Shown: in pieces, positions 1 through 49,345 of the stretch
Layout of the letters: every line of letters begins with the position of its first letter
How positions within the stretch are numbered: the first letter of the stretch is position 1
Assembly: GCA_902777605.1 (NCBI GenBank)
Contig: CACYUI010000022.1
Coordinates: 1-49,345, forward strand
Source: an uncultured bacterium
Lineage (GTDB): Bacteria; Cyanobacteriota; Vampirovibrionia; Gastranaerophilales; Gastranaerophilaceae
Direction of reading: 5' to 3'
DNA: 49,345 nucleotides
The notes under the pieces: model-generated
Told to the model about the DNA's origin: nothing
Seen by the model: the letters and a program-made list of their open reading frames with translations, nothing else
The model's database searches: none
Position numbers and translations under genes: made by a program

Positions 1-151
1 ATAAATTCGGTTTGTAGTATCACTACAAGATTGGAAGTAAAGCTAAAAGTTTCTTTGCGGGCAAAGAAATGAACATACAAAAAGTACATTACTTTTAAGC
101 TTTTTGCACCAATTTATATAGTTTGGGTCGTTATTTATTATAAAAATTTTA
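1..151. repeat. Non-coding left edge with a partial copy of a dispersed palindromic element
   Basis: No gene is seen between the window edge and the stop of the PurH-like gene. The stretch holds two small hairpins (arms 12-18 with 22-28, and 50-58 with 61-69, the latter TTTCTTTGC/GCAAAGAAA). It ends in a segment (97-120) that closely matches 37721-37743, the end of the large palindromic element in front of bioB. I read it as a partial or decayed copy of that element. No U-tract follows either hairpin on the minus strand, so neither is a clear terminator. Confidence 0.5.
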
Positions 152-1039
152 CTAATACAAAATATTTGTAAACCCTGTAGTTATTACAGCCATATTATAT
201 TTATCAGTTGCCGCAATCAAATCTCTTGAAGCAAAAGGAAGTATTACAAGACCAATTCTACCCTGAGCTGCTACATCAATATCATGTTTTGTTATGCCCA
301 TATCAGATGCTAAAATTGCATCTTTTGACATCTCGCAAGAATAATCCACCGCAAATTCAACAGATGCTGATTGCAAACCTTGTGCAATTGCCGTTGTTTT
401 AAGATCTTTTGCTATAACAATTGCTTGCGAACTTGCGTGTTTTGCAACTTTCCACGCAAAAACTGCATCTTCTATTTGTTCTACTGTTGGTTTTGTTTTT
501 GAAACTATATTAAATGAATCTTTTGTTAATTCACTCAAATTTGGCGTTTGTGTAAGTGTGCCAAGAGGTGTTATCTTAACATCGTTGGAAAGATATTTTT
601 TATAATCTTTTAATGGTGTTTTTATGGTTATATAACACACATCATGAGCCTCTAAATACTCGATTGCATTTTGCGTAAATTTTGGAGCGGCTATTCGATT
701 TGTATCTTTTAAAAGTTTTGCCACTTCGCTATCAACCTCGGAAGACACAACTATAGTTGATGACATAAAGTCTATCGGATTAGAGTCAACTACATTAACA
801 ATAGCTTCTTCCAAAGTTTTTCCTATAGATACTGCACAAATTCCTGCTCCTGAAGTTGACACTGCGGCTTTTACATCATAAAACTCGCTTATAACATCTA
901 AACCTTTTAAAAGACTTATTATATCAGTATAAGATAAATTCTTGCTTGTTTCATAATCGATTGTTTTATCATTATTTTCAAAACTTGCATTTTGAAATGC
1001 ATTTTCGCCGTTTACTATTTTTATTTCGTCTATATTCAT
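152..1039 (-). CDS. AICAR transformylase-like (PurH C-domain) protein lacking catalytic residues
   Basis: The 295-residue product aligns over its full length with the AICAR formyltransferase half of PurH. A GENxxQ segment near the N-terminus matches RYGENPHQ, TLEEAI matches the segment after the NPCG loop, and the C-terminal third (FAWKVAKHASSQAIVIAKD, then ILASD, then the end of the fold) is clearly PurH-like. The IMP cyclohydrolase (MGS-like) domain is absent. The catalytic Lys-His of the family motif KHTNPCG is replaced by Ser-Thr in STSGAGICA, the MSRVDS segment is lost, and the usual MRHFRH ending is not kept. It probably does not catalyse the purine step and may be a regulatory or scaffold paralogue. 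An AGGAAA ribosome site precedes the ATG. It lies 23 bases downstream of the PBP gene on the same strand and is likely cotranscribed. Confidence 0.75.
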   Translation of the reverse strand: MNIDEIKIVNGENAFQNASFENNDKTIDYETSKNLSYTDIISLLKGLDVISEFYDVKAAVSTSGAGICAVSIGKTLEEAIVNVVDSNPIDFMSSTIVVSSEVDSEVAKLLKDTNRIAAPKFTQNAIEYLEAHDVCYITIKTPLKDYKKYLSNDVKITPLGTLTQTPNLSELTKDSFNIVSKTKPTVEQIEDAVFAWKVAKHASSQAIVIAKDLKTTAIAQGLQSASVEFAVDYSCEMSKDAILASDMGITKHDIDVAAQGRIGLVILPFASRDLIAATDKYNMAVITTGFTNILY

Positions 1040-1062
1040 AATTTCCTTTTCTTTCTTGTTGT

Positions 1063-3195
1063 TTATTGTCCAATAGGAGCACTTGTCATAGGGACAGGAG
1101 CAAAACTCGGCTTTGGAGCCTCTACACGCTGCTGCGGCACTTCTATTTTTTGAACTTCTTTTTTAGGAATCGGTGCAGCATGCTGTTGTATAAGATCTTT
1201 AATTACACTCTTTTGAGCTTCTATATTTTCTTCCTCTTCGTCATTTTTAGGTTGCTCTTTCTCAACGGAAGCTTTTTCGCCCTGTTTAATAACAGAAATA
1301 GAGGATGCTGAGAATGGATTCAATACAACCTCAGGATATTCAAAGTCTGCATTTCCGTACGGTTGAGTTGCAACTGTCATAACATCTTTCCAAATCAATG
1401 CCGGAATTGTACCACCTGTAACTCCGCCCATTTTTGAGTTATCATCATTACCTACCCATACACCGGTCACAACATCAGGAGTAAATCCTATAAAATACGC
1501 ATCTTTACTGTCATCCGTTGTACCTGTTTTACCTGCTGCCGGTTTTCCAATATTAGCTGCTCTACCAGTACCGTTTGTTATAACTGTTTTCATAATAGCA
1601 GTCATTGTAGCAGCTGTATTGATATTCAAAACTTTGCTGGTTCTTGCTTTTTTTGCTTCGTAAAGAATTGTACCTCTTGAAGATTCTACCCTTTCAATTG
1701 CATAAGGCTCAACTTTATATCCTCCATTTGCAAATACACCGAAAGCTCTTGTCATTTCATAAAGTTTAACACTGTGAGAACCTAAAGCTATAGTATAATC
1801 ATAAGGAATAGGTGTTGTTATCCCCATAACTCTTGCAAGTTGTATTACAGGTCTTACCCCAATTTCATCCATAAGCCTTGCCGCACACACATTTGATGAA
1901 ATCATAAGAGCTGTATACAAAGGTATTTTTCCTCTATATTTATTACCATAGTTTCTCGGAGTCCAATTACCCAATTTTACGGGCATATCTTCTATCATAT
2001 CGTTTGGAGAATAACCTTTTTCCACCGCTGCAGTATAAATGATAGGCTTAAACGCTGAACCGCATGGTCGTTGCGATTGCGTAACTCTATCATACTGGCT
2101 CTTTGTATAATCTTTACCACCTGCATATACTAAAATTCTGCCATCTATAGGATTAAAAGAAAATACGGCAGCTTGGTTTTTATCCTGCTTCATTCCCCAT
2201 GCATTAAGATTTTTAACAATGGCCTCATTTGCTTTAACTTGGGCATTATAATCAAGAGTAGTAACAACTTTTAAGCCGCCATTAACAATTTCATCCTCAG
2301 AAAATCCCAATTTTTGAAGTTCTTTCATAACATAATCACAGAAATATGGTGCTTTGTTTGTCGCATACATCAAAGGCATTGTAGAAAGAACGATAGGAGT
2401 TTCTTTTGCTTTTTTATAAGTTTCTTTATCAATGTATTTCATTTTATACATTCTCAAAAGCACTTGGTTTCTGCGTTTTTTTGCAAGTTCTTTATCGTTA
2501 TACGGAGAATAAACCGAAGGCGCCTGCGGAAGTCCGGCAATTAAAGCCATTTCGGGCAAAGTAAGCTGATTTAAGTTTTTATTAAAATAAATTTTTGCAG
2601 CTCCTTTAACACCATATGCTCCTGAGCCAAGATATACATTATTCATATACATTTCTAAAATCTTATCTTTAGAAATAGTTTTTTCTATCTGCGCTGCTAC
2701 TTGCAATTCTTTTATCTTACGAGTGAAAGTCTTTTCATTAGACAAGAAAAGGATTCTCGAAAGCTGTTGTGTAATTGTACTTGCACCTTGAACGACATGT
2801 CCTGCTAAAACATTTGCTACCATTGAGCGAGCCAAACCGAAAAGATCATATCCTTCATGAGAATAGAAGTTTTTATCTTCTGTTGCAATAAGTGCTTTAA
2901 CAAGCTGTTCCGGCACTTCTTTTAGTTCTACATTAGAATATGTATATGCAGCAAAGGTTTTAATAACCTGACCGTCACCTGCGCAAAATGTCGTAACAAT
3001 ATTTGGTTTTAAAGAGTTTAAATTTTTTATCGGCGGAAGAGAAACCAAGTATAATTTAAGTGCAATCAACCCTGCAAGCATAACACCTATACAAAAGACC
3101 AACACTCCGGTTATAAATCTCATAACAGGATTCTCTATTACAAGACGCTTGGAACTTCCTCTTTTTCTGTTTCGCGGAACATTATAGCTGCCCAT
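1063..3195 (-). CDS. Class A penicillin-binding protein (PBP1A-type)
   Basis: This bifunctional peptidoglycan synthase polymerises lipid II (GT51 domain) and cross-links stem peptides (transpeptidase domain) on the outer face of the inner membrane. A basic N-terminus is followed by one membrane anchor at about residues 26-50. The glycosyltransferase domain has the catalytic Glu in ATEDKNF (E106) and the conserved GASTITQQL. The transpeptidase domain shows the nucleophile in SAFK (S380, K383), SSN (433-435) and KTGT (K556). The 710-residue length is typical. The last 40 residues are Pro/Lys-rich and probably disordered. AAGGAG stands close before the ATG. The next gene on this strand is the PurH-like paralogue. 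The family is secure; whether to call it mrcA or ponA is arbitrary. Confidence 0.95.
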   Translation of the reverse strand: MGSYNVPRNRKRGSSKRLVIENPVMRFITGVLVFCIGVMLAGLIALKLYLVSLPPIKNLNSLKPNIVTTFCAGDGQVIKTFAAYTYSNVELKEVPEQLVKALIATEDKNFYSHEGYDLFGLARSMVANVLAGHVVQGASTITQQLSRILFLSNEKTFTRKIKELQVAAQIEKTISKDKILEMYMNNVYLGSGAYGVKGAAKIYFNKNLNQLTLPEMALIAGLPQAPSVYSPYNDKELAKKRRNQVLLRMYKMKYIDKETYKKAKETPIVLSTMPLMYATNKAPYFCDYVMKELQKLGFSEDEIVNGGLKVVTTLDYNAQVKANEAIVKNLNAWGMKQDKNQAAVFSFNPIDGRILVYAGGKDYTKSQYDRVTQSQRPCGSAFKPIIYTAAVEKGYSPNDMIEDMPVKLGNWTPRNYGNKYRGKIPLYTALMISSNVCAARLMDEIGVRPVIQLARVMGITTPIPYDYTIALGSHSVKLYEMTRAFGVFANGGYKVEPYAIERVESSRGTILYEAKKARTSKVLNINTAATMTAIMKTVITNGTGRAANIGKPAAGKTGTTDDSKDAYFIGFTPDVVTGVWVGNDDNSKMGGVTGGTIPALIWKDVMTVATQPYGNADFEYPEVVLNPFSASSISVIKQGEKASVEKEQPKNDEEEENIEAQKSVIKDLIQQHAAPIPKKEVQKIEVPQQRVEAPKPSFAPVPMTSAPIGQ

Positions 3196-3220
3196 CTCTA
3201 CTCCTTATCAATGCAGTAAA

Positions 3221-3249
3221 ACTGTAATATTTGTGTAGTATAATATCAA
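3221..3249 (-). promoter_or_regulatory. Putative sigma-70 promoter of the PBP1A gene
   Basis: Read on the minus strand, TTGATA (3249-3244) and TACAGT (3226-3221) are separated by 17 bases, upstream of the AAGGAG ribosome site of the PBP gene. The same 77-base divergent gap must also serve the plus-strand YkgJ-like gene, for which TATAAT boxes occur at 3239-3244 and 3250-3255 without a good -35. Confidence 0.45.
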
Positions 3250-3272
3250 TATAATTTTACCAAAGACATATT

Positions 3273-3695
3273 ATGATTGGGATAAATAATAAGCTAATGT
3301 TAAGTTTTTTGACAATTTTAAAAAATGAATTTTTATCATATTTTGTTCCTGAAAAAATGGAGTACAGAATAACGGGCAAGTGTTTAAAATGCGGCAAATG
3401 CTGCAGATATATGTACAGTTTTGATACATACACAACTACTGATTTTAAAATTATGCAATTTTTGTTTCCGTCATACAGAAGATTTTACATTCGAGGAAAA
3501 GACGAAGAAGGAAATCTCATATTTGCTTGCAAATATGTTACAGACGAAGGATTGTGTTCTGTTTACAACAAAAGGCTCAAAATGTGCAAAAAGTATCCTG
3601 CATCAAAAATCGGCTATCCCGGAAAACTTCATGAAGGGTGCGGATACAATATTGAAGACAAAAGTTTTGAAAGTTACTTAAAACAGGCACAATAA
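3273..3695 (+). CDS. YkgJ-family Cys-cluster (zinc/iron-chelating) protein
   Basis: A 140-residue protein with the YkgJ/UPF0153 signature CxxCxxCC (C37, C40, C43, C44) followed by single cysteines at 86, 95, 105 and 123, eight in all, as expected for the family thought to bind Zn or an Fe-S cluster. The first 25 residues are hydrophobic/basic and lie outside the family core. No Shine-Dalgarno is evident before the first ATG, so a start at the ATG at 3297 is possible. It diverges from the PBP gene and converges on mnmA with a gap of only 3 bases. The biochemical function of the family is not well defined. Confidence 0.8.
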   Translation: MIGINNKLMLSFLTILKNEFLSYFVPEKMEYRITGKCLKCGKCCRYMYSFDTYTTTDFKIMQFLFPSYRRFYIRGKDEEGNLIFACKYVTDEGLCSVYNKRLKMCKKYPASKIGYPGKLHEGCGYNIEDKSFESYLKQAQ

Positions 3696-3698
3696 ATA

Positions 3699-4781
3699 CT
3701 ATAAGACCTCAGAGATAACTCCTCCGCCCAAGACCAAATCGCCATCATAAAGAACTATTGATTGACCTTTTGCAATTGATTTTTGCATGTCATCAAATTT
3801 TACAATAATTTCTTGATTAACTATTTCTACACTAACTTCTGTAGGTTGTTGAGTTGAGCGAATTTTAGCTTGCGCCTTAAAAATATTTGTTTTTGGCTCA
3901 ATTATCCAATTTAGATTTGCAGCCTTCAAGGTATCCTTCATTGTTTTATCTTTTGGTCCAATAACAACTTCGTTTGTATCTTTTCTTAGTTCTATTACAT
4001 ACAACGGTTCGGTAGAAGATACCCCAACACCCTTTCTTTGACCGATTGTATAATTCCAGATACCTTTATGTTTACCCAAAACTTTACCGTTAACATCAAC
4101 AATATTACCCTCTTTATCTTCTACACCAAGAAGTTCATTATAATCTCCATAGTAAAAGTCTTGACTATCAGGTTTTTCAGCAACGGTAAGCCCGTTGGCT
4201 TTTGCTATTTCTCTGATTTCTTCTTTTGTTTTATCTCCAAGAGGCAAAATTATATTTGCCAGCTGTTCCTGTTTCAGTCTGTAAAGAAAATACGATTGAT
4301 CTTTCTTAGGATTCAAACCTCTTTTTAGTATATATCGTCCGTCTTTTCCTATAGTTACTGCAGCATAATGTCCTGTTGCAAATTTATCAAAGTCTATACC
4401 ATTAGCTTTAGCCAGTCTCGGAAGAACATCAAATTTTATAAGTGAATTACACCAAATACAAGGGTTTGGAGTGTTTCCACTTAAGTATTCTTTTTTAAAA
4501 TTATCCAAAACTATTTCTTCGTATTGTTTTGCACAATCAAAAACATAAAAAGGAATACCGATTTCTTCTGCTATTTTTCTGGCGCCTTCAATATCTTCCT
4601 TCTCATCAGGTCCAAAGCATGCACCATGTCTTTTAGGAAGTTTTTCGCTTAATTGAGCTTTTACACCTCTGTCACCCCATATAGCCATAGTTGCACCAAT
4701 TACTTCATGACCTTGTTGTTTTAAGAGTAGTGCCGTAACAGATGAGTCTACACCGCCTGACATTCCTACAAGAACCTTCAT
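3699..4781 (-). CDS. mnmA: tRNA 2-thiouridine synthase MnmA-type, variant cysteine set
   Basis: MnmA adenylates and thiolates U34 of tRNA Lys, Glu and Gln in the cytoplasm. The PP-loop SGGVDSS lies at residues 8-14. NPCIWCN carries a CxxC in place of the E. coli DxxC, and TIGQRKG and the C-terminal beta-barrel are present; the length (360) is normal. The second catalytic cysteine (C199 in E. coli, in the ICFI segment) is missing: the aligned segment reads SQDFYYGDY, and no cysteine occurs after the CxxC. Additional cysteines occur earlier (HGACFGPDE and VFDCAKQ). It starts one base after the nadA stop, so the two are almost certainly translationally coupled. Confidence 0.85.
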   Translation of the reverse strand: MKVLVGMSGGVDSSVTALLLKQQGHEVIGATMAIWGDRGVKAQLSEKLPKRHGACFGPDEKEDIEGARKIAEEIGIPFYVFDCAKQYEEIVLDNFKKEYLSGNTPNPCIWCNSLIKFDVLPRLAKANGIDFDKFATGHYAAVTIGKDGRYILKRGLNPKKDQSYFLYRLKQEQLANIILPLGDKTKEEIREIAKANGLTVAEKPDSQDFYYGDYNELLGVEDKEGNIVDVNGKVLGKHKGIWNYTIGQRKGVGVSSTEPLYVIELRKDTNEVVIGPKDKTMKDTLKAANLNWIIEPKTNIFKAQAKIRSTQQPTEVSVEIVNQEIIVKFDDMQKSIAKGQSIVLYDGDLVLGGGVISEVL

Positions 4782-5714
4782 CTATACCCTCCCGATTTGT
4801 TTTGGAGATGTAATTTCAAACATTTTGTTTATACAATCCATTGCTTTTTTAGAAGTTGTTTCATCTAATGTGATTTCATGCTCTTCTCTTAAAAGTGCAT
4901 TATAAATATCATCCAAACTGTTCCATTTCATATTTTGACAAACAAGTTTATCAGAGAGAAGATAAAAAGATTTATCAGCATAATCTCTTTTTAATCTGTC
5001 AAAAACCCCTTTTTCAGTAGCGATTGTATATTCCGCGAAATCAGTATTTTTAACATAATCCATAATTTCTTTTGTACTTCCGACAAAATCTGCAATCTCT
5101 GAAACAGTATGATGACACTCAGGATGAGCAAGGACTTTTGAATTTGGATGTTCCATTCTTGATTTTTCAACATCTTCTACCCTAAGTCTTAAGTGCGTAG
5201 GACAAAAACCGTTATAAGTTGTAACTTTTACTTTACCATTTAGTTTTTTCTCTACCCATTTGCCTAAATATGTATCCGGCAAAAACAAAACTTCTTCTGC
5301 TCCGATATTTTTGACTACATTAACTGCATTTGAGCTTGTACAACAAACATCCGATTCTGCCTTTATTGCCGCTGTTGAATTCACATAACATACAACGGGA
5401 ATATTCGGATGCAATGCTTTAAACTCTCTAAGCTGAGTGACATTTATCATATCTGCCATAAAGCATCCTGACTCCAGTCTTGGAAGCAACACTTTTTTAT
5501 TTGGAGATAACAGTTTTGCCGTTTCTGCCATAAATGAAACGCCTGCAAAAACAATAATATCAGCATCCGTTTCTTTTGCTTTTCTGCTTAAGTACAAAGA
5601 ATCTCCGACAAAATCCGCAACCTCATCAACTTCAACATTTTGATAACAATGCGCAAGAACTACTGCATTTTTCTCTTCTTTAAGCTTATTAATTTTTTCG
5701 ACAAGTGTACTCAT
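4782..5714 (-). CDS. nadA: Quinolinate synthase
   Basis: NadA condenses iminoaspartate with dihydroxyacetone phosphate to quinolinate in de novo NAD synthesis, using a 4Fe-4S cluster. Three cluster cysteines are visible at C84 (ESGCFMAD), C171 (GFCPTH) and C259 (KLVCQNMK). The N-terminal AHCYQ, the CYVNSTAAIKAESD segment and HPEC are all typical, as is the 310-residue length. Its partners nadB and nadC are not in the window. mnmA follows directly. A TTGACT box lies upstream (about 5779-5784, minus strand), but its spacing to a -10 is poor. Confidence 0.95.
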   Translation of the reverse strand: MSTLVEKINKLKEEKNAVVLAHCYQNVEVDEVADFVGDSLYLSRKAKETDADIIVFAGVSFMAETAKLLSPNKKVLLPRLESGCFMADMINVTQLREFKALHPNIPVVCYVNSTAAIKAESDVCCTSSNAVNVVKNIGAEEVLFLPDTYLGKWVEKKLNGKVKVTTYNGFCPTHLRLRVEDVEKSRMEHPNSKVLAHPECHHTVSEIADFVGSTKEIMDYVKNTDFAEYTIATEKGVFDRLKRDYADKSFYLLSDKLVCQNMKWNSLDDIYNALLREEHEITLDETTSKKAMDCINKMFEITSPKQIGRV

Positions 5715-5811
5715 TTTATTTCCATAGTTGTATATTCTACACCCTTACGGTTACCTTACATTAAGCCACAGACAGAGCATAAAGTCAATAAATGTAGCAC
5801 TAAAATAATAG

Positions 5812-7284
5812 TTATAATGCTAAAATTCCAAACTGTTTAATTTTTGGATTGTTTTTTTGTGATTGATTTTTTTCTAAAAAAGTTTTTATAATCGTTCTTA
5901 CTTTTATATAATTTTTTTTATTGTAATAAATACCTGCCAAATTAACGGCATAATCAATATTATTCGGATTTTTTTCTACCAAATATTGATATTCTTTTGC
6001 TGCCATATCACTGTTTTTTTGCTTTGTATAAATTTCTGCTTTCAATAAATGAAGATCATCCCCGTCTTTAATTTCTTGTACAAGATTCACATAATCCAAA
6101 GCTAAGTCATAATTAGTTATATAAAAATGCGAAATTGCTAAATTATAGTATATAATTGAGCGTATTTCGTTATTTTTTGCCAAACGAAGAGCCTTTTCCA
6201 AATTTCCGATTGCTTCAGGATATTTTTTTTGTGCAACAAGACCTTCTGCCAAATCAATATATCCCATAGACAATCTTGGTGCTTTTCTTATGTAATTTTT
6301 TGCTTCGTTAATTTTGGAGTAGTTAATATCGTCATTGTCACCCAAAACCAAATATGGAATATATTCATACTTTAAATCATTTGAATTTGTTATATCAGGT
6401 TTTATTTTATACAAAAGTTCTAATGTACTCTTATCTGCATCATTTAGAATTATTCTGCTATCATTCATAACAGAGTCTTTGTCTTTTGACATATACATTA
6501 TGTTATCTTTTTGATAGCTATGTCCCATAAATCCAAGCGCATGAAATATTTCATGAAGAGCAGTGTTATAAATTTGATTTATTGAATAAATTGTTCCTTC
6601 TGTGTCATATATATTAAGCTTTATAGTCATATTTTTCAGTTTATTCTGTTGCAATATAGGTGTTGTGTAAGCCACTACAAATTTTTCACCTTCTTTTAAT
6701 TGATTTGGTTTTTCTTCAATAAATGTTACATATATATCGGCAATTCCACTGTTAATCCTTTTAAATTTTATGCGACACGAACTCGCTCTTTCCCATTCAT
6801 CAAAAGCATCATTTACTGATTTCACAATCTCTTCAGGCACAATATGCGGATTTTTGAAGCTATAAGTTATCGGCATTTGTCCCCAATGCATTATTTTTTG
6901 ATTAAAAGGAGCCTGTCTTATGTAATTTAGAGGATACTTATTATGAATTTCGCGTTTCAAATTGTACAAAAAATATTCTGCGGTAGAAGATGCCGAATCT
7001 TGTATTTCTCCTTCTGCAATATCTACTAATTTTTCTTGAGAATCAATAGTTAATGGCTGGTTTATAATAGTATTTACATATTTTTCTCTAAACTTCGAAT
7101 CCGTATTTCCCAACGAAATCGACTTTTCATAATAGTCCAGACCTTTTTGTGATTGGTTATTTTTTATTAAAAAATCGCCGAAATAAGAATAAATAGACGC
7201 TGTGTTATTATGATAATACAACGCAAAAAGAAGAACAGTTAAAAGCAAAGTGTAAAAAATTATTCTTACTTTGCCAATTTTCAT
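5812..7284 (-). CDS. Membrane-anchored matrixin-like metalloprotease with TPR repeats
   Basis: An N-terminal membrane anchor or signal (residues 7-24) is followed by a TPR-like stretch, then a matrixin-type domain: IMHWGQMPITYSF, AFDEWERAS, the zinc motif HEIFHALGFMGH (H244, E245, H248 and H255) and a Met-turn in NIMYM (M263). The third ligand sits one residue later than in the canonical HExxHxxGxxH; I recall this spacing in cyanobacterial matrixin-like proteins. The C-terminal 170 residues form several TPR units (for example YPEAIGNLEKALRLAK and YDLALDYVNLV). It is probably exported or membrane-tethered, with the protease facing the periplasm. It starts 3 bases after the scpB stop with a GAGGAAT ribosome site, so it may be cotranscribed with scpA-scpB. 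The substrate is unknown. Confidence 0.75.
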   Translation of the reverse strand: MKIGKVRIIFYTLLLTVLLFALYYHNNTASIYSYFGDFLIKNNQSQKGLDYYEKSISLGNTDSKFREKYVNTIINQPLTIDSQEKLVDIAEGEIQDSASSTAEYFLYNLKREIHNKYPLNYIRQAPFNQKIMHWGQMPITYSFKNPHIVPEEIVKSVNDAFDEWERASSCRIKFKRINSGIADIYVTFIEEKPNQLKEGEKFVVAYTTPILQQNKLKNMTIKLNIYDTEGTIYSINQIYNTALHEIFHALGFMGHSYQKDNIMYMSKDKDSVMNDSRIILNDADKSTLELLYKIKPDITNSNDLKYEYIPYLVLGDNDDINYSKINEAKNYIRKAPRLSMGYIDLAEGLVAQKKYPEAIGNLEKALRLAKNNEIRSIIYYNLAISHFYITNYDLALDYVNLVQEIKDGDDLHLLKAEIYTKQKNSDMAAKEYQYLVEKNPNNIDYAVNLAGIYYNKKNYIKVRTIIKTFLEKNQSQKNNPKIKQFGILAL

Positions 7285-7287
7285 ATT

Positions 7288-7806
7288 TTATTCCTCATCA
7301 TTATCTTTTACACCGTTATCAATATTTAAAGTCTTTACAAGAGATCTGACATCCCCTTTCAGTTTAAAATATTCGGCGAATTTTGGTGTGGTTTTTATAT
7401 TAAATGACCGTCCGTTTTTATCTTTATGTCTTGATATCAAACCTTTTTCCAAAAGCTCTTGTACATGTTCATATGCATTTGAGCCCCTCAAATCTTTTAG
7501 AACAGTTTGTCTTATCGGTTCTTTCAATGCTATTACAGTAAGAGTCTTAAGAACAGGCGGTTTTAATTCTACAGGACAAAGCTTTTCTACAATATCCAAA
7601 TGTTCTTGCTTAACCTGTAAAATATAACCATTCTCATCATCAATTTCCAAAGCGCCTTCACGGGAAGCATAGTCCATAATTAGTTCAAGCAAAGCTTCCT
7701 CAACTTTTTCGGGTTCTTCTTCCAATATTTCAGCAATTTCGTTTACTTGCAACACTTTTGCGGTAACAAAAAGAACCGCTTCAATCCTAGACTTCAACTG
7801 TTCCAT
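7288..7806 (-). CDS. scpB: Segregation and condensation protein B
   Basis: ScpB is the winged-helix (kite) subunit that dimerises on ScpA and, with SMC, forms the condensin that organises the chromosome. The N-terminus RIEAVLFVTAKVLQVNEIAEIL and the middle LKTLTVIALKEPIRQ, RGSNAYEHVQELLEKGLI and GRSFNIKTTPKFAEYF are characteristic. The 172-residue length is usual. Its ATG lies inside the end of scpA (20-base overlap) with GAGGAAG in front, implying coupled translation. Confidence 0.93.
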   Translation of the reverse strand: MEQLKSRIEAVLFVTAKVLQVNEIAEILEEEPEKVEEALLELIMDYASREGALEIDDENGYILQVKQEHLDIVEKLCPVELKPPVLKTLTVIALKEPIRQTVLKDLRGSNAYEHVQELLEKGLISRHKDKNGRSFNIKTTPKFAEYFKLKGDVRSLVKTLNIDNGVKDNDEE

Positions 7807-8674
7807 TTGCTTCCTCTTTTAGTATGCCTTGAGCATTATTTACCGCATCAAAAATATTATCATCTTCTGTTTCTGCATGTTGTACAGCCGGTCTTTTTAC
7901 AACATAAAGGTCAGAATAAAATTCGTCTTGCTCTAAATCATAATCACTGTCTACAGTTAAAAACAACAGTGAAATATAGGCGCTAATTCTATCCATGCCA
8001 AGAAGAGTCAGTTCATTGAGCTCTATTTTATCTTGTCTGCTCAATATTTCAGAAAGATTTGCTCTTAATCTCTGTACACCTTGGTCTATATATTCATCAT
8101 GCGCAAGATTTACAATATCTTCAGGAGATAATCTCGCATAATTTTGTACTCTTCTTTTTGCTCTTTCGTGTGCATTTTTTAGAGATTGCTTTTTATCAAG
8201 CATTTCATAGAATTCTAACTGTCTGATTAAATCTCTCAATGTCACAACACGATTATGATTTAATCTTACAGAAGTTCTCCTCTGCAAAACTTCATCTATT
8301 GAAATTACATTATTTGTCGGAATATATTCTTCTGTACCATAATCCAACTGACTATCGTCATCGTTATAATCAAAATCTTCTTCGTGTTGAGGCTCAAAAT
8401 CCATAACATCTAAACCTTCAAGAACATTTGATTTTAATTTTAAAAGTATTGCTGCAAATAGTAGAGTTCTACCTGTCATCCTGAGGTTCTGAGCCTTTGA
8501 TTGAAAAAGATGCGTAAGGTATTTATCCGTAACATCAACTATATTGACATTCCAAGGATCAATCTTACCCTGTCTTGCCATGTTTACAAGAATTTCAATA
8601 CCGTCCACTTCTGCTTCGTGAACAAAATTCTCCTGCTGCGGCATATTCATACTATCTACATTATTTGCTACCAT
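7787..8674 (-). CDS. scpA: Segregation and condensation protein A (kleisin)
   Basis: ScpA is the kleisin that bridges the SMC heads. The N-terminal helix begins at about residue 24 (IEILVNMARQGKIDPWNVNIVDVTDKYL), and TGRTLLFAAILLKLKSNVL is the typical second helix. The region 170-240 holds the linker, and the C-terminal winged helix lies around ILSRQDKIELNELTLL. It is longer than the average ScpA (295 residues) because of acidic stretches at 105-118 and near the C-terminus. GGGAG precedes the ATG. It is separated from smc by 182 bases that contain a palindromic repeat. Confidence 0.93.
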   Translation of the reverse strand: MVANNVDSMNMPQQENFVHEAEVDGIEILVNMARQGKIDPWNVNIVDVTDKYLTHLFQSKAQNLRMTGRTLLFAAILLKLKSNVLEGLDVMDFEPQHEEDFDYNDDDSQLDYGTEEYIPTNNVISIDEVLQRRTSVRLNHNRVVTLRDLIRQLEFYEMLDKKQSLKNAHERAKRRVQNYARLSPEDIVNLAHDEYIDQGVQRLRANLSEILSRQDKIELNELTLLGMDRISAYISLLFLTVDSDYDLEQDEFYSDLYVVKRPAVQHAETEDDNIFDAVNNAQGILKEEANGTVEV

Positions 8675-8690
8675 ATCGTTCTACTCCCAC

Positions 8691-8720
8691 TCTTCTTGAG
8701 AAGAGGGTTAGGGTGAGGTT
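8691..8720. repeat. REP-like palindromic repeat, copy 1
   Basis: CTCTTC-TTGA-GAAGAG (8691-8706) is followed by GGTTAGGGTGAGGT. The same arrangement, a 6-9 bp hairpin then (GGT)TAGGGTGAGGT, recurs at 37256-37288 and, inverted, at 28995-29030. It lies between smc and scpA. Confidence 0.6.
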
Positions 8721-8856
8721 AATCAACTCACATACCCCATTTTATACTATATCTTTTCTTCATTACTCCTCTATTTTAAGGAGTTTTAGTTTGGAGTTTA
8801 ATGTCTCCCCTTCGGTTATTATACCATATATAAGGCGTTTGAAAAAGAATTTACCC

Positions 8857-11800
8857 TTAATCTCTTAGTTTTACACCTGTTACCTTTGATATACCCTTTT
8901 CTTTTTGAGTTACACCAATAGTTCTGTTTGCAGACTCAATCATTGGTTTTCTGTGACTCACAACAATAAACTGGGTAGAATCTGCCTGAGATTGAACAAT
9001 GTGAGCAAGTTTTTCAACATTTATACCGTCTAAACTTGCATCTACTTCGTCAAAAGCATAGAACGGAGCCGGCATATATCTTTGAATTGCAAAAACAAAA
9101 GAAAGTGCCGTAAGTGCTTTTTCACCGCCCGACATACCAGCTAGACGCTGTTTTTTCTTATCTCTTGGCTGAGCCTCTATATCAAGTCCGCCTTCGAACG
9201 GTTTTTCTTCATTTTCAAGTATTAAAGTACCTTCACCGTCTGATAATTTATGGAAAACTTCTTTAAAGTTTTCATTAATTACATTATAAGTTTTTAAGAA
9301 AGTTTCTTTCTTCAAATCCTCATAACCTTTCATACGCTCTAATATTTGAGCTCGTTCTCTTGATAAAGTTTCAATCTGTCCCTGCAATTCTTCTTGACGC
9401 TTAGAAACCGTTTCATAATCTTCAAGAGCTTTCATGTTAACAGCACCCAACTCGTCCATGCGCTTTTGAAGCCGTTGAATTCTATTTGTAATTTCTTCAA
9501 TAGACATTTCTACAGGAGCAAGCTCATTGATATTTACTCCGGCTTCTGTTAATGCATTTTTTGTTTCTTCCAGTTGAGGCTCTAACTCTCTTCTTCTTGC
9601 TCTAAAAGACTCTATTTGTTCGGCAATCTTCTCTATATCAGCAGCTTTTAAATTACGCTGTGTTTCTATATCAACAAGGTCTTTATTAATATCATCTCTT
9701 TGCTTTAAGAGTTCTCCTAATTTATCAGTTATTTCCTTAATTTGAACCTCTAAAACTTCAAGTTCTTCATTTAGCCCTTTGATTTCTGTATTAAATTTTT
9801 CCTTATCTAATGCTAATTCTCTGTTTCTTTCCAAAGAACGAGCAATTGTATCGTTATGAGAATTTATTGTAGTTTTTATGAATTCTATTCTTTGGTTTAA
9901 ACCTTCTATTTCATTATTAGCATCTGCTAAATTTTTCTCGTAGCGCTTAATTTCTGCTTCTACTCCTGATGTTTTTTCTTTCAAATCTTTAAGGTCTGCA
10001 TCATTCATCAATTTTTCTATTTCTTGAATAGAAGTTTGAACTTCCGTCATCTTGTCAGATAGAGTTATGTGCTCTTCCTCAATTTTATCCAATGATTTTT
10101 CTATGGACGAGATTTCAGGAGATGTGGTTTTTATAAAATTCTCTTTTTCATCAATATCTTTTTGAATATTTGCAAAACTTGTTTCTAAATTTGTTAATTC
10201 TAATTTAGACTTGTTATATTCTGTTGTAGAAGATGAATATTTGCCTCTTATATCTTCCATTTTGCTTTCTAAACTGTTGCGTTTTGAAATTAAGTTATTA
10301 TACTTACTTTCCATTTCTTTCAATTTTGCTTTAAAATTGTCAATTTCACTATCTGAATTTTGAGCAAATTTAAGACCGGATTTACTTACAGCACCACCAG
10401 TAATAGAGCCTGATTTTTCATACAAATCGCCGGAGAGAGTTACCATTCTGTATTTACCGATCAGCTTATTTGCGGTTTCTCTGTCTTCAACAACAAGAGT
10501 TTCACCTACTGCATAATAAAACGCATTCAAATACTCGTCATCAAAATCAATAAGGTTTATGGCAAAGTCTATAACTCCTTTGTCTTTTGGAAGGGTTAAA
10601 CTTTTAGGACACTTAACAATTTTATTCAAAGGAATAAATGTTGCCCTGCCGGCTCCTGCTGATTTTAAAAACTCAATACAAGTCGATGCAACATGTTCAT
10701 CGTCTACAACAATATGTTTCATCCTTCCGCCAACGGCAAATTCCATTGCTGTAGAATACTCTTCATCTACAGTACCCAACTTCATCAACGGAGCATGAAC
10801 ACCTCTAATATTTGCGTCTACAATTGTATTAACCGCACGCCCGATGTCAGAGCTTTCGTTCGCTTGCTTAGCTGCCTCAAGCTGATAAATTTTCTTATGT
10901 GCAGCTTGCAGGTCATACTCCATATCTGTGATTTCGTTTTTAGTTTTATCCAGTTCATTTAGTGTGTTTTTAAGGATATTTTTAAAATCGTCAAGTTCTT
11001 TACCAAGCTGTTCTATTAGAAGTTCTTTTGAAGCCTTTGTTTCTGAATAATTAGATTTGAATTTTTCAAGTTCCAATAATTTTATTTTAGCTTCTTCTAA
11101 AGATTTTTTCTTTGAAGAAAGTTCTGCTTCCATTGGAGCTTGTTTTTGAATTAATTTTGTTTCTTTGTCTTGATAATCTTCTAATTCTTTTCTTAAATTA
11201 TTTCTTTTTTCTATATGCTTTTCAGCTGACTCGCTCAAACCTGCCATATCTTCTAAAATCTTGTGCAAGTTTGCTTTTTCAATTTCTATATTTTTTTCTA
11301 TGCCTTTTATTTCGTCATGCTTGAGCTGAATTTTTAACTCAGCATCTTTAATTTTTCCTTCTTGAACCTCAATACCGTTTTTCGTATTTTCTACAGTCTT
11401 AAGATTATCTTGAATTTGTTTATCAGCAAAAGCAATAGATGAATTTTTTCTTTCGATTGAACCTTTTATCTCTTCTGCTTTTTGTTTGAGTTCTAGTTGA
11501 TGCGCTTCGCCTTTTTCTTTTATTGTTGCAGAAATTTCTTCATATTTTTCTTTAATGATTTTTAGTCGTTCTTCTAAATCTTTAGACTTCAGTTCTTCTT
11601 CTTTTTTCTTTTTTGTAAATTCAAGAATATTTTCGTGGGCTTTTTCAAGATTTCTTTTTAAGTCAAAAAATTTAACAGTGCTAATTTGGCTCTCCAAGCC
11701 GGATTTTTCATCTTTTAGCTTTTGATACTTTAGAGCAACTTCTTTTTCTTCTTTTAACTGCTCTAATCGTGCATTAACCTCGTTCAAAATTAGATTTGAA

Positions 11801-12348
11801 TTTATAACACGCTTTTCTACAGTTTCAAGTTCATTAGTTGCTTGCTCTATTCTTCTGTCAAAATCAGCAACACCTGCTATTTCATCTATAATTTTACGGC
11901 GTTCGTTAGGAGTACAGTTTGTTATACTCATAACATCACCCTGCATCATGACATTATAGCTGTTTGGGGTAATATTGTATTTTTCAAGCCTTGAATGTAC
12001 ATCAGAAAGGGTAACAATTTTGTCATCCATATAATAAATACTGTTAAAACCTTGCGAAGATTTTCTAATCCTTCTGGCTACGGTAAAATCACCGTCATCT
12101 ACCCCGCCAAATGTTACTTTTACAAAAGCTTCATTTCTTTTATTATAGGTCGATATCAGATGAAAAAGTTTTTCTGCACGAAGAGTTCTGCTTGTAGATA
12201 AACCCAAAGCAAATAAAATACTGTCAATGATATTACTCTTTCCTGAACCGTTCGGCCCCGATATTGTAGTAAATCCTTGAAGCATCGGTATTTCGACTTT
12301 ATTGGCAAACGACTTAAAATTGTCGATTTCCAGTTGTTTTATATACAT
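8857..12348 (-). CDS. smc: Chromosome segregation ATPase SMC
   Basis: SMC is the ABC-type ATPase core of the SMC-ScpAB complex. The N-terminal head carries Walker A (GPNGSGKSN, about residues 31-39), a long coiled coil follows, the hinge lies near residues 500-660 (GVHAPLMKLGTVDEEY, VVDDEHVASTCIEFLK, GSITGGAVSKSG), a returning coil follows, and the C-terminal head carries the ABC signature LAGMSGGEKALTALSF (from about residue 1069) and Walker B FYAFDEVDASLD. About 1163 residues is the family norm. I chose the ATG at 12348, 6 bases after AAGGG, over a TTG one codon upstream. scpA and scpB follow on the same strand. Confidence 0.97.
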   Translation of the reverse strand: MYIKQLEIDNFKSFANKVEIPMLQGFTTISGPNGSGKSNIIDSILFALGLSTSRTLRAEKLFHLISTYNKRNEAFVKVTFGGVDDGDFTVARRIRKSSQGFNSIYYMDDKIVTLSDVHSRLEKYNITPNSYNVMMQGDVMSITNCTPNERRKIIDEIAGVADFDRRIEQATNELETVEKRVINSNLILNEVNARLEQLKEEKEVALKYQKLKDEKSGLESQISTVKFFDLKRNLEKAHENILEFTKKKKEEELKSKDLEERLKIIKEKYEEISATIKEKGEAHQLELKQKAEEIKGSIERKNSSIAFADKQIQDNLKTVENTKNGIEVQEGKIKDAELKIQLKHDEIKGIEKNIEIEKANLHKILEDMAGLSESAEKHIEKRNNLRKELEDYQDKETKLIQKQAPMEAELSSKKKSLEEAKIKLLELEKFKSNYSETKASKELLIEQLGKELDDFKNILKNTLNELDKTKNEITDMEYDLQAAHKKIYQLEAAKQANESSDIGRAVNTIVDANIRGVHAPLMKLGTVDEEYSTAMEFAVGGRMKHIVVDDEHVASTCIEFLKSAGAGRATFIPLNKIVKCPKSLTLPKDKGVIDFAINLIDFDDEYLNAFYYAVGETLVVEDRETANKLIGKYRMVTLSGDLYEKSGSITGGAVSKSGLKFAQNSDSEIDNFKAKLKEMESKYNNLISKRNSLESKMEDIRGKYSSSTTEYNKSKLELTNLETSFANIQKDIDEKENFIKTTSPEISSIEKSLDKIEEEHITLSDKMTEVQTSIQEIEKLMNDADLKDLKEKTSGVEAEIKRYEKNLADANNEIEGLNQRIEFIKTTINSHNDTIARSLERNRELALDKEKFNTEIKGLNEELEVLEVQIKEITDKLGELLKQRDDINKDLVDIETQRNLKAADIEKIAEQIESFRARRRELEPQLEETKNALTEAGVNINELAPVEMSIEEITNRIQRLQKRMDELGAVNMKALEDYETVSKRQEELQGQIETLSRERAQILERMKGYEDLKKETFLKTYNVINENFKEVFHKLSDGEGTLILENEEKPFEGGLDIEAQPRDKKKQRLAGMSGGEKALTALSFVFAIQRYMPAPFYAFDEVDASLDGINVEKLAHIVQSQADSTQFIVVSHRKPMIESANRTIGVTQKEKGISKVTGVKLRD

Positions 12349-12421
12349 CAAAATCCCTTCCCTATTTTAATTATCAGTAAAATAAAGCTCTGTGTCAATC
12401 TGTTACACAGTGTTAAGCAAC

Positions 12422-12450
12422 AAAAAAGACTCCTTATAGGAGTCTTTTTT
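12422..12450. terminator. Strong intrinsic terminator between smc and the outer-membrane gene
   Basis: AAAAAAGACTCC-TTATA-GGAGTCTTTTTT gives a 12-bp stem with A/T flanks that provide a U-tract on either strand. It lies just downstream of the minus-strand barrel gene (stop at 12468) and upstream of the smc start, so it insulates smc from that gene. Confidence 0.9.
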
Positions 12451-12467
12451 GTATTAAATTATATTTT

Positions 12468-14288
12468 TTATAATTTTTGGTTCTTAGCTTGCTTTGCTGC
12501 CTCTTTTTGAGCTTTCTTTTCTGCAATTTTTTCAGGATCTCTTAGCGGTAAAATTCTATCAAAATCACCATTTACACTGAAGTAAAATCTTGCTGTACTT
12601 TCACCATAGTATTTATGACCAAGAGGGAAACCTACACCAATTTGAGTTGATAACCAATCGCAGAATGTAATATATGTACCGAAACCAACTGAATGTAAGA
12701 ATTCATGCGGATAGTTGTATACATGTCCGTTTTCACCAATCCATCCAAAGTCATAGAATGCAGCAAGTTTAATTCTTTCATCAAGTCTTGGAGCAATTCT
12801 GTTAAAGAACGGTATTGGGAATCTGTATTCTACAGTACCTGTTACACCATAATCACCAATAAGTTCTGCCGGTTGATAACCTCTTAATGTGTACGGACCA
12901 CCTAACTGCATTTGTTCAGCTGCGAATAATTTGTTAGGTGAGTATTGACCGTTAACTCTTACAATACCCAAGCTTCTTGCAAACAATCTTTGTACACGAG
13001 TAACTCCACCTGTTAACTTGAAGAACGAAGTGTCTTGAATTGCACCGTGTCCGTTTCCACCCATACCAAAGTCTATACCTAAGTTACCAATCCAACGACC
13101 ATAGCTGTCATCAGTCATGCCGTATAACCCTGAACGCCATACATTCAATGTATAATCAGAAAGTCTGAGCGGATTGCCTGCAACATTAGCAGATGTATTT
13201 GCACGAACTAAATCATAACCTGTATATAAGAATAAGTCAGATTTTGCTGTTTGAACAAGCGGATGAGTTAATTTAAAGAAGTAACTTTGAGCATTACCTT
13301 TTACACCTTGTGCTCTGTATGGTCCGCCAAGTCTTACATGAGAGTCGTTGAAATCAAATGATAAGCGAGTACCATATGAAGAAACAGGAAGTGAATATCC
13401 TGCCATCCAGCCTGTTGCACCTGATGATATAATAGTACCACCATATATTTTGTCACCAAGACCTGTCAAGTTGTGCATACCAAGCAAGAATGAAACTCTT
13501 TGTGCACCTGTTAAAGAACGACCGTAGTCATCGTATGTTACATCAAAGTTAATCGGAAATCTATCTCTTACATTAAGAGTGATTTCTGTATTTTCATCTC
13601 CCGTTGCCTGTCTTTCAATTTCTGTTTGAACTTGAACATAGTCTTCTCTGTTAATTTCCTTCATGGCTCTTTGCAGGTTTTTAGCATTGAATACTTCACC
13701 TTGTCTCAAGCCTGCTTTACCCATAATTATATGTTTCAAGTACCATTCGCGAGTCCATTTTTCACCTTCAATATTCATGTCGCCAACTCTGCTTTCAACA
13801 ATCTTAATTGTTGCAACACCGTCAACAATTCTTTGCGGTGGGACTGTTGCATATGAAGTCAAATAACCTTTTGAACGGTATAAGTTTGTAACCTTTGAAC
13901 ATACTTCCAAAAGTTCATCAAAATAAATATCTTCACCAATAACTTCTAAAGCTAATTTTTGAAGATCTGCTTCTTTGATATCTTTTACAGTATTTCCTTC
14001 AAAATTTATTTTTTCCAACAAGAAGTGAGGGTTATATAATGTACCTTCTCTTGCTTGGTTTTCTTCTACTGTTGCATCATAAATTTGCTCATCTTTTGTT
14101 ACATCATCTAACGATTGAACATACCCTTTATCCAACTCATAGTTCATTTGGTTTTGAACATCCGTTGTATTGTATGCTCCGGGGTTATATCCACCCATAT
14201 TTGGACCTACAGGCAATACTTCTGCCTGAGCATTTGTCATTGATAAAAAACAAAAAATTGCGACTAAATAACTTAAGTGTTTTTTCAT
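12468..14288 (-). CDS. FhaC/ShlB-like outer-membrane transporter (Omp85 superfamily)
   Basis: A 606-residue exported protein: signal peptide to about residue 22, a low-complexity linker to 85, two POTRA domains (about 88-168, FLLEKINFEGNTV to IKIVESRV; about 169-255, GDMNIEGEKWTREW to ITLNVRDRFP), then a beta-barrel rich in alternating aromatic strands. LRGYQPAELIGDYGV is the conserved (L/V)RGY loop motif of TpsB and BamA proteins. The family secretes or inserts partner proteins across the outer membrane. The usual terminal aromatic of the last strand (FYFSVNGDF) is followed by an extra Lys/Ala-rich tail of about 30 residues. No secreted TpsA partner lies in the window. Confidence 0.85.
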   Translation of the reverse strand: MKKHLSYLVAIFCFLSMTNAQAEVLPVGPNMGGYNPGAYNTTDVQNQMNYELDKGYVQSLDDVTKDEQIYDATVEENQAREGTLYNPHFLLEKINFEGNTVKDIKEADLQKLALEVIGEDIYFDELLEVCSKVTNLYRSKGYLTSYATVPPQRIVDGVATIKIVESRVGDMNIEGEKWTREWYLKHIIMGKAGLRQGEVFNAKNLQRAMKEINREDYVQVQTEIERQATGDENTEITLNVRDRFPINFDVTYDDYGRSLTGAQRVSFLLGMHNLTGLGDKIYGGTIISSGATGWMAGYSLPVSSYGTRLSFDFNDSHVRLGGPYRAQGVKGNAQSYFFKLTHPLVQTAKSDLFLYTGYDLVRANTSANVAGNPLRLSDYTLNVWRSGLYGMTDDSYGRWIGNLGIDFGMGGNGHGAIQDTSFFKLTGGVTRVQRLFARSLGIVRVNGQYSPNKLFAAEQMQLGGPYTLRGYQPAELIGDYGVTGTVEYRFPIPFFNRIAPRLDERIKLAAFYDFGWIGENGHVYNYPHEFLHSVGFGTYITFCDWLSTQIGVGFPLGHKYYGESTARFYFSVNGDFDRILPLRDPEKIAEKKAQKEAAKQAKNQKL

Positions 14289-14577
14289 AGTTCCATTTTT
14301 CCTACTTAAAATTTTGGATTAATTATCCGTACACCACCATCTTATTTTAAATAAACTATTAAAACAAATTTAATTGCGAATTTGTTACAAAATGTTAACC
14401 TATTCTTTAAATATTTTAATTCAATTGTTAACTTTTGTAAATAGATTATATATATCTAAAATAATGTTGAGTTATTTTTATATCATAGTTTATTTAAATC
14501 TTTCACAAAATTTTACAAAAATATTTTTAAACATTTGAATAATATCTTCTTAATTTAGTGTGTGGTAGTATATTCTT
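14289..14577. promoter_or_regulatory. AT-rich divergent region with promoter of the outer-membrane gene
   Basis: On the minus strand, TTGTTT (14367-14362) and TAAGAT (14344-14339) with a 17-base spacer form a plausible promoter for the FhaC-like gene. Toward ubiA no ribosome site is seen: TGGTAGTAT ends 6 bases before the ATG at 14578, resembling an extended -10 of a leaderless transcript, but no good -35 is present. The rest is AT-rich sequence without an open reading frame. Confidence 0.4.
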
Positions 14578-15561
14578 ATGCTAAATAAAATTACTATAAT
14601 ATCAGATTGTTCAAGAGCATATTCTTTACCAATGACCATAATGTCTTGGCTTGTAATTTTTACATATGCGTGTTTTGAATCAGGAAACATATTGTATGGC
14701 GTACTTTCTCTGATAGGTCTGTGCGCTGCGCACTTAGGAACAAATGTGCTTGATGATTTTTTTGACTATAAATTTTTGATAAAACAAGTTGGATTTGATA
14801 AACACGAATATCTAAAAAATACACAAAAAACAAAATGTAGACATCTTATATCAGGAATCGTAAGCGAAAAAGAAATTTTAACTCTTGCAGGTTTTTATTT
14901 TGCGCTTGCAGCTTTTATTGGTTTGTTTTTTTACAAATTATGCGGAACAACAGTTCTTTACTTTGCAGCTGGCGGAGGTATTTTGGCTGTTCTTTATCCG
15001 ATATTATCAAGATTCCGTTTATCAGAATTTGCGGTTGGCATAACATACGGACCACTTCTTTTCGGAGGTGTATATTATGTTATGACAAAAACAATATCAC
15101 CTGAGGTTTTTTGGCTATCTTTACCAACAATGTTTGTAACTATAATTCTTTTATATATACACACAATTATGGATTTTGATTTCGATTTAAAAGAAGGACA
15201 TCTTACTGTTGCTAATATTTTTGATTCACAGTTGGATTCTCTTATTGTTTTAAAAATTTTCACAATAATTGCATATGCTTCATTAGTATTTTTATGCATA
15301 TTAGACATTCTTGATTGGCAAATACTACTGGTTTTTCTTACCATACCTCTTTCTGTCGATTTGTATAAATCAATGAAGGATTTTTCTATAGATACAGAAT
15401 CGATTCCAGAACATAAATGGTATCATTTTCCAATGGAAAATATGAAACATATCGCCAAAATTGGCGCAGCAAGTTTTATGATTAGAATATACCAGTCAAG
15501 AAATTTAATGATTTATTTCGGAATTTTACTTTCAATTGCCATAATTCTTGAACAGATGTAA
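14578..15561 (+). CDS. UbiA-family prenyltransferase, membrane
   Basis: A 327-residue polytopic protein with eight or nine hydrophobic segments. The first Asp-rich motif is NVLDDFFD (N56, D59, D60, D63) and the second is DFDFD (D199, D201, D203) in the loop after IHTIM, matching the two Mg-diphosphate sites of UbiA/MenA enzymes, which transfer prenyl groups to aromatic or other acceptors in the membrane. A large loop (65-90) separates helices 2 and 3. No quinone-pathway gene lies nearby, so the acceptor (dihydroxynaphthoate, hydroxybenzoate or another) cannot be set. It converges end to end with the next gene with zero spacing. Confidence 0.8.
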   Translation: MLNKITIISDCSRAYSLPMTIMSWLVIFTYACFESGNILYGVLSLIGLCAAHLGTNVLDDFFDYKFLIKQVGFDKHEYLKNTQKTKCRHLISGIVSEKEILTLAGFYFALAAFIGLFFYKLCGTTVLYFAAGGGILAVLYPILSRFRLSEFAVGITYGPLLFGGVYYVMTKTISPEVFWLSLPTMFVTIILLYIHTIMDFDFDLKEGHLTVANIFDSQLDSLIVLKIFTIIAYASLVFLCILDILDWQILLVFLTIPLSVDLYKSMKDFSIDTESIPEHKWYHFPMENMKHIAKIGAASFMIRIYQSRNLMIYFGILLSIAIILEQM

Positions 15562-16113
15562 TTACCACAATTCAAAATATTGCGACTTGTCAAAAGTTCT
15601 TTCATCTCGCCAATAGCTGTTATAAAGTTTTGCAGTTCGTATTATCTCCTGCCAAAGAGTATAATTATTTTTAAAATCCTGTTTATCTCTATTCATATAA
15701 TGAATCGTAACGAACCCTCCATGCGCGTTTGTCAAACGAAAAAATTCACACTGACCTTTTACTTCTTTATAATCTTCCGTACATCTTGTAAACATTGCAT
15801 CAGTATCTCTGAACTTTATTGTCTTATACTTGGCTGTAGGGTTAGCCTTTTGCAGCTTTTGCAAGTTGTTATTTACAAAAACGCGCATTGTTGATGTGGG
15901 ATACTTATACGAGTGAATAACAATAGAGCGAGTCCAATCATCGGATGACTGGTAGACCGGCACATACTGCAAAAGTGCCTCATTTCCTTTTTTCTTATAA
16001 TAAGCTTTTTCCCAAAGCTCACCGTCAGGATAATTTATAATGATAGTTTCATATGCAAAAACTGAAAGCACAGAGAACATTAGCAAAATACTAAATAAAA
16101 GGACTTTTTTCAT
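15562..16113 (-). CDS. Exported protein of unknown function
   Basis: A 183-residue product with a clear Sec signal peptide (MKKVLLFSILLMFSVLSVFA, cleavage after A20). The mature part is rich in Tyr, Lys and Asn, has two cysteines that could pair (TRCTEDYKEVKGQCEFF), and no domain I recognise. It overlaps the end of the NIF3 gene by 23 bases, suggesting the coaBC-NIF3-this-gene order is one transcript. Its stop abuts the ubiA stop. Confidence 0.7.
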   Translation of the reverse strand: MKKVLLFSILLMFSVLSVFAYETIIINYPDGELWEKAYYKKKGNEALLQYVPVYQSSDDWTRSIVIHSYKYPTSTMRVFVNNNLQKLQKANPTAKYKTIKFRDTDAMFTRCTEDYKEVKGQCEFFRLTNAHGGFVTIHYMNRDKQDFKNNYTLWQEIIRTAKLYNSYWRDERTFDKSQYFELW

Positions 16114-16801
16114 CAGCTATAATTCCCCTTTCTCCAACTTCAGTAATTTCCTTTAACCTTTCGGGAGCAAAAATCTCACTTTCAAAATGTCCTATATCAA
16201 ATACAACTTGTTCTGAATCAAGTGCTGTATGAAACTTTAAATCTCCTGTGACAAAAGCATCTGTTTTTGTTTCTGATATAAATTCCGAACCTGAACCTGC
16301 ACAAAAACCTATGGTTTTTATTTCTTTTATATTTTTATTATTAACATATCTCAGCTTAGGAGAAATCTTCAAAAGTTTTTCCCTTAAATCTTCTGTCTTT
16401 ATAGGAGTTTCAAGTTCTACTATTCGCACAAACCCTTCATTCTTAGTTTTAGTAAAACCGAGTTTTTTTATAAGTGTATCTGTTGTTCCGCCTTCTGCCA
16501 AATCGAAATTTGTATGAGCTGAATATATATTTATATCCTTATACTCTAAAGGAACAAAAAACAATGGATGGTGTGAAATTATCATGTCACAACCTTTTGC
16601 TTTTGCTTGTCTGACAACATCATCAGTAACCGTGAGCGCAAACATGATTTTTTCTACATTTACTCCATTTACCCCACTTGAATTTACCCCACTTGAATTT
16701 ACCCCCCTTAAATTTACCCCCCAGCCAGAGCAATCCCATTTTTCTTGGGTTTCCAAAGGTGCAAATTTTTCTATTTTTTGAACAATTTCATACTTATTCA
16801 A
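16091..16801 (-). CDS. NIF3/DUF34-family dinuclear metal-binding protein
   Basis: The NIF3 family (YbgI/YqfO) has metal-ligand motifs seen here as ISHHPLFF, SAHTNFDLAEGG and IGHFESE. The physiological reaction is not settled; a GTP cyclohydrolase name is in use. The start is set by GGAGG (16812-16808), 6 bases before a TTG at 16801, inside the end of coaBC, giving 236 residues beginning NKYEIVQKIEKFAP as in other family members; an ATG at 16828 would add 9 residues without a ribosome site. Between WDCSGWGVN and VEKIMFALTVT the protein carries a GVNSS repeat encoded by a 15-bp minisatellite. Confidence 0.85.
   Translation of the reverse strand: MNKYEIVQKIEKFAPLETQEKWDCSGWGVNLRGVNSSGVNSSGVNGVNVEKIMFALTVTDDVVRQAKAKGCDMIISHHPLFFVPLEYKDINIYSAHTNFDLAEGGTTDTLIKKLGFTKTKNEGFVRIVELETPIKTEDLREKLLKISPKLRYVNNKNIKEIKTIGFCAGSGSEFISETKTDAFVTGDLKFHTALDSEQVVFDIGHFESEIFAPERLKEITEVGERGIIADEKSPFI
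16667..16722. repeat. 15-bp tandem repeat (minisatellite) inside the NIF3 gene
   Basis: ATTTACCCCACTTGA occurs twice exactly (16667-16681 and 16682-16696), a third time with changes (16697-16711) and a fourth time truncated (16712-16722); a degenerate CATTTACTCC precedes them. The unit is a multiple of three, so copy changes keep frame and add or remove five residues (GVNSS-like). Confidence 0.9.
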
Positions 16802-17963
16802 AAATTTCCTCCAAAATTTTCTTTGCAATTTCTTGTTTTGAAGCTTTGTCTAAATGTTTTGTTTGTAAATTCTTATTTATAATATAAACTTCATTTTCAT
16901 CAGTATTAAACCCGATATCGCATCTTGAAATATCGTTTGCAATAATATAATCGCATCCTTTTTTTCGAATTTTTGATTTTGCGTTTTCCAGCAAATTTTC
17001 TGACTCTGCGCAAAAACCAACAACCATTGGTCTTTCTTTTTCTTCACTAATTTCTTTTAAAATATCGGGATTTTTTACTAATTCTAAAGTCATAGAGTCA
17101 CTATCATCTTTTTTAATTTTCTGCTCGGAATAGTTTCTTACTCTATAATCAGCAACTGCAGCCGTCATAATAATGCAATCATTTTCTTTTAGATTTTCTT
17201 TTACAACTTTTTCCATTTCAAAAGCAGTTTCTGTGACTATATTGTTAAAACCATGCGCTTTAAAAGTAGATACAAGGGTAACATCCGCTCCCATATTTTG
17301 AGCTTGCTGAGCAAGAGCCAGCCCCATTTTTCCCGAAGAAGCATTAGTTATAAACCTCACGGGATCAATTTTTTCTTTTGTTCCGCCTGCTGTTATTAGT
17401 ATTTTTTTTCCTGCCAATTTTTTAGTTGAATTTAAAATTCTCTCAGTTTCTTCAAAAATTTCTTCAGGCTCTCGCATTCTTCCGACACCGTTTGTGCCGC
17501 ATGCTAAAAAGCCTTCGGATGGAGAAAGAATACTATATCCTGAATTTTTTAATTTTACTAAATTTTCCTGAATGAATTTATTATTCCACATGCCGGTATT
17601 CATAGCAGGAACAATAAGAATTTGTTTTTGATAAGCGCAAGCTGTAGACAAAAGTAAGTTATCACAAATTCCGTTTGCAAGTTTAGATATAGTGTTAGCA
17701 CTAGCCGGAGCTATCACAAAAATATCCGCTTCTGTTAGAGCAATATGTTCAGGTTTATACTCATCAATCTCAAAACAATCAGAATAAACTTCGTTTTGAG
17801 AAAGAGATTGTAGTGTTAGTTTTGTTACAAAATTCAGCGCATTTGGTGTAACAACTACACTTACATTTGCTCCCGCTTTTTTGTAAAGCCTTATAAGATT
17901 ACATATCTTATATGCCGCAATTCCGCCTGTTATACCGATTAAGATATTTTTGTCTTTTAACAT
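16794..17963 (-). CDS. coaBC: Bifunctional CoaBC (phosphopantothenoylcysteine synthetase/decarboxylase)
   Basis: It makes 4'-phosphopantetheine for coenzyme A. The N-terminal flavoprotein decarboxylase (CoaC) shows GITGGIAAYK, the catalytic His region (PEHIALTEADIFVIAPASANT), PAMNTGMW and the substrate-clamp Cys in LACGTNGVGRM. The C-terminal CTP-dependent synthetase (CoaB) begins at about residue 185 with ITAGGTKEKIDPVRFITNASSGKMG and has AAVADYR. The 389-residue length is standard. There is no Shine-Dalgarno: a -10 box sits 6 bases before the ATG, so the message is probably leaderless. Confidence 0.95.
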   Translation of the reverse strand: MLKDKNILIGITGGIAAYKICNLIRLYKKAGANVSVVVTPNALNFVTKLTLQSLSQNEVYSDCFEIDEYKPEHIALTEADIFVIAPASANTISKLANGICDNLLLSTACAYQKQILIVPAMNTGMWNNKFIQENLVKLKNSGYSILSPSEGFLACGTNGVGRMREPEEIFEETERILNSTKKLAGKKILITAGGTKEKIDPVRFITNASSGKMGLALAQQAQNMGADVTLVSTFKAHGFNNIVTETAFEMEKVVKENLKENDCIIMTAAVADYRVRNYSEQKIKKDDSDSMTLELVKNPDILKEISEEKERPMVVGFCAESENLLENAKSKIRKKGCDYIIANDISRCDIGFNTDENEVYIINKNLQTKHLDKASKQEIAKKILEEIFE

Positions 17964-17969
17964 AAATCT

Positions 17970-17998
17970 ATTATATCCTAAACCATAAAATTGAACAA
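17970..17998 (-). promoter_or_regulatory. Promoter placing the coaBC transcription start at its ATG
   Basis: Minus strand: TTGTTC (17998-17993), 17-base spacer, TATAAT (17975-17970), then 6 bases to the ATG (17963). A start 7 bases after the -10 would be the A of the ATG. The -35 overlaps the foot of the upstream terminator. Confidence 0.65.
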
Positions 17999-18027
17999 AA
18001 AACTCCCGAAAAATTCGGGAGTTTTTT
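17997..18027. terminator. Intrinsic terminator after the winged-helix gene
   Basis: AAAAAACTCCCGAA-AAA-TTCGGGAGTTTTTT forms a 14-bp stem with U-tracts on both strands. It lies between the small winged-helix gene and coaBC on the minus strand. Confidence 0.92.
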
Positions 18028-18055
18028 AACTTTTGTAATCAGTATTTCAATAAAA

Positions 18056-18283
18056 CTATCTTAATTTTACAGTAACTGATTTAGCTTTTTGAGTGTATTC
18101 AAGCTTGTCTTCTCTTGATAACCAGCCTAAACCCATTTCTGTGAAGTTGTCGTTTAAGCTCAAATCTTTTTTCATTTTGTTGATTGAAACTTCGCCTTTA
18201 TTAGAAAGGTAATTGTAGATTTGACCAGCTGATTCGATGATTTGTTCTTGGATACCCATTTTTACTTCTTTTGTTCTTGCCAT
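18056..18283 (-). CDS. Small winged-helix protein (DUF2582-like)
   Basis: A 75-residue protein matching the winged-helix DUF2582 pattern: an N-terminal helix (IIESAGQIYNYLSNKGEVSINKMKKDL), then the conserved LGWLSREDKLEY and a short beta wing (KSVTVKLR). Such proteins look like DNA-binding folds, but their role is not known to me. A strong AGGAG ribosome site and its own terminator mark it as a monocistronic unit. Confidence 0.75.
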   Translation of the reverse strand: MARTKEVKMGIQEQIIESAGQIYNYLSNKGEVSINKMKKDLSLNDNFTEMGLGWLSREDKLEYTQKAKSVTVKLR

Positions 18284-18409
18284 TTTTCTAATCTCCTTCT
18301 AAATATATTGTGTGTTTGTAAAATAGCTTACGAATTTCATTCTATTAAAAATTTTCTTATTTGGCAAGTGGTTTGAAGGGTTTTTGTGATAAAATAGTCT
18401 ATAAGGAGT

Positions 18410-21400
18410 ATGTTATTAAATTGTATTAAACCCAATTTTGGGCAAAAATTTTTAGTTGACAAATATATTAAGCTTATTTCAGAAGGAGTAAAACCGTCTG
18501 AAATACTGGTTCTTGTGCAAAATTCAACATTAAAAAAACAATTTATGGACATCGTTTTGGAAGAAATTTCTACTTGCGCAATTGAAAAATTAAATATTTT
18601 TTCTTTCTTTGCAATTGTTTACAATACACTTGTTGACAATTGGTGTCTTGTTGAAAATTTAATACCAACAGGAAAAACTCACATACTACCCAACCTTGTT
18701 GGGCTTGAAGTTTCGCAATTCTTATTAAAAGACATACTAAAAGAGGTCGAAGTCAAGGGTTATAATTCTAAAAAATCTTTACTCAACCAAATTTTCAGAA
18801 GATATTCTCTTATTGTACAGAATAATTTAAGCAGTGATGATATTAAGAGAAGAGCTGAAATTTTAAAGGAGCCTTTCTTCGAAGATACGGAAATTATTAT
18901 GAAAAAGCTTCTTTCTTTAACTTTAAAAAACAGAAGTTTAGATTATTTGAGACAGACTCTAATTTTTCAACATATATATAAACATACGGATTATTTTAAA
19001 AATATAAAATATCTTCTTTTAGATGATGCCGATGAAATGACTCCTGCATGTTTTGAGTTTATTTCACACTTAAAACCTCAGCTTAAAGATTGGTATATTT
19101 GTTTTGACTCACTCGGCTCAAGCAGGTGCGGATACCTAAGCGCCGACACTTCTATTGAATACAAATTGAAAAAACTGTTCGGAGAAGAAATTACAAATTC
19201 TGATGAAAAAATAAATCCTCAAACACTTAAAAACAGTGAAGTTATTTTCGGAAATGTTTTAGAAGAAAGGCATGAAAAATTAGAGAATTTTAGTTTAATA
19301 TCTCTATCTAAAAGAGCGGAAATACTGGATTACACAATTATAAAAATAAAAAAATTATTATCAGAAAATATTAAGCCGAAAGATATTGTAATAATAACTC
19401 CGCTTCAAGATGAAATGCTAAAATTTACGCTTGAAGAAAAACTGAATAAGCAATGCAGCCTTTTATTTTTATCAGGAAATGAAAAGCTGATTTCCAACCC
19501 GCTTGTAAAAGCGAGTTTAAACATTCTTAAACTCATGTTGGATATTGAAGTTAGCGAGATTGACTTAAGAAGTATAATATCAGATTACATAGGAATTCCT
19601 CTAAAATATTCAAAAGAAATCATTGAGTCATATAAAAATTCTCAAAAACTACCTGCAAAAATTTCCAATTACGATGAAAAATATCAAAAATTTTATTCTG
19701 CATTTTCTGAAATAAAAGATGCTGATATGAAACTTTCGAGAAAAGTTTTTGAAATGTTTTACCGAGTAGTTGAATATACAGACGAAACAAAGATTAATAA
19801 ATTTAATTTCTTTATAAAACAGCTCAGGGATTTTGAAAATGTTTTAGGCGCTGAAACGGTAATAGAGCGCGCAAAAGAAATTATTACTCAATTTGAAAAT
19901 TCAATTATTGCAGAAAACCCGAGTTCAACGCTTGAAATTACGGAAAATGATTTAATAATAGCGACTCCGCAAAAAATAATAGATAATAAAATAACTTCTA
20001 AATACCAGTTTTGGCTTGATGTTTCACATTCAGACTGGGTAAAAACAGATACGGGACCACTATATAACGCTTGGGTAATGCAGGCTGATTGGACAAAAGA
20101 TGAGTATACGGTAGAAGATGATATTTTCTTATCAAAACAAAAAACTGCAAGAATTTTAAGGAAATTACTACTTTTATCACAAGGTGAAATTTGGGCGCTA
20201 TCCAGTCTTTTCGATCCATCGGGAGTAGAAAATCTCGGTGGTATAGAAGAGTATCTTGCAGGTAAAAATGAAACAGAACAAGATATTAAACCCGCTTTTC
20301 ATATCATTCCAAGAGATGACCAAAAACCTGTTTTAGATTATCAAAAAGGCTCTATGGCAATATCTGCTGTCCCAGGAGCAGGTAAAACAACAATATTATT
20401 AGCGCTCATAGTAAAACTTATGAATAGGGGAGTTAACCCCAATAATATTTATGTACTCACATACATGGATTCTGCCGCAAGAAACTTTAGGGAAAGAATA
20501 AAGAACATGTGTCCTAATTCCCTGCAAATGCCGAACATTAGTACAATCCACGGGCTTGCCCTCAAAATACTTAAAGAAAATTCAAATTTTGAACGGCTTA
20601 ATTTAAGTTCGGATTTTGAGATTTGCGATGACACTCAGAGAATGAGAATTATAAGAAATATTTCCGGCAAAAATACAAAAACAGAGCTTGAAGAATTTGA
20701 CAGAGCAATTTCTGTACTAAAGCTTCAAGAGGGAAATATTGATACGCCATCAGGCGACAAAAAAACTGAAAAATTTAAAACTTTCTATAAACAATATCAA
20801 GAACAATTGAGAGAATTTAATATGATAGATTACGATGATATTCTTATTTTGTCGGTAAAACTTCTTGAAAACAATCATGATATTTTAAAATATTATCAAG
20901 AAATTTGTGAATATATTATCGAAGACGAAGCACAGGATTCATCAGGTGTTCAGCAAAGGCTCATAGGATTGTTGAGCGGAAAGCATAAAAACCTTATCAG
21001 GTGCGGAGATATAAATCAGGCTATTACAACAACTTTTTCTAACGCAGATGTGGAAGGGTTCAGAAACTTTATAAAAACTGCTGACAAAACAGTTGAGATG
21101 AACCGCTCTCAAAGATGCACGCAAGATGTTATGAATTTGGCAAACAAGCTTGTTGATTGGGGTAGCGAATTATTACCCAAAGCTTTCTATAAAATACACA
21201 TGAACGGAGTTGAAGGAAAGAATCCTGTTCAGAACAATGCAATTTTTTCAAGAGTTTTTGAAAATACCTTTGCAGAGCGTAACTATATATTAAAAGAGAT
21301 AAAAAATATTCTGACCAAAAATAAAGATGCAACTGTCGGAATACTTTTGAGAAACAATTTTCAAGTTGCATCTTGGACAAGTTTTATAAACGATGCAGGG

Positions 21401-22231
21401 CTAAAAACAATTACAAGAAGTGAATCACTCGGTCAAAAAGCAGTGTTTAACACTATTTTTTCAATACTAAAATTTATAAAAACTCCGTTTGATAACGAAA
21501 TTTTGGCGCAAGCTTATGAAACACTTTCCGAATTTGGGTTCTACAAGCCAAGACTTCAAACGGAAATACGAGCCTGCGAAACTCCTTTTATAGAAAAAGA
21601 CGGCGATGATATTGAATCATCTGAGCTGTCACAATTTTTATGGGATATGCAATATTGGTTGAATTCCTCAACACTTCCTCTTGAAGAGCTTGTAATAAAA
21701 ATAGGTCTTTTCTATTACACAAGCGACATTGAGAAGTCCAATGTATATTTAATAGCCATCTTAGTCAAAAGATTAAACAGTTCAAACGATTTTAATATCA
21801 CTCTTGAAAGACTCGACACACTCGCTAAAAAGCCGTCATTAAGCGGTTTTAAGTTCTTCTCTGAAGAAGAGGACAAGGATGCTGCAAAGGGAAAAGTTCA
21901 AATTATGACTCTTCACAAATCTAAGGGCGATGAATTTGATTATGTATTCCTGCCTGAAATGACGGAAAAATCACTCTCAATAGATGTTAATCAAGCAAAA
22001 CTGAAATCTTCTTCTATCTTTATGGAGGAAGTAAAGTCATTTAACCCGAATTACAAAAAGAAAACGGAATTGGAGTTGAAAGAATTTAATTCGGAAGAAT
22101 CTTTGAGGTTATTATATGTTGCTATAACAAGGGCTCAGAAAAAGTTATACATAACAACTTCTTCTAAAACAAAAGCCTTTGGAAAAGAAGTCACTCAAGA
22201 GCCGAGCATTATTTTTGAGTATGTTTTATAA
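18410..22231 (+). CDS. Double-module UvrD/Rep-like (SF1) helicase fusion
   Basis: The C-terminal half (about 635-1273) is an intact SF1A helicase: motif I AVPGAGKTT (K659), Ia YVLTYMDSAA, II EDEAQDSS (D839, E840), III/IV with NRSQRC, V MTLHKSKGDEFDYVFLP (1166 on) and VI YVAITRA (R1241). The N-terminal half looks like a decayed copy of the same fold: NFGQKF in the P-loop position, ILVLVQNST (Ia), LLLDDADEMTP (II, D205-E209) and a domain 2-like KPKDIVIITPLQDEM. The layout recalls AddB (dead helicase) joined to AddA, but no nuclease domain or Fe-S cysteine set is seen at the end. It presumably acts in recombination or repair. A ribosome site, AAGGAG, lies only one base from the ATG, and a terminator follows directly. 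Confidence 0.85.
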   Translation: MLLNCIKPNFGQKFLVDKYIKLISEGVKPSEILVLVQNSTLKKQFMDIVLEEISTCAIEKLNIFSFFAIVYNTLVDNWCLVENLIPTGKTHILPNLVGLEVSQFLLKDILKEVEVKGYNSKKSLLNQIFRRYSLIVQNNLSSDDIKRRAEILKEPFFEDTEIIMKKLLSLTLKNRSLDYLRQTLIFQHIYKHTDYFKNIKYLLLDDADEMTPACFEFISHLKPQLKDWYICFDSLGSSRCGYLSADTSIEYKLKKLFGEEITNSDEKINPQTLKNSEVIFGNVLEERHEKLENFSLISLSKRAEILDYTIIKIKKLLSENIKPKDIVIITPLQDEMLKFTLEEKLNKQCSLLFLSGNEKLISNPLVKASLNILKLMLDIEVSEIDLRSIISDYIGIPLKYSKEIIESYKNSQKLPAKISNYDEKYQKFYSAFSEIKDADMKLSRKVFEMFYRVVEYTDETKINKFNFFIKQLRDFENVLGAETVIERAKEIITQFENSIIAENPSSTLEITENDLIIATPQKIIDNKITSKYQFWLDVSHSDWVKTDTGPLYNAWVMQADWTKDEYTVEDDIFLSKQKTARILRKLLLLSQGEIWALSSLFDPSGVENLGGIEEYLAGKNETEQDIKPAFHIIPRDDQKPVLDYQKGSMAISAVPGAGKTTILLALIVKLMNRGVNPNNIYVLTYMDSAARNFRERIKNMCPNSLQMPNISTIHGLALKILKENSNFERLNLSSDFEICDDTQRMRIIRNISGKNTKTELEEFDRAISVLKLQEGNIDTPSGDKKTEKFKTFYKQYQEQLREFNMIDYDDILILSVKLLENNHDILKYYQEICEYIIEDEAQDSSGVQQRLIGLLSGKHKNLIRCGDINQAITTTFSNADVEGFRNFIKTADKTVEMNRSQRCTQDVMNLANKLVDWGSELLPKAFYKIHMNGVEGKNPVQNNAIFSRVFENTFAERNYILKEIKNILTKNKDATVGILLRNNFQVASWTSFINDAGLKTITRSESLGQKAVFNTIFSILKFIKTPFDNEILAQAYETLSEFGFYKPRLQTEIRACETPFIEKDGDDIESSELSQFLWDMQYWLNSSTLPLEELVIKIGLFYYTSDIEKSNVYLIAILVKRLNSSNDFNITLERLDTLAKKPSLSGFKFFSEEEDKDAAKGKVQIMTLHKSKGDEFDYVFLPEMTEKSLSIDVNQAKLKSSSIFMEEVKSFNPNYKKKTELELKEFNSEESLRLLYVAITRAQKKLYITTSSKTKAFGKEVTQEPSIIFEYVL

Positions 22232-22254
22232 ATAGACCACATGGTCTATTTTTT
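22231..22254 (+). terminator. Intrinsic terminator after the helicase gene
   Basis: AATAGACC-ACAT-GGTCTATT followed by TTTT begins at the last base of the helicase stop codon. An 8-bp stem with a 4-base loop and U-tract separates it from the flagellar operon. Confidence 0.85.
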
Positions 22255-22282
22255 ATAAAAATTACAAAAAAATTTTAATCCT

Positions 22283-22346
22283 TTGATTGATGTCTGTATA
22301 CAAAATACAGTTTATATTGTATGTGGAGGGTAATATATTTCCCTCC
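22283..22346 (+). promoter_or_regulatory. Promoter and hairpin leader of the slt-flgF-flgG unit
   Basis: TTGATT (22283-22288), 17 bases, TACAGT (22306-22311). Downstream, GGAGGG and CCCTCC (22325-22330, 22341-22346) can form a stem in the 5' leader. The sequence from -35 to the hairpin closely matches the one upstream of flgI (27233-27305), including GATGTC after the -35 and TATGTGG before the hairpin, so the two units are probably co-regulated. Confidence 0.6.
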
Positions 22347-22430
22347 GTGTGGTAAGTAGGGGTAAATGAGAAAGGTATATTAATCATTAACTCCAAATTT
22401 GTAAAAATGTGAGAGAGGTATAGCGTAAGT

Positions 22431-22982
22431 ATGAATCTTACGAGTTTGGACATAACTTTACATAGAATTCAATCGATTGAACAAGGTTTTCAATCGCTTA
22501 TGTCATACACTGCTCAAAAACCAACCGAAAATTTTCAAAAAATTCTTGACAGTTCAATAGAACATACTAAAAATCCTACACCGACTTCAAGAACGGAAAT
22601 TAACAATTTGATTGACAAATACGCAACAGAAACAGGTTTGGATGTAGATTTTGTTAAAGCTGTTATAAATCAAGAATCAGGATTCAATCCTAACGCAACT
22701 TCAAAATGCGGAGCAATGGGTTTAATGCAATTAATGCCTTCTACTGCAAAGGGACTCGGTGTTACTAACGCCTATGACCCCGAACAAAATATTCAAGGCG
22801 GAACAAAGTACCTTAAAGGACTTATGGACAGGTTTGATAACAACAAGTCGTTAGCACTTGCAGCCTACAATGCAGGTCCTAACGCAGTAAAGAAATACGG
22901 CGGAATTCCTCCGTATCAGGAAACCCAAAATTATGTAAAAAATGTATTATCTCGTTATGACAGAATGAAAGGGGCAAACTAA
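22431..22982 (+). CDS. Lytic transglycosylase (SLT domain), flagellar operon
   Basis: A 183-residue protein: about 55 residues of linker, then an SLT/lysozyme-fold domain with the catalytic Glu in [12 protein letters not shown], the [10 protein letters not shown] core and [11 protein letters not shown]. It cleaves peptidoglycan glycan strands. No signal peptide is evident, so it may leave through the flagellar export apparatus. Its stop overlaps the flgF start (TAATG), and the FlgJ in this cluster lacks a muramidase domain, so this enzyme probably opens the wall for rod passage. Confidence 0.88.
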
Positions 22983-23806
22983 TGATAGTAAGAGGAATGG
23001 AAGCTTGCGCAAACGGTATGCTTGCCCTTATGGATGCAAACGACAATACTGCAAATAACCTTGCCAATGTAAATACTTACGGTTTCAAAAAGGGTTCTAT
23101 TCGTTTTAAAGATGTTATGCAATCTGCCATATATTCTCAAAACGACAGTGTAATCCGTTCTTCTAACGATTCAAGATATTTAGGAACTTTGAGTGTCGGA
23201 AGTGAATCGCTCACATACACTCACGATTTTTCTCAAGGTGCATTGACAAAAACCGATAACCCTTACGATTTAGCGATAGAAGGTGACGGTTTCTTCAAAA
23301 TTCAAAACTCTGACGGAAAAATTTCTTACACAAGAAACGGTTCGTTTACCCGCAACAATGACGATTACCTTGTTACAAAACAAGGGGAATATGTTCTTGA
23401 TGTCAGAAACAGAAGAATAAGAATGATTCCGGAAGACTTGGATCCTGATTTAATCAGAGATAAAGTTGAAATAATTATCGGTGAAAACGGTAACATAGAA
23501 TTGAATGCAGGTATGCAAAAAATACCTATGCAAACAATCGGCATTTGGGATTTTTCGAACAAAGATGATTTGTTTGAAATCAGCGATACAAGATTTATTC
23601 CCAAAACGCCAGATGAAAATCCAGAACTTCGTTCGGAAAAATTTTCGGTACAACAAGGTATGCTTGAACTTTCTAATTCAAATGTAATCAGAGAAATGAT
23701 AAGCACAATTAACACAACTAGGAATTATGAAAGTTTAGCAAAAATCGTTAGCACAAACGGTGAAATGCTGACTACTGCAGTAGCAGTCGGAAGACTTAGA
23801 ACATAA
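22982..23806 (+). CDS. flgF: Flagellar proximal rod protein FlgF (FlgF/FlgG family)
   Basis: A basal-body rod protein exported through the flagellar type III apparatus. The N-terminal rod motif reads ANDNTANNLANVNTYGFKK, the central EGDGFFKI box is present, and the C-terminal helix (QQGMLELSNSNVIREMISTINTTRNYE) matches the FlgF/FlgG class. The 274-residue length and its position before a canonical flgG support FlgF. It is coupled to slt by a one-base overlap. Confidence 0.85.
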   Translation: MIVRGMEACANGMLALMDANDNTANNLANVNTYGFKKGSIRFKDVMQSAIYSQNDSVIRSSNDSRYLGTLSVGSESLTYTHDFSQGALTKTDNPYDLAIEGDGFFKIQNSDGKISYTRNGSFTRNNDDYLVTKQGEYVLDVRNRRIRMIPEDLDPDLIRDKVEIIIGENGNIELNAGMQKIPMQTIGIWDFSNKDDLFEISDTRFIPKTPDENPELRSEKFSVQQGMLELSNSNVIREMISTINTTRNYESLAKIVSTNGEMLTTAVAVGRLRT

Positions 23807-23858
23807 AACAGCAAACCAAATTAATAAAAGAATAACTACCAGACTTTAGGAGAGAAAA

Positions 23859-24644
23859 ATGTTAAGAGCACTTACAACAGCAGCAACAGGTATGATAGCA
23901 CAACAAAACTATCTTGATGTTATTGCAAACAATGTGGCAAATGTAAACACTACAGGTTACAAACAATCTCGTATTGAATTTCAGGACTTGCTCTCACAGG
24001 CGGCAAGGACACCGGGTGCTCTTATGAACCAAGGTACATACCAGCCTGTAGGTATTGAAATCGGATTAGGTGTAAAAACCGCAGCTACAACAAGAGTTTT
24101 CACTCAAGGTGTTGCAATCTCTACAGGAAGGCAGCTTGATATAGAAATCGAAGGTGACGGCTTTTTACAGGTAATGAAAGAGGACGGTTCGCTTGCGTAC
24201 ACTCGTGACGGTTGTTTACAGGTTGACTCACTCGGTCAATTGTGTACTAATGACGGTTTACTAATTCAGCCGTCTGTATCAATTCCTCGTGATGCTACCG
24301 AAATCACTATTACACAAGACGGTAACATCTCGGTAACTCTTCCAGGGCAGACACAACAATCAACGGTCGGTTCACTCCAGTTGGTTAAATTCCAAAACCC
24401 AGCAGGCTTGTTATCCATAGGTCACAACTTGTATCAGGAAACTCAAGCATCAGGTAACCCTGTTCAAGATACTCCGGGGCAAAACGGTTTAGGTTTAATC
24501 CAACAGGGTATGTTAGAAGGTTCTAATGTTCAAATTGTTGATGAGCTTGTAGGTCTAATCAAGGCTGAGCGTGCATTTGAATCTAATTCAAGATTGATTA
24601 CCGCATCAAGTAACATACTTCAAGTTACTAACAATATGACATAG
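23859..24644 (+). CDS. flgG: Flagellar distal rod protein FlgG
   Basis: The 261-residue protein has the full FlgG signature: MLRALTTAATGMIAQQ, IANNVANVNTTGYKQSRIEFQDLL, the EGDGFLQV box and a C-terminal GMLEGSNVQIVDELVGLIKAERAFESNSR. It forms the distal rod that crosses the P and L rings. TTAGGAGAG stands before the ATG. It follows flgF after 52 bases. Confidence 0.95.
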   Translation: MLRALTTAATGMIAQQNYLDVIANNVANVNTTGYKQSRIEFQDLLSQAARTPGALMNQGTYQPVGIEIGLGVKTAATTRVFTQGVAISTGRQLDIEIEGDGFLQVMKEDGSLAYTRDGCLQVDSLGQLCTNDGLLIQPSVSIPRDATEITITQDGNISVTLPGQTQQSTVGSLQLVKFQNPAGLLSIGHNLYQETQASGNPVQDTPGQNGLGLIQQGMLEGSNVQIVDELVGLIKAERAFESNSRLITASSNILQVTNNMT

Positions 24645-24715
24645 GGAAGGGTAAATATAGACAGCAGCTTTAAGTTGCCGGCTATACAACATTAACTATA
24701 AATGGAAAATTGAAA

Positions 24716-25471
24716 ATGGAAAATGGAAAGTTGAAAATTAATATTAAAAATGTAAGTTGTTTTTTTAACATAACAAGAGCTATTCTGTTTTTGTTTGCAA
24801 TTATGCTATTCACTCCAAATGTTAACGCACAAGTTATAACCGCTAATCAGGTAAAAGTTCAGGTTGCAAAATTGTTTGAACAGAGTTATGCAAAATCAGT
24901 AAAAGGAGATGTGCAGGTTAAAATTACCGCAACTCCGTTTGCAGACTTGCAGCTTCCTGACGGAAGAGTGACTTATAAAATCGCAAGCGGAGATAAAATC
25001 CTTCCTCGTGATGTTAAAAGAGTTGATGTTTATGTTAACGGCATTCTACAAAGGACACTAAATCTTCCGGCACAAACCTCTGTATATAGAGATGTTCTCG
25101 TTGCAAACGATATGATTAATCGAGAACAAATGCTCACAAAAGATTGTATTACAGTAAAAAAAGTAGATGTTGCAAACAAAGCCGATTTTGTATTAGGCGA
25201 AGAAATGCTTGATAAAGAAATTACTACAAGAAAAATTTTCCAAAAAGGTGAAATCATAGACAAGCGTTTTGTAAAAATGCGCCCCGATGTTGCAAAGTAT
25301 TCGGATGTCAGGGTATTCTTTGTATCTAACGGTGCTGTTATGGTAACTATTGACGGAACGGCAATGAAAGACGGAATGCTTGGCGACTACATAAGTGTAG
25401 AAAATAAAAATTACAAAAAAGTTTATAACGGAAAAATTATCGGAGAAAACAAAGTTTTAGTAAACATTTAG
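24716..25471 (+). CDS. flgA: Flagellar P-ring chaperone FlgA
   Basis: FlgA is a periplasmic chaperone that helps FlgI form the P ring. A signal peptide (hydrophobic core AILFLFAIMLF, cleavage after NVNA) precedes a region ending in an SAF/ChapFlgA domain (VLVANDMINREQMLTKDCITVKKVD, LGEEMLDKEITTRKIFQKGEIIDKRFV, GDYISVENKNYKKVYNGKIIGENKV). I use the ATG at 24716; a TTG two codons upstream is also open. The start lies inside short GGAAAATTGAAAAT-type repeats (24702-24730), which makes start assignment less certain. Confidence 0.88.
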   Translation: MENGKLKINIKNVSCFFNITRAILFLFAIMLFTPNVNAQVITANQVKVQVAKLFEQSYAKSVKGDVQVKITATPFADLQLPDGRVTYKIASGDKILPRDVKRVDVYVNGILQRTLNLPAQTSVYRDVLVANDMINREQMLTKDCITVKKVDVANKADFVLGEEMLDKEITTRKIFQKGEIIDKRFVKMRPDVAKYSDVRVFFVSNGAVMVTIDGTAMKDGMLGDYISVENKNYKKVYNGKIIGENKVLVNI

Positions 25472-25505
25472 CCCAAATAAATTCACCCGACTTTCAGCAC
25501 AAAGC

Positions 25506-25533
25506 TTGAGATTCGCTCAACATGAGATATAAT
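25506..25533 (+). promoter_or_regulatory. Sigma-70 promoter for the EF-hand gene pair
   Basis: TTGAGA, 16 bases, then a perfect TATAAT. The predicted start (about 25540) lies upstream of the AAAGGA ribosome site of the EF-hand gene and shows that this pair has a promoter within the flagellar cluster. Confidence 0.65.
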
Positions 25534-25565
25534 GTTGATATACGGATATGAAAGGATTTTTGAAA

Positions 25566-26096
25566 ATGGATTTTTTTCAAAATAATGCAATTACGAATAA
25601 AAATAACAGTTTTAATTTGCAGAATAGTTTTTTTAATAAGGTTTCAGGTTACGGGAAAAATACAAGCGGAAAAGAAGCCTATTATGCAAAAAAGGGCGAG
25701 CCAATGTATATGAAAGAAATGGACTCAGATGAAGACGGAATCGTTTCTTTTGATGAATTTAAAGAATACTGTCAGGCAAACGGTATTTCTTCAAGAGAAA
25801 TGGTTAAAATGGTAGAAATGGCAAATTCATACCGCACTATGCAAGCGCAAAAAAGAGCGGAAACAAACAACAAAAGTTTCCCAAATATAGAAGACAAAGT
25901 AGAATTGTCAGAAGAAGCGGTCTATGCAACACGCGGTGACGGTAAATATGACGAAGTTATGGACACGAATAGTGACGACAAGGTAACTTACAAAGAGTAT
26001 ATGGAATACTGTAAAGAACATTCTAAAGACTCAAAAACACAAAAATCAGACAATAAAACAGAAGAAACAGAAGAAACAGAAGAATCGAATGACTGA
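25566..26096 (+). CDS. EF-hand calcium-binding-like protein
   Basis: A 176-residue acidic protein with two EF-hand loops: DSDEDGIVSFDEF, a canonical DxDxDG loop with Glu at position 12, and DTNSDDKVTYKEY, which has Asp in place of the usual Gly at position 6. The flanks are Asn/Lys-rich and the C-terminus is a Glu/Thr repeat. No signal peptide is seen. The ATG at 25566 is preferred over the one at 25548 because AAAGGA (25551-25556) lies 9 bases before it and the promoter would start only about 8 bases before 25548. It overlaps the next gene by 8 bases. Its role in the flagellar cluster is unknown. Confidence 0.75.
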   Translation: MDFFQNNAITNKNNSFNLQNSFFNKVSGYGKNTSGKEAYYAKKGEPMYMKEMDSDEDGIVSFDEFKEYCQANGISSREMVKMVEMANSYRTMQAQKRAETNNKSFPNIEDKVELSEEAVYATRGDGKYDEVMDTNSDDKVTYKEYMEYCKEHSKDSKTQKSDNKTEETEETEESND

Positions 26097-27063
26097 AATC
26101 GGATATTATAATTATTACAATATTCAAGGTCGCAGAAATGTTGATACACCTGATGATTGGTATCAGAAAATGGTTAATCAATATGAGTCAGATGACCTTA
26201 GAACAAAAGATGAAATGCTTAACCCTTATTCCGATTTAAACAAAAGCACACACGCGTTAGATGAAAAACTTGCTTCTTGGGCTGAGGGAATGAGAACAAA
26301 ATTTTCAAATGCTGATGATGTTGATAAATACTTATGCAAAAAATATTTCGGACAAGAGAGAATCGGTTATACTATGAAAGACCAAGAACCTGAAAAATAT
26401 GCTATGTATAAAAATGACTTGAATATGGTTATGTATGGCACAGTAAAAGCATATCAATTCAACCTAAAAGACCCTAGACTTACTTCCGCAGATGAATACG
26501 ATAAAGCGGAAGAAAAGGCAAAACACGATTCTATCAGCAACAATATGGCTCATCTACTTGAAAATAACGGAATTGATATTGGTAATAATTCTTTGTTATT
26601 TTCTATTAACCCTTATTCCGGGGTAAATGGAATTCAAATTGATGGTATTGATGATTTAAATATGAAGTCTATTCTCCTGCAAGCATTAGATAAAAACAAC
26701 AATTCAACAAATCTTCTGCATTATGGTATGCAAAGTCAAAATGTAGATAGTGATGCAAGAACAAAATATCGTGCTTATACTTCACTAAAAGAATATACAG
26801 GACTTGATTTATCTGAATTAATACTCAAAGACGGAGAATATTATACAGCCGACGGACAAGGGGTAAATGAACTTTTAAAAGAAGGCATAGAAAGTTCAAA
26901 CTCTGTCGGATTAGATTTCAAAGGTGCTGCTTTTAACTATGTAAAAGACTTATTGAACAAAGTTGCCGAAAAAGGTTGGAACTTAATGCCGGATTTAGAT
27001 ATAAAAATCGGTTATTCAAAAGAGAATGGATTTTATACTCTCGGAAATTCATACGAAGTATAA
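26089..27063 (+). CDS. Unknown protein resembling DUF4885-type proteins
   Basis: A 324-residue protein without signal peptide or membrane segment. The C-terminal half (LLENNGIDIGNNSLLFSINPY, then a GIDD segment, NNNSTNLLHYGM, TGLDLSELILKDGEYYTADGQG) follows a layout I associate with DUF4885, a domain of unknown function; this match is from memory and unverified. The N-terminus (to about residue 110) is charged and Tyr-rich. Translation is coupled to the EF-hand gene by an 8-base overlap, implying a functional pair. It is followed by 317 bases without a gene. Confidence 0.55.
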   Translation: MTEIGYYNYYNIQGRRNVDTPDDWYQKMVNQYESDDLRTKDEMLNPYSDLNKSTHALDEKLASWAEGMRTKFSNADDVDKYLCKKYFGQERIGYTMKDQEPEKYAMYKNDLNMVMYGTVKAYQFNLKDPRLTSADEYDKAEEKAKHDSISNNMAHLLENNGIDIGNNSLLFSINPYSGVNGIQIDGIDDLNMKSILLQALDKNNNSTNLLHYGMQSQNVDSDARTKYRAYTSLKEYTGLDLSELILKDGEYYTADGQGVNELLKEGIESSNSVGLDFKGAAFNYVKDLLNKVAEKGWNLMPDLDIKIGYSKENGFYTLGNSYEV

Positions 27064-27380
27064 TATTAAACAAGTCCTCATTGCCAACTCGACTGAAATT
27101 GTTATTGTCAGGTAAAACCTGACCTACAACTATTGTCCTGTTTTAGGGGTGCACTTCAAGTAATGCCGACCTATATTACTAATCAGACATAATAGCATCA
27201 ACCGATATCAAGATGGAAAATATTTCCACCTTTTGAATGATGTCAACTTGCTCAAATATATTTATAGTATATGTGGGGAGGGGTAGATGTACTCATCAAA
27301 CCCTCAAGAGAATGGTAAGTAAAAAATGAACAGTGGATTTAATTCACTCGTATTAGGGTATGGGGAAAAAGAGGTAAGAT
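27064..27380 (+). promoter_or_regulatory. 317-base intergenic region with flgI promoter and hairpin leader
   Basis: It contains a small palindrome GTCAGGT-AAA-ACCTGAC (27107-27123), a TGGAAA/TTTCCA inverted repeat just before the promoter (about 27214-27228), then TTGAAT (27233-27238), 18 bases and TATATT (27257-27262). A leader follows with GAGGGG/CCCTC arms (27278-27284, 27300-27305). The promoter and leader resemble those before slt. No coding sequence is apparent. Confidence 0.55.
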
Positions 27381-28526
27381 ATGAAAATTAATTTTAATAC
27401 TGACTCAATCACTCAAACACTTTGTAAAGTAGCAACTTTTAAAAGAATATTTGCAGTTATGCTTGGATTATTAATCGGTTTAATGCCAATTCAAGCGGCA
27501 ACTGTCAGAATAATGGATTTGGCTCACATTCAAGGAGTCAGAGAAAATCAGCTTGTCGGATACGGTGTAGTTGTCGGTCTTCCGGGAACAGGTGACAACT
27601 CTCGTTCTACTCAGATTACCAACAAAATGATGTTAAGAAACTTGGGAACCGTAATTGAGCAAGAAAACTACATCCAAAAGGGTGCATCTGCTGCCGTAAT
27701 CGTTACAGCTACAGTTCCCGCTTTTGCCAAAAACGGTGACAAAATTGATGTAACAGTTTCTGCAATGGCTGACTGTAAGAGTCTTGAAGGCGGTGTTTTA
27801 GTTCAAACAATTTTAAAGGCTCCAAACGGTGAGGCAGTTGCAGTTGCCCAAGGACCTGTATCCGTAGGCGGTATTAACAAAATTGCAGGTGCTTCTTCCG
27901 CTCGTACTGCTATTACAACAACAGGAAGAATCCCCGGAGGCGGAATTGTTGAAAGAGACATTTATACAGAGATTGGTGATGAAACTTCTATTACACTGAC
28001 TCTTGATCACTCTGATTACACGCTTGTATCAAGAATAGCTAATGCAGTATCAAGAATTGCACCTGCTCGTGCTATAGACGGAACATCAGTAAGAGTTCAA
28101 ATCCCTTCAAAATTTCAAAATGACAGAGTAACTTTCTTATCAATATTAGAGAATTTAGAAGTCGCACCGACGGCAGAAAGAGCGAAAGTTATTGTTAACG
28201 AAAGAACCGGAACAGTTGTAATCGGAGCTGATGTAAAACTTATGCCTGCTGCAGTTGCACACGGAAACATTACAGTAACGGTTGCAGGACAAAACGATGT
28301 ATCTCAGCCTAACGGATTCTCAAACGGTGCAACAGTCGGGTTTGAAAATGCTGATATTGAAATTAACAAAACTCCCGGAAGTTTAATCGAAATGGGAGCA
28401 AACAGCAACTTGAACGACTTGGTTAAAGCTCTTAATTCAATTGGAGTTGCTCCGATTGACTTGATTTCAATACTTCAAGCACTCAAAAAATCAGGAAGTT
28501 TACAAGCAGAATTAATAATCATATAG
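27381..28526 (+). CDS. flgI: Flagellar P-ring protein FlgI
   Basis: FlgI forms the ring around the rod at the peptidoglycan layer. A long signal peptide (hydrophobic RIFAVMLGLLIGLMPIQAA) is followed by VRIMDLAHIQGVRENQLVGYGVVVGLPGTGD, the hallmark of the family, with RIPGGGIVER and LIEMGANSNLNDLVKALNSIGVAPIDLISILQALKKSGSL-type blocks to the end. The 381-residue length is normal. AGAGG precedes the ATG. flgJ follows 8 bases later. Confidence 0.96.
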   Translation: MKINFNTDSITQTLCKVATFKRIFAVMLGLLIGLMPIQAATVRIMDLAHIQGVRENQLVGYGVVVGLPGTGDNSRSTQITNKMMLRNLGTVIEQENYIQKGASAAVIVTATVPAFAKNGDKIDVTVSAMADCKSLEGGVLVQTILKAPNGEAVAVAQGPVSVGGINKIAGASSARTAITTTGRIPGGGIVERDIYTEIGDETSITLTLDHSDYTLVSRIANAVSRIAPARAIDGTSVRVQIPSKFQNDRVTFLSILENLEVAPTAERAKVIVNERTGTVVIGADVKLMPAAVAHGNITVTVAGQNDVSQPNGFSNGATVGFENADIEINKTPGSLIEMGANSNLNDLVKALNSIGVAPIDLISILQALKKSGSLQAELIII

Positions 28527-28534
28527 GTTAAAAA

Positions 28535-28906
28535 ATGGATATAACAAATTCTACAGACATACAATCAGGAACAATTGACTTAATTAAGCATGGTCTTAAC
28601 CACGCAAGAACGGTTAATGCTGATCAAGAATTATACAATCAAATCAAAGGTGCAAAAACGGAAAAAGAGCAGTTGAAAAAAGCCGCAACCGAATTTGAAT
28701 CTATTTTTATTACAAAAATGCTCCAAGAAATGGACAAAACAGTAGATAAAGAAAAAGACGGACTGTTCGGAAACGATAACAAATACGAAGAAGCATTCAA
28801 AGGAATTATGTTCCAGCAAATTGGCAGAGATCTCGCAAACAATCCGAGAACATCATTTGGATTTGCAGATCAAATCTACAGACAAATGGAAAAATTTGTG
28901 GGGTAG
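28535..28906 (+). CDS. flgJ: Rod-binding protein FlgJ, N-terminal domain only
   Basis: The 123-residue protein contains only the rod-binding (rod cap) domain: KKAATEFESIFITKMLQEMDKTVD, then GIMFQQIGRDLANN and GFADQIYRQMEKF. The C-terminal glucosaminidase domain of enterobacterial FlgJ is absent. The SLT gene at the head of the cluster may supply the wall-cutting activity. Confidence 0.88.
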   Translation: MDITNSTDIQSGTIDLIKHGLNHARTVNADQELYNQIKGAKTEKEQLKKAATEFESIFITKMLQEMDKTVDKEKDGLFGNDNKYEEAFKGIMFQQIGRDLANNPRTSFGFADQIYRQMEKFVG

Positions 28907-28950
28907 GGGTAAAACGGTAAACCAATAAATGAAAATAAATGAGATAAGTG

Positions 28951-29030
28951 GGTTGGGTGAAACCCGACAAAATAAATAAAAGGTGCGGGTAAAACCCCAC
29001 CCCCTAACCCCCTCCCTCAAAGGGCGGGGA
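28951..29030. repeat. Cluster of short palindromic repeats after flgJ
   Basis: Two related palindromes, GGTTGGGT-GA-AACCCGAC (28951-28968) and GGTGCGGGTAAAACCCCACC (28982-29001), resemble 27107-27123. They are followed by CCCCCTAACCCCCTCCCTC and a GGGCGGGG arm (to 29030), an inverted copy of the REP-like repeat also at 8691 and 37256. The stretch is G/C-rich compared with its surroundings and non-coding. Confidence 0.55.
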
Positions 29031-29061
29031 AAAAGAAAAAAGTAGTAGAAAAGGATAAAGA

Positions 29062-29349
29062 ATGGACATTCAAAAAACACAAGCAAATTCAAGTGTAAAT
29101 TCAGTACAACAATTCAGCGCGCTCAGTGCTTTTAGGAATAACAAAACCGTTAAGCCTGCTGAAGAAGTCGGAGCGAAAGAAACCGCAAGCGGAACACAAA
29201 CAACTTCTACACCTAGTTTGCTGGATAAAATTGATGTGAATGAGATAAGAGAATGCGCAAAAACAGTCGGTGAATTTAATATAACGGATGAAGATATAAA
29301 ATACGGTTTAATTTATGGCAGAAGTGTAATTGCCGAATGGTTATGCTAA
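29062..29349 (+). CDS. Small protein of unknown function in the flagellar cluster
   Basis: A 95-residue protein with a Ser/Thr/Gln-rich, probably disordered N-terminal half and a C-terminal helical segment (about residues 53-95: LLDKIDVNEIRECAKTVGEF, then ITDEDIKYGLIYGRSVIAEWLC). AAGGA lies 7 bases before the ATG. Disorder followed by a short helical C-terminus, near flgN, is how FlgM anti-sigma factors look, but the sequence match is weak and I do not assign it. It ends 16 bases before the chosen flgH start. Confidence 0.6.
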   Translation: MDIQKTQANSSVNSVQQFSALSAFRNNKTVKPAEEVGAKETASGTQTTSTPSLLDKIDVNEIRECAKTVGEFNITDEDIKYGLIYGRSVIAEWLC

Positions 29350-29365
29350 TTATAAGGGAAGAAAT

Positions 29366-29986
29366 ATGAAAAAAGTATTAATTACAATTGCAGTTTTGAT
29401 GTTGACATTAGCAGGAACAAATTTTGCTAACGCAGAATCATTGTTTACTCTTGGCGCTAATCAAAATTATCAAGGAGTACCGCGCTCACTGTTTGGCGGG
29501 GTTCAAGCACATCAAATCGGCGATTTGATTTCCATAAGAATGACAGAAAATGTTTCGGTTAGTGATAACCTGACTTATTCTTCAGCAAAAGAATCAAATA
29601 CAACAGACTCCTTTACTTCATTCTTGAAAGAGTGGTTTCATCTGTCTTTCTTGAAAGATACAGGCGGATATGGCGGAAGCAACGAGGTTACAAACTCTGC
29701 TAACGGTCAAAGAGCTTTGTCTATGGGTGACAGAATCGCTTGCCAAGTTGTTCAGCAGCTGCCTAATGGTAATCTTGGTGTTCAAGGGAAGAAAACACTT
29801 GTTAACGGAAACGAAAGAGTTGATTTTATTGTAACAGGTGTAGTAGATCCTCGTTGGCTCAATGTAGACGGAGAAGTATATTCATACAATGTATCAAATC
29901 TTCAATTTGCGCTCTCCGGCAGAGGCTCTGTATCAAGAAGCCAAAACGAAGGTATATTCAACAGATTTATCAGATACTTGTTCTAA
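29366..29986 (+). CDS. flgH: Flagellar L-ring protein FlgH, without lipobox
   Basis: FlgH forms the outer-membrane ring. HQIGDLISIRMTENVSVSDNLTYSS and LPNGNLGVQGKKTLVNGNERVDFIVTGVVDPRWLN, followed by the GRGSVSRSQNEGIFNRFIRYLF ending, identify it. The 206-residue product starts at the ATG at 29366, 5 bases after AAGGGAAG; an upstream ATG (29330) would overlap the previous gene. The signal peptide (MKKVLITIAVLMLTLAGTNFANA) has no cysteine, so unlike typical FlgH it cannot be a lipoprotein and should be cut by signal peptidase I after ANA. Confidence 0.93.
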   Translation: MKKVLITIAVLMLTLAGTNFANAESLFTLGANQNYQGVPRSLFGGVQAHQIGDLISIRMTENVSVSDNLTYSSAKESNTTDSFTSFLKEWFHLSFLKDTGGYGGSNEVTNSANGQRALSMGDRIACQVVQQLPNGNLGVQGKKTLVNGNERVDFIVTGVVDPRWLNVDGEVYSYNVSNLQFALSGRGSVSRSQNEGIFNRFIRYLF

Positions 29987-30047
29987 TAAAATCAAAAATG
30001 AACAATTTGTTTAAAAAAATAGTTATACTAATAATAAAAAGGTGAAA

Positions 30048-30545
30048 ATGGATAAAACATTATTTCAAAAATTAATATCAGTATTAGACAAAGAAATTCT
30101 TGCCTACACGAATCTGAAAGAATTATTTGCTGAAAAAAGAGAAATCTTGAAAAGAGCAAAATCTGATGATTTGGGTGTACTTGACAATAAGATATTGGCA
30201 CTAAATAATAATATTGGTGAACTAAACAAATCAAGGCAGGAAATCGCTCAAAAGCTATTGGGAAAAGATGCTAACATGTCTGAATTCATTGAGTTTGCGC
30301 AAGCTGAAGCTCCTGAATTCGTCGAACAGCTTACAGAGCGAAAGGTAAAGATTTGTAACATTATTCCTGAGATAACGTTATTAAATAACCAAAATGTGGA
30401 ATTACTAAAGCATGGCATTATAATTACTAACAAGATGTTGGAAACGATTATAGATGCTTTTGCTCCTCAAGGAAGTTATTATAACGGAGCAGGAAAAACA
30501 GACACACATGATGTTGACATGTGGACCATAAGCAAAGAAATATAA
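30048..30545 (+). CDS. flgN: FlgN-like flagellar export chaperone
   Basis: A 165-residue, mostly alpha-helical protein with the FlgN pattern: an N-terminal helix (LISVLDKEILAYTNLKELFAEKREILKRA), a middle helix (LDNKILALNNNIGELNKSRQEIAQKLLG) and a C-terminal helix ending in LLKHGIIITNKMLETIIDAF. FlgN delivers the hook-filament junction proteins FlgK and FlgL to the export gate, and both genes follow directly. The ATG at 30048 lies just after AAAAAGG; a GTG two codons upstream is also open. Confidence 0.8.
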   Translation: MDKTLFQKLISVLDKEILAYTNLKELFAEKREILKRAKSDDLGVLDNKILALNNNIGELNKSRQEIAQKLLGKDANMSEFIEFAQAEAPEFVEQLTERKVKICNIIPEITLLNNQNVELLKHGIIITNKMLETIIDAFAPQGSYYNGAGKTDTHDVDMWTISKEI

Positions 30546-30557
30546 TGAGGTAAAAGT

Positions 30558-32156
30558 ATGAATTTACTGTCATCACTTAACATTTCATCAGGCGCACTTT
30601 CTGTAAACGAAAAAGCAATAAGTGTTGTTTCTCATAATGTAGCTAACATGAATACTGAAGGCTACCACAAACAGAGAGTTAACCTTGAGGCTAGAAATAT
30701 CGCAGGACAAATCGGTGACAATCCTGACAACCAAGTTCGTGCAAACGGTGGTGTTAAGATTGCGAATGTAATGAGATATAATGACGATTATCTTAATAAC
30801 TACTATAGAGAACAACTTTCTCAAAAAAATAAACTTGAACAGCAATTAGGAAACCTTGATGAGTTGGCAGAAATTTTTGACGATTTGGAAGGTCAAGGTA
30901 TTGACGGTGCATTAGCTGATTTCTATGAAGCATTAAACAACTTGAACCAATATCCTGCAAGCTCAACTGCCAGAGCTAACTTCATTGAAAGAGCAAAAAC
31001 CTTAACGGCTACAATGAACGAAAAAAGTGTTCAATTGAGTAAATTGACGGGCGAAGCTCTTGGTGACGGTTCTTCAGAAGATGCTCTTAAAAATTCAAGA
31101 ATTTATACTCAATACAGAGAACTTAACAACTCTCTTGAAGAATTGGCAGCAGTCAACAAAGCTCTTCAAACTACTCAAACAGGAACTTTGACTGCAAACA
31201 ATCTTTTGGATAAAAGAGATTTAATTTTGCATGATATTTCTCAATTTGTTGATATTACAGTTGATGAAAAAGCGAACGGTTCTGTAAGTATATACACTGG
31301 TAATGTTGCTCTTGTAAAAGGTGCTGTTGTAACAGGATCATTAGACATTGAAACCGCTAAGCATTATTGCGATAATCATGGCATCGTTTATCCTGACGAT
31401 TGGGAAGGTGAAAATGCTGTTATAAGTATTGTCAATATACAAGATGACGGAACAAAATCCGTTATCGTTGAGAATGCTAACGATATAATAACAGGCGGTG
31501 CATTAGGCGGTTTGATACACTCTGCTACAGATTACAAAGATGGAACCGTCAATGCCGGAACTGTTCAAGACTCTTTGAACAAGTTAGCTCAATCTTTAGC
31601 TAATATTTTTAATGATTTAAATACAAGAGGAAACGCTTATTGCATCGACCCGACAAATACAAACCATTTGAAGGCTACTGATGCAGATAATTTAATCTTT
31701 GTAGGCTCAAACGGAACAGGGGCAGGGGTTACTGCAAGAAATATCAAATTAAGCGACAAATTAATGACCAAGGAAGGGATTTGGAACATTTCTTGTGCAT
31801 ATTTTGAGGATCCTGCAGACTATGACATTAACGCTGTAGGTAACTCTCAAAATGTAGTATCCATGTTAAATACCAGAAGCCAAAAACAAGCAGATTTGAA
31901 CGGTATGTCTGTAGAAGATTATTATTCTTCTATGCTTGGAGGAATTGCTTCTGCAGGTGACAGCGCAAAATCTCTTTATGAAACACAATGTGATGTGGTT
32001 GATTCTTTAGAAAATCAACTTGATTCGGCATACGGAGTTGACCTAAATGAAGAATTGGTTGACCTTGTAAAATACCAAACTGCATACGCAGCTGCAGCGC
32101 AGGTATTCAATGTAGTAAATTCTTGTCTCGATACTTTAATGACTTTAGGAAGGTAG
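30558..32156 (+). CDS. flgK: Hook-filament junction protein FlgK (HAP1)
   Basis: The 532-residue protein has the N-terminal rod-type motif (LNISSGALSVNEKAISVVSHNVANMNTEGYHKQRV), the FlgK-specific LADFYEALNNLNQYPASSTAR region and the C-terminal helix LNEELVDLVKYQTAYAAAAQVFNVVNSCLDTLMTL. It is the first junction protein between hook and filament. It lies between flgN and flgL with 12- and 4-base gaps. Confidence 0.95.
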   Translation: MNLLSSLNISSGALSVNEKAISVVSHNVANMNTEGYHKQRVNLEARNIAGQIGDNPDNQVRANGGVKIANVMRYNDDYLNNYYREQLSQKNKLEQQLGNLDELAEIFDDLEGQGIDGALADFYEALNNLNQYPASSTARANFIERAKTLTATMNEKSVQLSKLTGEALGDGSSEDALKNSRIYTQYRELNNSLEELAAVNKALQTTQTGTLTANNLLDKRDLILHDISQFVDITVDEKANGSVSIYTGNVALVKGAVVTGSLDIETAKHYCDNHGIVYPDDWEGENAVISIVNIQDDGTKSVIVENANDIITGGALGGLIHSATDYKDGTVNAGTVQDSLNKLAQSLANIFNDLNTRGNAYCIDPTNTNHLKATDADNLIFVGSNGTGAGVTARNIKLSDKLMTKEGIWNISCAYFEDPADYDINAVGNSQNVVSMLNTRSQKQADLNGMSVEDYYSSMLGGIASAGDSAKSLYETQCDVVDSLENQLDSAYGVDLNEELVDLVKYQTAYAAAAQVFNVVNSCLDTLMTLGR

Positions 32157-32160
32157 AATT

Positions 32161-33129
32161 ATGTACAACAACAGAATTTCAACAGCAGCAAGATACAATT
32201 TGTTAACAGCCGACATTCAAAAAAATGAGGCTAACTATAACAGAATTACTCAACAATTGGCATCAGGAAAGAAAATTACAAGCATTTCTGATGATCCGAT
32301 TGCTGCTGTTAATATAATTAATACCAACCGCCAATTAGGTCAGATAGAAACATTTAACAATAATGTTGCAATGGGTATGAAGGAACTTGATACCTTAGAT
32401 GACTTAATGGATTTGGCAGGAAGCTACCTTTCTTCTGCGTGGGATAAAGCTGCTCAAGCTAACAACGGTACATACGGTGTTTCTTCTCTTAAAGCTTTAA
32501 AGACCGAAATTGATGAAATCACCAAAACTATGGTTGACCTTGCAAACACTGAATTCAACGGCAATTATATGTTTGCAGGCGCTAATACGAAACTTTTACC
32601 TTATGAAATGACAGATGACGGAAAAATTTTATATACAGGAACTCCTCATGATAATCCTGATTATGTAAGACAAACAGAAGTTGCTGACGGAGTTTTTGAA
32701 GTTATTAATACAACAGGCGATGTTGTTTTCGGCTGGTACAAAGATGAAAATGATTACTCCGGAGTTATGGGTGCTTTGAAAGTATTAAGCAATTCTATTC
32801 AAGAAGTTATAGATGCAAAAGAAGCAAAAGATCCTACTGCTGAAACGGCAGGTTATGACAAAATGAGATCAACTATGGATATGTTCCAACAATCATTGAA
32901 TGAAATAACAACAGAACAAACTAAATTTGGTGGTGTATACAACAGGCTTGAAATGACAGAATCTACATTAGAAACAAATAATGAAAATCTTACAGGTTAT
33001 TTATCTCAAATTCAAGAAGTTGATATTGCAAAAGCCGTTTCCGATTGGTATCAAGCTCAATATGCTTATCAAGCAAGTTTACAAGTTGCAGCTCAAACTA
33101 TGAATATGAGTTTGCTTAATTATATCTAA
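32161..33129 (+). CDS. flgL: Hook-filament junction protein FlgL (HAP3)
   Basis: A flagellin-fold protein of 322 residues: the N-terminus RISTAARYNLLTADIQKNEANYNRITQQLASGKKITSISDDPIAA is typical, the middle has NTEFNGNYMFAGANT, and the C-terminal helix (DIAKAVSDWYQAQYAYQASLQVAAQTMNMSLLNYI) closes the molecule. It is the last gene of the cluster and is followed by a hairpin and a terminator. No flagellin gene is in the window. Confidence 0.94.
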   Translation: MYNNRISTAARYNLLTADIQKNEANYNRITQQLASGKKITSISDDPIAAVNIINTNRQLGQIETFNNNVAMGMKELDTLDDLMDLAGSYLSSAWDKAAQANNGTYGVSSLKALKTEIDEITKTMVDLANTEFNGNYMFAGANTKLLPYEMTDDGKILYTGTPHDNPDYVRQTEVADGVFEVINTTGDVVFGWYKDENDYSGVMGALKVLSNSIQEVIDAKEAKDPTAETAGYDKMRSTMDMFQQSLNEITTEQTKFGGVYNRLEMTESTLETNNENLTGYLSQIQEVDIAKAVSDWYQAQYAYQASLQVAAQTMNMSLLNYI

Positions 33130-33135
33130 TTTTTA

Positions 33136-33234
33136 GCGGGCAGTTAAACGGATTTTCTGCCCGCAATTACCTAAAATAAAACTACAAATTTAATATACTT
33201 ACCATTTCAAGGACATTATCATTGTCCTTTTTTC
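33136..33234 (+). terminator. Hairpin and intrinsic terminator closing the flagellar cluster
   Basis: A GC-rich hairpin GCGGGCAG/CTGCCCGC (33136-33143 with 33157-33164) without a U-tract is followed by AAGGACA/TGTCCTT (33209-33215 with 33223-33229) and a T-rich run. The first may protect the mRNA 3' end; the second is a standard terminator. Confidence 0.8.
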
Positions 33235-33243
33235 TTTTTATAT

Positions 33244-33286
33244 AAAACAATTCCTAAACCAATTGTATCAGTTTAGGATTGTTTTT
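33244..33286. terminator. Terminator of the minus-strand HEAT-like gene
   Basis: AAAACAATTCCTAAAC (33244-33259) and GTTTAGGATTGTTTTT (33271-33286) pair with one bulge. On the minus strand the hairpin ends in a T-run, 27 bases after the HEAT-like gene stop. Confidence 0.7.
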
Positions 33287-33312
33287 ATGTGTAGTGTGTA
33301 ATGAAAGGTTGC

Positions 33313-34452
33313 TTATTGTTGATTTAATTTTGCGATTGCTCGTTCTGCTGATTTTGCAACAATTGGATTATTATCAGCTTGAGCTAAATTGTATAGAGTT
33401 GTTAATTCATCTTTATACTCAGGTCTTTGAATATAACTCAAAGCATCAATAGCCGCTGATTTCACTCCCGGATTCGGATTATATCTCAGAGCATCTACTG
33501 TATCAGACACTCCCGGAATATCAGTAAACGGAACTACATTGCCTGTATCAGCTTGAACTTCATCTATAAATATTTTTGACAAAACTGCCATTGTATAAAG
33601 TGCATATTCTTTGTTTCTCTCAGCTTGTTCCATTGGAGAGATTTCATTTGCCAAAGCTATTTCATTGTCTGTTAGTTTAAACGGAAGTTCCTTTGCATTT
33701 GGATTTTGTTCTAATGTTAAGAAATTTGCTATCAGTTTTTTTCTCGCTTCTATTTGAGCAGTAGAAGGTGTCGCAAGGGTAGATGTATCTTTCTTTGTAA
33801 TATCTATTAATTGAGAATAAACATCCCTTACTATATATGGAATAGCCTGTTTTTCATCATCAAGCGCTTTACGCACAATTTCTTCCATTTGCTGAGCTTG
33901 AACATCAAAATTACTGCTGTTTAAATTACTTACAACCAAAGATATATCAACATCAGGTTTAATATCTTCTGAAGGAATTATTTCAGGTTTTTTTATTGTT
34001 GATTCGGTTCCGTGAAAGGTTACCCCTGATGGGGTTTTATCCTCCTTATCTTCAACAGATACAGAATCGTTTGTGTCTTTTTTATTTTCTGCTTCAACAG
34101 TTGTATAGTTTGGTTCCGGAACTTCCGGCTTTACTTCTTCTGTTTCAGGAACTATCACACTTGCTGAATGATACTCGGCTGCGATTGGAAATCCTTTTGG
34201 CAGTTCAAAACTATTTAAACCTGCCATATCACAGGTTACACATCCATGTGCTTCCGGATAACAATAAATCGCCTTCTTATGAATCGGATTGACTGCCGGT
34301 TTATCAATATTAATCTTTACTGCATTATATATGCCATTATCCATAACTACAGTATTATCTTCTGTAGGAGTATTAACTTCCGGTTTACGAATATTTATAT
34401 TTACTGCATTATAAACCGGCTTATTCAGCAAACTGTCAATAGATTGAACCAT
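33313..34452 (-). CDS. Unknown protein with N-terminal duplication and HEAT-like C-terminus
   Basis: The 379-residue product starts at the ATG at 34452, 8 bases after AAGGA; an in-frame ATG at 34503 lacks a ribosome site. Two copies of YNAV(N/K)INI(R/D)KPxVN lie near the N-terminus, then CYPEAHGCVTC, a Glu/Pro-rich linker, and a helical C-terminal region whose last part (GVKSAAIDALSYIQRPEYKDEL, then PIVAKSAERAIAKLN) looks like HEAT repeats. No signal peptide or membrane segment is visible. It sits alone between convergent and tandem flagellar/motor genes. I do not recognise the family. Confidence 0.65.
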   Translation of the reverse strand: MVQSIDSLLNKPVYNAVNINIRKPEVNTPTEDNTVVMDNGIYNAVKINIDKPAVNPIHKKAIYCYPEAHGCVTCDMAGLNSFELPKGFPIAAEYHSASVIVPETEEVKPEVPEPNYTTVEAENKKDTNDSVSVEDKEDKTPSGVTFHGTESTIKKPEIIPSEDIKPDVDISLVVSNLNSSNFDVQAQQMEEIVRKALDDEKQAIPYIVRDVYSQLIDITKKDTSTLATPSTAQIEARKKLIANFLTLEQNPNAKELPFKLTDNEIALANEISPMEQAERNKEYALYTMAVLSKIFIDEVQADTGNVVPFTDIPGVSDTVDALRYNPNPGVKSAAIDALSYIQRPEYKDELTTLYNLAQADNNPIVAKSAERAIAKLNQQ

Positions 34453-34630
34453 AATATTATTCCTTTCAACTGCTACACTTTCAATACTATTAAATCCTAT
34501 CAATAAAAAAAATTGCCTATATATATAAACTATTTTTACAAAAATTTACATAATGATAATGCAATAATTTGAAAATGGTATTTTCGGCTTTTTAAATCCG
34601 ACTTACACAAAACAACTATAGAAACTTTAT

Positions 34631-35230
34631 TTAGTTGATTACGCTCAACCCTTTAAACTCAAAAATTTCTTCATGTTTATTTTGCAATTTTTTTTCAGCC
34701 AAAATTGTACCGACAATAGCTTCTAACTGTGCTACCGGCATCATATTTGGAGGTAATTCATCAAATCCGTATTCAAATTTTAATGTCGATTGAAGGAATT
34801 TACAATCTGCAGAAGATCGCTCTTTATAATTAGAATATAAATTTAGCTTTTGTCTTGCAAGATATACTTCAAACCTTGTGACATCACACCCTTCTTCTTT
34901 TAAATGTGTTAATAGTTCACACCCTCTTGTTGAAAATCTTTGCATCCAATTATCACGATTGAGAAATTTATCTTCATCATTGTGTATAAGCTGATATTGT
35001 TTTGAAAGTACTCTCCATTTTCCTTCCAGCATGGTATTGTCCCAAGGAAGAGAAACGCATATTATTGAATTTTTTTTTGATACATAATTATCAAAAAATA
35101 ACTGCACATCCTGTATTGAAAAAAGTTTATCTATATGAATAAGTTTTCCTGTCAAAACTTCTCTTACCGCAACCCCAGTTTCAATAGAAGAAGATGGCGC
35201 TAATGATACTCCGACAAAATGTGTTATCAT
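34631..35230 (-). CDS. DUF429/RNase H-fold-like protein, active-site acids apparently lost
   Basis: A 199-residue protein with an RNase H-like order of strands: HFVGVSLA, TGVAVRE, KLIHIDKL, SIICVSLPWD, then FEVYLARQKLNLYSNY and a final helix (MPVAQLEAIVGTILAEKKL), as in DUF429-type predicted nucleases. The aspartates expected in strand 1 (GIDxA) and strand 4 are serine here (GVSLA, CVSLP), and the final helix shows LEA, so it may not be a nuclease. The ATG overlaps the motB stop (ATGA), so it is translated with the stator genes. The fold assignment is tentative. Confidence 0.55.
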   Translation of the reverse strand: MITHFVGVSLAPSSSIETGVAVREVLTGKLIHIDKLFSIQDVQLFFDNYVSKKNSIICVSLPWDNTMLEGKWRVLSKQYQLIHNDEDKFLNRDNWMQRFSTRGCELLTHLKEEGCDVTRFEVYLARQKLNLYSNYKERSSADCKFLQSTLKFEYGFDELPPNMMPVAQLEAIVGTILAEKKLQNKHEEIFEFKGLSVIN

Positions 35231-36294
35231 AAACCAAAATCCTCGTCTTCCGGAATATTTGTCTTTAATTTTATAACTTTATTTTCCTCTACAGGTAATA
35301 TTTTATTGTCCGAAGAAGGATTATCAAGCTTGATGTACAAGTCCATATTCTTTCTTGAAAGTTTTTCGCTTTTTTGTCTGTCAATAATGCGTTGTCGGTT
35401 ATCTTCTAACAATTTTCTTGCAGCCGGTGATAACGAGTCTCCTTCAACCGATTTTATAACATCCATTCTTTGTTTTTGAATTTTATCTTGTTCAGCCTTT
35501 GTCAGATTCATTGCAGAATGTGATGTATTTTCATAACTATTTTTATAACTGTTTTTTAATATCAAAATTTCTACTCTTCTGTTTAAAGAATCCGAAGATG
35601 AACGAGCATTTTCTAACGGTCTTGTATCTGCATAACCTATTGCACTAAATAATGCAGGATTAAACTTAAATCTTGATATCATATACCTTACAACCGATGA
35701 AGCTCTTGCTCCTGACAATTCCCAGTTTGACGGATATTTTTCACTGAAAATTGGTTGAGAATCCGTATGACCTTCCACCCTCATTGAATGTAAGACAAAT
35801 TTTTTACATATAAGCACACCCACTTTATCTAAAAGTTTTCTTGCCTTAGAATTTAATTCAGCAGAAGCTGGGGCGAAAAGATACTTATCATCAAATGTTA
35901 TCAAAAGCCCTTTATCTGACATTTTTGTAGAAATTCCGTCAAGCTCACCCGCTGCTTGCAATTCTTTTATACTCTCAACTATTTCTTTAAAAGAATCTTC
36001 TTCATATTTAGGGCTTATATATTCCAGCATCAAACTGGGTATAAAGGCATTTGCTTGCTGTTGGTCAAAAATATTTTGACTGCCGTCTAAAAGCATTTCT
36101 TGAGCGTCAAAAATATTAGTTTGGTCAAACGCATTTTTTAAGGATTCTTCTAACTTGGCAAAATCGGTTGCATCCACCTGTGCCAAAGCATATAAAACTA
36201 CAAATGTAGCAAAAAGAAGGGTGATGAAATCACCGTATGAAACTAACCATCTCTCAAGGTTTTCATGCTCTTCTGGCGGTTTCTTTTTGGCCAT
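35227..36294 (-). CDS. motB: Flagellar stator protein MotB
   Basis: The proton-channel and wall-anchor subunit: a basic N-terminus, one membrane helix with the proton-carrying Asp (SYGDFITLLFATFVVLYALA, D22), then the plug/linker and an OmpA-like peptidoglycan-binding domain (MRVEGHTDSQPIFSEKYPSNWELSGARASSVVRYMI and IGYADTRPL ending RRVEILI). About 100 residues beyond the OmpA domain (from LKNSYKNSYEN) are charged and unusual in length. It begins 3 bases after the motA stop and overlaps the RNase H-fold-like gene by 4 bases. Confidence 0.93.
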   Translation of the reverse strand: MAKKKPPEEHENLERWLVSYGDFITLLFATFVVLYALAQVDATDFAKLEESLKNAFDQTNIFDAQEMLLDGSQNIFDQQQANAFIPSLMLEYISPKYEEDSFKEIVESIKELQAAGELDGISTKMSDKGLLITFDDKYLFAPASAELNSKARKLLDKVGVLICKKFVLHSMRVEGHTDSQPIFSEKYPSNWELSGARASSVVRYMISRFKFNPALFSAIGYADTRPLENARSSSDSLNRRVEILILKNSYKNSYENTSHSAMNLTKAEQDKIQKQRMDVIKSVEGDSLSPAARKLLEDNRQRIIDRQKSEKLSRKNMDLYIKLDNPSSDNKILPVEENKVIKLKTNIPEDEDFGL

Positions 36295-36297
36295 TTA

Positions 36298-37065
36298 TTA
36301 ACCCTTTTCTTCTTTGTTTACTTCTGTTAGTAGGAATGAGCGAAGTTTTCTCTCTATTAAAACAGGACTCTCTCCGGCTTGAATAGACAGAACTCCTTCT
36401 AATATCATTTCTTTGTATAAAAATACTTTTTGGTATACAAATTTAATTCTTGTACCTAAAGGTATCATAACCAAGTTTGCCGCAAACAAACCATAAATAG
36501 TTGCAACGAAGGCAACTGCAATCCCTGCACCAAGCTTTGAAGGGTCTGACAAGTTCTGCATAACCTGAATCAACCCCATTACGGCACCAATGATACCTAA
36601 AGTTGGAGAATATCCGCCGAATGATTCATATACCTTTGCTGCATTATGAACATGGGCTTCCTGTTGACTTATTTGATTTTCCATCATTTCTCTTACTAAT
36701 GTAGGATCAGAACCGTCAGCTACAGCTCCCAAGCCTAATGTTAACAATGGGTCTGAAGCATTATTTGCTTCTTTTTCTAACGCAATAATACCTTCTTTTC
36801 TTGCTTTAGTAGCAAACCCGCCAATTTCTGTAATTAATGCTTCGAAATCAGCTTTCGGCGGCATAAATACATCTTTCAACATTTTGATTGCAGACATAAG
36901 CGTATCCATAGGAAAGCTCAACACAATTGCACCTGTTGTACCACCCAAAACAATAAAAGCAGCCGTAATTTGCAAAAGTTGGCCTAAATTACCACCTTCC
37001 ATGGCTTGGCCTGTTAGAATAAAACCTATACCAAGGAACATACCTATTACTGCAAAAATATCCAT
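36298..37065 (-). CDS. motA: Flagellar stator protein MotA
   Basis: A 255-residue stator subunit with four membrane helices. Visible features are the cytoplasmic-loop ATKARKEGIIALE (Arg and Glu that contact FliG), the GLGAVADGSDPTLVREMME segment, and GGYSPTLGIIGAVMGLIQVMQNL with the conserved proline and the final helix IYGLFAANLVMIPLGTRIK. GGAG precedes the ATG. Together with MotB it forms a proton-type stator that drives the flagellum encoded in the opposite orientation nearby. Confidence 0.94.
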   Translation of the reverse strand: MDIFAVIGMFLGIGFILTGQAMEGGNLGQLLQITAAFIVLGGTTGAIVLSFPMDTLMSAIKMLKDVFMPPKADFEALITEIGGFATKARKEGIIALEKEANNASDPLLTLGLGAVADGSDPTLVREMMENQISQQEAHVHNAAKVYESFGGYSPTLGIIGAVMGLIQVMQNLSDPSKLGAGIAVAFVATIYGLFAANLVMIPLGTRIKFVYQKVFLYKEMILEGVLSIQAGESPVLIERKLRSFLLTEVNKEEKG

Positions 37066-37823
37066 AATTATCTCCGAAGTGTATACTATTCTATGTATAT
37101 TAAACTATAGATTTATATTTGTTAAATCCTTTAAATAAAGGATTATTATTTTATTTTTAAGATAATTTTATTCACTAAAATACAATATTTCCTCCTAAAT
37201 ATATATTTTGGTGAATTGAGTTTGTTGTTGGGCAAGTATGTTATGCTACACTCTTCCCTCTCCTAACAGGAGAGGGTAAGGGTGAGGTGTTGAATATTTA
37301 TACAGTAAAAAATCTCAAATAGTGTTTTTTGTATGTACTTTCTTTGTTTCTTTTTTAGCAATCAAAAAGAGTCACAAAGAAAGTACCAAAGAAAAGAAAG
37401 AAAAAACATGCAATCGTTTTCTATGCCCTTACGGGCATTTTTCTTGTTCGGCAAAGCCGAATCCCTTACTCGACCTATGGTTACCTTCGGTAACACGGTC
37501 GAGGTTATAATACGAACGACTTTAGCAAAAAAATCAAAGCATACCGTAATGAGCAATCAATGTTTGTGAGGCAACAACAGAGCGAGCATTGTTTGAGCGA
37601 AGCGAGTTTGCGAGCTTGGGGCGAACAATACAATTGATTAGCGAATGAAGGTCGAGCTTTGAGAGTTTCTTTCGCCACTTTCTTTACGGTTAAAGAAAGT
37701 GGCATAAAATCTGATTTTCTAAGTTTTTGCGCCAAAATATATAAAAAGCTTTATTTTGTTTTTTCAAAAAACACGGAAAATCTGTTTGTGATATTATAGT
37801 ATTACACTGGAGGAGTATAAATT
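37066..37823. repeat. 758-base non-coding region: REP-like repeat plus a large palindromic element
   Basis: Near motA an inverted repeat AATCCTTT/AAAGGATT (37124-37143) occurs. A REP-like repeat follows (CCCTCTCCT/AGGAGAGGG, 37256-37276, then TAAGGGTGAGGT). From 37335 to 37743 there is a series of hairpins: GTACTTTCTTTG/CAAAGAAAGTAC (37335-37346, 37375-37386), TTCGGC/GCCGAA (37447-37461), CTCGACC/GGTCGAG enclosing GTTACC/GGTAAC (37469-37503) and GCCACTTTCTTT/AAAGAAAGTGGC (37674-37685, 37692-37703). The end resembles 97-120. Short reading frames inside it cross the palindromes and are not credible genes. GGAGGAG at about 37811 is the bioB ribosome site. Confidence 0.65.
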
Positions 37824-38762
37824 ATGGAACTTAAGGAAAATATGACAAAAGAAGATTATCTAAAGCTTTATGAATTGCCTTTAGAGGATTTAATTGATAT
37901 ATCGCATAAAATTACATTAGAAAATTTTGATAATACGGTAGAAGCTTGCAGTATTATTAGTGCAAAAACAGGCGAATGTTCTGAAAACTGCAAGTATTGT
38001 GCTCAATCTAAACACAATCATGCAGAAATTGAATGCCATCCTCTACTTGATGTTGAAACTGTTAAAAAAGCCGCTATAAGCGCAAAAGAAAACGGTGCTA
38101 CTCGTTTTTGCATAGTAACTTCAGGCAGAGTACCAACAGGGAAAGATTTTGAAAAAATATTGGAAATGATAAGAGAAGTTGCTGCAATTCCTGACATTCA
38201 TTGCTGCGCTTCTTTGGGGCTCCTATCCGAAGAGCAAGTTAAACAAATTAAAGAAGCAGGTGTTGAGAGATTTAATCACAACATTAACACATCAGAAAAT
38301 TATCACTCAAAAATTTGTACAACTCATAATTTCCAAGACAGAGTTAATACGGTTAAAATGATTCAAAAATACGGAATGGAAGCATGCTGTGGTGTAATAA
38401 TCGGTATGGGTGAATCAAGAGAAGACAGAGTTGACATGGCATTGTCTTTAAAGGAACTTAATCCAAAAACTGTGCCTATAAACTTCTTAAATCCAATCAA
38501 AGGCACACCATTAGAAGGTTTTGAAGATAAAATAGATGAAGAAGAAATTTTAAAAACCATTTGTATATTTAGAATAATACTTCCAAAAGCTCTTCTAAGA
38601 TATGCGGGCGGAAGAACAACAAGACTAAGCAAATTTAACCAAAAAATGGGTATAATTGCAGGTATAAACTCTGTTCTTGTAGGCAATTATCTTACTACCT
38701 GTGGTTCTAAAGCTGATGAAGACAAACAAATGCTAAGCGAATTAGATTTAGTTATGGCATAG
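37824..38762 (+). CDS. bioB: Biotin synthase
   Basis: A radical-SAM enzyme that inserts sulfur into dethiobiotin. The SAM-cluster motif is ECSENCKYC (C52, C56, C59). CCASLGLL, ERFNHNINTSENYH and PINFLNPIKGTPLE are typical, as is the Arg-rich YAGGRTTRL near the auxiliary 2Fe-2S site. The 312-residue length is usual. A strong GGAGGAG ribosome site precedes it. No other bio gene lies in the window, so the pathway may be split or limited to salvage of dethiobiotin. Confidence 0.95.
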   Translation: MELKENMTKEDYLKLYELPLEDLIDISHKITLENFDNTVEACSIISAKTGECSENCKYCAQSKHNHAEIECHPLLDVETVKKAAISAKENGATRFCIVTSGRVPTGKDFEKILEMIREVAAIPDIHCCASLGLLSEEQVKQIKEAGVERFNHNINTSENYHSKICTTHNFQDRVNTVKMIQKYGMEACCGVIIGMGESREDRVDMALSLKELNPKTVPINFLNPIKGTPLEGFEDKIDEEEILKTICIFRIILPKALLRYAGGRTTRLSKFNQKMGIIAGINSVLVGNYLTTCGSKADEDKQMLSELDLVMA

Positions 38763-38778
38763 ACTTAAAATACATAAC

Positions 38779-38808
38779 AAAGGCGAAGCTAAATTTAGCT
38801 TCGACTTT
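38779..38808. terminator. Bidirectional terminator between bioB and the convergent small gene
   Basis: CGAAGCTAAATTTAGCTTCG (38784-38803) is a perfect palindrome flanked by AAAGG and ACTTTT, which can extend the stem after one mismatch and give short U-runs on both strands. It sits between two convergent stop codons. Confidence 0.75.
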
Positions 38809-38827
38809 TGCATACTTAAAATTTATA

Positions 38828-39238
38828 TTATGCTTCATAGCATATATATTCGCCATTAAAACTTCTTTTGGATTCTTTTGCCGCATATTCATCTATCTGT
38901 GCAACAACATCTTTTGCACCTTGAGTAGAAACCGTATTTATTAATTTTGCGGCATAATTTAACAACTGCATTTCTCTACGAGTCCATTTTGATGTACCAT
39001 CCAATGAATTGCATAAGTTTATTGTTTGACTATATTGGTCTGTAGTACCACCGGAAAAAGATTTAACAATTTTATTTAAACCTGCCATTATTTGTTTTTC
39101 TTTTTCTTTGCTACTTGGCTCTGCCGCTTTAGGAGTTTGAATTTTTTGCGGTTTCGTCTTATATGGTATTTTTAATGGCACTTTCGGTTTTTTATGATAA
39201 ACCGATGAGGGATACTCTACATTAAAATCGTTACCCAT
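38828..39238 (-). CDS. Small hypothetical protein
   Basis: A 136-residue protein of unknown function. The first 50 residues are Lys/Pro-rich (several KxP motifs) and probably disordered. The rest is helical (KQIMAGLNKIVKSF, then WTRREMQLLNYAAKLINTV and AKDVVAQIDEYAAK). No signal peptide or membrane segment is visible. AAGGAT lies just before the ATG, and the gene has its own upstream region and a shared terminator, which support it being real. Confidence 0.6.
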   Translation of the reverse strand: MGNDFNVEYPSSVYHKKPKVPLKIPYKTKPQKIQTPKAAEPSSKEKEKQIMAGLNKIVKSFSGGTTDQYSQTINLCNSLDGTSKWTRREMQLLNYAAKLINTVSTQGAKDVVAQIDEYAAKESKRSFNGEYICYEA

Positions 39239-39356
39239 AATATATCCTTTCTTTTGTTATATATCTTATATATATAAAGTATTTAGCAATTGCAAAAATG
39301 CTTTTTTAAAAGGTTTTGTTAATATTTGTAAACTAAATTAAAAAGCTATTGGTATG

Positions 39357-39386
39357 TTGACAAATTTATTGGTTCGTGAATATAAT
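39357..39386 (+). promoter_or_regulatory. Consensus sigma-70 promoter of the leader-attenuator unit
   Basis: TTGACA (39357-39362), an 18-base spacer and TATAAT (39381-39386): both hexamers are perfect. The predicted start at about 39393 is immediately before the AGGAAA ribosome site of the leader peptide. The remainder of 39239-39356 is AT-rich and shows no feature except the upstream region of the minus-strand small gene. Confidence 0.85.
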
Positions 39387-39405
39387 TTTTTGTTAGGAAA
39401 TATAA

Positions 39406-39474
39406 ATGAATAAAAATATATTAAAAAAATTAATATGCTGCAGCTGTAAGCTTCGATGTCGGAACTTACTTTGA
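39406..39474 (+). CDS. Cysteine-rich leader peptide (22 residues) of an attenuator
   Basis: A short frame with its own AGGAAA (39395-39400), 5 bases before the ATG. It encodes MNKNILKKL, then I-C-C-S-C-K-L-R-C, then RNLL and TGA. Four of 22 codons are cysteine (positions 11, 12, 14, 18). The last codons (CGG AAC TTA) are themselves arm 1 of the downstream antiterminator helix, so ribosome position on this frame should control which helix forms. The alternatives are a chance frame or a small functional peptide. Confidence 0.6.
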   Translation: MNKNILKKLICCSCKLRCRNLL

Positions 39475-39549
39475 TTTTGCATGCAGTTTAAAATATGAAT
39501 ATATAAGAATAAGTTCCTTGGAAGTTTTTGGCAGGGAACTTATTTTTTT
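39461..39549 (+). terminator. Attenuator with mutually exclusive antiterminator and terminator
   Basis: Arm 1 GGAACTTA (39461-39468), arm 2 TAAGTTCC (39510-39517), arm 3 GGAACTTATT (39535-39544). Arms 2 and 3 form a 13-bp terminator stem (39508-39520 with 39532-39544) followed by five T. Arm 1 can pair with arm 2 over 8 bp and so prevent the terminator. The T-run ends directly at the GGAGGA ribosome site of the membrane-protein gene, so termination here would silence only that gene. Confidence 0.75.
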
Positions 39550-39558
39550 GGAGGAATA

Positions 39559-41046
39559 ATGAAAATTTATAATAATGTACAAACGCCCGGCATAGCATCA
39601 AAAGGTGTATTAGATGGTACTATCACGACAGCATTAAGAACATTAGATAAAAATCCAATGGTGAATGCAGTTGGAATAGACCTTGTTGCTATGGTTGGGC
39701 CAAGAACTTATGTTGATACAAAAGAAAGAAACAAGTATGCCGGAGCTGAAACATTTTTTCGCGAATTTACAGGGACGCTAACAGTCTGCTTAAGTGCGAG
39801 CTATTTTGCAAAATGGATTGCAGCTTGGATCAACAATGTTATTGCGAAAAAAAATAAGATAAACCCAAATTCTTGGTTTTCTAACAGCAGCATAGAATTT
39901 CTAAAAGAAGCAAATATCGGTGCTAAAAACACTAAAGATTTTGTTAAAAACATTGTCAATACAATTCCTAATTTGAAAGAGCCTGATGAATGGATAGATG
40001 AAAAAAATTGGTTTGAATACAAGTGGGATAATGAAAAATATAAAAATATTCATCAAAAAATTACTAATAAAGATTCTTTGATAAACATTTTAACTGAAAT
40101 AATTGAAGATAAAGAACTTTCTTTGTCAGACAAAGATAAACTTCTTAAAATTCTGAATCTCAGAACTATCAATATGATTAACACTGATAATGTTAATTTA
40201 AAAATAAATAACACAGAACATTCAACTTCTGTTTTTAATCTTTTGCGTGATACTGTTGATATTGGAAGAGATGTATTCTCAAAAACAATTGCAGAACAAG
40301 ATATATTATTAAAAAAATTAGTTCGTATAAATAAAGTAAAAAGTATTGGTGCATTGAGCTTAGCATCTATTCTTGGGCTTGCAAATCAATATATAAACAG
40401 AAAAATAACAGAAAAAAGAACCGGCACTAAAGGTTTTGTAGGCGACATAAACTATAAAGACAGAGTTGAGAATAAAGAATCATATAAAGACAAAACCTTC
40501 AAATTTAGAATGGAAAAAGTTATGGCGAGCCTTGGTATGGTAGCAATGGCTATTGCCGTTATGGGAATAAAATCACCAAAAGATTTTGTTAAAAAATTGG
40601 AATTTATCGGTCCCGTAAACAGCGGAAATGTTATAAAAACAGTATATGCCTCAACTCTTGTCGGAAGATTTTTAGCATCAGATAATAAAGACGAATTGAG
40701 AGAAACCGTAACACGAGACTATTTTGGTTTCTTGAATTGGCTTGTCTTAGGCGGATTTACGGCTAAAGGTGTTGCAAATATTCTTGATCCGAAGCGAAAA
40801 AATTTGTTCAATGGCAATGTAAACGGAAAAGGAATTAAAAATTGGTTAAATAATATATCTTTAAAATCGCACAACGAAATTGCCGTAAATGGAAAAAGTT
40901 TTGCAAGGGAAAATATGTGGAAACTTAATATAGCGCAGGTTTCAGGACTTGCATATTCCATAATAGCGTTGGGAATACTTCTTCCTAAGCTTAATATATG
41001 GCTTACCAATAAAAAACAAAATAAATCCAAAACTTTAAGCAAATAA
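39559..41046 (+). CDS. Unknown multi-pass membrane protein under attenuator control
   Basis: A 495-residue protein with about five hydrophobic segments: near 73-95 (LTVCLSASYFAKWIAAWINNVIA), IGALSLASILGLANQYI, VMASLGMVAMAIAVMGI, FLNWLVLGGFTAKGVANIL and a C-terminal SGLAYSIIALGILLPKL. A long charged region (about 100-260) separates the first from the rest. It has no signal peptide and no family I recognise, and no cysteine-metabolism motif. A strong GGAGGA ribosome site lies 3 bases before the ATG. murC follows from its own promoter. Confidence 0.75.
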   Translation: MKIYNNVQTPGIASKGVLDGTITTALRTLDKNPMVNAVGIDLVAMVGPRTYVDTKERNKYAGAETFFREFTGTLTVCLSASYFAKWIAAWINNVIAKKNKINPNSWFSNSSIEFLKEANIGAKNTKDFVKNIVNTIPNLKEPDEWIDEKNWFEYKWDNEKYKNIHQKITNKDSLINILTEIIEDKELSLSDKDKLLKILNLRTINMINTDNVNLKINNTEHSTSVFNLLRDTVDIGRDVFSKTIAEQDILLKKLVRINKVKSIGALSLASILGLANQYINRKITEKRTGTKGFVGDINYKDRVENKESYKDKTFKFRMEKVMASLGMVAMAIAVMGIKSPKDFVKKLEFIGPVNSGNVIKTVYASTLVGRFLASDNKDELRETVTRDYFGFLNWLVLGGFTAKGVANILDPKRKNLFNGNVNGKGIKNWLNNISLKSHNEIAVNGKSFARENMWKLNIAQVSGLAYSIIALGILLPKLNIWLTNKKQNKSKTLSK

Positions 41047-41053
41047 GAAATGA

Positions 41054-41082
41054 TTGTAAACAAGTTCTCTTTTTAATATAAT
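41054..41082 (+). promoter_or_regulatory. Sigma-70 promoter of murC
   Basis: TTGTAA, a 17-base spacer and a perfect TATAAT (41077-41082), about 50 bases before the murC ATG and just after the stop of the membrane-protein gene. Confidence 0.7.
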
Positions 41083-41131
41083 TGTTTTTGAACTGTTATA
41101 CAGTTTAAGAATTTTGGCTTGGAGAGAAACA

Positions 41132-42475
41132 ATGGGAAAATATCATTTTATAGCAATTGGCGGAATTGGGATGAGCGGACTTGCAAAATATTTGCTTGAA
41201 GATGGTCACACTGTATCAGGTTCTGATATTGCTGAATCAAAATATATAGACAAATTAAAAAAACTTGGCGCAATAGTAAGTATAGGACATAGTGCGGAGA
41301 ATGTTCCTAATGATGCAACCATTGTCATTAGCACTGCCATTCGTGAAAACAATCCTGAACTTATTAGAGCAAAAGAATTAGGGTTAAAAATTTATCATCG
41401 TTCTGATTTACTTAAAGAAATTGCTCAAAATGCACAAGAAAACGGAAAATGTTTTATAGGTTTTTCCGGCACTCACGGAAAAACTACAACAAGCGGACTG
41501 GCTTCCTATGTTCTTGAAATGGCAAAACTTGAACCATCTTTTGTAGATGGAGGAATTCTTCCTGATATTAATACAAATGCTCAGCACAAGGGTGGAAAAC
41601 ATTTTATTGCCGAACTTGATGAAAGTGACGGAACAATAGTCAAATATTCCCCTGATATTTTGATTATAAATAACTTAGAAGAAGACCACATGGATTTTTA
41701 TAAAAATGGCATGCCGGATTTAATAAAAACATTTGAAAATGCTATTTCTAAAGCTAAAAAAGTTATTGTTAATATTGATAACGAAGGTATTAAGAATCTA
41801 AGAGGTAGTTTTATCACATTTGGATTAAATAAAGCTGATTATACTGCTAAAAATATTAGTTATAACTCTGAAGGTACGACTTTTGAAATATATCACAATG
41901 ATAAATTTCTTACAGATATAAAAATACAACTTGCAGGTGTTCATAATGTTTATAATACTCTAGCAGTAGTTGCTGCGTTACATGAGGCAGAAGTTGATAT
42001 TAACAAAATAAAAAAATATTTCTACGATTTTACAGGTATGGGCAGAAGATTTCAAAAAGTATGCGAGATAAATGGTTTTACTGTATATGACGATTATGCC
42101 CATCATCCTACTGAAATAAAGGCAACACTTGATGCTGCGGCTCTAAAATTTGGCAAAGAAAAAATTGTTGCGGTATTTCAGCCCCACAGATACACACGCC
42201 TAAAAAGTCTGTGGAATGAATTTAAAAACGCTTTTGGTAATGCAGGCAGAATCATTGTTACTGATGTATATGCAGCATCCGAAGATTCTATAGAAGGAAT
42301 CAGCGGCAAAAACTTTGCCTCAGAACTTAAAGGTTCCGAATATTTGTCAGGAAATATGCAAAAAGTGTCTGCTAAACTGTTACCAACACTTAAAAGTGGT
42401 GATATCGTAATAGGTTTAGGGGCTGGAACAATTACAGCGCTTGGAAAAGAATTAGAAAAAATTTCTCTTTCTTAA
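41132..42475 (+). CDS. murC: UDP-N-acetylmuramate-L-alanine ligase
   Basis: MurC adds L-Ala to UDP-MurNAc, the first stem-peptide step. The N-terminal Rossmann motif GIGGIGMSGLAKYLL, the ATP loop SGTHGKTTTSG (P-loop about 113-119), NNLEEDHMDFY and YDDYAHHPTEIKATL are all present, with FQPHRYTRLK near the C-terminal domain. GGAGAG 5 bases before the ATG at 41132 sets the start (447 residues); a TTG further upstream at 41114 is open but lies before the ribosome site. murB and ddl are downstream, interrupted by an unknown membrane gene. Confidence 0.96.
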   Translation: MGKYHFIAIGGIGMSGLAKYLLEDGHTVSGSDIAESKYIDKLKKLGAIVSIGHSAENVPNDATIVISTAIRENNPELIRAKELGLKIYHRSDLLKEIAQNAQENGKCFIGFSGTHGKTTTSGLASYVLEMAKLEPSFVDGGILPDINTNAQHKGGKHFIAELDESDGTIVKYSPDILIINNLEEDHMDFYKNGMPDLIKTFENAISKAKKVIVNIDNEGIKNLRGSFITFGLNKADYTAKNISYNSEGTTFEIYHNDKFLTDIKIQLAGVHNVYNTLAVVAALHEAEVDINKIKKYFYDFTGMGRRFQKVCEINGFTVYDDYAHHPTEIKATLDAAALKFGKEKIVAVFQPHRYTRLKSLWNEFKNAFGNAGRIIVTDVYAASEDSIEGISGKNFASELKGSEYLSGNMQKVSAKLLPTLKSGDIVIGLGAGTITALGKELEKISLS

Positions 42476-42574
42476 TATACATCATATTTTATTTATGTAT
42501 TATTAATTTGTAAGCGCAAATTATTTTTTGTTCTGTGTTTAGTATTAAAAAGTATTATACAAAGTGCTAATTTT

Positions 42575-44197
42575 ATGCAAAATCAAATTCAACCATACAA
42601 TTATACACACATCGTTTTTAGGGATAATAAAAATAACAAAAATATTATTCCTGAAATAGCACTGCCAAATACTGATATTAACAACCAAATTAACAAAGAA
42701 AAAATGGGAGTAGATTGGACATCGGGATTAGGACTTACTGTTTTAGCAATTATTGGTGGTTCACTAATGTTTTCAAGAGGGGTTCAAAAAAATTCTTCAA
42801 AGTACTTGAATAAGATGAAAGAATTTTTTGAAAACAAATTGGAATTATCTGGATTTGAAGATTCTAATAAAAAAGCAAAATTTTATGAATATTCGATAAG
42901 AAGGATAAATTCTTTTTTACACAAGTCTGAAAGTATAAATAATATTACCTCTTTAAAAGATATTTTATTTATGAAACTTATGTATAAAACAAAACCCACT
43001 CAAAAAATACATAATTCAATCACAAAATATTTTGAGGGTTTGTCTAGAAAAACTGTTGAAAAATCTTACGAAAAAGCAGGAAAGTATTTTAAAAAAATGA
43101 ATACTTTATTTGACAATCTTGATAAAAAAATATTAGAAAATAATCCTGAAGAAATTTTTGAGTACGATAAAGAGAAATTATCAAAGAGAGAACTGATAGA
43201 ACGAGCTAAAGACCATCGGGAGATAGCATCTTTATTTATATACAACTTTATTGACAAAACATCACAAAACCAAAGATATGAATATATGGATAAACTTACA
43301 TCTACACTATATTCGAAGTTTTGGGATGCTTCTTTTAAAGATTTTTGGTCAAAAGATAATAAATTTAAAAAAAAGGAAATGTGGCAAACTTTTATTGCTG
43401 CTGAACAGATAAAGGGTGATAAGACACATCTAGTAAAAAATATAAATTATGCAAGAGAACTTCTTGCATATACTGATAGTTATATTACAGATTTAATAAA
43501 TAATAATATTAATGAACTTTCTACCTTAATTCCACTTACAGATAAAAAAGGATACGAGATTGTAGAAAAAATCAAGTATTTGGCAGAAACTCCTCAAGCA
43601 ATGGTTGATAATAAAAAGTATATATTGGCAGAACTTGAAAAACTTAAGACTCATAAAATTTCAACAGTCGTTGACCAAGAAATTATTAAAGTTCAAGAAG
43701 AGTATAAGGAGAACTGTATTGATACTATCAAACGACAAATAGAAGACAGAGGAAATGGAATTCTTCAAGATGTGATATCCATATATAATACAATTGCCCC
43801 TTATGAACTGGCAAAATCTGGAGCAAGAAATGCACTAAAGCAAACAGTTGAGCAATTTGACGAGTCCGTAAAACTGGAATCAATCGAATTATTTGATAAA
43901 GTGAGGGATTTAAAACTCGGTTCTGCTCCTACAGATGTACTCACAATATTAGTTTCATTTATTATGATATCATTTGGTCTTGGCAACGCTAAAGATAATA
44001 GCGAACGAACTTCTATTATGCTAAAATCAGGGATTCCTATTGCAGGAGCGATTGCAACATCCATAATTTCAGCTACCAAATTGGTATCAGGAGGAAAATC
44101 TTTAGCACTCGGGTTCCTATCAGGTATTATACTAAATAAACTTGGTAATTACGCTGATAAAGGATTAAAACATTATCAAGCAAAAAGTAAGCCTTAA
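42575..44197 (+). CDS. Unknown membrane protein inserted between murC and murB
   Basis: A 540-residue protein: one N-terminal membrane segment (LGLTVLAIIGGSLMFSRGV, about 52-70), a long helical/coiled charged region of about 370 residues, then a C-terminal cluster of three hydrophobic segments (VLTILVSFIMISFGLG, IPIAGAIATSIISATKLVSG, LALGFLSGIILNKL). No clear Shine-Dalgarno precedes the ATG. It resembles the 39559 protein in general build (charged helical middle, C-terminal membrane cluster) but I see no convincing sequence identity. A role at the division site is suggested only by position. Confidence 0.7.
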   Translation: MQNQIQPYNYTHIVFRDNKNNKNIIPEIALPNTDINNQINKEKMGVDWTSGLGLTVLAIIGGSLMFSRGVQKNSSKYLNKMKEFFENKLELSGFEDSNKKAKFYEYSIRRINSFLHKSESINNITSLKDILFMKLMYKTKPTQKIHNSITKYFEGLSRKTVEKSYEKAGKYFKKMNTLFDNLDKKILENNPEEIFEYDKEKLSKRELIERAKDHREIASLFIYNFIDKTSQNQRYEYMDKLTSTLYSKFWDASFKDFWSKDNKFKKKEMWQTFIAAEQIKGDKTHLVKNINYARELLAYTDSYITDLINNNINELSTLIPLTDKKGYEIVEKIKYLAETPQAMVDNKKYILAELEKLKTHKISTVVDQEIIKVQEEYKENCIDTIKRQIEDRGNGILQDVISIYNTIAPYELAKSGARNALKQTVEQFDESVKLESIELFDKVRDLKLGSAPTDVLTILVSFIMISFGLGNAKDNSERTSIMLKSGIPIAGAIATSIISATKLVSGGKSLALGFLSGIILNKLGNYADKGLKHYQAKSKP

Positions 44198-44235
44198 AAT
44201 ATATTCTTTTGATTTTTTATTATTAAAACTTGTGC

Positions 44236-44277
44236 TATAATTTAGTGGGGAAGAAGCGAATACTTCGCTTTATTTTT
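44236..44277 (+). promoter_or_regulatory. Extended -10 promoter and leader hairpin of murB
   Basis: TGCTATAAT gives an extended -10 (TATAAT at 44236-44241). About 6 bases after the predicted start, AAGCGAA-TAC-TTCGCTT (44254-44270) forms a 7-bp hairpin followed by TATTTTT, so it is either a 5' mRNA-stabilising hairpin or a weak early terminator in front of murB-ddl-ftsQ-hemW. Confidence 0.5.
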
Positions 44278-44297
44278 AGAAAAAGAGAGTTTTTCAA

Positions 44298-45206
44298 TTG
44301 ATAGTAAAAGAGAATTTTGAAATAAAAAATTTGACAACATATAAAATCGGCGGAAAAGTTACAAGAGTTTATTTTCCCGAAAATCAATCTGAATTCACTG
44401 AGCTTTTAAGAACTATAGAGAGTTATATAGTCTTGGGAAGTTGTTCAAATATTTTGTTCTCATCAGCAGGTTATGATGGTAATGTTATAATGACAAGTGA
44501 GTTAAAACAGTTCGAAATCAGAGGTACAAAAGTTTTTGCCTCTGCAGGCGTAAAAGGACCTTTTCTTGCTCAGAAAACTGCAGAGGAAGGACTTAGCGGT
44601 TTTGAATTTATGATAGGATTTCCCGGATCCATAGGCGGAGATATTTGCATGAATGCAGGTGCGCATGGTCAATGTATTTCTGACAATTTAGTTCAAGTTT
44701 CTGTTTTTAATCGTGAAACAGGCGAGGTTGAATACAAGCAAAAAAGTGAATTAGATTTTAGTTACAGGCATTCCTGCTTAAGTGACGGGAAATACATATT
44801 ACTTCATGCAGAATTTGATTTAAAAAGAGCACCTGAAGAAGAGATAAAATCATTAATAAATAGAAATTTGGAGTTTAGAAAATCTATTCAGCCATCACTT
44901 GCAACTCCAAATGCCGGAAGTGTTTTCAAGAACCCGGAAAATGATTCTGCTGGAAGGCTTTTAGATAAAGCCGGAGTGAAGTCTTTTGACTTGCCAAGAG
45001 TTCAGGTTTGGAACAATCATGCAAATTTTATTGTGAACAAAGGAGAAGCTACATCGGAAGATGTTTTAACATTAATGGTTATGATGTATAATGCAGTAAA
45101 GAACCAGTATACAATTGAGCTTAGACCTGAAATAATATACATCGGGGATAAAACTAAAAAAGAGGAAGAATTATGGAATATCTTGTACCAAAAGAATCAA
45201 AAATAG
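44298..45206 (+). CDS. murB: UDP-N-acetylenolpyruvoylglucosamine reductase
   Basis: MurB is the FAD enzyme that makes UDP-MurNAc. TTYKIGG, the FAD loop LGSCSNIL, GFEFMIGFPGSIGGDICMNAGAHG, SYRHS (R157), the catalytic serine in NAGSVFKNP (S208) and the late Glu in LRPEIIYIG (E278) are all in place, following the shorter (type II) MurB layout. The start is TTG, 8 bases after AAGAGAG; no ATG is nearer the conserved N-terminus. It overlaps ddl by 34 bases. Confidence 0.95.
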   Translation: MIVKENFEIKNLTTYKIGGKVTRVYFPENQSEFTELLRTIESYIVLGSCSNILFSSAGYDGNVIMTSELKQFEIRGTKVFASAGVKGPFLAQKTAEEGLSGFEFMIGFPGSIGGDICMNAGAHGQCISDNLVQVSVFNRETGEVEYKQKSELDFSYRHSCLSDGKYILLHAEFDLKRAPEEEIKSLINRNLEFRKSIQPSLATPNAGSVFKNPENDSAGRLLDKAGVKSFDLPRVQVWNNHANFIVNKGEATSEDVLTLMVMMYNAVKNQYTIELRPEIIYIGDKTKKEEELWNILYQKNQK

Positions 45207-46111
45207 CAGTACTTTGTGGCGGCATGTCGTCTGAAAGAGAAGTTTCACTGCGTTCTGGGAAAAATGTACTTGGTGCTTTGAAAAAATTGGGTTATGAAAA
45301 TGCTGAAATTGTTGATGTATCACCCAGCATAATGAATGATTTAAAAGGTTTTGAATATGCATACAACACCCTCCACGGAAAATATGGCGAGGACGGATGC
45401 ATACAAGGAATTTTAGAAATTTTAAAGATTCCTTATACAGGGTGTGGTGTTATGTCGAGTGCAATTTGCATGAACAAAGAATATACAAAAAGGATTTTGG
45501 CAAATTGTAAAGATATTCCTCTAATTAAGTCAGTTTTTGTTCGCAAAGGCGAGGATGTGAAGGATGCTGTCAAGGATTTAAAATATCCTATGATTACAAA
45601 ACCTGTTTCTGAAGGCTCAAGCTTTGGCATGACAAAAGTCAACAAACCTGAAGAATTAGAAGCAGCATACAATGAAGCAACCAAATATAATGATGATGTT
45701 TTAATAGAAGAATTTATAGAAGGTTTCTTTGTAACCGTCGGAGTTTTAGGCAAAATTGGTGAAGAATTTGCAACAGAAATCCTTGAAATAAGAACAAAAA
45801 CCGAATGGTATGATTTCGATGCAAAATACACAAAAGGACTTTCAGAGTTCATAGTTCCGGCAACCGGTCTTAGCAAAGAAGCTACAGAGCTTGTTAAAAA
45901 GATAGCAGTGAAAGCTCACCAAACTGCCGGCTGCAACGGTGTTTCCAGAGTTGATTTTATGATTAAAGATGATAAACCATACTTTTTGGAAATCAATACA
46001 AATCCGGGGATGACCGATACAAGCGACCTTCCTGCTCAAGCTAAGGTTATGGGCATAGATTACGATCATCTTGTTTTAATGATACTAAACAGTGTAGGGC
46101 TAAATAAATAA
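45173..46111 (+). CDS. ddl: D-alanine-D-alanine ligase
   Basis: An ATP-grasp ligase that makes the D-Ala-D-Ala end of the stem peptide. GGMSSEREVSLRSGK, HGKYGEDGCIQG, the ATP-grasp KPVSEGSSFGMTKV, WYDFDAKYTKG and LEINTNPGMTDTSDLP are diagnostic. The tyrosine of the AKY motif, replaced by Phe in D-Ala-D-Lac ligases, is kept. AGAGGAAG 5 bases before the ATG sets the start within murB. ftsQ begins in its stop codon (TAATG). Confidence 0.96.
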   Translation: MEYLVPKESKIAVLCGGMSSEREVSLRSGKNVLGALKKLGYENAEIVDVSPSIMNDLKGFEYAYNTLHGKYGEDGCIQGILEILKIPYTGCGVMSSAICMNKEYTKRILANCKDIPLIKSVFVRKGEDVKDAVKDLKYPMITKPVSEGSSFGMTKVNKPEELEAAYNEATKYNDDVLIEEFIEGFFVTVGVLGKIGEEFATEILEIRTKTEWYDFDAKYTKGLSEFIVPATGLSKEATELVKKIAVKAHQTAGCNGVSRVDFMIKDDKPYFLEINTNPGMTDTSDLPAQAKVMGIDYDHLVLMILNSVGLNK

Positions 46112-46971
46112 TGTCTGATGAAGAAGAAATAATAGTAACCTCAAAATATAGACAAAAACGCCGTCTTAAACAGGCAAAAATGCAGCGTCAGGTAAGACAT
46201 TCACAAAGACGATTAAATAAGTTGCGCTCTATGTGGAAGTTGTTTATTTTGATTATGCTTATTGTTATAAGCTACGGCATACTTAAAATGCCACAGTGGA
46301 GATTACATACTAATGCTTTTGACAGCCTGAATAAGCCTTCTTTAGAAATTGTAAATAACAAAATCGTTCCTGCGCAAAAAATTCTTATGGCTCTCAGACG
46401 GAATAAAGTTTCCACCAAACCTATTTTTTTAGTAGAAACAGGTGAACTTAAAGAAAGCATAATGAAGCTTGAACCTGTTCAAAATGTTTATATCAGAAGA
46501 TTTTGGTTCCCTGCAAGATTAAAAATAATTGTAATAGAACGAATTCCTGCTATAACAATATCTCCTGATATTGATGTTCCGCCAATAGCTTTTTTCTCTT
46601 CTGACGGAAAACTTATCGGTCGTGATTATATGCCACTCTCTGATGAATTTAAAACTGTTAGGATAATAACATACGGAAGCGGTGACGACTACAGAAATTG
46701 GGATAAAGCAAAAATTAACAATTTCAAAAAACTTGCAATGTATGTTGAAGCTGATTCGGGCGAAGAAGTCGAATATATAGATTACAGAAACCCTAAAGAT
46801 GTTTATGTAAAAATTCCGACTGTTAACATAAGACTTGGTAGTTTTAATGCAGGAAGTTTTGATAAAATTCATAGAATACCTTCATTGCTTCCACAAGTAA
46901 AAATGTTGAATAAAAAAGTTAAGTACATTGATCTTAGATGGGATACAAATTACATAAAATTGGATGAATAG
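46111..46971 (+). CDS. ftsQ: Cell-division protein FtsQ/DivIB
   Basis: A bitopic divisome protein: a very basic cytoplasmic N-terminus (about residues 10-40), one membrane helix (LFILIMLIVISYGIL), then a POTRA domain (IFLVETGELKESIMKLEPVQNVYIRRFWFPARLKIIVIERIPAI) and the FtsQ beta-domain (VEYIDYRNPKDVYVKIPTVNIRLGSF and KVKYIDLRWDTNYIKL). It recruits FtsB/FtsL and regulates septal synthesis. One-base overlap with ddl and its position in the mur cluster support the call. hemW follows immediately. Confidence 0.88.
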   Translation: MSDEEEIIVTSKYRQKRRLKQAKMQRQVRHSQRRLNKLRSMWKLFILIMLIVISYGILKMPQWRLHTNAFDSLNKPSLEIVNNKIVPAQKILMALRRNKVSTKPIFLVETGELKESIMKLEPVQNVYIRRFWFPARLKIIVIERIPAITISPDIDVPPIAFFSSDGKLIGRDYMPLSDEFKTVRIITYGSGDDYRNWDKAKINNFKKLAMYVEADSGEEVEYIDYRNPKDVYVKIPTVNIRLGSFNAGSFDKIHRIPSLLPQVKMLNKKVKYIDLRWDTNYIKLDE

Positions 46972-46972
46972 T

Positions 46973-48055
46973 ATGCCAAAAAGTGCCTATATCCACATAC
47001 CTTTTTGTTTAAGCAAGTGTAAATATTGTTCATTTATTTCTTTCAATCAAACAGAGCTTATTAATGAATATGTTAATGCTTTAATCCAAGAAATTAAAGT
47101 AAATTATGCAGGTGAAAGATTAAATACACTGTATTTTGGAGGTGGGACACCCTCGCTAGTTCCAGCAGACTTGTTAGAGCAAGTAGTACAACTGTTTTCG
47201 TTTGCTGCAAAAGCGGAAATTACTATAGAAGTAAATCCTGATAGTGTGAATAAACAATATTTATCAAAATTAAAAAATATTGATTTTAACAGAATAAGCA
47301 TTGGTTCTCAAACTTTTGATGATGGTATTTTAAAATTAATAGGCAGGCGACACAATTCACAACAAATCATAGAGGCTGTTTCAAGTGCTAAATCGGCCGG
47401 TTTTAATAATATAAGTGTAGATTTAATATATGGACTTCCGACACAAACACTAGAAGTGTTGAAACAGGATTTGAATAAATTTATTTCTCTTGATATTCAG
47501 CACATTTCAACATATGGATTAAAAATCGAAGAAAATTCATATTTCGGGAAAAATATACCAAAAAATTTGCCGGATGACGATGCTCAAGCTGACATGTATT
47601 TGCTAATTAATGATACTTTGGAAAAAGCAGGTTTTCAAAGATATGAAGTAAGTAACTTCGCGAAAAATGAATTTGAATCAAAGCATAATCTAAATTATTG
47701 GAACAATGAAGAATATTACGGTTTTGGAGTATCTGCGCATGGCTACAAAAATGGTATTAGATATTCTAAACCTTGTACAATTGAAAAATACATAGAAACC
47801 CCATTGTTAAATGAAACTGAAAAATGCCTGACAGAACAAGAAAAGCTGGAAGAAGAAATTTTTCTCGGTTTTCGTACAACTGCAGGGATAAATGTTGAGC
47901 ATATCAATAAACATTATCAAATTGATTTTGACAAAAAATATAAAAATGTTTTAAACAAGTATTGTGATTATTTTGAAAAAACAGAGCAAGGATACACGCT
48001 TAATTTAAAAGGTATTCTGCTAAGCAATATTATACTTGCAGATTTTTTAGATTAA
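46973..48055 (+). CDS. hemW: HemW-like radical SAM protein (coproporphyrinogen oxidase-like)
   Basis: A radical-SAM protein with the HemW form of the motif, YIHIPFCLSKCKYCSF (CxxxCxxC), then YFGGGTPSLVP, RISIGSQTFDDGILKLIGRRHN, DLIYGLPTQT and the C-terminal HemN domain (EEIFLGFRTTAGI). HemW proteins are heme chaperones rather than HemN oxidases; they lack the extra N-terminal extension of HemN, as here. Two starts are possible: ATG 46973 (used, just after the ftsQ stop) or ATG 46964, overlapping ftsQ by 8 bases. Confidence 0.88.
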   Translation: MPKSAYIHIPFCLSKCKYCSFISFNQTELINEYVNALIQEIKVNYAGERLNTLYFGGGTPSLVPADLLEQVVQLFSFAAKAEITIEVNPDSVNKQYLSKLKNIDFNRISIGSQTFDDGILKLIGRRHNSQQIIEAVSSAKSAGFNNISVDLIYGLPTQTLEVLKQDLNKFISLDIQHISTYGLKIEENSYFGKNIPKNLPDDDAQADMYLLINDTLEKAGFQRYEVSNFAKNEFESKHNLNYWNNEEYYGFGVSAHGYKNGIRYSKPCTIEKYIETPLLNETEKCLTEQEKLEEEIFLGFRTTAGINVEHINKHYQIDFDKKYKNVLNKYCDYFEKTEQGYTLNLKGILLSNIILADFLD

Positions 48056-48060
48056 ATTTA

Positions 48061-48091
48061 AAAAAGAGGATGATAATTAAATCATCCTCTT
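48061..48091. terminator. Terminator shared by tuf and hemW
   Basis: AAGAGGATGAT-AATTAA-ATCATCCTCTT forms an 11-bp stem. On the minus strand it is followed by a T-run, making it a strong terminator for tuf; on the plus strand the tail is weaker. Confidence 0.88.
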
Positions 48092-48120
48092 AAATATAGT
48101 TAGCTATGTATTAACAAACA

Positions 48121-49329
48121 CTATTCAGTAATTTTGTCAACAACACCAGCACCAACTGTTCTACCACCTTCACGGATAGCGAATCTCATACCTTGTTCGA
48201 TAGCTACAGGAGCGATTAATTCAACATCCATAACTACATTATCACCAGGCATTACCATTTCACCATCAAATTTGATAGAACCGGTAACATCAGTTGTTCT
48301 GATATAGAATTGTGGTCTGTAACCAGGGAAGAATGGAGTGTGACGTCCACCTTCTTCTTTTGTCAAAACATAAACGTTAGCAGTAAATTTAGTGTGTGGG
48401 TGGATTGAACCAGGTTTTGCAAGAACTTGTCCTCTTTGGATTTCAGTCTTATCAATACCTCTTAACAATGCACCAATGTTGTCACCAGCTTGACCTTGGT
48501 CAAGTGATTTTCTGAACATTTCAACACCAGTTACTGTAGTTTTCTTAGTTTCACCTAAACCAACTAATTCAACTTCGTCACCAACTTTAACGACACCACG
48601 TTCTACTCTACCTGTAGCAACTGTACCACGACCTGTGATAGAGAATACATCTTCAACAGGCATCAAGAACGGTTTGTCTAAGTCTCTTTCAGGAGTTGGG
48701 ATGTAAGAGTCGATAGCATCCATCAATTCCCAAATTTTGTCAACCCATTTATCTTGACCTCTAGCGATAGTCGGGTTAGCTTGAACAGCTTCTAAAGCTT
48801 TAAGAGCTGAACCATGGATGAACGGAATGTTGTCACCATCGAATTCATAAGATGAAAGAAGTTCTCTAACTTCCATTTCAACCAATTCAAGAAGTTCAGG
48901 GTCATCAACCATATCACATTTGTTCAAGAATACAACCAATTTAGGAACACCAACTTGTCTTGCAAGAAGAATGTGTTCACGAGTTTGAGGCATTGCACCG
49001 TCAGTAGCAGCAACAACAAGGATTGCACCGTCCATTTGAGCAGCACCTGTAATCATGTTTTTAACATAGTCTGCGTGGCCTGGGCAGTCTACGTGTGCAT
49101 AGTGTCTTGCATCAGTTTCGTATTCGATGTGAGCTGTAGAGATGGTTATACCTCTTGCTCTTTCTTCAGGAGCAGCGTCGATTTCATCAAATTTCTTAGC
49201 ATCTGCTTTACCTGCTGCAGCTAAAACACCAGAAATAGCTGCTGTCAATGTTGTTTTACCGTGGTCAACGTGGCCTATTGTACCTACGTTAACGTGTGGT
49301 TTCGTACGTTCATACTTTTCACGTGCCAT
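48121..49329 (-). CDS. tuf: Elongation factor Tu
   Basis: The GTPase that brings aminoacyl-tRNA to the ribosome. [14 protein letters not shown] (P-loop, residues 17-30), RGITIS (switch I), DCPGHADY (switch II) and NKCDMVDD are present, and domains 2 and 3 complete the 402-residue length. AAGGAG stands close before the ATG (49329), 16 bases from the window edge; the gene is likely the distal part of a str-type operon upstream, outside the window. Codon choice is more regular than in neighbours, as expected for a highly expressed gene. Confidence 0.98.
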
Positions 49330-49345
49330 GAGATTAATCTCCTTC

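Follow-up and report, generated by a model that had tools for sequence, protein, structure and literature searches.

What is the function of a polypeptide in which an inactive SF1 helicase precedes an active one? This question is raised by a 1273-aa open reading frame in the window, the stretch of 49,345 nucleotides analyzed here, which comes from an uncultured bacterium of the Gastranaerophilales. A sequence-only reading had proposed that an AddB-like inactive module is fused to an AddA-like motor, with no nuclease, to yield an uncommon recombination machine. The tandem layout of two SF1A helicases is confirmed by the reading frame itself and by Pfam, profile and fold evidence: residues 1-630 are degenerate, and the motifs of residues 635-1273 are intact (Table 1). 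Homologues conserved over the full length occur in the window's genus and in the order's other families (35-41% identity in the latter), which rules out a reading frame that arose by chance. 'Uncommon' does not describe the module, because it is near-universal in the order, with a distribution that tracks taxonomy and is not patchy, and because separate-gene counterparts occur throughout Cyanobacteriia. The compared genomes belong to classes that we take to be Vampirovibrionia and Cyanobacteriia. Neighbors of the fused gene in the window encode CoaBC, NIF3, UbiA, a transglycosylase and FlgF/FlgG, with no defense genes among them.

Table 1. Features of the fused helicase gene, in window coordinates
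Feature	Coordinates	Strand	Remarks
ORF, inactive SF1 module fused to active SF1 motor	18410..22231	+	1273 aa; ATG at 18410, stop at 22231
Inactive SF1A helicase module, about residues 1-628	18410..20293	+	Pfam, hhalign, AlphaFold and fold search
Degenerate P-loop NFGQKF	18434..18451	+	GPLKSGKT at the equivalent place in relatives
Degenerate motif II LLLDDADEMTP	19013..19045	+	VDDxDE in relatives; no variation at D208 and E209 among 22 diverse N-halves
Motif III counterpart D-x2-G-x2-R-x-G-Y-L	19106..19144	+	
Variable linker, residues 262-272	19193..19225	+	Repeat or DUF559 in-frame inserts in other species; none in the window
Domain-2 strand ITPLQDE, motif IV region	19394..19414	+	
IATPQKIID, inferred motif V counterpart	19958..19984	+	
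Active SF1A motor, about residues 629-1273	20294..22231	+	Clade shared with stand-alone cyanobacterial motors
Intact Walker A SAVPGAGKTT	20363..20392	+	
Intact motif II IEDEAQDSS	20918..20944	+	
Intact motif VI RLLYVAITRA	22106..22135	+	

An inactive module and a motor

The degenerate P-loop and motif II of the N-terminal half were read correctly from the start, and both align to the corresponding motifs of relatives. The pattern GxxxxGK[ST] is found in the N-half P-loop of 14 of 37 diverse fused homologues and in 0 of 38 from the window's genus; the loop is intact in sister families and has been lost in this genus. Neither DExQD nor DExHD occurs in any of the 37 diverse N-halves. Since no tested member has DExQ and the P-loop is lost in the window's genus, the motifs indicate that the N-half very probably cannot hydrolyze ATP. 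The fused family also offers a natural series for the decay of an inactive helicase's P-loop.

As an SF1 module the N-half is ancient and conserved, and it has a full-length SF1A fold. Alone, the window's copy gives a weak AAA_12 match at residues 263-348 (27.7 bits, cut-off 27), and 12 of 17 relatives' N-halves match PF00580, the best at 1.8e-9. Profiles of the N- and C-halves align over 587 columns with an hhalign probability of 98.8; four reversed profiles reach at most 1.5 and an unrelated profile 0.1. Searching PDB sequences with the N-half profile gave no match, and the relationship to known structures is seen by fold search only. An AlphaFold model of residues 1-640 (pLDDT 73.7) matches Rep, UvrD and PcrA across its entire length (VIA Z 21-23), so that the predicted fold is indeed that of an SF1 helicase. 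HelD (Z 16.5) and AdnA/B are also among the fold matches.

The AddB-like character claimed for this half is sustained in part. Its model resembles AddB (Z 17.9 over 561 residues), and its profile aligns to that of AddB with an hhalign probability of 98.3, over 354 columns only. However, likeness to Rep/UvrD is at least as great, and ADDB_N (PF21445) is matched by none of 17 N-halves, although the same Pfam family does match a true AddB from family f8 in the same class. An intein was considered and rejected for the variable linker: the 40-420 aa that relatives insert in frame behind residue 262 consist of translated repeats, in some cases with DUF559.

The C-half carries all of the UvrD-type motifs attributed to it. 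Pfam places PF00580 at residues 637-890 (1e-49) and UvrD_C and UvrD_C_2 up to residue 1252, and finds no nuclease family at the C-terminal end. GxGKT and EDEAQD are kept in the C-halves of all 37 diverse fused proteins. Both motor motifs and fold assign the C-half to SF1A. Its model (pLDDT 71.7, below 40 in the P-loop region) is weaker than that of the N-half and is used for fold class only.

This motor is not an AddA. In the tree, the fused C-halves and cyanobacterial motors lie on one side of a branch with SH-aLRT 99, and five AddA proteins from families f8 and f13 lie on the other, together with UvrD-Cas4 fusions. The motor forms its own clade, distinct from AddA, PcrA and these fusions. 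It scores 96.9 bits against addA_Gpos (cut-off 707.65) and 66.7 bits against recB (696), and its 189 bits to PcrA exceed the 97 bits to AddA. The layout does recall AddB followed by AddA, but neither the tree nor ADDB_N extends this resemblance to identity of the parts.

A nuclease in trans and a three-gene form

A separate nuclease partner, which the sequence-only reading had suggested seeking, is present in the window genome (G000). It is a 209-aa Cas4/AddB-like PD-(D/E)XK protein encoded on another contig (C10:26266-26898) that scores over the PDDEXK_1 (PF12705) cut-off. The polypeptide's end therefore lacks a nuclease, but the genome does not. An AddAB or RecBCD, suggested alongside, was not found there: RecC (PF04257) and AddB have no match in this genome, and AddA-like or RecB searches return only PcrA and the fused protein. 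Sister families f8 and f13 do have a classical addB-addA operon, so both systems exist in one class as separate lineages.

Members of the nuclease family are stand-alone genes for proteins of 200-340 aa. The PDDEXK_1 catalytic set (H, D, D-x-K and Q-x3-Y) is invariant in 24 of 24 nucleases. Most also have four cysteines in the pattern of AddB; these are absent from four nucleases of family f1 (L123, L125, L126 and L127), and the pattern is partly missing in some cyanobacterial rows. A 4Fe-4S cluster of the AddB/Cas4 type is a candidate feature of the family. The cas4 model TIGR00372 gives 51.6 bits, under its cut-off of 65, and in the PDB the nuclease profile matches the AdnB nuclease best (1.8e-9). 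Two other PDB entries, 9iac and 9iab, are cyanobacterial PD-(D/E)XK proteins that look like paralogues, because they were not recovered by phmmer when two orthologues from cyanobacteria served as queries.

Where at least 495 nt downstream of the fused gene were in hand (45 related genomes), the nuclease gene lies directly 3' of it in 30 and is non-adjacent in 15; G035 is a further adjacent case. Adjacent pairs usually overlap by 4-20 nt, across families f1, f3, f4, f7, f9 and f15. At all 44 loci resembling that of the window's genus and having enough flank, the genes are non-adjacent: the nuclease gene has moved in this genus. The fused protein occurs without a nuclease match (E <= 1e-20) in 12 of 171 Vampirovibrionia genomes (two in g29, nine in g33 and one in g94). 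This threshold, and that of 1e-10 for Cyanobacteriia, were picked after score gaps had been seen.

In Cyanobacteriia, inactive ('dead') helicase, motor and nuclease are encoded by three separate genes, and the Vampirovibrionia fusion thus looks like a derived state. The three are consecutive in G236, in G256 and on one contig of G260 (C269), and motor and nuclease are neighbors in G250 and G241. Linkage of the parts is often lost. The four cyanobacterial dead helicases that were scanned have no Pfam or NCBIfam match above cut-off. A motor match is present in 16 of 16 Cyanobacteriia genomes with a located dead helicase (E 1e-199 to 1e-60, far above PcrA level), whereas four RecC genomes give E 1e-29 to 1e-32 only. 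The nuclease is found in 21 of 21 dead-helicase-positive genomes of the Cyanobacteriia set and in 0 of 4 RecC genomes.

Across 203 genomes, dead helicase and nuclease occur together in 136, each alone in two, and neither in 63; a Fisher test on these counts treats genomes as unrelated. The dead-helicase threshold of 1e-9 was set after score gaps had been seen, and presence in 138 Cyanobacteriia genomes is by match, with gene-by-gene inspection for a minority. RecC accompanies the dead helicase in five of the 203 and occurs without it in 57, and eight have neither. Because nearly all RecC genomes (57 of 62) belong to one clade, f41, this exclusivity perhaps reflects a single event. The clade is probably that of the picocyanobacteria, as judged from its RecC content and PMC5101192, among others. 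That paper, a 2016 comparative survey, reports little conservation of recBCD among cyanobacteria and finds recC in marine Prochlorococcus and Synechococcus only, so that model strains such as Synechocystis PCC6803, Nostoc PCC7120, and Synechococcus PCC7942 and PCC7002 are without it (PMC5101192).

Proposed role in break processing and alternative explanations

We consider it likely that the window protein represents the fused inactive and motor subunits of a distinct three-component helicase-nuclease, phylum-wide in Cyanobacteriota, that resembles AddAB and RecBCD in processing double-strand-break ends and is a member of neither. The C-half would be a 3'-5' SF1A motor that unwinds the duplex end. 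Like AddB and RecC, the N-half would hold this end or survey the opposite strand. Cleavage of the unwound strands by the separate nuclease would provide RecA with a 3' tail. Both SF1 folds and their motif states, the dedicated nuclease and its catalytic residues, the adjacency and overlap of its gene with the fused gene, the three-gene arrangement and the co-occurrence are observed; a physical complex, resection and any Chi-like regulation are inferred. Counting against this reading are the 12 genomes that have the fused protein but no nuclease match, the frequent loss of linkage, the concentration of RecC in one clade with five genomes having both, the N-half's likeness to Rep/UvrD and the nucleases without the cysteines. 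Most cyanobacteria and their relatives probably trim broken DNA ends in this way, without RecBCD or AddAB. A broader proposal is held with less assurance but is on balance favored: dead helicase, motor and solo nuclease may constitute a fourth bacterial class of double-strand-break helicase-nuclease beside RecBCD, AddAB and AdnAB. It would be ancestral to Cyanobacteriota and fused two plus one in Vampirovibrionia, and RecBCD would have taken its place in the RecC clade.

It is unlikely that the protein is instead an accessory helicase of the UvrD type whose dead domain is regulatory, serving replication forks or transcription or acting in a HelD-like manner, and that the nuclease is a coincidental neighbor. 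Such a role would suit the UvrD/PcrA-like motor, an N-half fold nearest Rep/UvrD with HelD also matched, and the 12 genomes without the nuclease. Coincidence is difficult to reconcile with gene overlaps in most adjacent pairs across six families, with the three-gene operons of Cyanobacteriia and with near-perfect co-occurrence.

Descent from a rearranged AddAB, in which the addB nuclease split off to its own gene and addB fused to a nuclease-stripped addA, is rather improbable. The functional parts are equivalent, most of the nucleases have the AddB/Cas4 cysteine pattern, and the N-half resembles AddB by hhalign and model. However, the motor is split from AddA in the tree and scores nearer to PcrA, ADDB_N is unmatched, sister families keep the classical operon, and the separate genes of Cyanobacteriia make the fusion look derived. 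Least credible is an anti-phage defense system, GajB-like or akin to UvrD-Cas4 fusions: the PADLOC models GajB, RTasHel and Cas4 are matched, but these matches are generic to UvrD/Cas4, the near-universal distribution in the order follows taxonomy, the window neighbors are non-defense genes, and true UvrD-Cas4 fusions lie elsewhere in the tree and co-exist with this system in some genomes.

If the three-component system is correctly identified, it would explain break resection in most cyanobacteria without RecBCD or AddAB. How model cyanobacteria process broken ends matters for transformation, genome engineering and radiation resistance. In Gastranaerophilales from gut and rumen, the fusion serves as a Rosetta stone that links three scattered cyanobacterial genes and yields three named candidates per strain for knockout.

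Comparison with known helicase-nucleases

RecBCD likewise has a working motor and a single nuclease, and its RecC is an inactive helicase-like subunit. The three-part system differs in having no RecC homology and an unfused nuclease; G000 has neither RecC nor a RecB with fused nuclease. The distributions of the two are almost mutually exclusive, mostly via one clade. AdnAB also has two SF1A modules. Both Adn subunits bear C-terminal nucleases, whereas here neither helicase does, so the polypeptide is not a pair of motor-nuclease subunits.

AddAB/RexAB, as in B. subtilis AddB-AddA, is similar in pairing an inactive and an active SF1A helicase with a RecB-family nuclease; that AddB carries the inactive helicase is stated in the relevant part of PMC5443536. 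The helicases described here are fused (Vampirovibrionia) or separate, both without a nuclease, one small nuclease is encoded in trans, and the motor falls in a separate clade from AddA. ADDB_N is unmatched. The motor has no AddA-type C-terminal nuclease, and the N-half has no AddB-type one: it continues directly into the motor, and the nuclease has a gene of its own.

UvrD-Cas4-like fusions and the Clostridiales uvrD plus cas4-like operon also couple a UvrD-family motor to a PF12705 nuclease. In the pertinent sections of PMC5704561, the fusions are linked to defense, the unfused operon is proposed to act in repair, and a dead helicase does not figure in the description of either. The parts are unfused here, and the fusions lie beyond the SH-aLRT 99 branch. 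Finally, the nuclease resembles Cas4 in matching cas4 models, but it does so below cut-off and is dedicated to helicase genes.

Two helicase halves in one chain

The fused protein of 1273 residues is read from a single open frame in a genome assembly of 1.99 Mb (43 contigs, completeness 97.8%). Family searches place UvrD-type domains in its C-terminal half and find no domain after residue 1252. This half retains the GxGKT and EDEAQD motifs in 37 of 37 diverse homologues, so that, judged by its motifs, the motor is almost certainly active. In one relative (G008 C40:9528-13324), the fused gene is split over two overlapping frames near residue 940, through either an assembly error or a frameshift.

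Pfam sees little in the window's own N-terminal half. When 17 N-halves from the genus and the wider order were searched, PF00580 matched 12, and profile-profile comparison aligns the N-half to the C-half over 587 columns with a probability of 98.8 (controls: reversed profiles 0.1 to 1.5, an unrelated profile 0.1). An AlphaFold model of residues 1-640 (38 sequences, pLDDT 73.7) has a UvrD-type fold, and the predicted fold is SF1A. The sequence-only reading had called this half AddB-like and proposed structure prediction; AddB is indeed among several good fold matches, but Rep, PcrA and AdnB score higher.

The N-half is thus a real SF1 helicase that is inactive, and the proposed tandem of dead and live modules is confirmed. 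DExQD or DExHD occurs at its motif II in none of 37 diverse fused proteins, while D208 and E209 are invariant across 22 diverse rows. Other families keep an intact P-loop (GPLKSGKT, GSSGSGKT, GPLGSGKT), which a pattern test finds in 14 of the 37 diverse proteins and in none of the 38 proteins from the window's genus. Catalysis was likely lost first and the P-loop later in some lineages, including the window's; this later loss argues that nucleotide binding by the N-half is dispensable there.

Relatives carry inserts in a linker of the dead module, which corresponds to window 19193-19225. The inserted endonuclease-like DUF559 domain is flanked by translated repeats (PLPQGAGE / SPLVGESKS...), and other inserts (loci L018, L052 and L060) consist of repeats only. 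These inserts, seen in at least two genera, resemble a mobile element of nuclease and repeats that enters a single tolerant site without disrupting the frame.

Features of the fused protein, its partners and its relatives (L, fetched loci; G, genomes; C, contigs)
Feature	Location	Evidence or score
Fused helicase gene	window 18410-22231 (+)	single open frame
UvrD-helicase, UvrD_C, UvrD_C_2	residues 637-1252 of fused protein	family search
N-half model, Rep 1uaa		fold match, Z 23.3
N-half model, PcrA 3pjr		fold match, Z 22.2
N-half model, AdnB 6ppu		fold match, Z 19.0, 558 residues
N-half model, AddB 4cej		fold match, Z 17.9, 561 residues
In-frame linker inserts, dead module	L059:988-1848; L061:8811-9644; L080:5414-6004; L129:1852-2409	complete DUF559 (PF04480)
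Further linker inserts, dead module	L063; L016/L056; L017/L057; L074	DUF559 kind
Nuclease, window genome	G000 C10:26266-26898	PF12705
Separate dead helicase	G260 C269:14-1507
Separate motor	G260 C269:1567-3681
Separate nuclease	G260 C269:3741-4325

A nuclease encoded in trans

The fused chain was said to lack a nuclease. This holds for the end of the chain but not for the genome, which encodes one in trans. A PF12705 search identifies a stand-alone PD-(D/E)XK protein of 200-230 residues in nearly all relatives, with some match in 36 of 37 genomes. H, D, D-x-K and Q-x3-Y are invariant in 24 of 24 nuclease rows. Most rows also have four cysteines in an arrangement of the AddB/Cas4 type.

In 30 of the 45 genomes with at least 495 nt of downstream sequence (L112, L119 and L128 lack it; L028 duplicates L185), the fused gene is followed directly by the nuclease gene in the same orientation, and adjoining pairs mostly overlap by 4-20 nt. 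Such pairs occur in six families (f1, f3, f4, f7, f9 and f15), in 13 of 17 f1 genomes taken one per genus (L167-L183) and additionally in G035. They are found in none of 44 loci from the window's genus with at least 700 nt downstream.

Four f1 nucleases (L123, L125, L126 and L127, from G201, G205, G199 and G224) jointly lack the N- and C-terminal cysteine ligands and keep the catalytic residues, which suggests loss of a metal cluster. In G136, the stand-alone nuclease (L129:5495-6196) seems to contain a repeat-like insert (LTPQPLGEGA...), similar to those in the linker, ahead of its GGRLD motif. The nuclease profile weakly matches two solved PD-(D/E)XK proteins, PDB 9iac and 9iab, the former at least cyanobacterial by name; these probably represent a paralogous Cas4-like family.

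Separate genes and co-occurrence across the phylum

Searching Cyanobacteriia with the N-half profile reveals a separate frame of ~650-750 residues. Dead helicase, motor and nuclease are three consecutive overlapping genes in G236 and G256, with the same order in G260; the motor adjoins the nuclease in G250 and G241, and the parts are scattered in other genomes (for example, G325 and G466). One stand-alone dead helicase (L245:7020-9107, G325) consists of two abutting frames of 334 and 361 residues, through a frame break or a split. The motor matches at ~1e-60 or better in all 16 genomes where the dead helicase was located. Its assignment is weaker in G264 (5.5e-61) and G248 (4.9e-60) because other UvrD paralogues score in the same range. 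In the same search, four RecC genomes give matches at the PcrA level only (1e-29 to 1e-32). The nuclease is present in 21 of 21 dead-helicase genomes of this set versus none of the four RecC genomes.

One draw of 386 phylum genomes comprised 203 outside the window's class and 183 inside. Outside (dead helicase E <= 1e-9, nuclease E <= 1e-10), 136 genomes have both genes, two and two have a single one and 63 have neither; Fisher p-values are not readable as probabilities here because the genomes are related. RecC (PF04257) occurs in 62 of the 203, of which 57, all of family f41, lack the dead helicase and five carry it; eight of the 203 have neither RecC nor the dead helicase. The f41 pattern may reflect a single replacement.

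Inside the class, the fused N-half (1e-9) is found in 171 of 183 genomes, 159 of which have the nuclease at 1e-20; no nuclease reaches this cut-off in the 12 genomes lacking the N-half. The other 12 fused-N-half genomes, without a nuclease match at 1e-20, belong to genera g29 (two), g33 (nine) and g94 (one) and include G215, G219, G197 and G222. Another nuclease may have taken over in them. The supposedly uncommon machine is ordinary within its phylum and apparently undescribed as a system; open-licence PMC papers yielded no account of the trio. The original observation is confirmed, and its interpretation is corrected and widened.

Proposed role and relation to known systems

The proposed mechanism builds on a chain that joins an inactive and an active SF1 module, on a dedicated nuclease gene and on coupling through operons and co-occurrence. 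The motor would pull the 3' strand, and the dead module would hold or read the end or the opposite strand. Trimming by the solo nuclease would then leave a 3' single strand for RecA. The literature describes recBCD as poorly conserved in cyanobacteria, with recC only in marine Prochlorococcus and Synechococcus (PMC5101192), known presynaptic systems as absent from many genomes (PMC1193525) and research on double-strand break repair in Synechocystis as limited (PMC11063404). For the DNA-end processor that is missing in most cyanobacteria, the trio offers a candidate that can be tested.

Related arrangements appear in other papers: UvrD-Cas4 fusions are linked to defence, a repair role is proposed for a Clostridiales operon of uvrD and a cas4-like gene (both PMC5704561), and AddB carries an inactive helicase (PMC5443536). 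In the window's class, five genomes of families f8 and f13 have addB and addA side by side, one pair being confirmed with Pfam and NCBIfam; true AddAB therefore occurs in the same class and looks different. A genome of family f15 (G092) encodes, besides the fused protein, a second pair (L209:8200-13895) in which an 817-residue PDDEXK_1 protein, with no detectable helicase domain, directly precedes a UvrD-type motor. This pair is an AddAB-like system.

The motor, called AddA-like in the sequence-only reading, is not AddA by tree. In a 43-row tree, made by a quick method and with L262 and L212 on long branches, the fused C-halves and cyanobacterial motors fall on one side of a branch with SH-aLRT 99, and AddA, PcrA and the UvrD-Cas4 fusions fall on the other. 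The motor also scores 189 bits with PcrA versus 97 bits with AddA. On this separate clade and these scores, membership in AddAB, RecBCD or AdnAB is rejected. The trio has the same functional parts as these systems but is not a member of any of them.

Follow-up and report, generated by a model that had tools for sequence, protein, structure and literature searches.

A gene for a 495-residue helical protein in an uncultured member of the Gastranaerophilales appears to be controlled by a ribosome-mediated transcription attenuator of the trp/his type, which would measure Cys-tRNA here and Ser-tRNA in most relatives and would govern a single-gene unit; we put the probability of this reading at about 0.87. 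Gene and leader lie in the window, by which we mean the whole stretch of 49,345 nucleotides that was analysed. The structural features present are those of trp/his-type attenuators: a leader with tandem codons, covarying and mutually exclusive pairings of arms A and B (antiterminator) and of arms B and C (terminator), a stem and U-tract before the gene, and a codon run placed to free arm A. The layout is that of textbook attenuation, yet no recognised amino-acid gene is its target, and versions of one homologous element would measure either of two metabolically linked amino acids.

Leader and arms in the window

Feature coordinates are collected in Table 1. The initial annotation had described a perfect TTGACA-N18-TATAAT promoter, a 22-codon frame with its own ribosome site and four Cys codons, and three arms, and each of these is borne out by the sequence. 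The hexamers at 39357-39362 and 39381-39386, separated by an 18-nt spacer, match the sigma-70-type consensus without mismatch and formed the sole 12/12 match in a promoter scan of 37000-45000; the frame comprises 22 codons and TGA, with Cys at codons 11, 12, 14 and 18, the last of these (39457-39459) being an extra Cys codon past the regulatory run; and the arms are GGAACTTA (39461-39468), TAAGTTCC (39510-39517) and GGAACTTATT (39535-39544). The Shine-Dalgarno sequence of the next gene does follow directly on the terminator, as had been described, with the ATG at 39559, and the T tract is likewise present, although it counts seven T and not the five given earlier.

A region additional to the three arms was found in the form of GTAAG at the third Cys codon, which can pair with CTTAC and thereby hide arm A; this pair would correspond to the protector 1:2 of classical attenuators. 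By folding and alignment, the box TTTTGCATGCAGTTTAA after the stop codon is able to pair with the start of the run or leader, which would give a longer protector. RNAfold of 39393-39560 gave -37.2 kcal/mol (z = -4.1), with no shuffle equally stable, and when the downstream part was dinucleotide-shuffled 300 times and searched for arms in the same way, 0/300 matched the window score. A search of Rfam, including its leader families and T-boxes, gave no match to the window at the gathering threshold, and permissive E-values gave weak matches at chance level.

Table 1. Features of the proposed attenuator and the regulated gene in the window
Feature	Position	Strand	Basis or remark
Promoter TTGACA-N18-TATAAT	39357..39386	+	12/12 match
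AGGA, Shine-Dalgarno-like, of leader frame	39396..39399	+	sequence
Leader ORF MNKNILKKLICCSCKLRCRNLL, then stop	39406..39474	+	sequence; homologous leaders
Regulatory run TGC TGC AGC TGT (Cys 11, 12, 14)	39436..39447	+	run position conserved among homologues
Protector hairpin (region 1:2), GTAAG 39446-39450 with CTTAC 39465-39469, TTCG/CGGA inside	39446..39469	+	RNAfold; alignment
Arm A (region 2) GGAACTTACT, 5' side of antiterminator	39461..39470	+	
Conserved box TTTTGCATGCAGTTTAA past leader stop codon	39475..39491	+	TTTTGATGTGTAGTTTTT in Ser type
Arm B (region 3) AATAAGTTCC, common to antiterminator and terminator	39508..39517	+	
Arm C (region 4) GGAACTTATT, 3' side of terminator stem	39535..39544	+	
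U-tract of intrinsic terminator, 7 T	39543..39549	+	sequence
Shine-Dalgarno GGAGGA of regulated gene, abutting U-tract	39550..39555	+	sequence
Regulated gene, 495 aa, helical, probably membrane, family P0001	39559..41046	+	one Cys in 495

Distribution of the leader family

Upstream regions of homologues in the order Gastranaerophilales were reduced to 114 distinct ones, and a leader was called where a frame with an ATG start held at least 3 Ser or at least 3 Cys within six codons. By this definition 110 of the 114 regions carry a leader (69 Ser, 41 Cys), with no run of any residue other than Ser or Cys in the run's place among the 110, and three arms with a U-tract were found in 108 of the 110 by a search that required a U-rich tail. 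A residue-blind search that started from the arms likewise yielded Ser or Cys runs, its few other calls being overlapping frames or cases where Ser or Cys shared the highest count in the six-codon window with another residue. The initial annotation had named homologous loci without the frame or without arm pairing as evidence that would speak against its trp-type attenuation reading; the run leader is instead kept in nearly all regions, all arms in nearly all leaders, and the arms change together, so that leaders, arm sets and covariation support that reading. Its choice of Cys as the sensed amino acid fits the window and would not extend to most relatives, which carry Ser runs.

Departures from the pattern include a Cys leader with a GTG start (L055), a leader with just two adjacent Cys (L080), a stop codon ahead of the Cys run (L092) and a locus without a leader that has retained its promoter, TTGACA...TATACT (L012); the last three are natural losses. 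The arm search returned no arms at L054 and L114. A covariance model of the element gave 48 matches at E ≤ 1e-5 in 65 genomes, two of them copies cut by contig ends (weaker matches, E 1e-4 to 0.1, were left out), and because all 48 lie upstream of the P0001 family the element serves a single gene family. No Ser or Cys leader was found within 400 nt upstream of the cysS, cysK-like, serS, serA-like and serine-dehydratase-like genes of the window's genome.

An exact TTGACA precedes the leader in 104 of the 110 homologues and a Shine-Dalgarno-like 4-mer in 40 of the 110. The leader ATG lies at most 13 nt past the end of the -10 box in 53 of the 108 loci with a recognised promoter, often 6-9 nt past it (for example L032 1-1030; window 39357-39408; L025, L042). 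With the ATG so close to the -10 box, the mRNA would have almost no untranslated stretch ahead of the leader frame, and about half of the leaders may be leaderless in this sense.

Both types occur together, with one copy of each, in eight genomes. On the tree two changes of leader label suffice, the Ser type forming one large clade and one branch. At L005 (2997-3108), within the window's own clade, the leader reads GSSSSSGYRNLF and then stop; this is a second, independent change from a Cys to a Ser run, with the arms retained. A second family of the order has Cys leaders as well (L229, L230), and a third may have them: at about 870-1170 of L238 (family f2), a leader with poly-Gln followed by CC..C lies upstream of a distant homologue, together with arms of complementary sequence (GCTTGCG/CGCAAGC) and a hairpin that resembles a terminator.

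Covariation, spacing and predicted folds

Covariation was scored on a plain sequence-based alignment of 46 loci. The antiterminator A:B was paired in 87% of cells, with 27 double changes in 5 of 8 pairs, and the terminator B:C in 93% of cells, with 41 double changes in 8 of 8 pairs; sliding the partner by one column, as a control, lowered pairing to 51-66%. In 98% of loci the score of the real arms lay beyond the 95th percentile of the shuffled sequences. Arm sets found include GGAACTT/AAGTTCC, GGGACTT/AAGTCCC, GAGACTT/AAGTCTC, AAGAACTT/AAGTTCTT and CAGAGCTT/GAGCTCTG, and the protector pair of the alignment reads CAAGT/ACTTG in the Ser type and GTAAGT/ACTTAC in the Cys type. In one Cys subgroup the arms are shifted one nucleotide later against the reading frame, and the arms are therefore kept as RNA and not as peptide. 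The RNA switch is, as judged by sequence comparison, under selection.

The run ends at a closely constrained distance from arm A (median 11 nt, quartiles 8-12, sd 3.1), whereas the spacing between arm A and the stop codon varies more widely (sd 8.4). The front edge of a stalled ribosome lies about 10-12 nt past the A site, and this combination of spacings is what the front edge of a ribosome stalled at the run would require. In predicted folds, A:B formed in 104/108 loci with a ribosome placed at the run and B:C in 108/108 with a ribosome at the stop; with no ribosome, arm A was held upstream in 69/108 and paired as A:B instead in 38; the protector is predicted in the window too. These folds show feasibility and are partly self-testing, the arms having been preselected for complementarity; the alignment covariation and the shuffle control are free of that preselection and constitute the tests.

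Codon choice in the run

Serine in Ser runs is written TCN in 373 of 377 codons (TCC 207, TCA 141) and AGY in 4 of 377; among the 196 Ser codons of the window's genes, used for comparison, 49 are AGY (p = 1e-20) and 13 are TCC. TCN and AGY specify the same residue through different tRNAs. By this choice of codons the leader evidently reads codons and not peptide. The initial annotation had allowed for induction by agents that stall ribosomes as well as by amino-acid shortage; because TCN is used and AGY, with the same residue and another tRNA, is avoided, such agents appear less likely as the inducer than shortage of the amino acid.

Cys occurs inside the run window in 21 of the 69 Ser leaders, pointing to one shared physiological signal for Ser and Cys. 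In Bacillus subtilis starved of serine, translation slows at all four UCN codons and at Cys codons while AGC and AGU are spared, and serine is the precursor of cysteine (PMC3862929); this may be why the run alternates between Ser and Cys only. Pairing of TCCTCC runs with the Shine-Dalgarno sequence was considered as a general rule and rejected, as Cys leaders hold no TCCTCC.

Codon avoidance in the regulated genes

The composition of the regulated genes was compared with that of neighbouring genes on the same contigs, in 34 comparisons for the Ser type and 12 for the Cys type. Ser-type genes hold 26.0 TCN codons per 1000 against 47.5 in their neighbours, with the lower value in 33/34 comparisons, and do not differ in AGY (15.6 against 16.8); their Cys content is 5.3 against 13.8 per 1000. 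Cys-type genes hold 2.6 Cys codons per 1000 against 16.3 (lower in 12/12) and do not differ in TCN (47.5 against 42.3). Ser-type genes are also poorer in TCN than the leaderless (core) paralogues of the same genome in 16/16 cases. A comparison of the two types across all 20 residues shows the largest divergence for Cys and Ser (ratios 3.12 and 0.64; others 0.79-1.30), a contrast that rests on few independent events, namely the two leader switches on the tree. In the window's genome, Cys and Ser residues number 1 and 29 in the Cys-type protein and 5 and 16 in its Ser-type paralogue (L032). The regulated gene avoids the codons that its leader would measure, and we infer that it is expressed while Ser or Cys is short; proteins of biosynthetic pathways are known to be sparing in their cognate amino acid (PMC4209129).

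The regulated protein and its paralogues

The initial annotation had not recognised an amino-acid gene in the regulated frame, and database searches agree: sequence searches with P0001 against Pfam, NCBIfam, PHROGs, PADLOC and PDB gave nothing above chance. The Ser-type paralogue gave a single weak PHROG match (phrog_19264, E 7e-4), to which no function is assigned, and members of A2 gave weak, scattered Pfam matches. The structure model (pLDDT 86.7, pTM 0.85) is nearly all helical, and the protein holds two to four moderately hydrophobic segments, so that a membrane protein is plausible. Foldseek gave best E-values of 0.26 (PDB) and 0.05 (viral) and no convincing fold, though matches this weak leave a known fold possible. 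The best VIA-align Z of 5.2 was rejected as a fold match, since for a helical protein it means merely a common arrangement.

Homologues were found in 65/65 genomes of the genus sample, distant paralogues counted; the close form is present in 79/287 genomes of the family, the attenuated copy thus occurring in about a quarter. Among the matches listed, none came from outside the order Gastranaerophilales: the named ones belong to Candidatus Gastranaerophilales (Melainabacteria), and the others come from rumen and gut assemblies. A leaderless tandem pair of distant paralogues with about 30% identity (G000:C16:18948-21922, that is L051; L259-L278) is near universal in the family and has ordinary Ser and Cys content. 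No leaders were seen before such distant tandem paralogues, including L231, L232 and L240-L242, and these are possible constitutive counterparts of the attenuated gene.

No neighbour gene was conserved across 80 loci. A link to biotin genes was considered, with a bioB-like gene (37824-38762) upstream of the window copy, bioB by L003 and L057, and a bioD-like gene (L115 7142-7813) upstream of the Ser-type copy of the same genome, and was rejected as not general across loci. Elsewhere in the window, between murC-like and murB-like genes, a 540-aa frame (42575-44197) without an NCBIfam match resembles many lineage-specific helical proteins of these genomes. In the window's genome, a protein that starts GPSSSHTAG (G000:C7:48661-49227, L255) was matched by the C-terminal part of a phosphoglycerate dehydrogenase model; it resembles L-serine dehydratase, and serine may be a substrate for these bacteria.

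Proposed mechanism and alternatives

In the mechanism that we propose, the strong promoter would start transcription and a ribosome would follow on the leader. With charged tRNA-Cys plentiful, the ribosome at the stop codon would cover arm A, or arm A would be left in the 1:2 hairpin; with arm A unavailable, the B:C terminator would form and transcription would end near 39549. With charged tRNA-Cys short, the ribosome would wait at the Cys run with its front edge just before arm A, and the free arm A would pair with arm B once the latter is made, blocking the terminator and allowing the 495-aa gene to be transcribed. If no ribosome is present, the protector hairpin would hold arm A and the terminator would form. 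The regulated gene would be adapted to translation during shortage by its avoidance of the sensed codons. Both the inducer and the direction of the switch (stalling giving read-through, completion or no translation giving termination) are proposed by analogy.

Strong terminators close to promoters exist, and each element of the leader region is common singly; it is nonetheless extremely improbable that the region is no more than a common promoter followed by a read-through terminator, with the leader frame and arm A there by chance, in view of the conservation in about 108 diverged loci, the covariation, the constant run-to-arm spacing and the shuffle controls. That the leader works as a nascent-chain arrest peptide or as a drug sensor in the manner of ErmCL or TnaC, with Ser or Cys acting in the exit tunnel, we consider very unlikely. 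Drug-inducible leaders are likewise short leaders beside alternative hairpins, and a uORF of that kind lies upstream of hflX (PMC8632094), but the run here can consist entirely of Ser or entirely of Cys, with the remaining peptide highly variable, Ser is written with TCN and almost never with AGY although the peptide would be identical, and the downstream gene is no resistance gene and avoids the same codons. The low TCN or Cys of the regulated genes could reflect inherited history or the composition of membrane proteins instead of starvation adaptation, as might be argued from the two label changes on the tree and from L005, where the leader has switched to Ser and the protein composition is still of the Cys type and not Ser-poor. 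We regard this as unlikely, because homologues within a single family show the effect in reciprocal form, and because it concerns TCN alone among Ser codons (AGY 16.9 against 17.8, p = 0.37), singles out Cys and Ser among the 20 residues, and holds down to about 50% protein identity and against both the neighbours and the core paralogues of the same genomes.

What the attenuator is for admits two readings. The regulated protein would, on one of them, be the starvation-time copy of the leaderless paralogue pair: the tandem pair would be made in good times, and an extra copy poor in Ser (TCN) or Cys would be switched on by the matching attenuator. We hold this isoform exchange tentatively, at somewhat less than even odds. 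On the other, the attenuator is as described and the protein, as an uptake or peptide-salvage membrane protein, serves Ser or Cys supply directly and is not a paralogue substitute; this too is a serious possibility that falls short of an even chance. Amino-acid attenuators mostly control supply genes, low cognate use is known for biosynthetic pathways (PMC4209129), and the helical model with its hydrophobic segments would suit a supply protein, whereas the protein has no transporter or enzyme match by sequence or fold, the leaderless pair is near universal and of ordinary Ser and Cys content, and the neighbour genes are not conserved.

The reciprocal avoidance of sensed codons would be a purely genomic sign of a gene's expression condition: it would indicate that the protein is made during a shortage of Ser or Cys, and even which of the serine tRNAs run low, and selective tRNA charging becomes testable from sequence. 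The avoidance would point to limitation of Ser or Cys as something that these uncultured gut bacteria meet repeatedly, and the element offers a first handle on a protein family present in several copies in most of their genomes. If isoform exchange is true, attenuation serves, outside amino-acid metabolism, to replace a structural or membrane protein by a version that spares the amino acid in question, with leaders that have switched between Ser and Cys in evolution and with both kinds able to be held by one genome.

Comparison with known systems

In the literature searched, the coverage of which was incomplete, we found no description of a Gastranaerophilales or Melainabacteria leader of this kind or of a serine-run transcription attenuator. 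The attenuators of E. coli trp and S. Typhimurium his (PMC1183508) share with the present element a translated leader with tandem codons, an antiterminator 2:3, a terminator 3:4 with U-tract, and a selective choice of the sensitive codons; their protector 1:2 has a predicted counterpart in the window and in 69 of 108 loci. Unlike them, the present element would sense Cys or Ser and has as its single target a gene with no recognised role in metabolism; within one homologous element the sensed amino acid has shifted in the course of evolution, and in about half of the cases the leader begins no more than 13 nt past the end of the -10 box.

The window element does not belong with the Cys attenuators described for cysS or for actinobacterial cys operons: both gene and lineage differ and, in contrast to the actinobacterial leaders, it has a clear terminator. 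The uORFC-8-2 upstream of cysS in Rhodobacterales (PMC8632094) is alike in its tandem Cys codons in a uORF, its intrinsic terminator and its proposed Cys-tRNA sensing, but it belongs to another phylum and has cysS as target, and Ser versions are not described there. The leaders of actinobacterial cys/cbs operons (PMC1262725) are likewise short frames in which runs of Cys codons lie close to the stop, but they have no recognisable terminator and precede genes of cysteine metabolism.

In SinR, the serine-codon sensor of B. subtilis (PMC3862929), UCN codons likewise read out Ser shortage, Cys codons slow too and AGY is spared. There the sensing codons lie in the regulator's own coding sequence, without an RNA switch, whereas the present system would use a dedicated leader and attenuator, and its target gene avoids the sensed codons. 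That avoidance recalls the low cognate bias of biosynthetic pathways (PMC4209129), in which genes induced by shortage are poor in the amino acid concerned; here the protein lies outside recognised biosynthetic pathways, and the avoided codons match those of the leader, TCN and not AGY.
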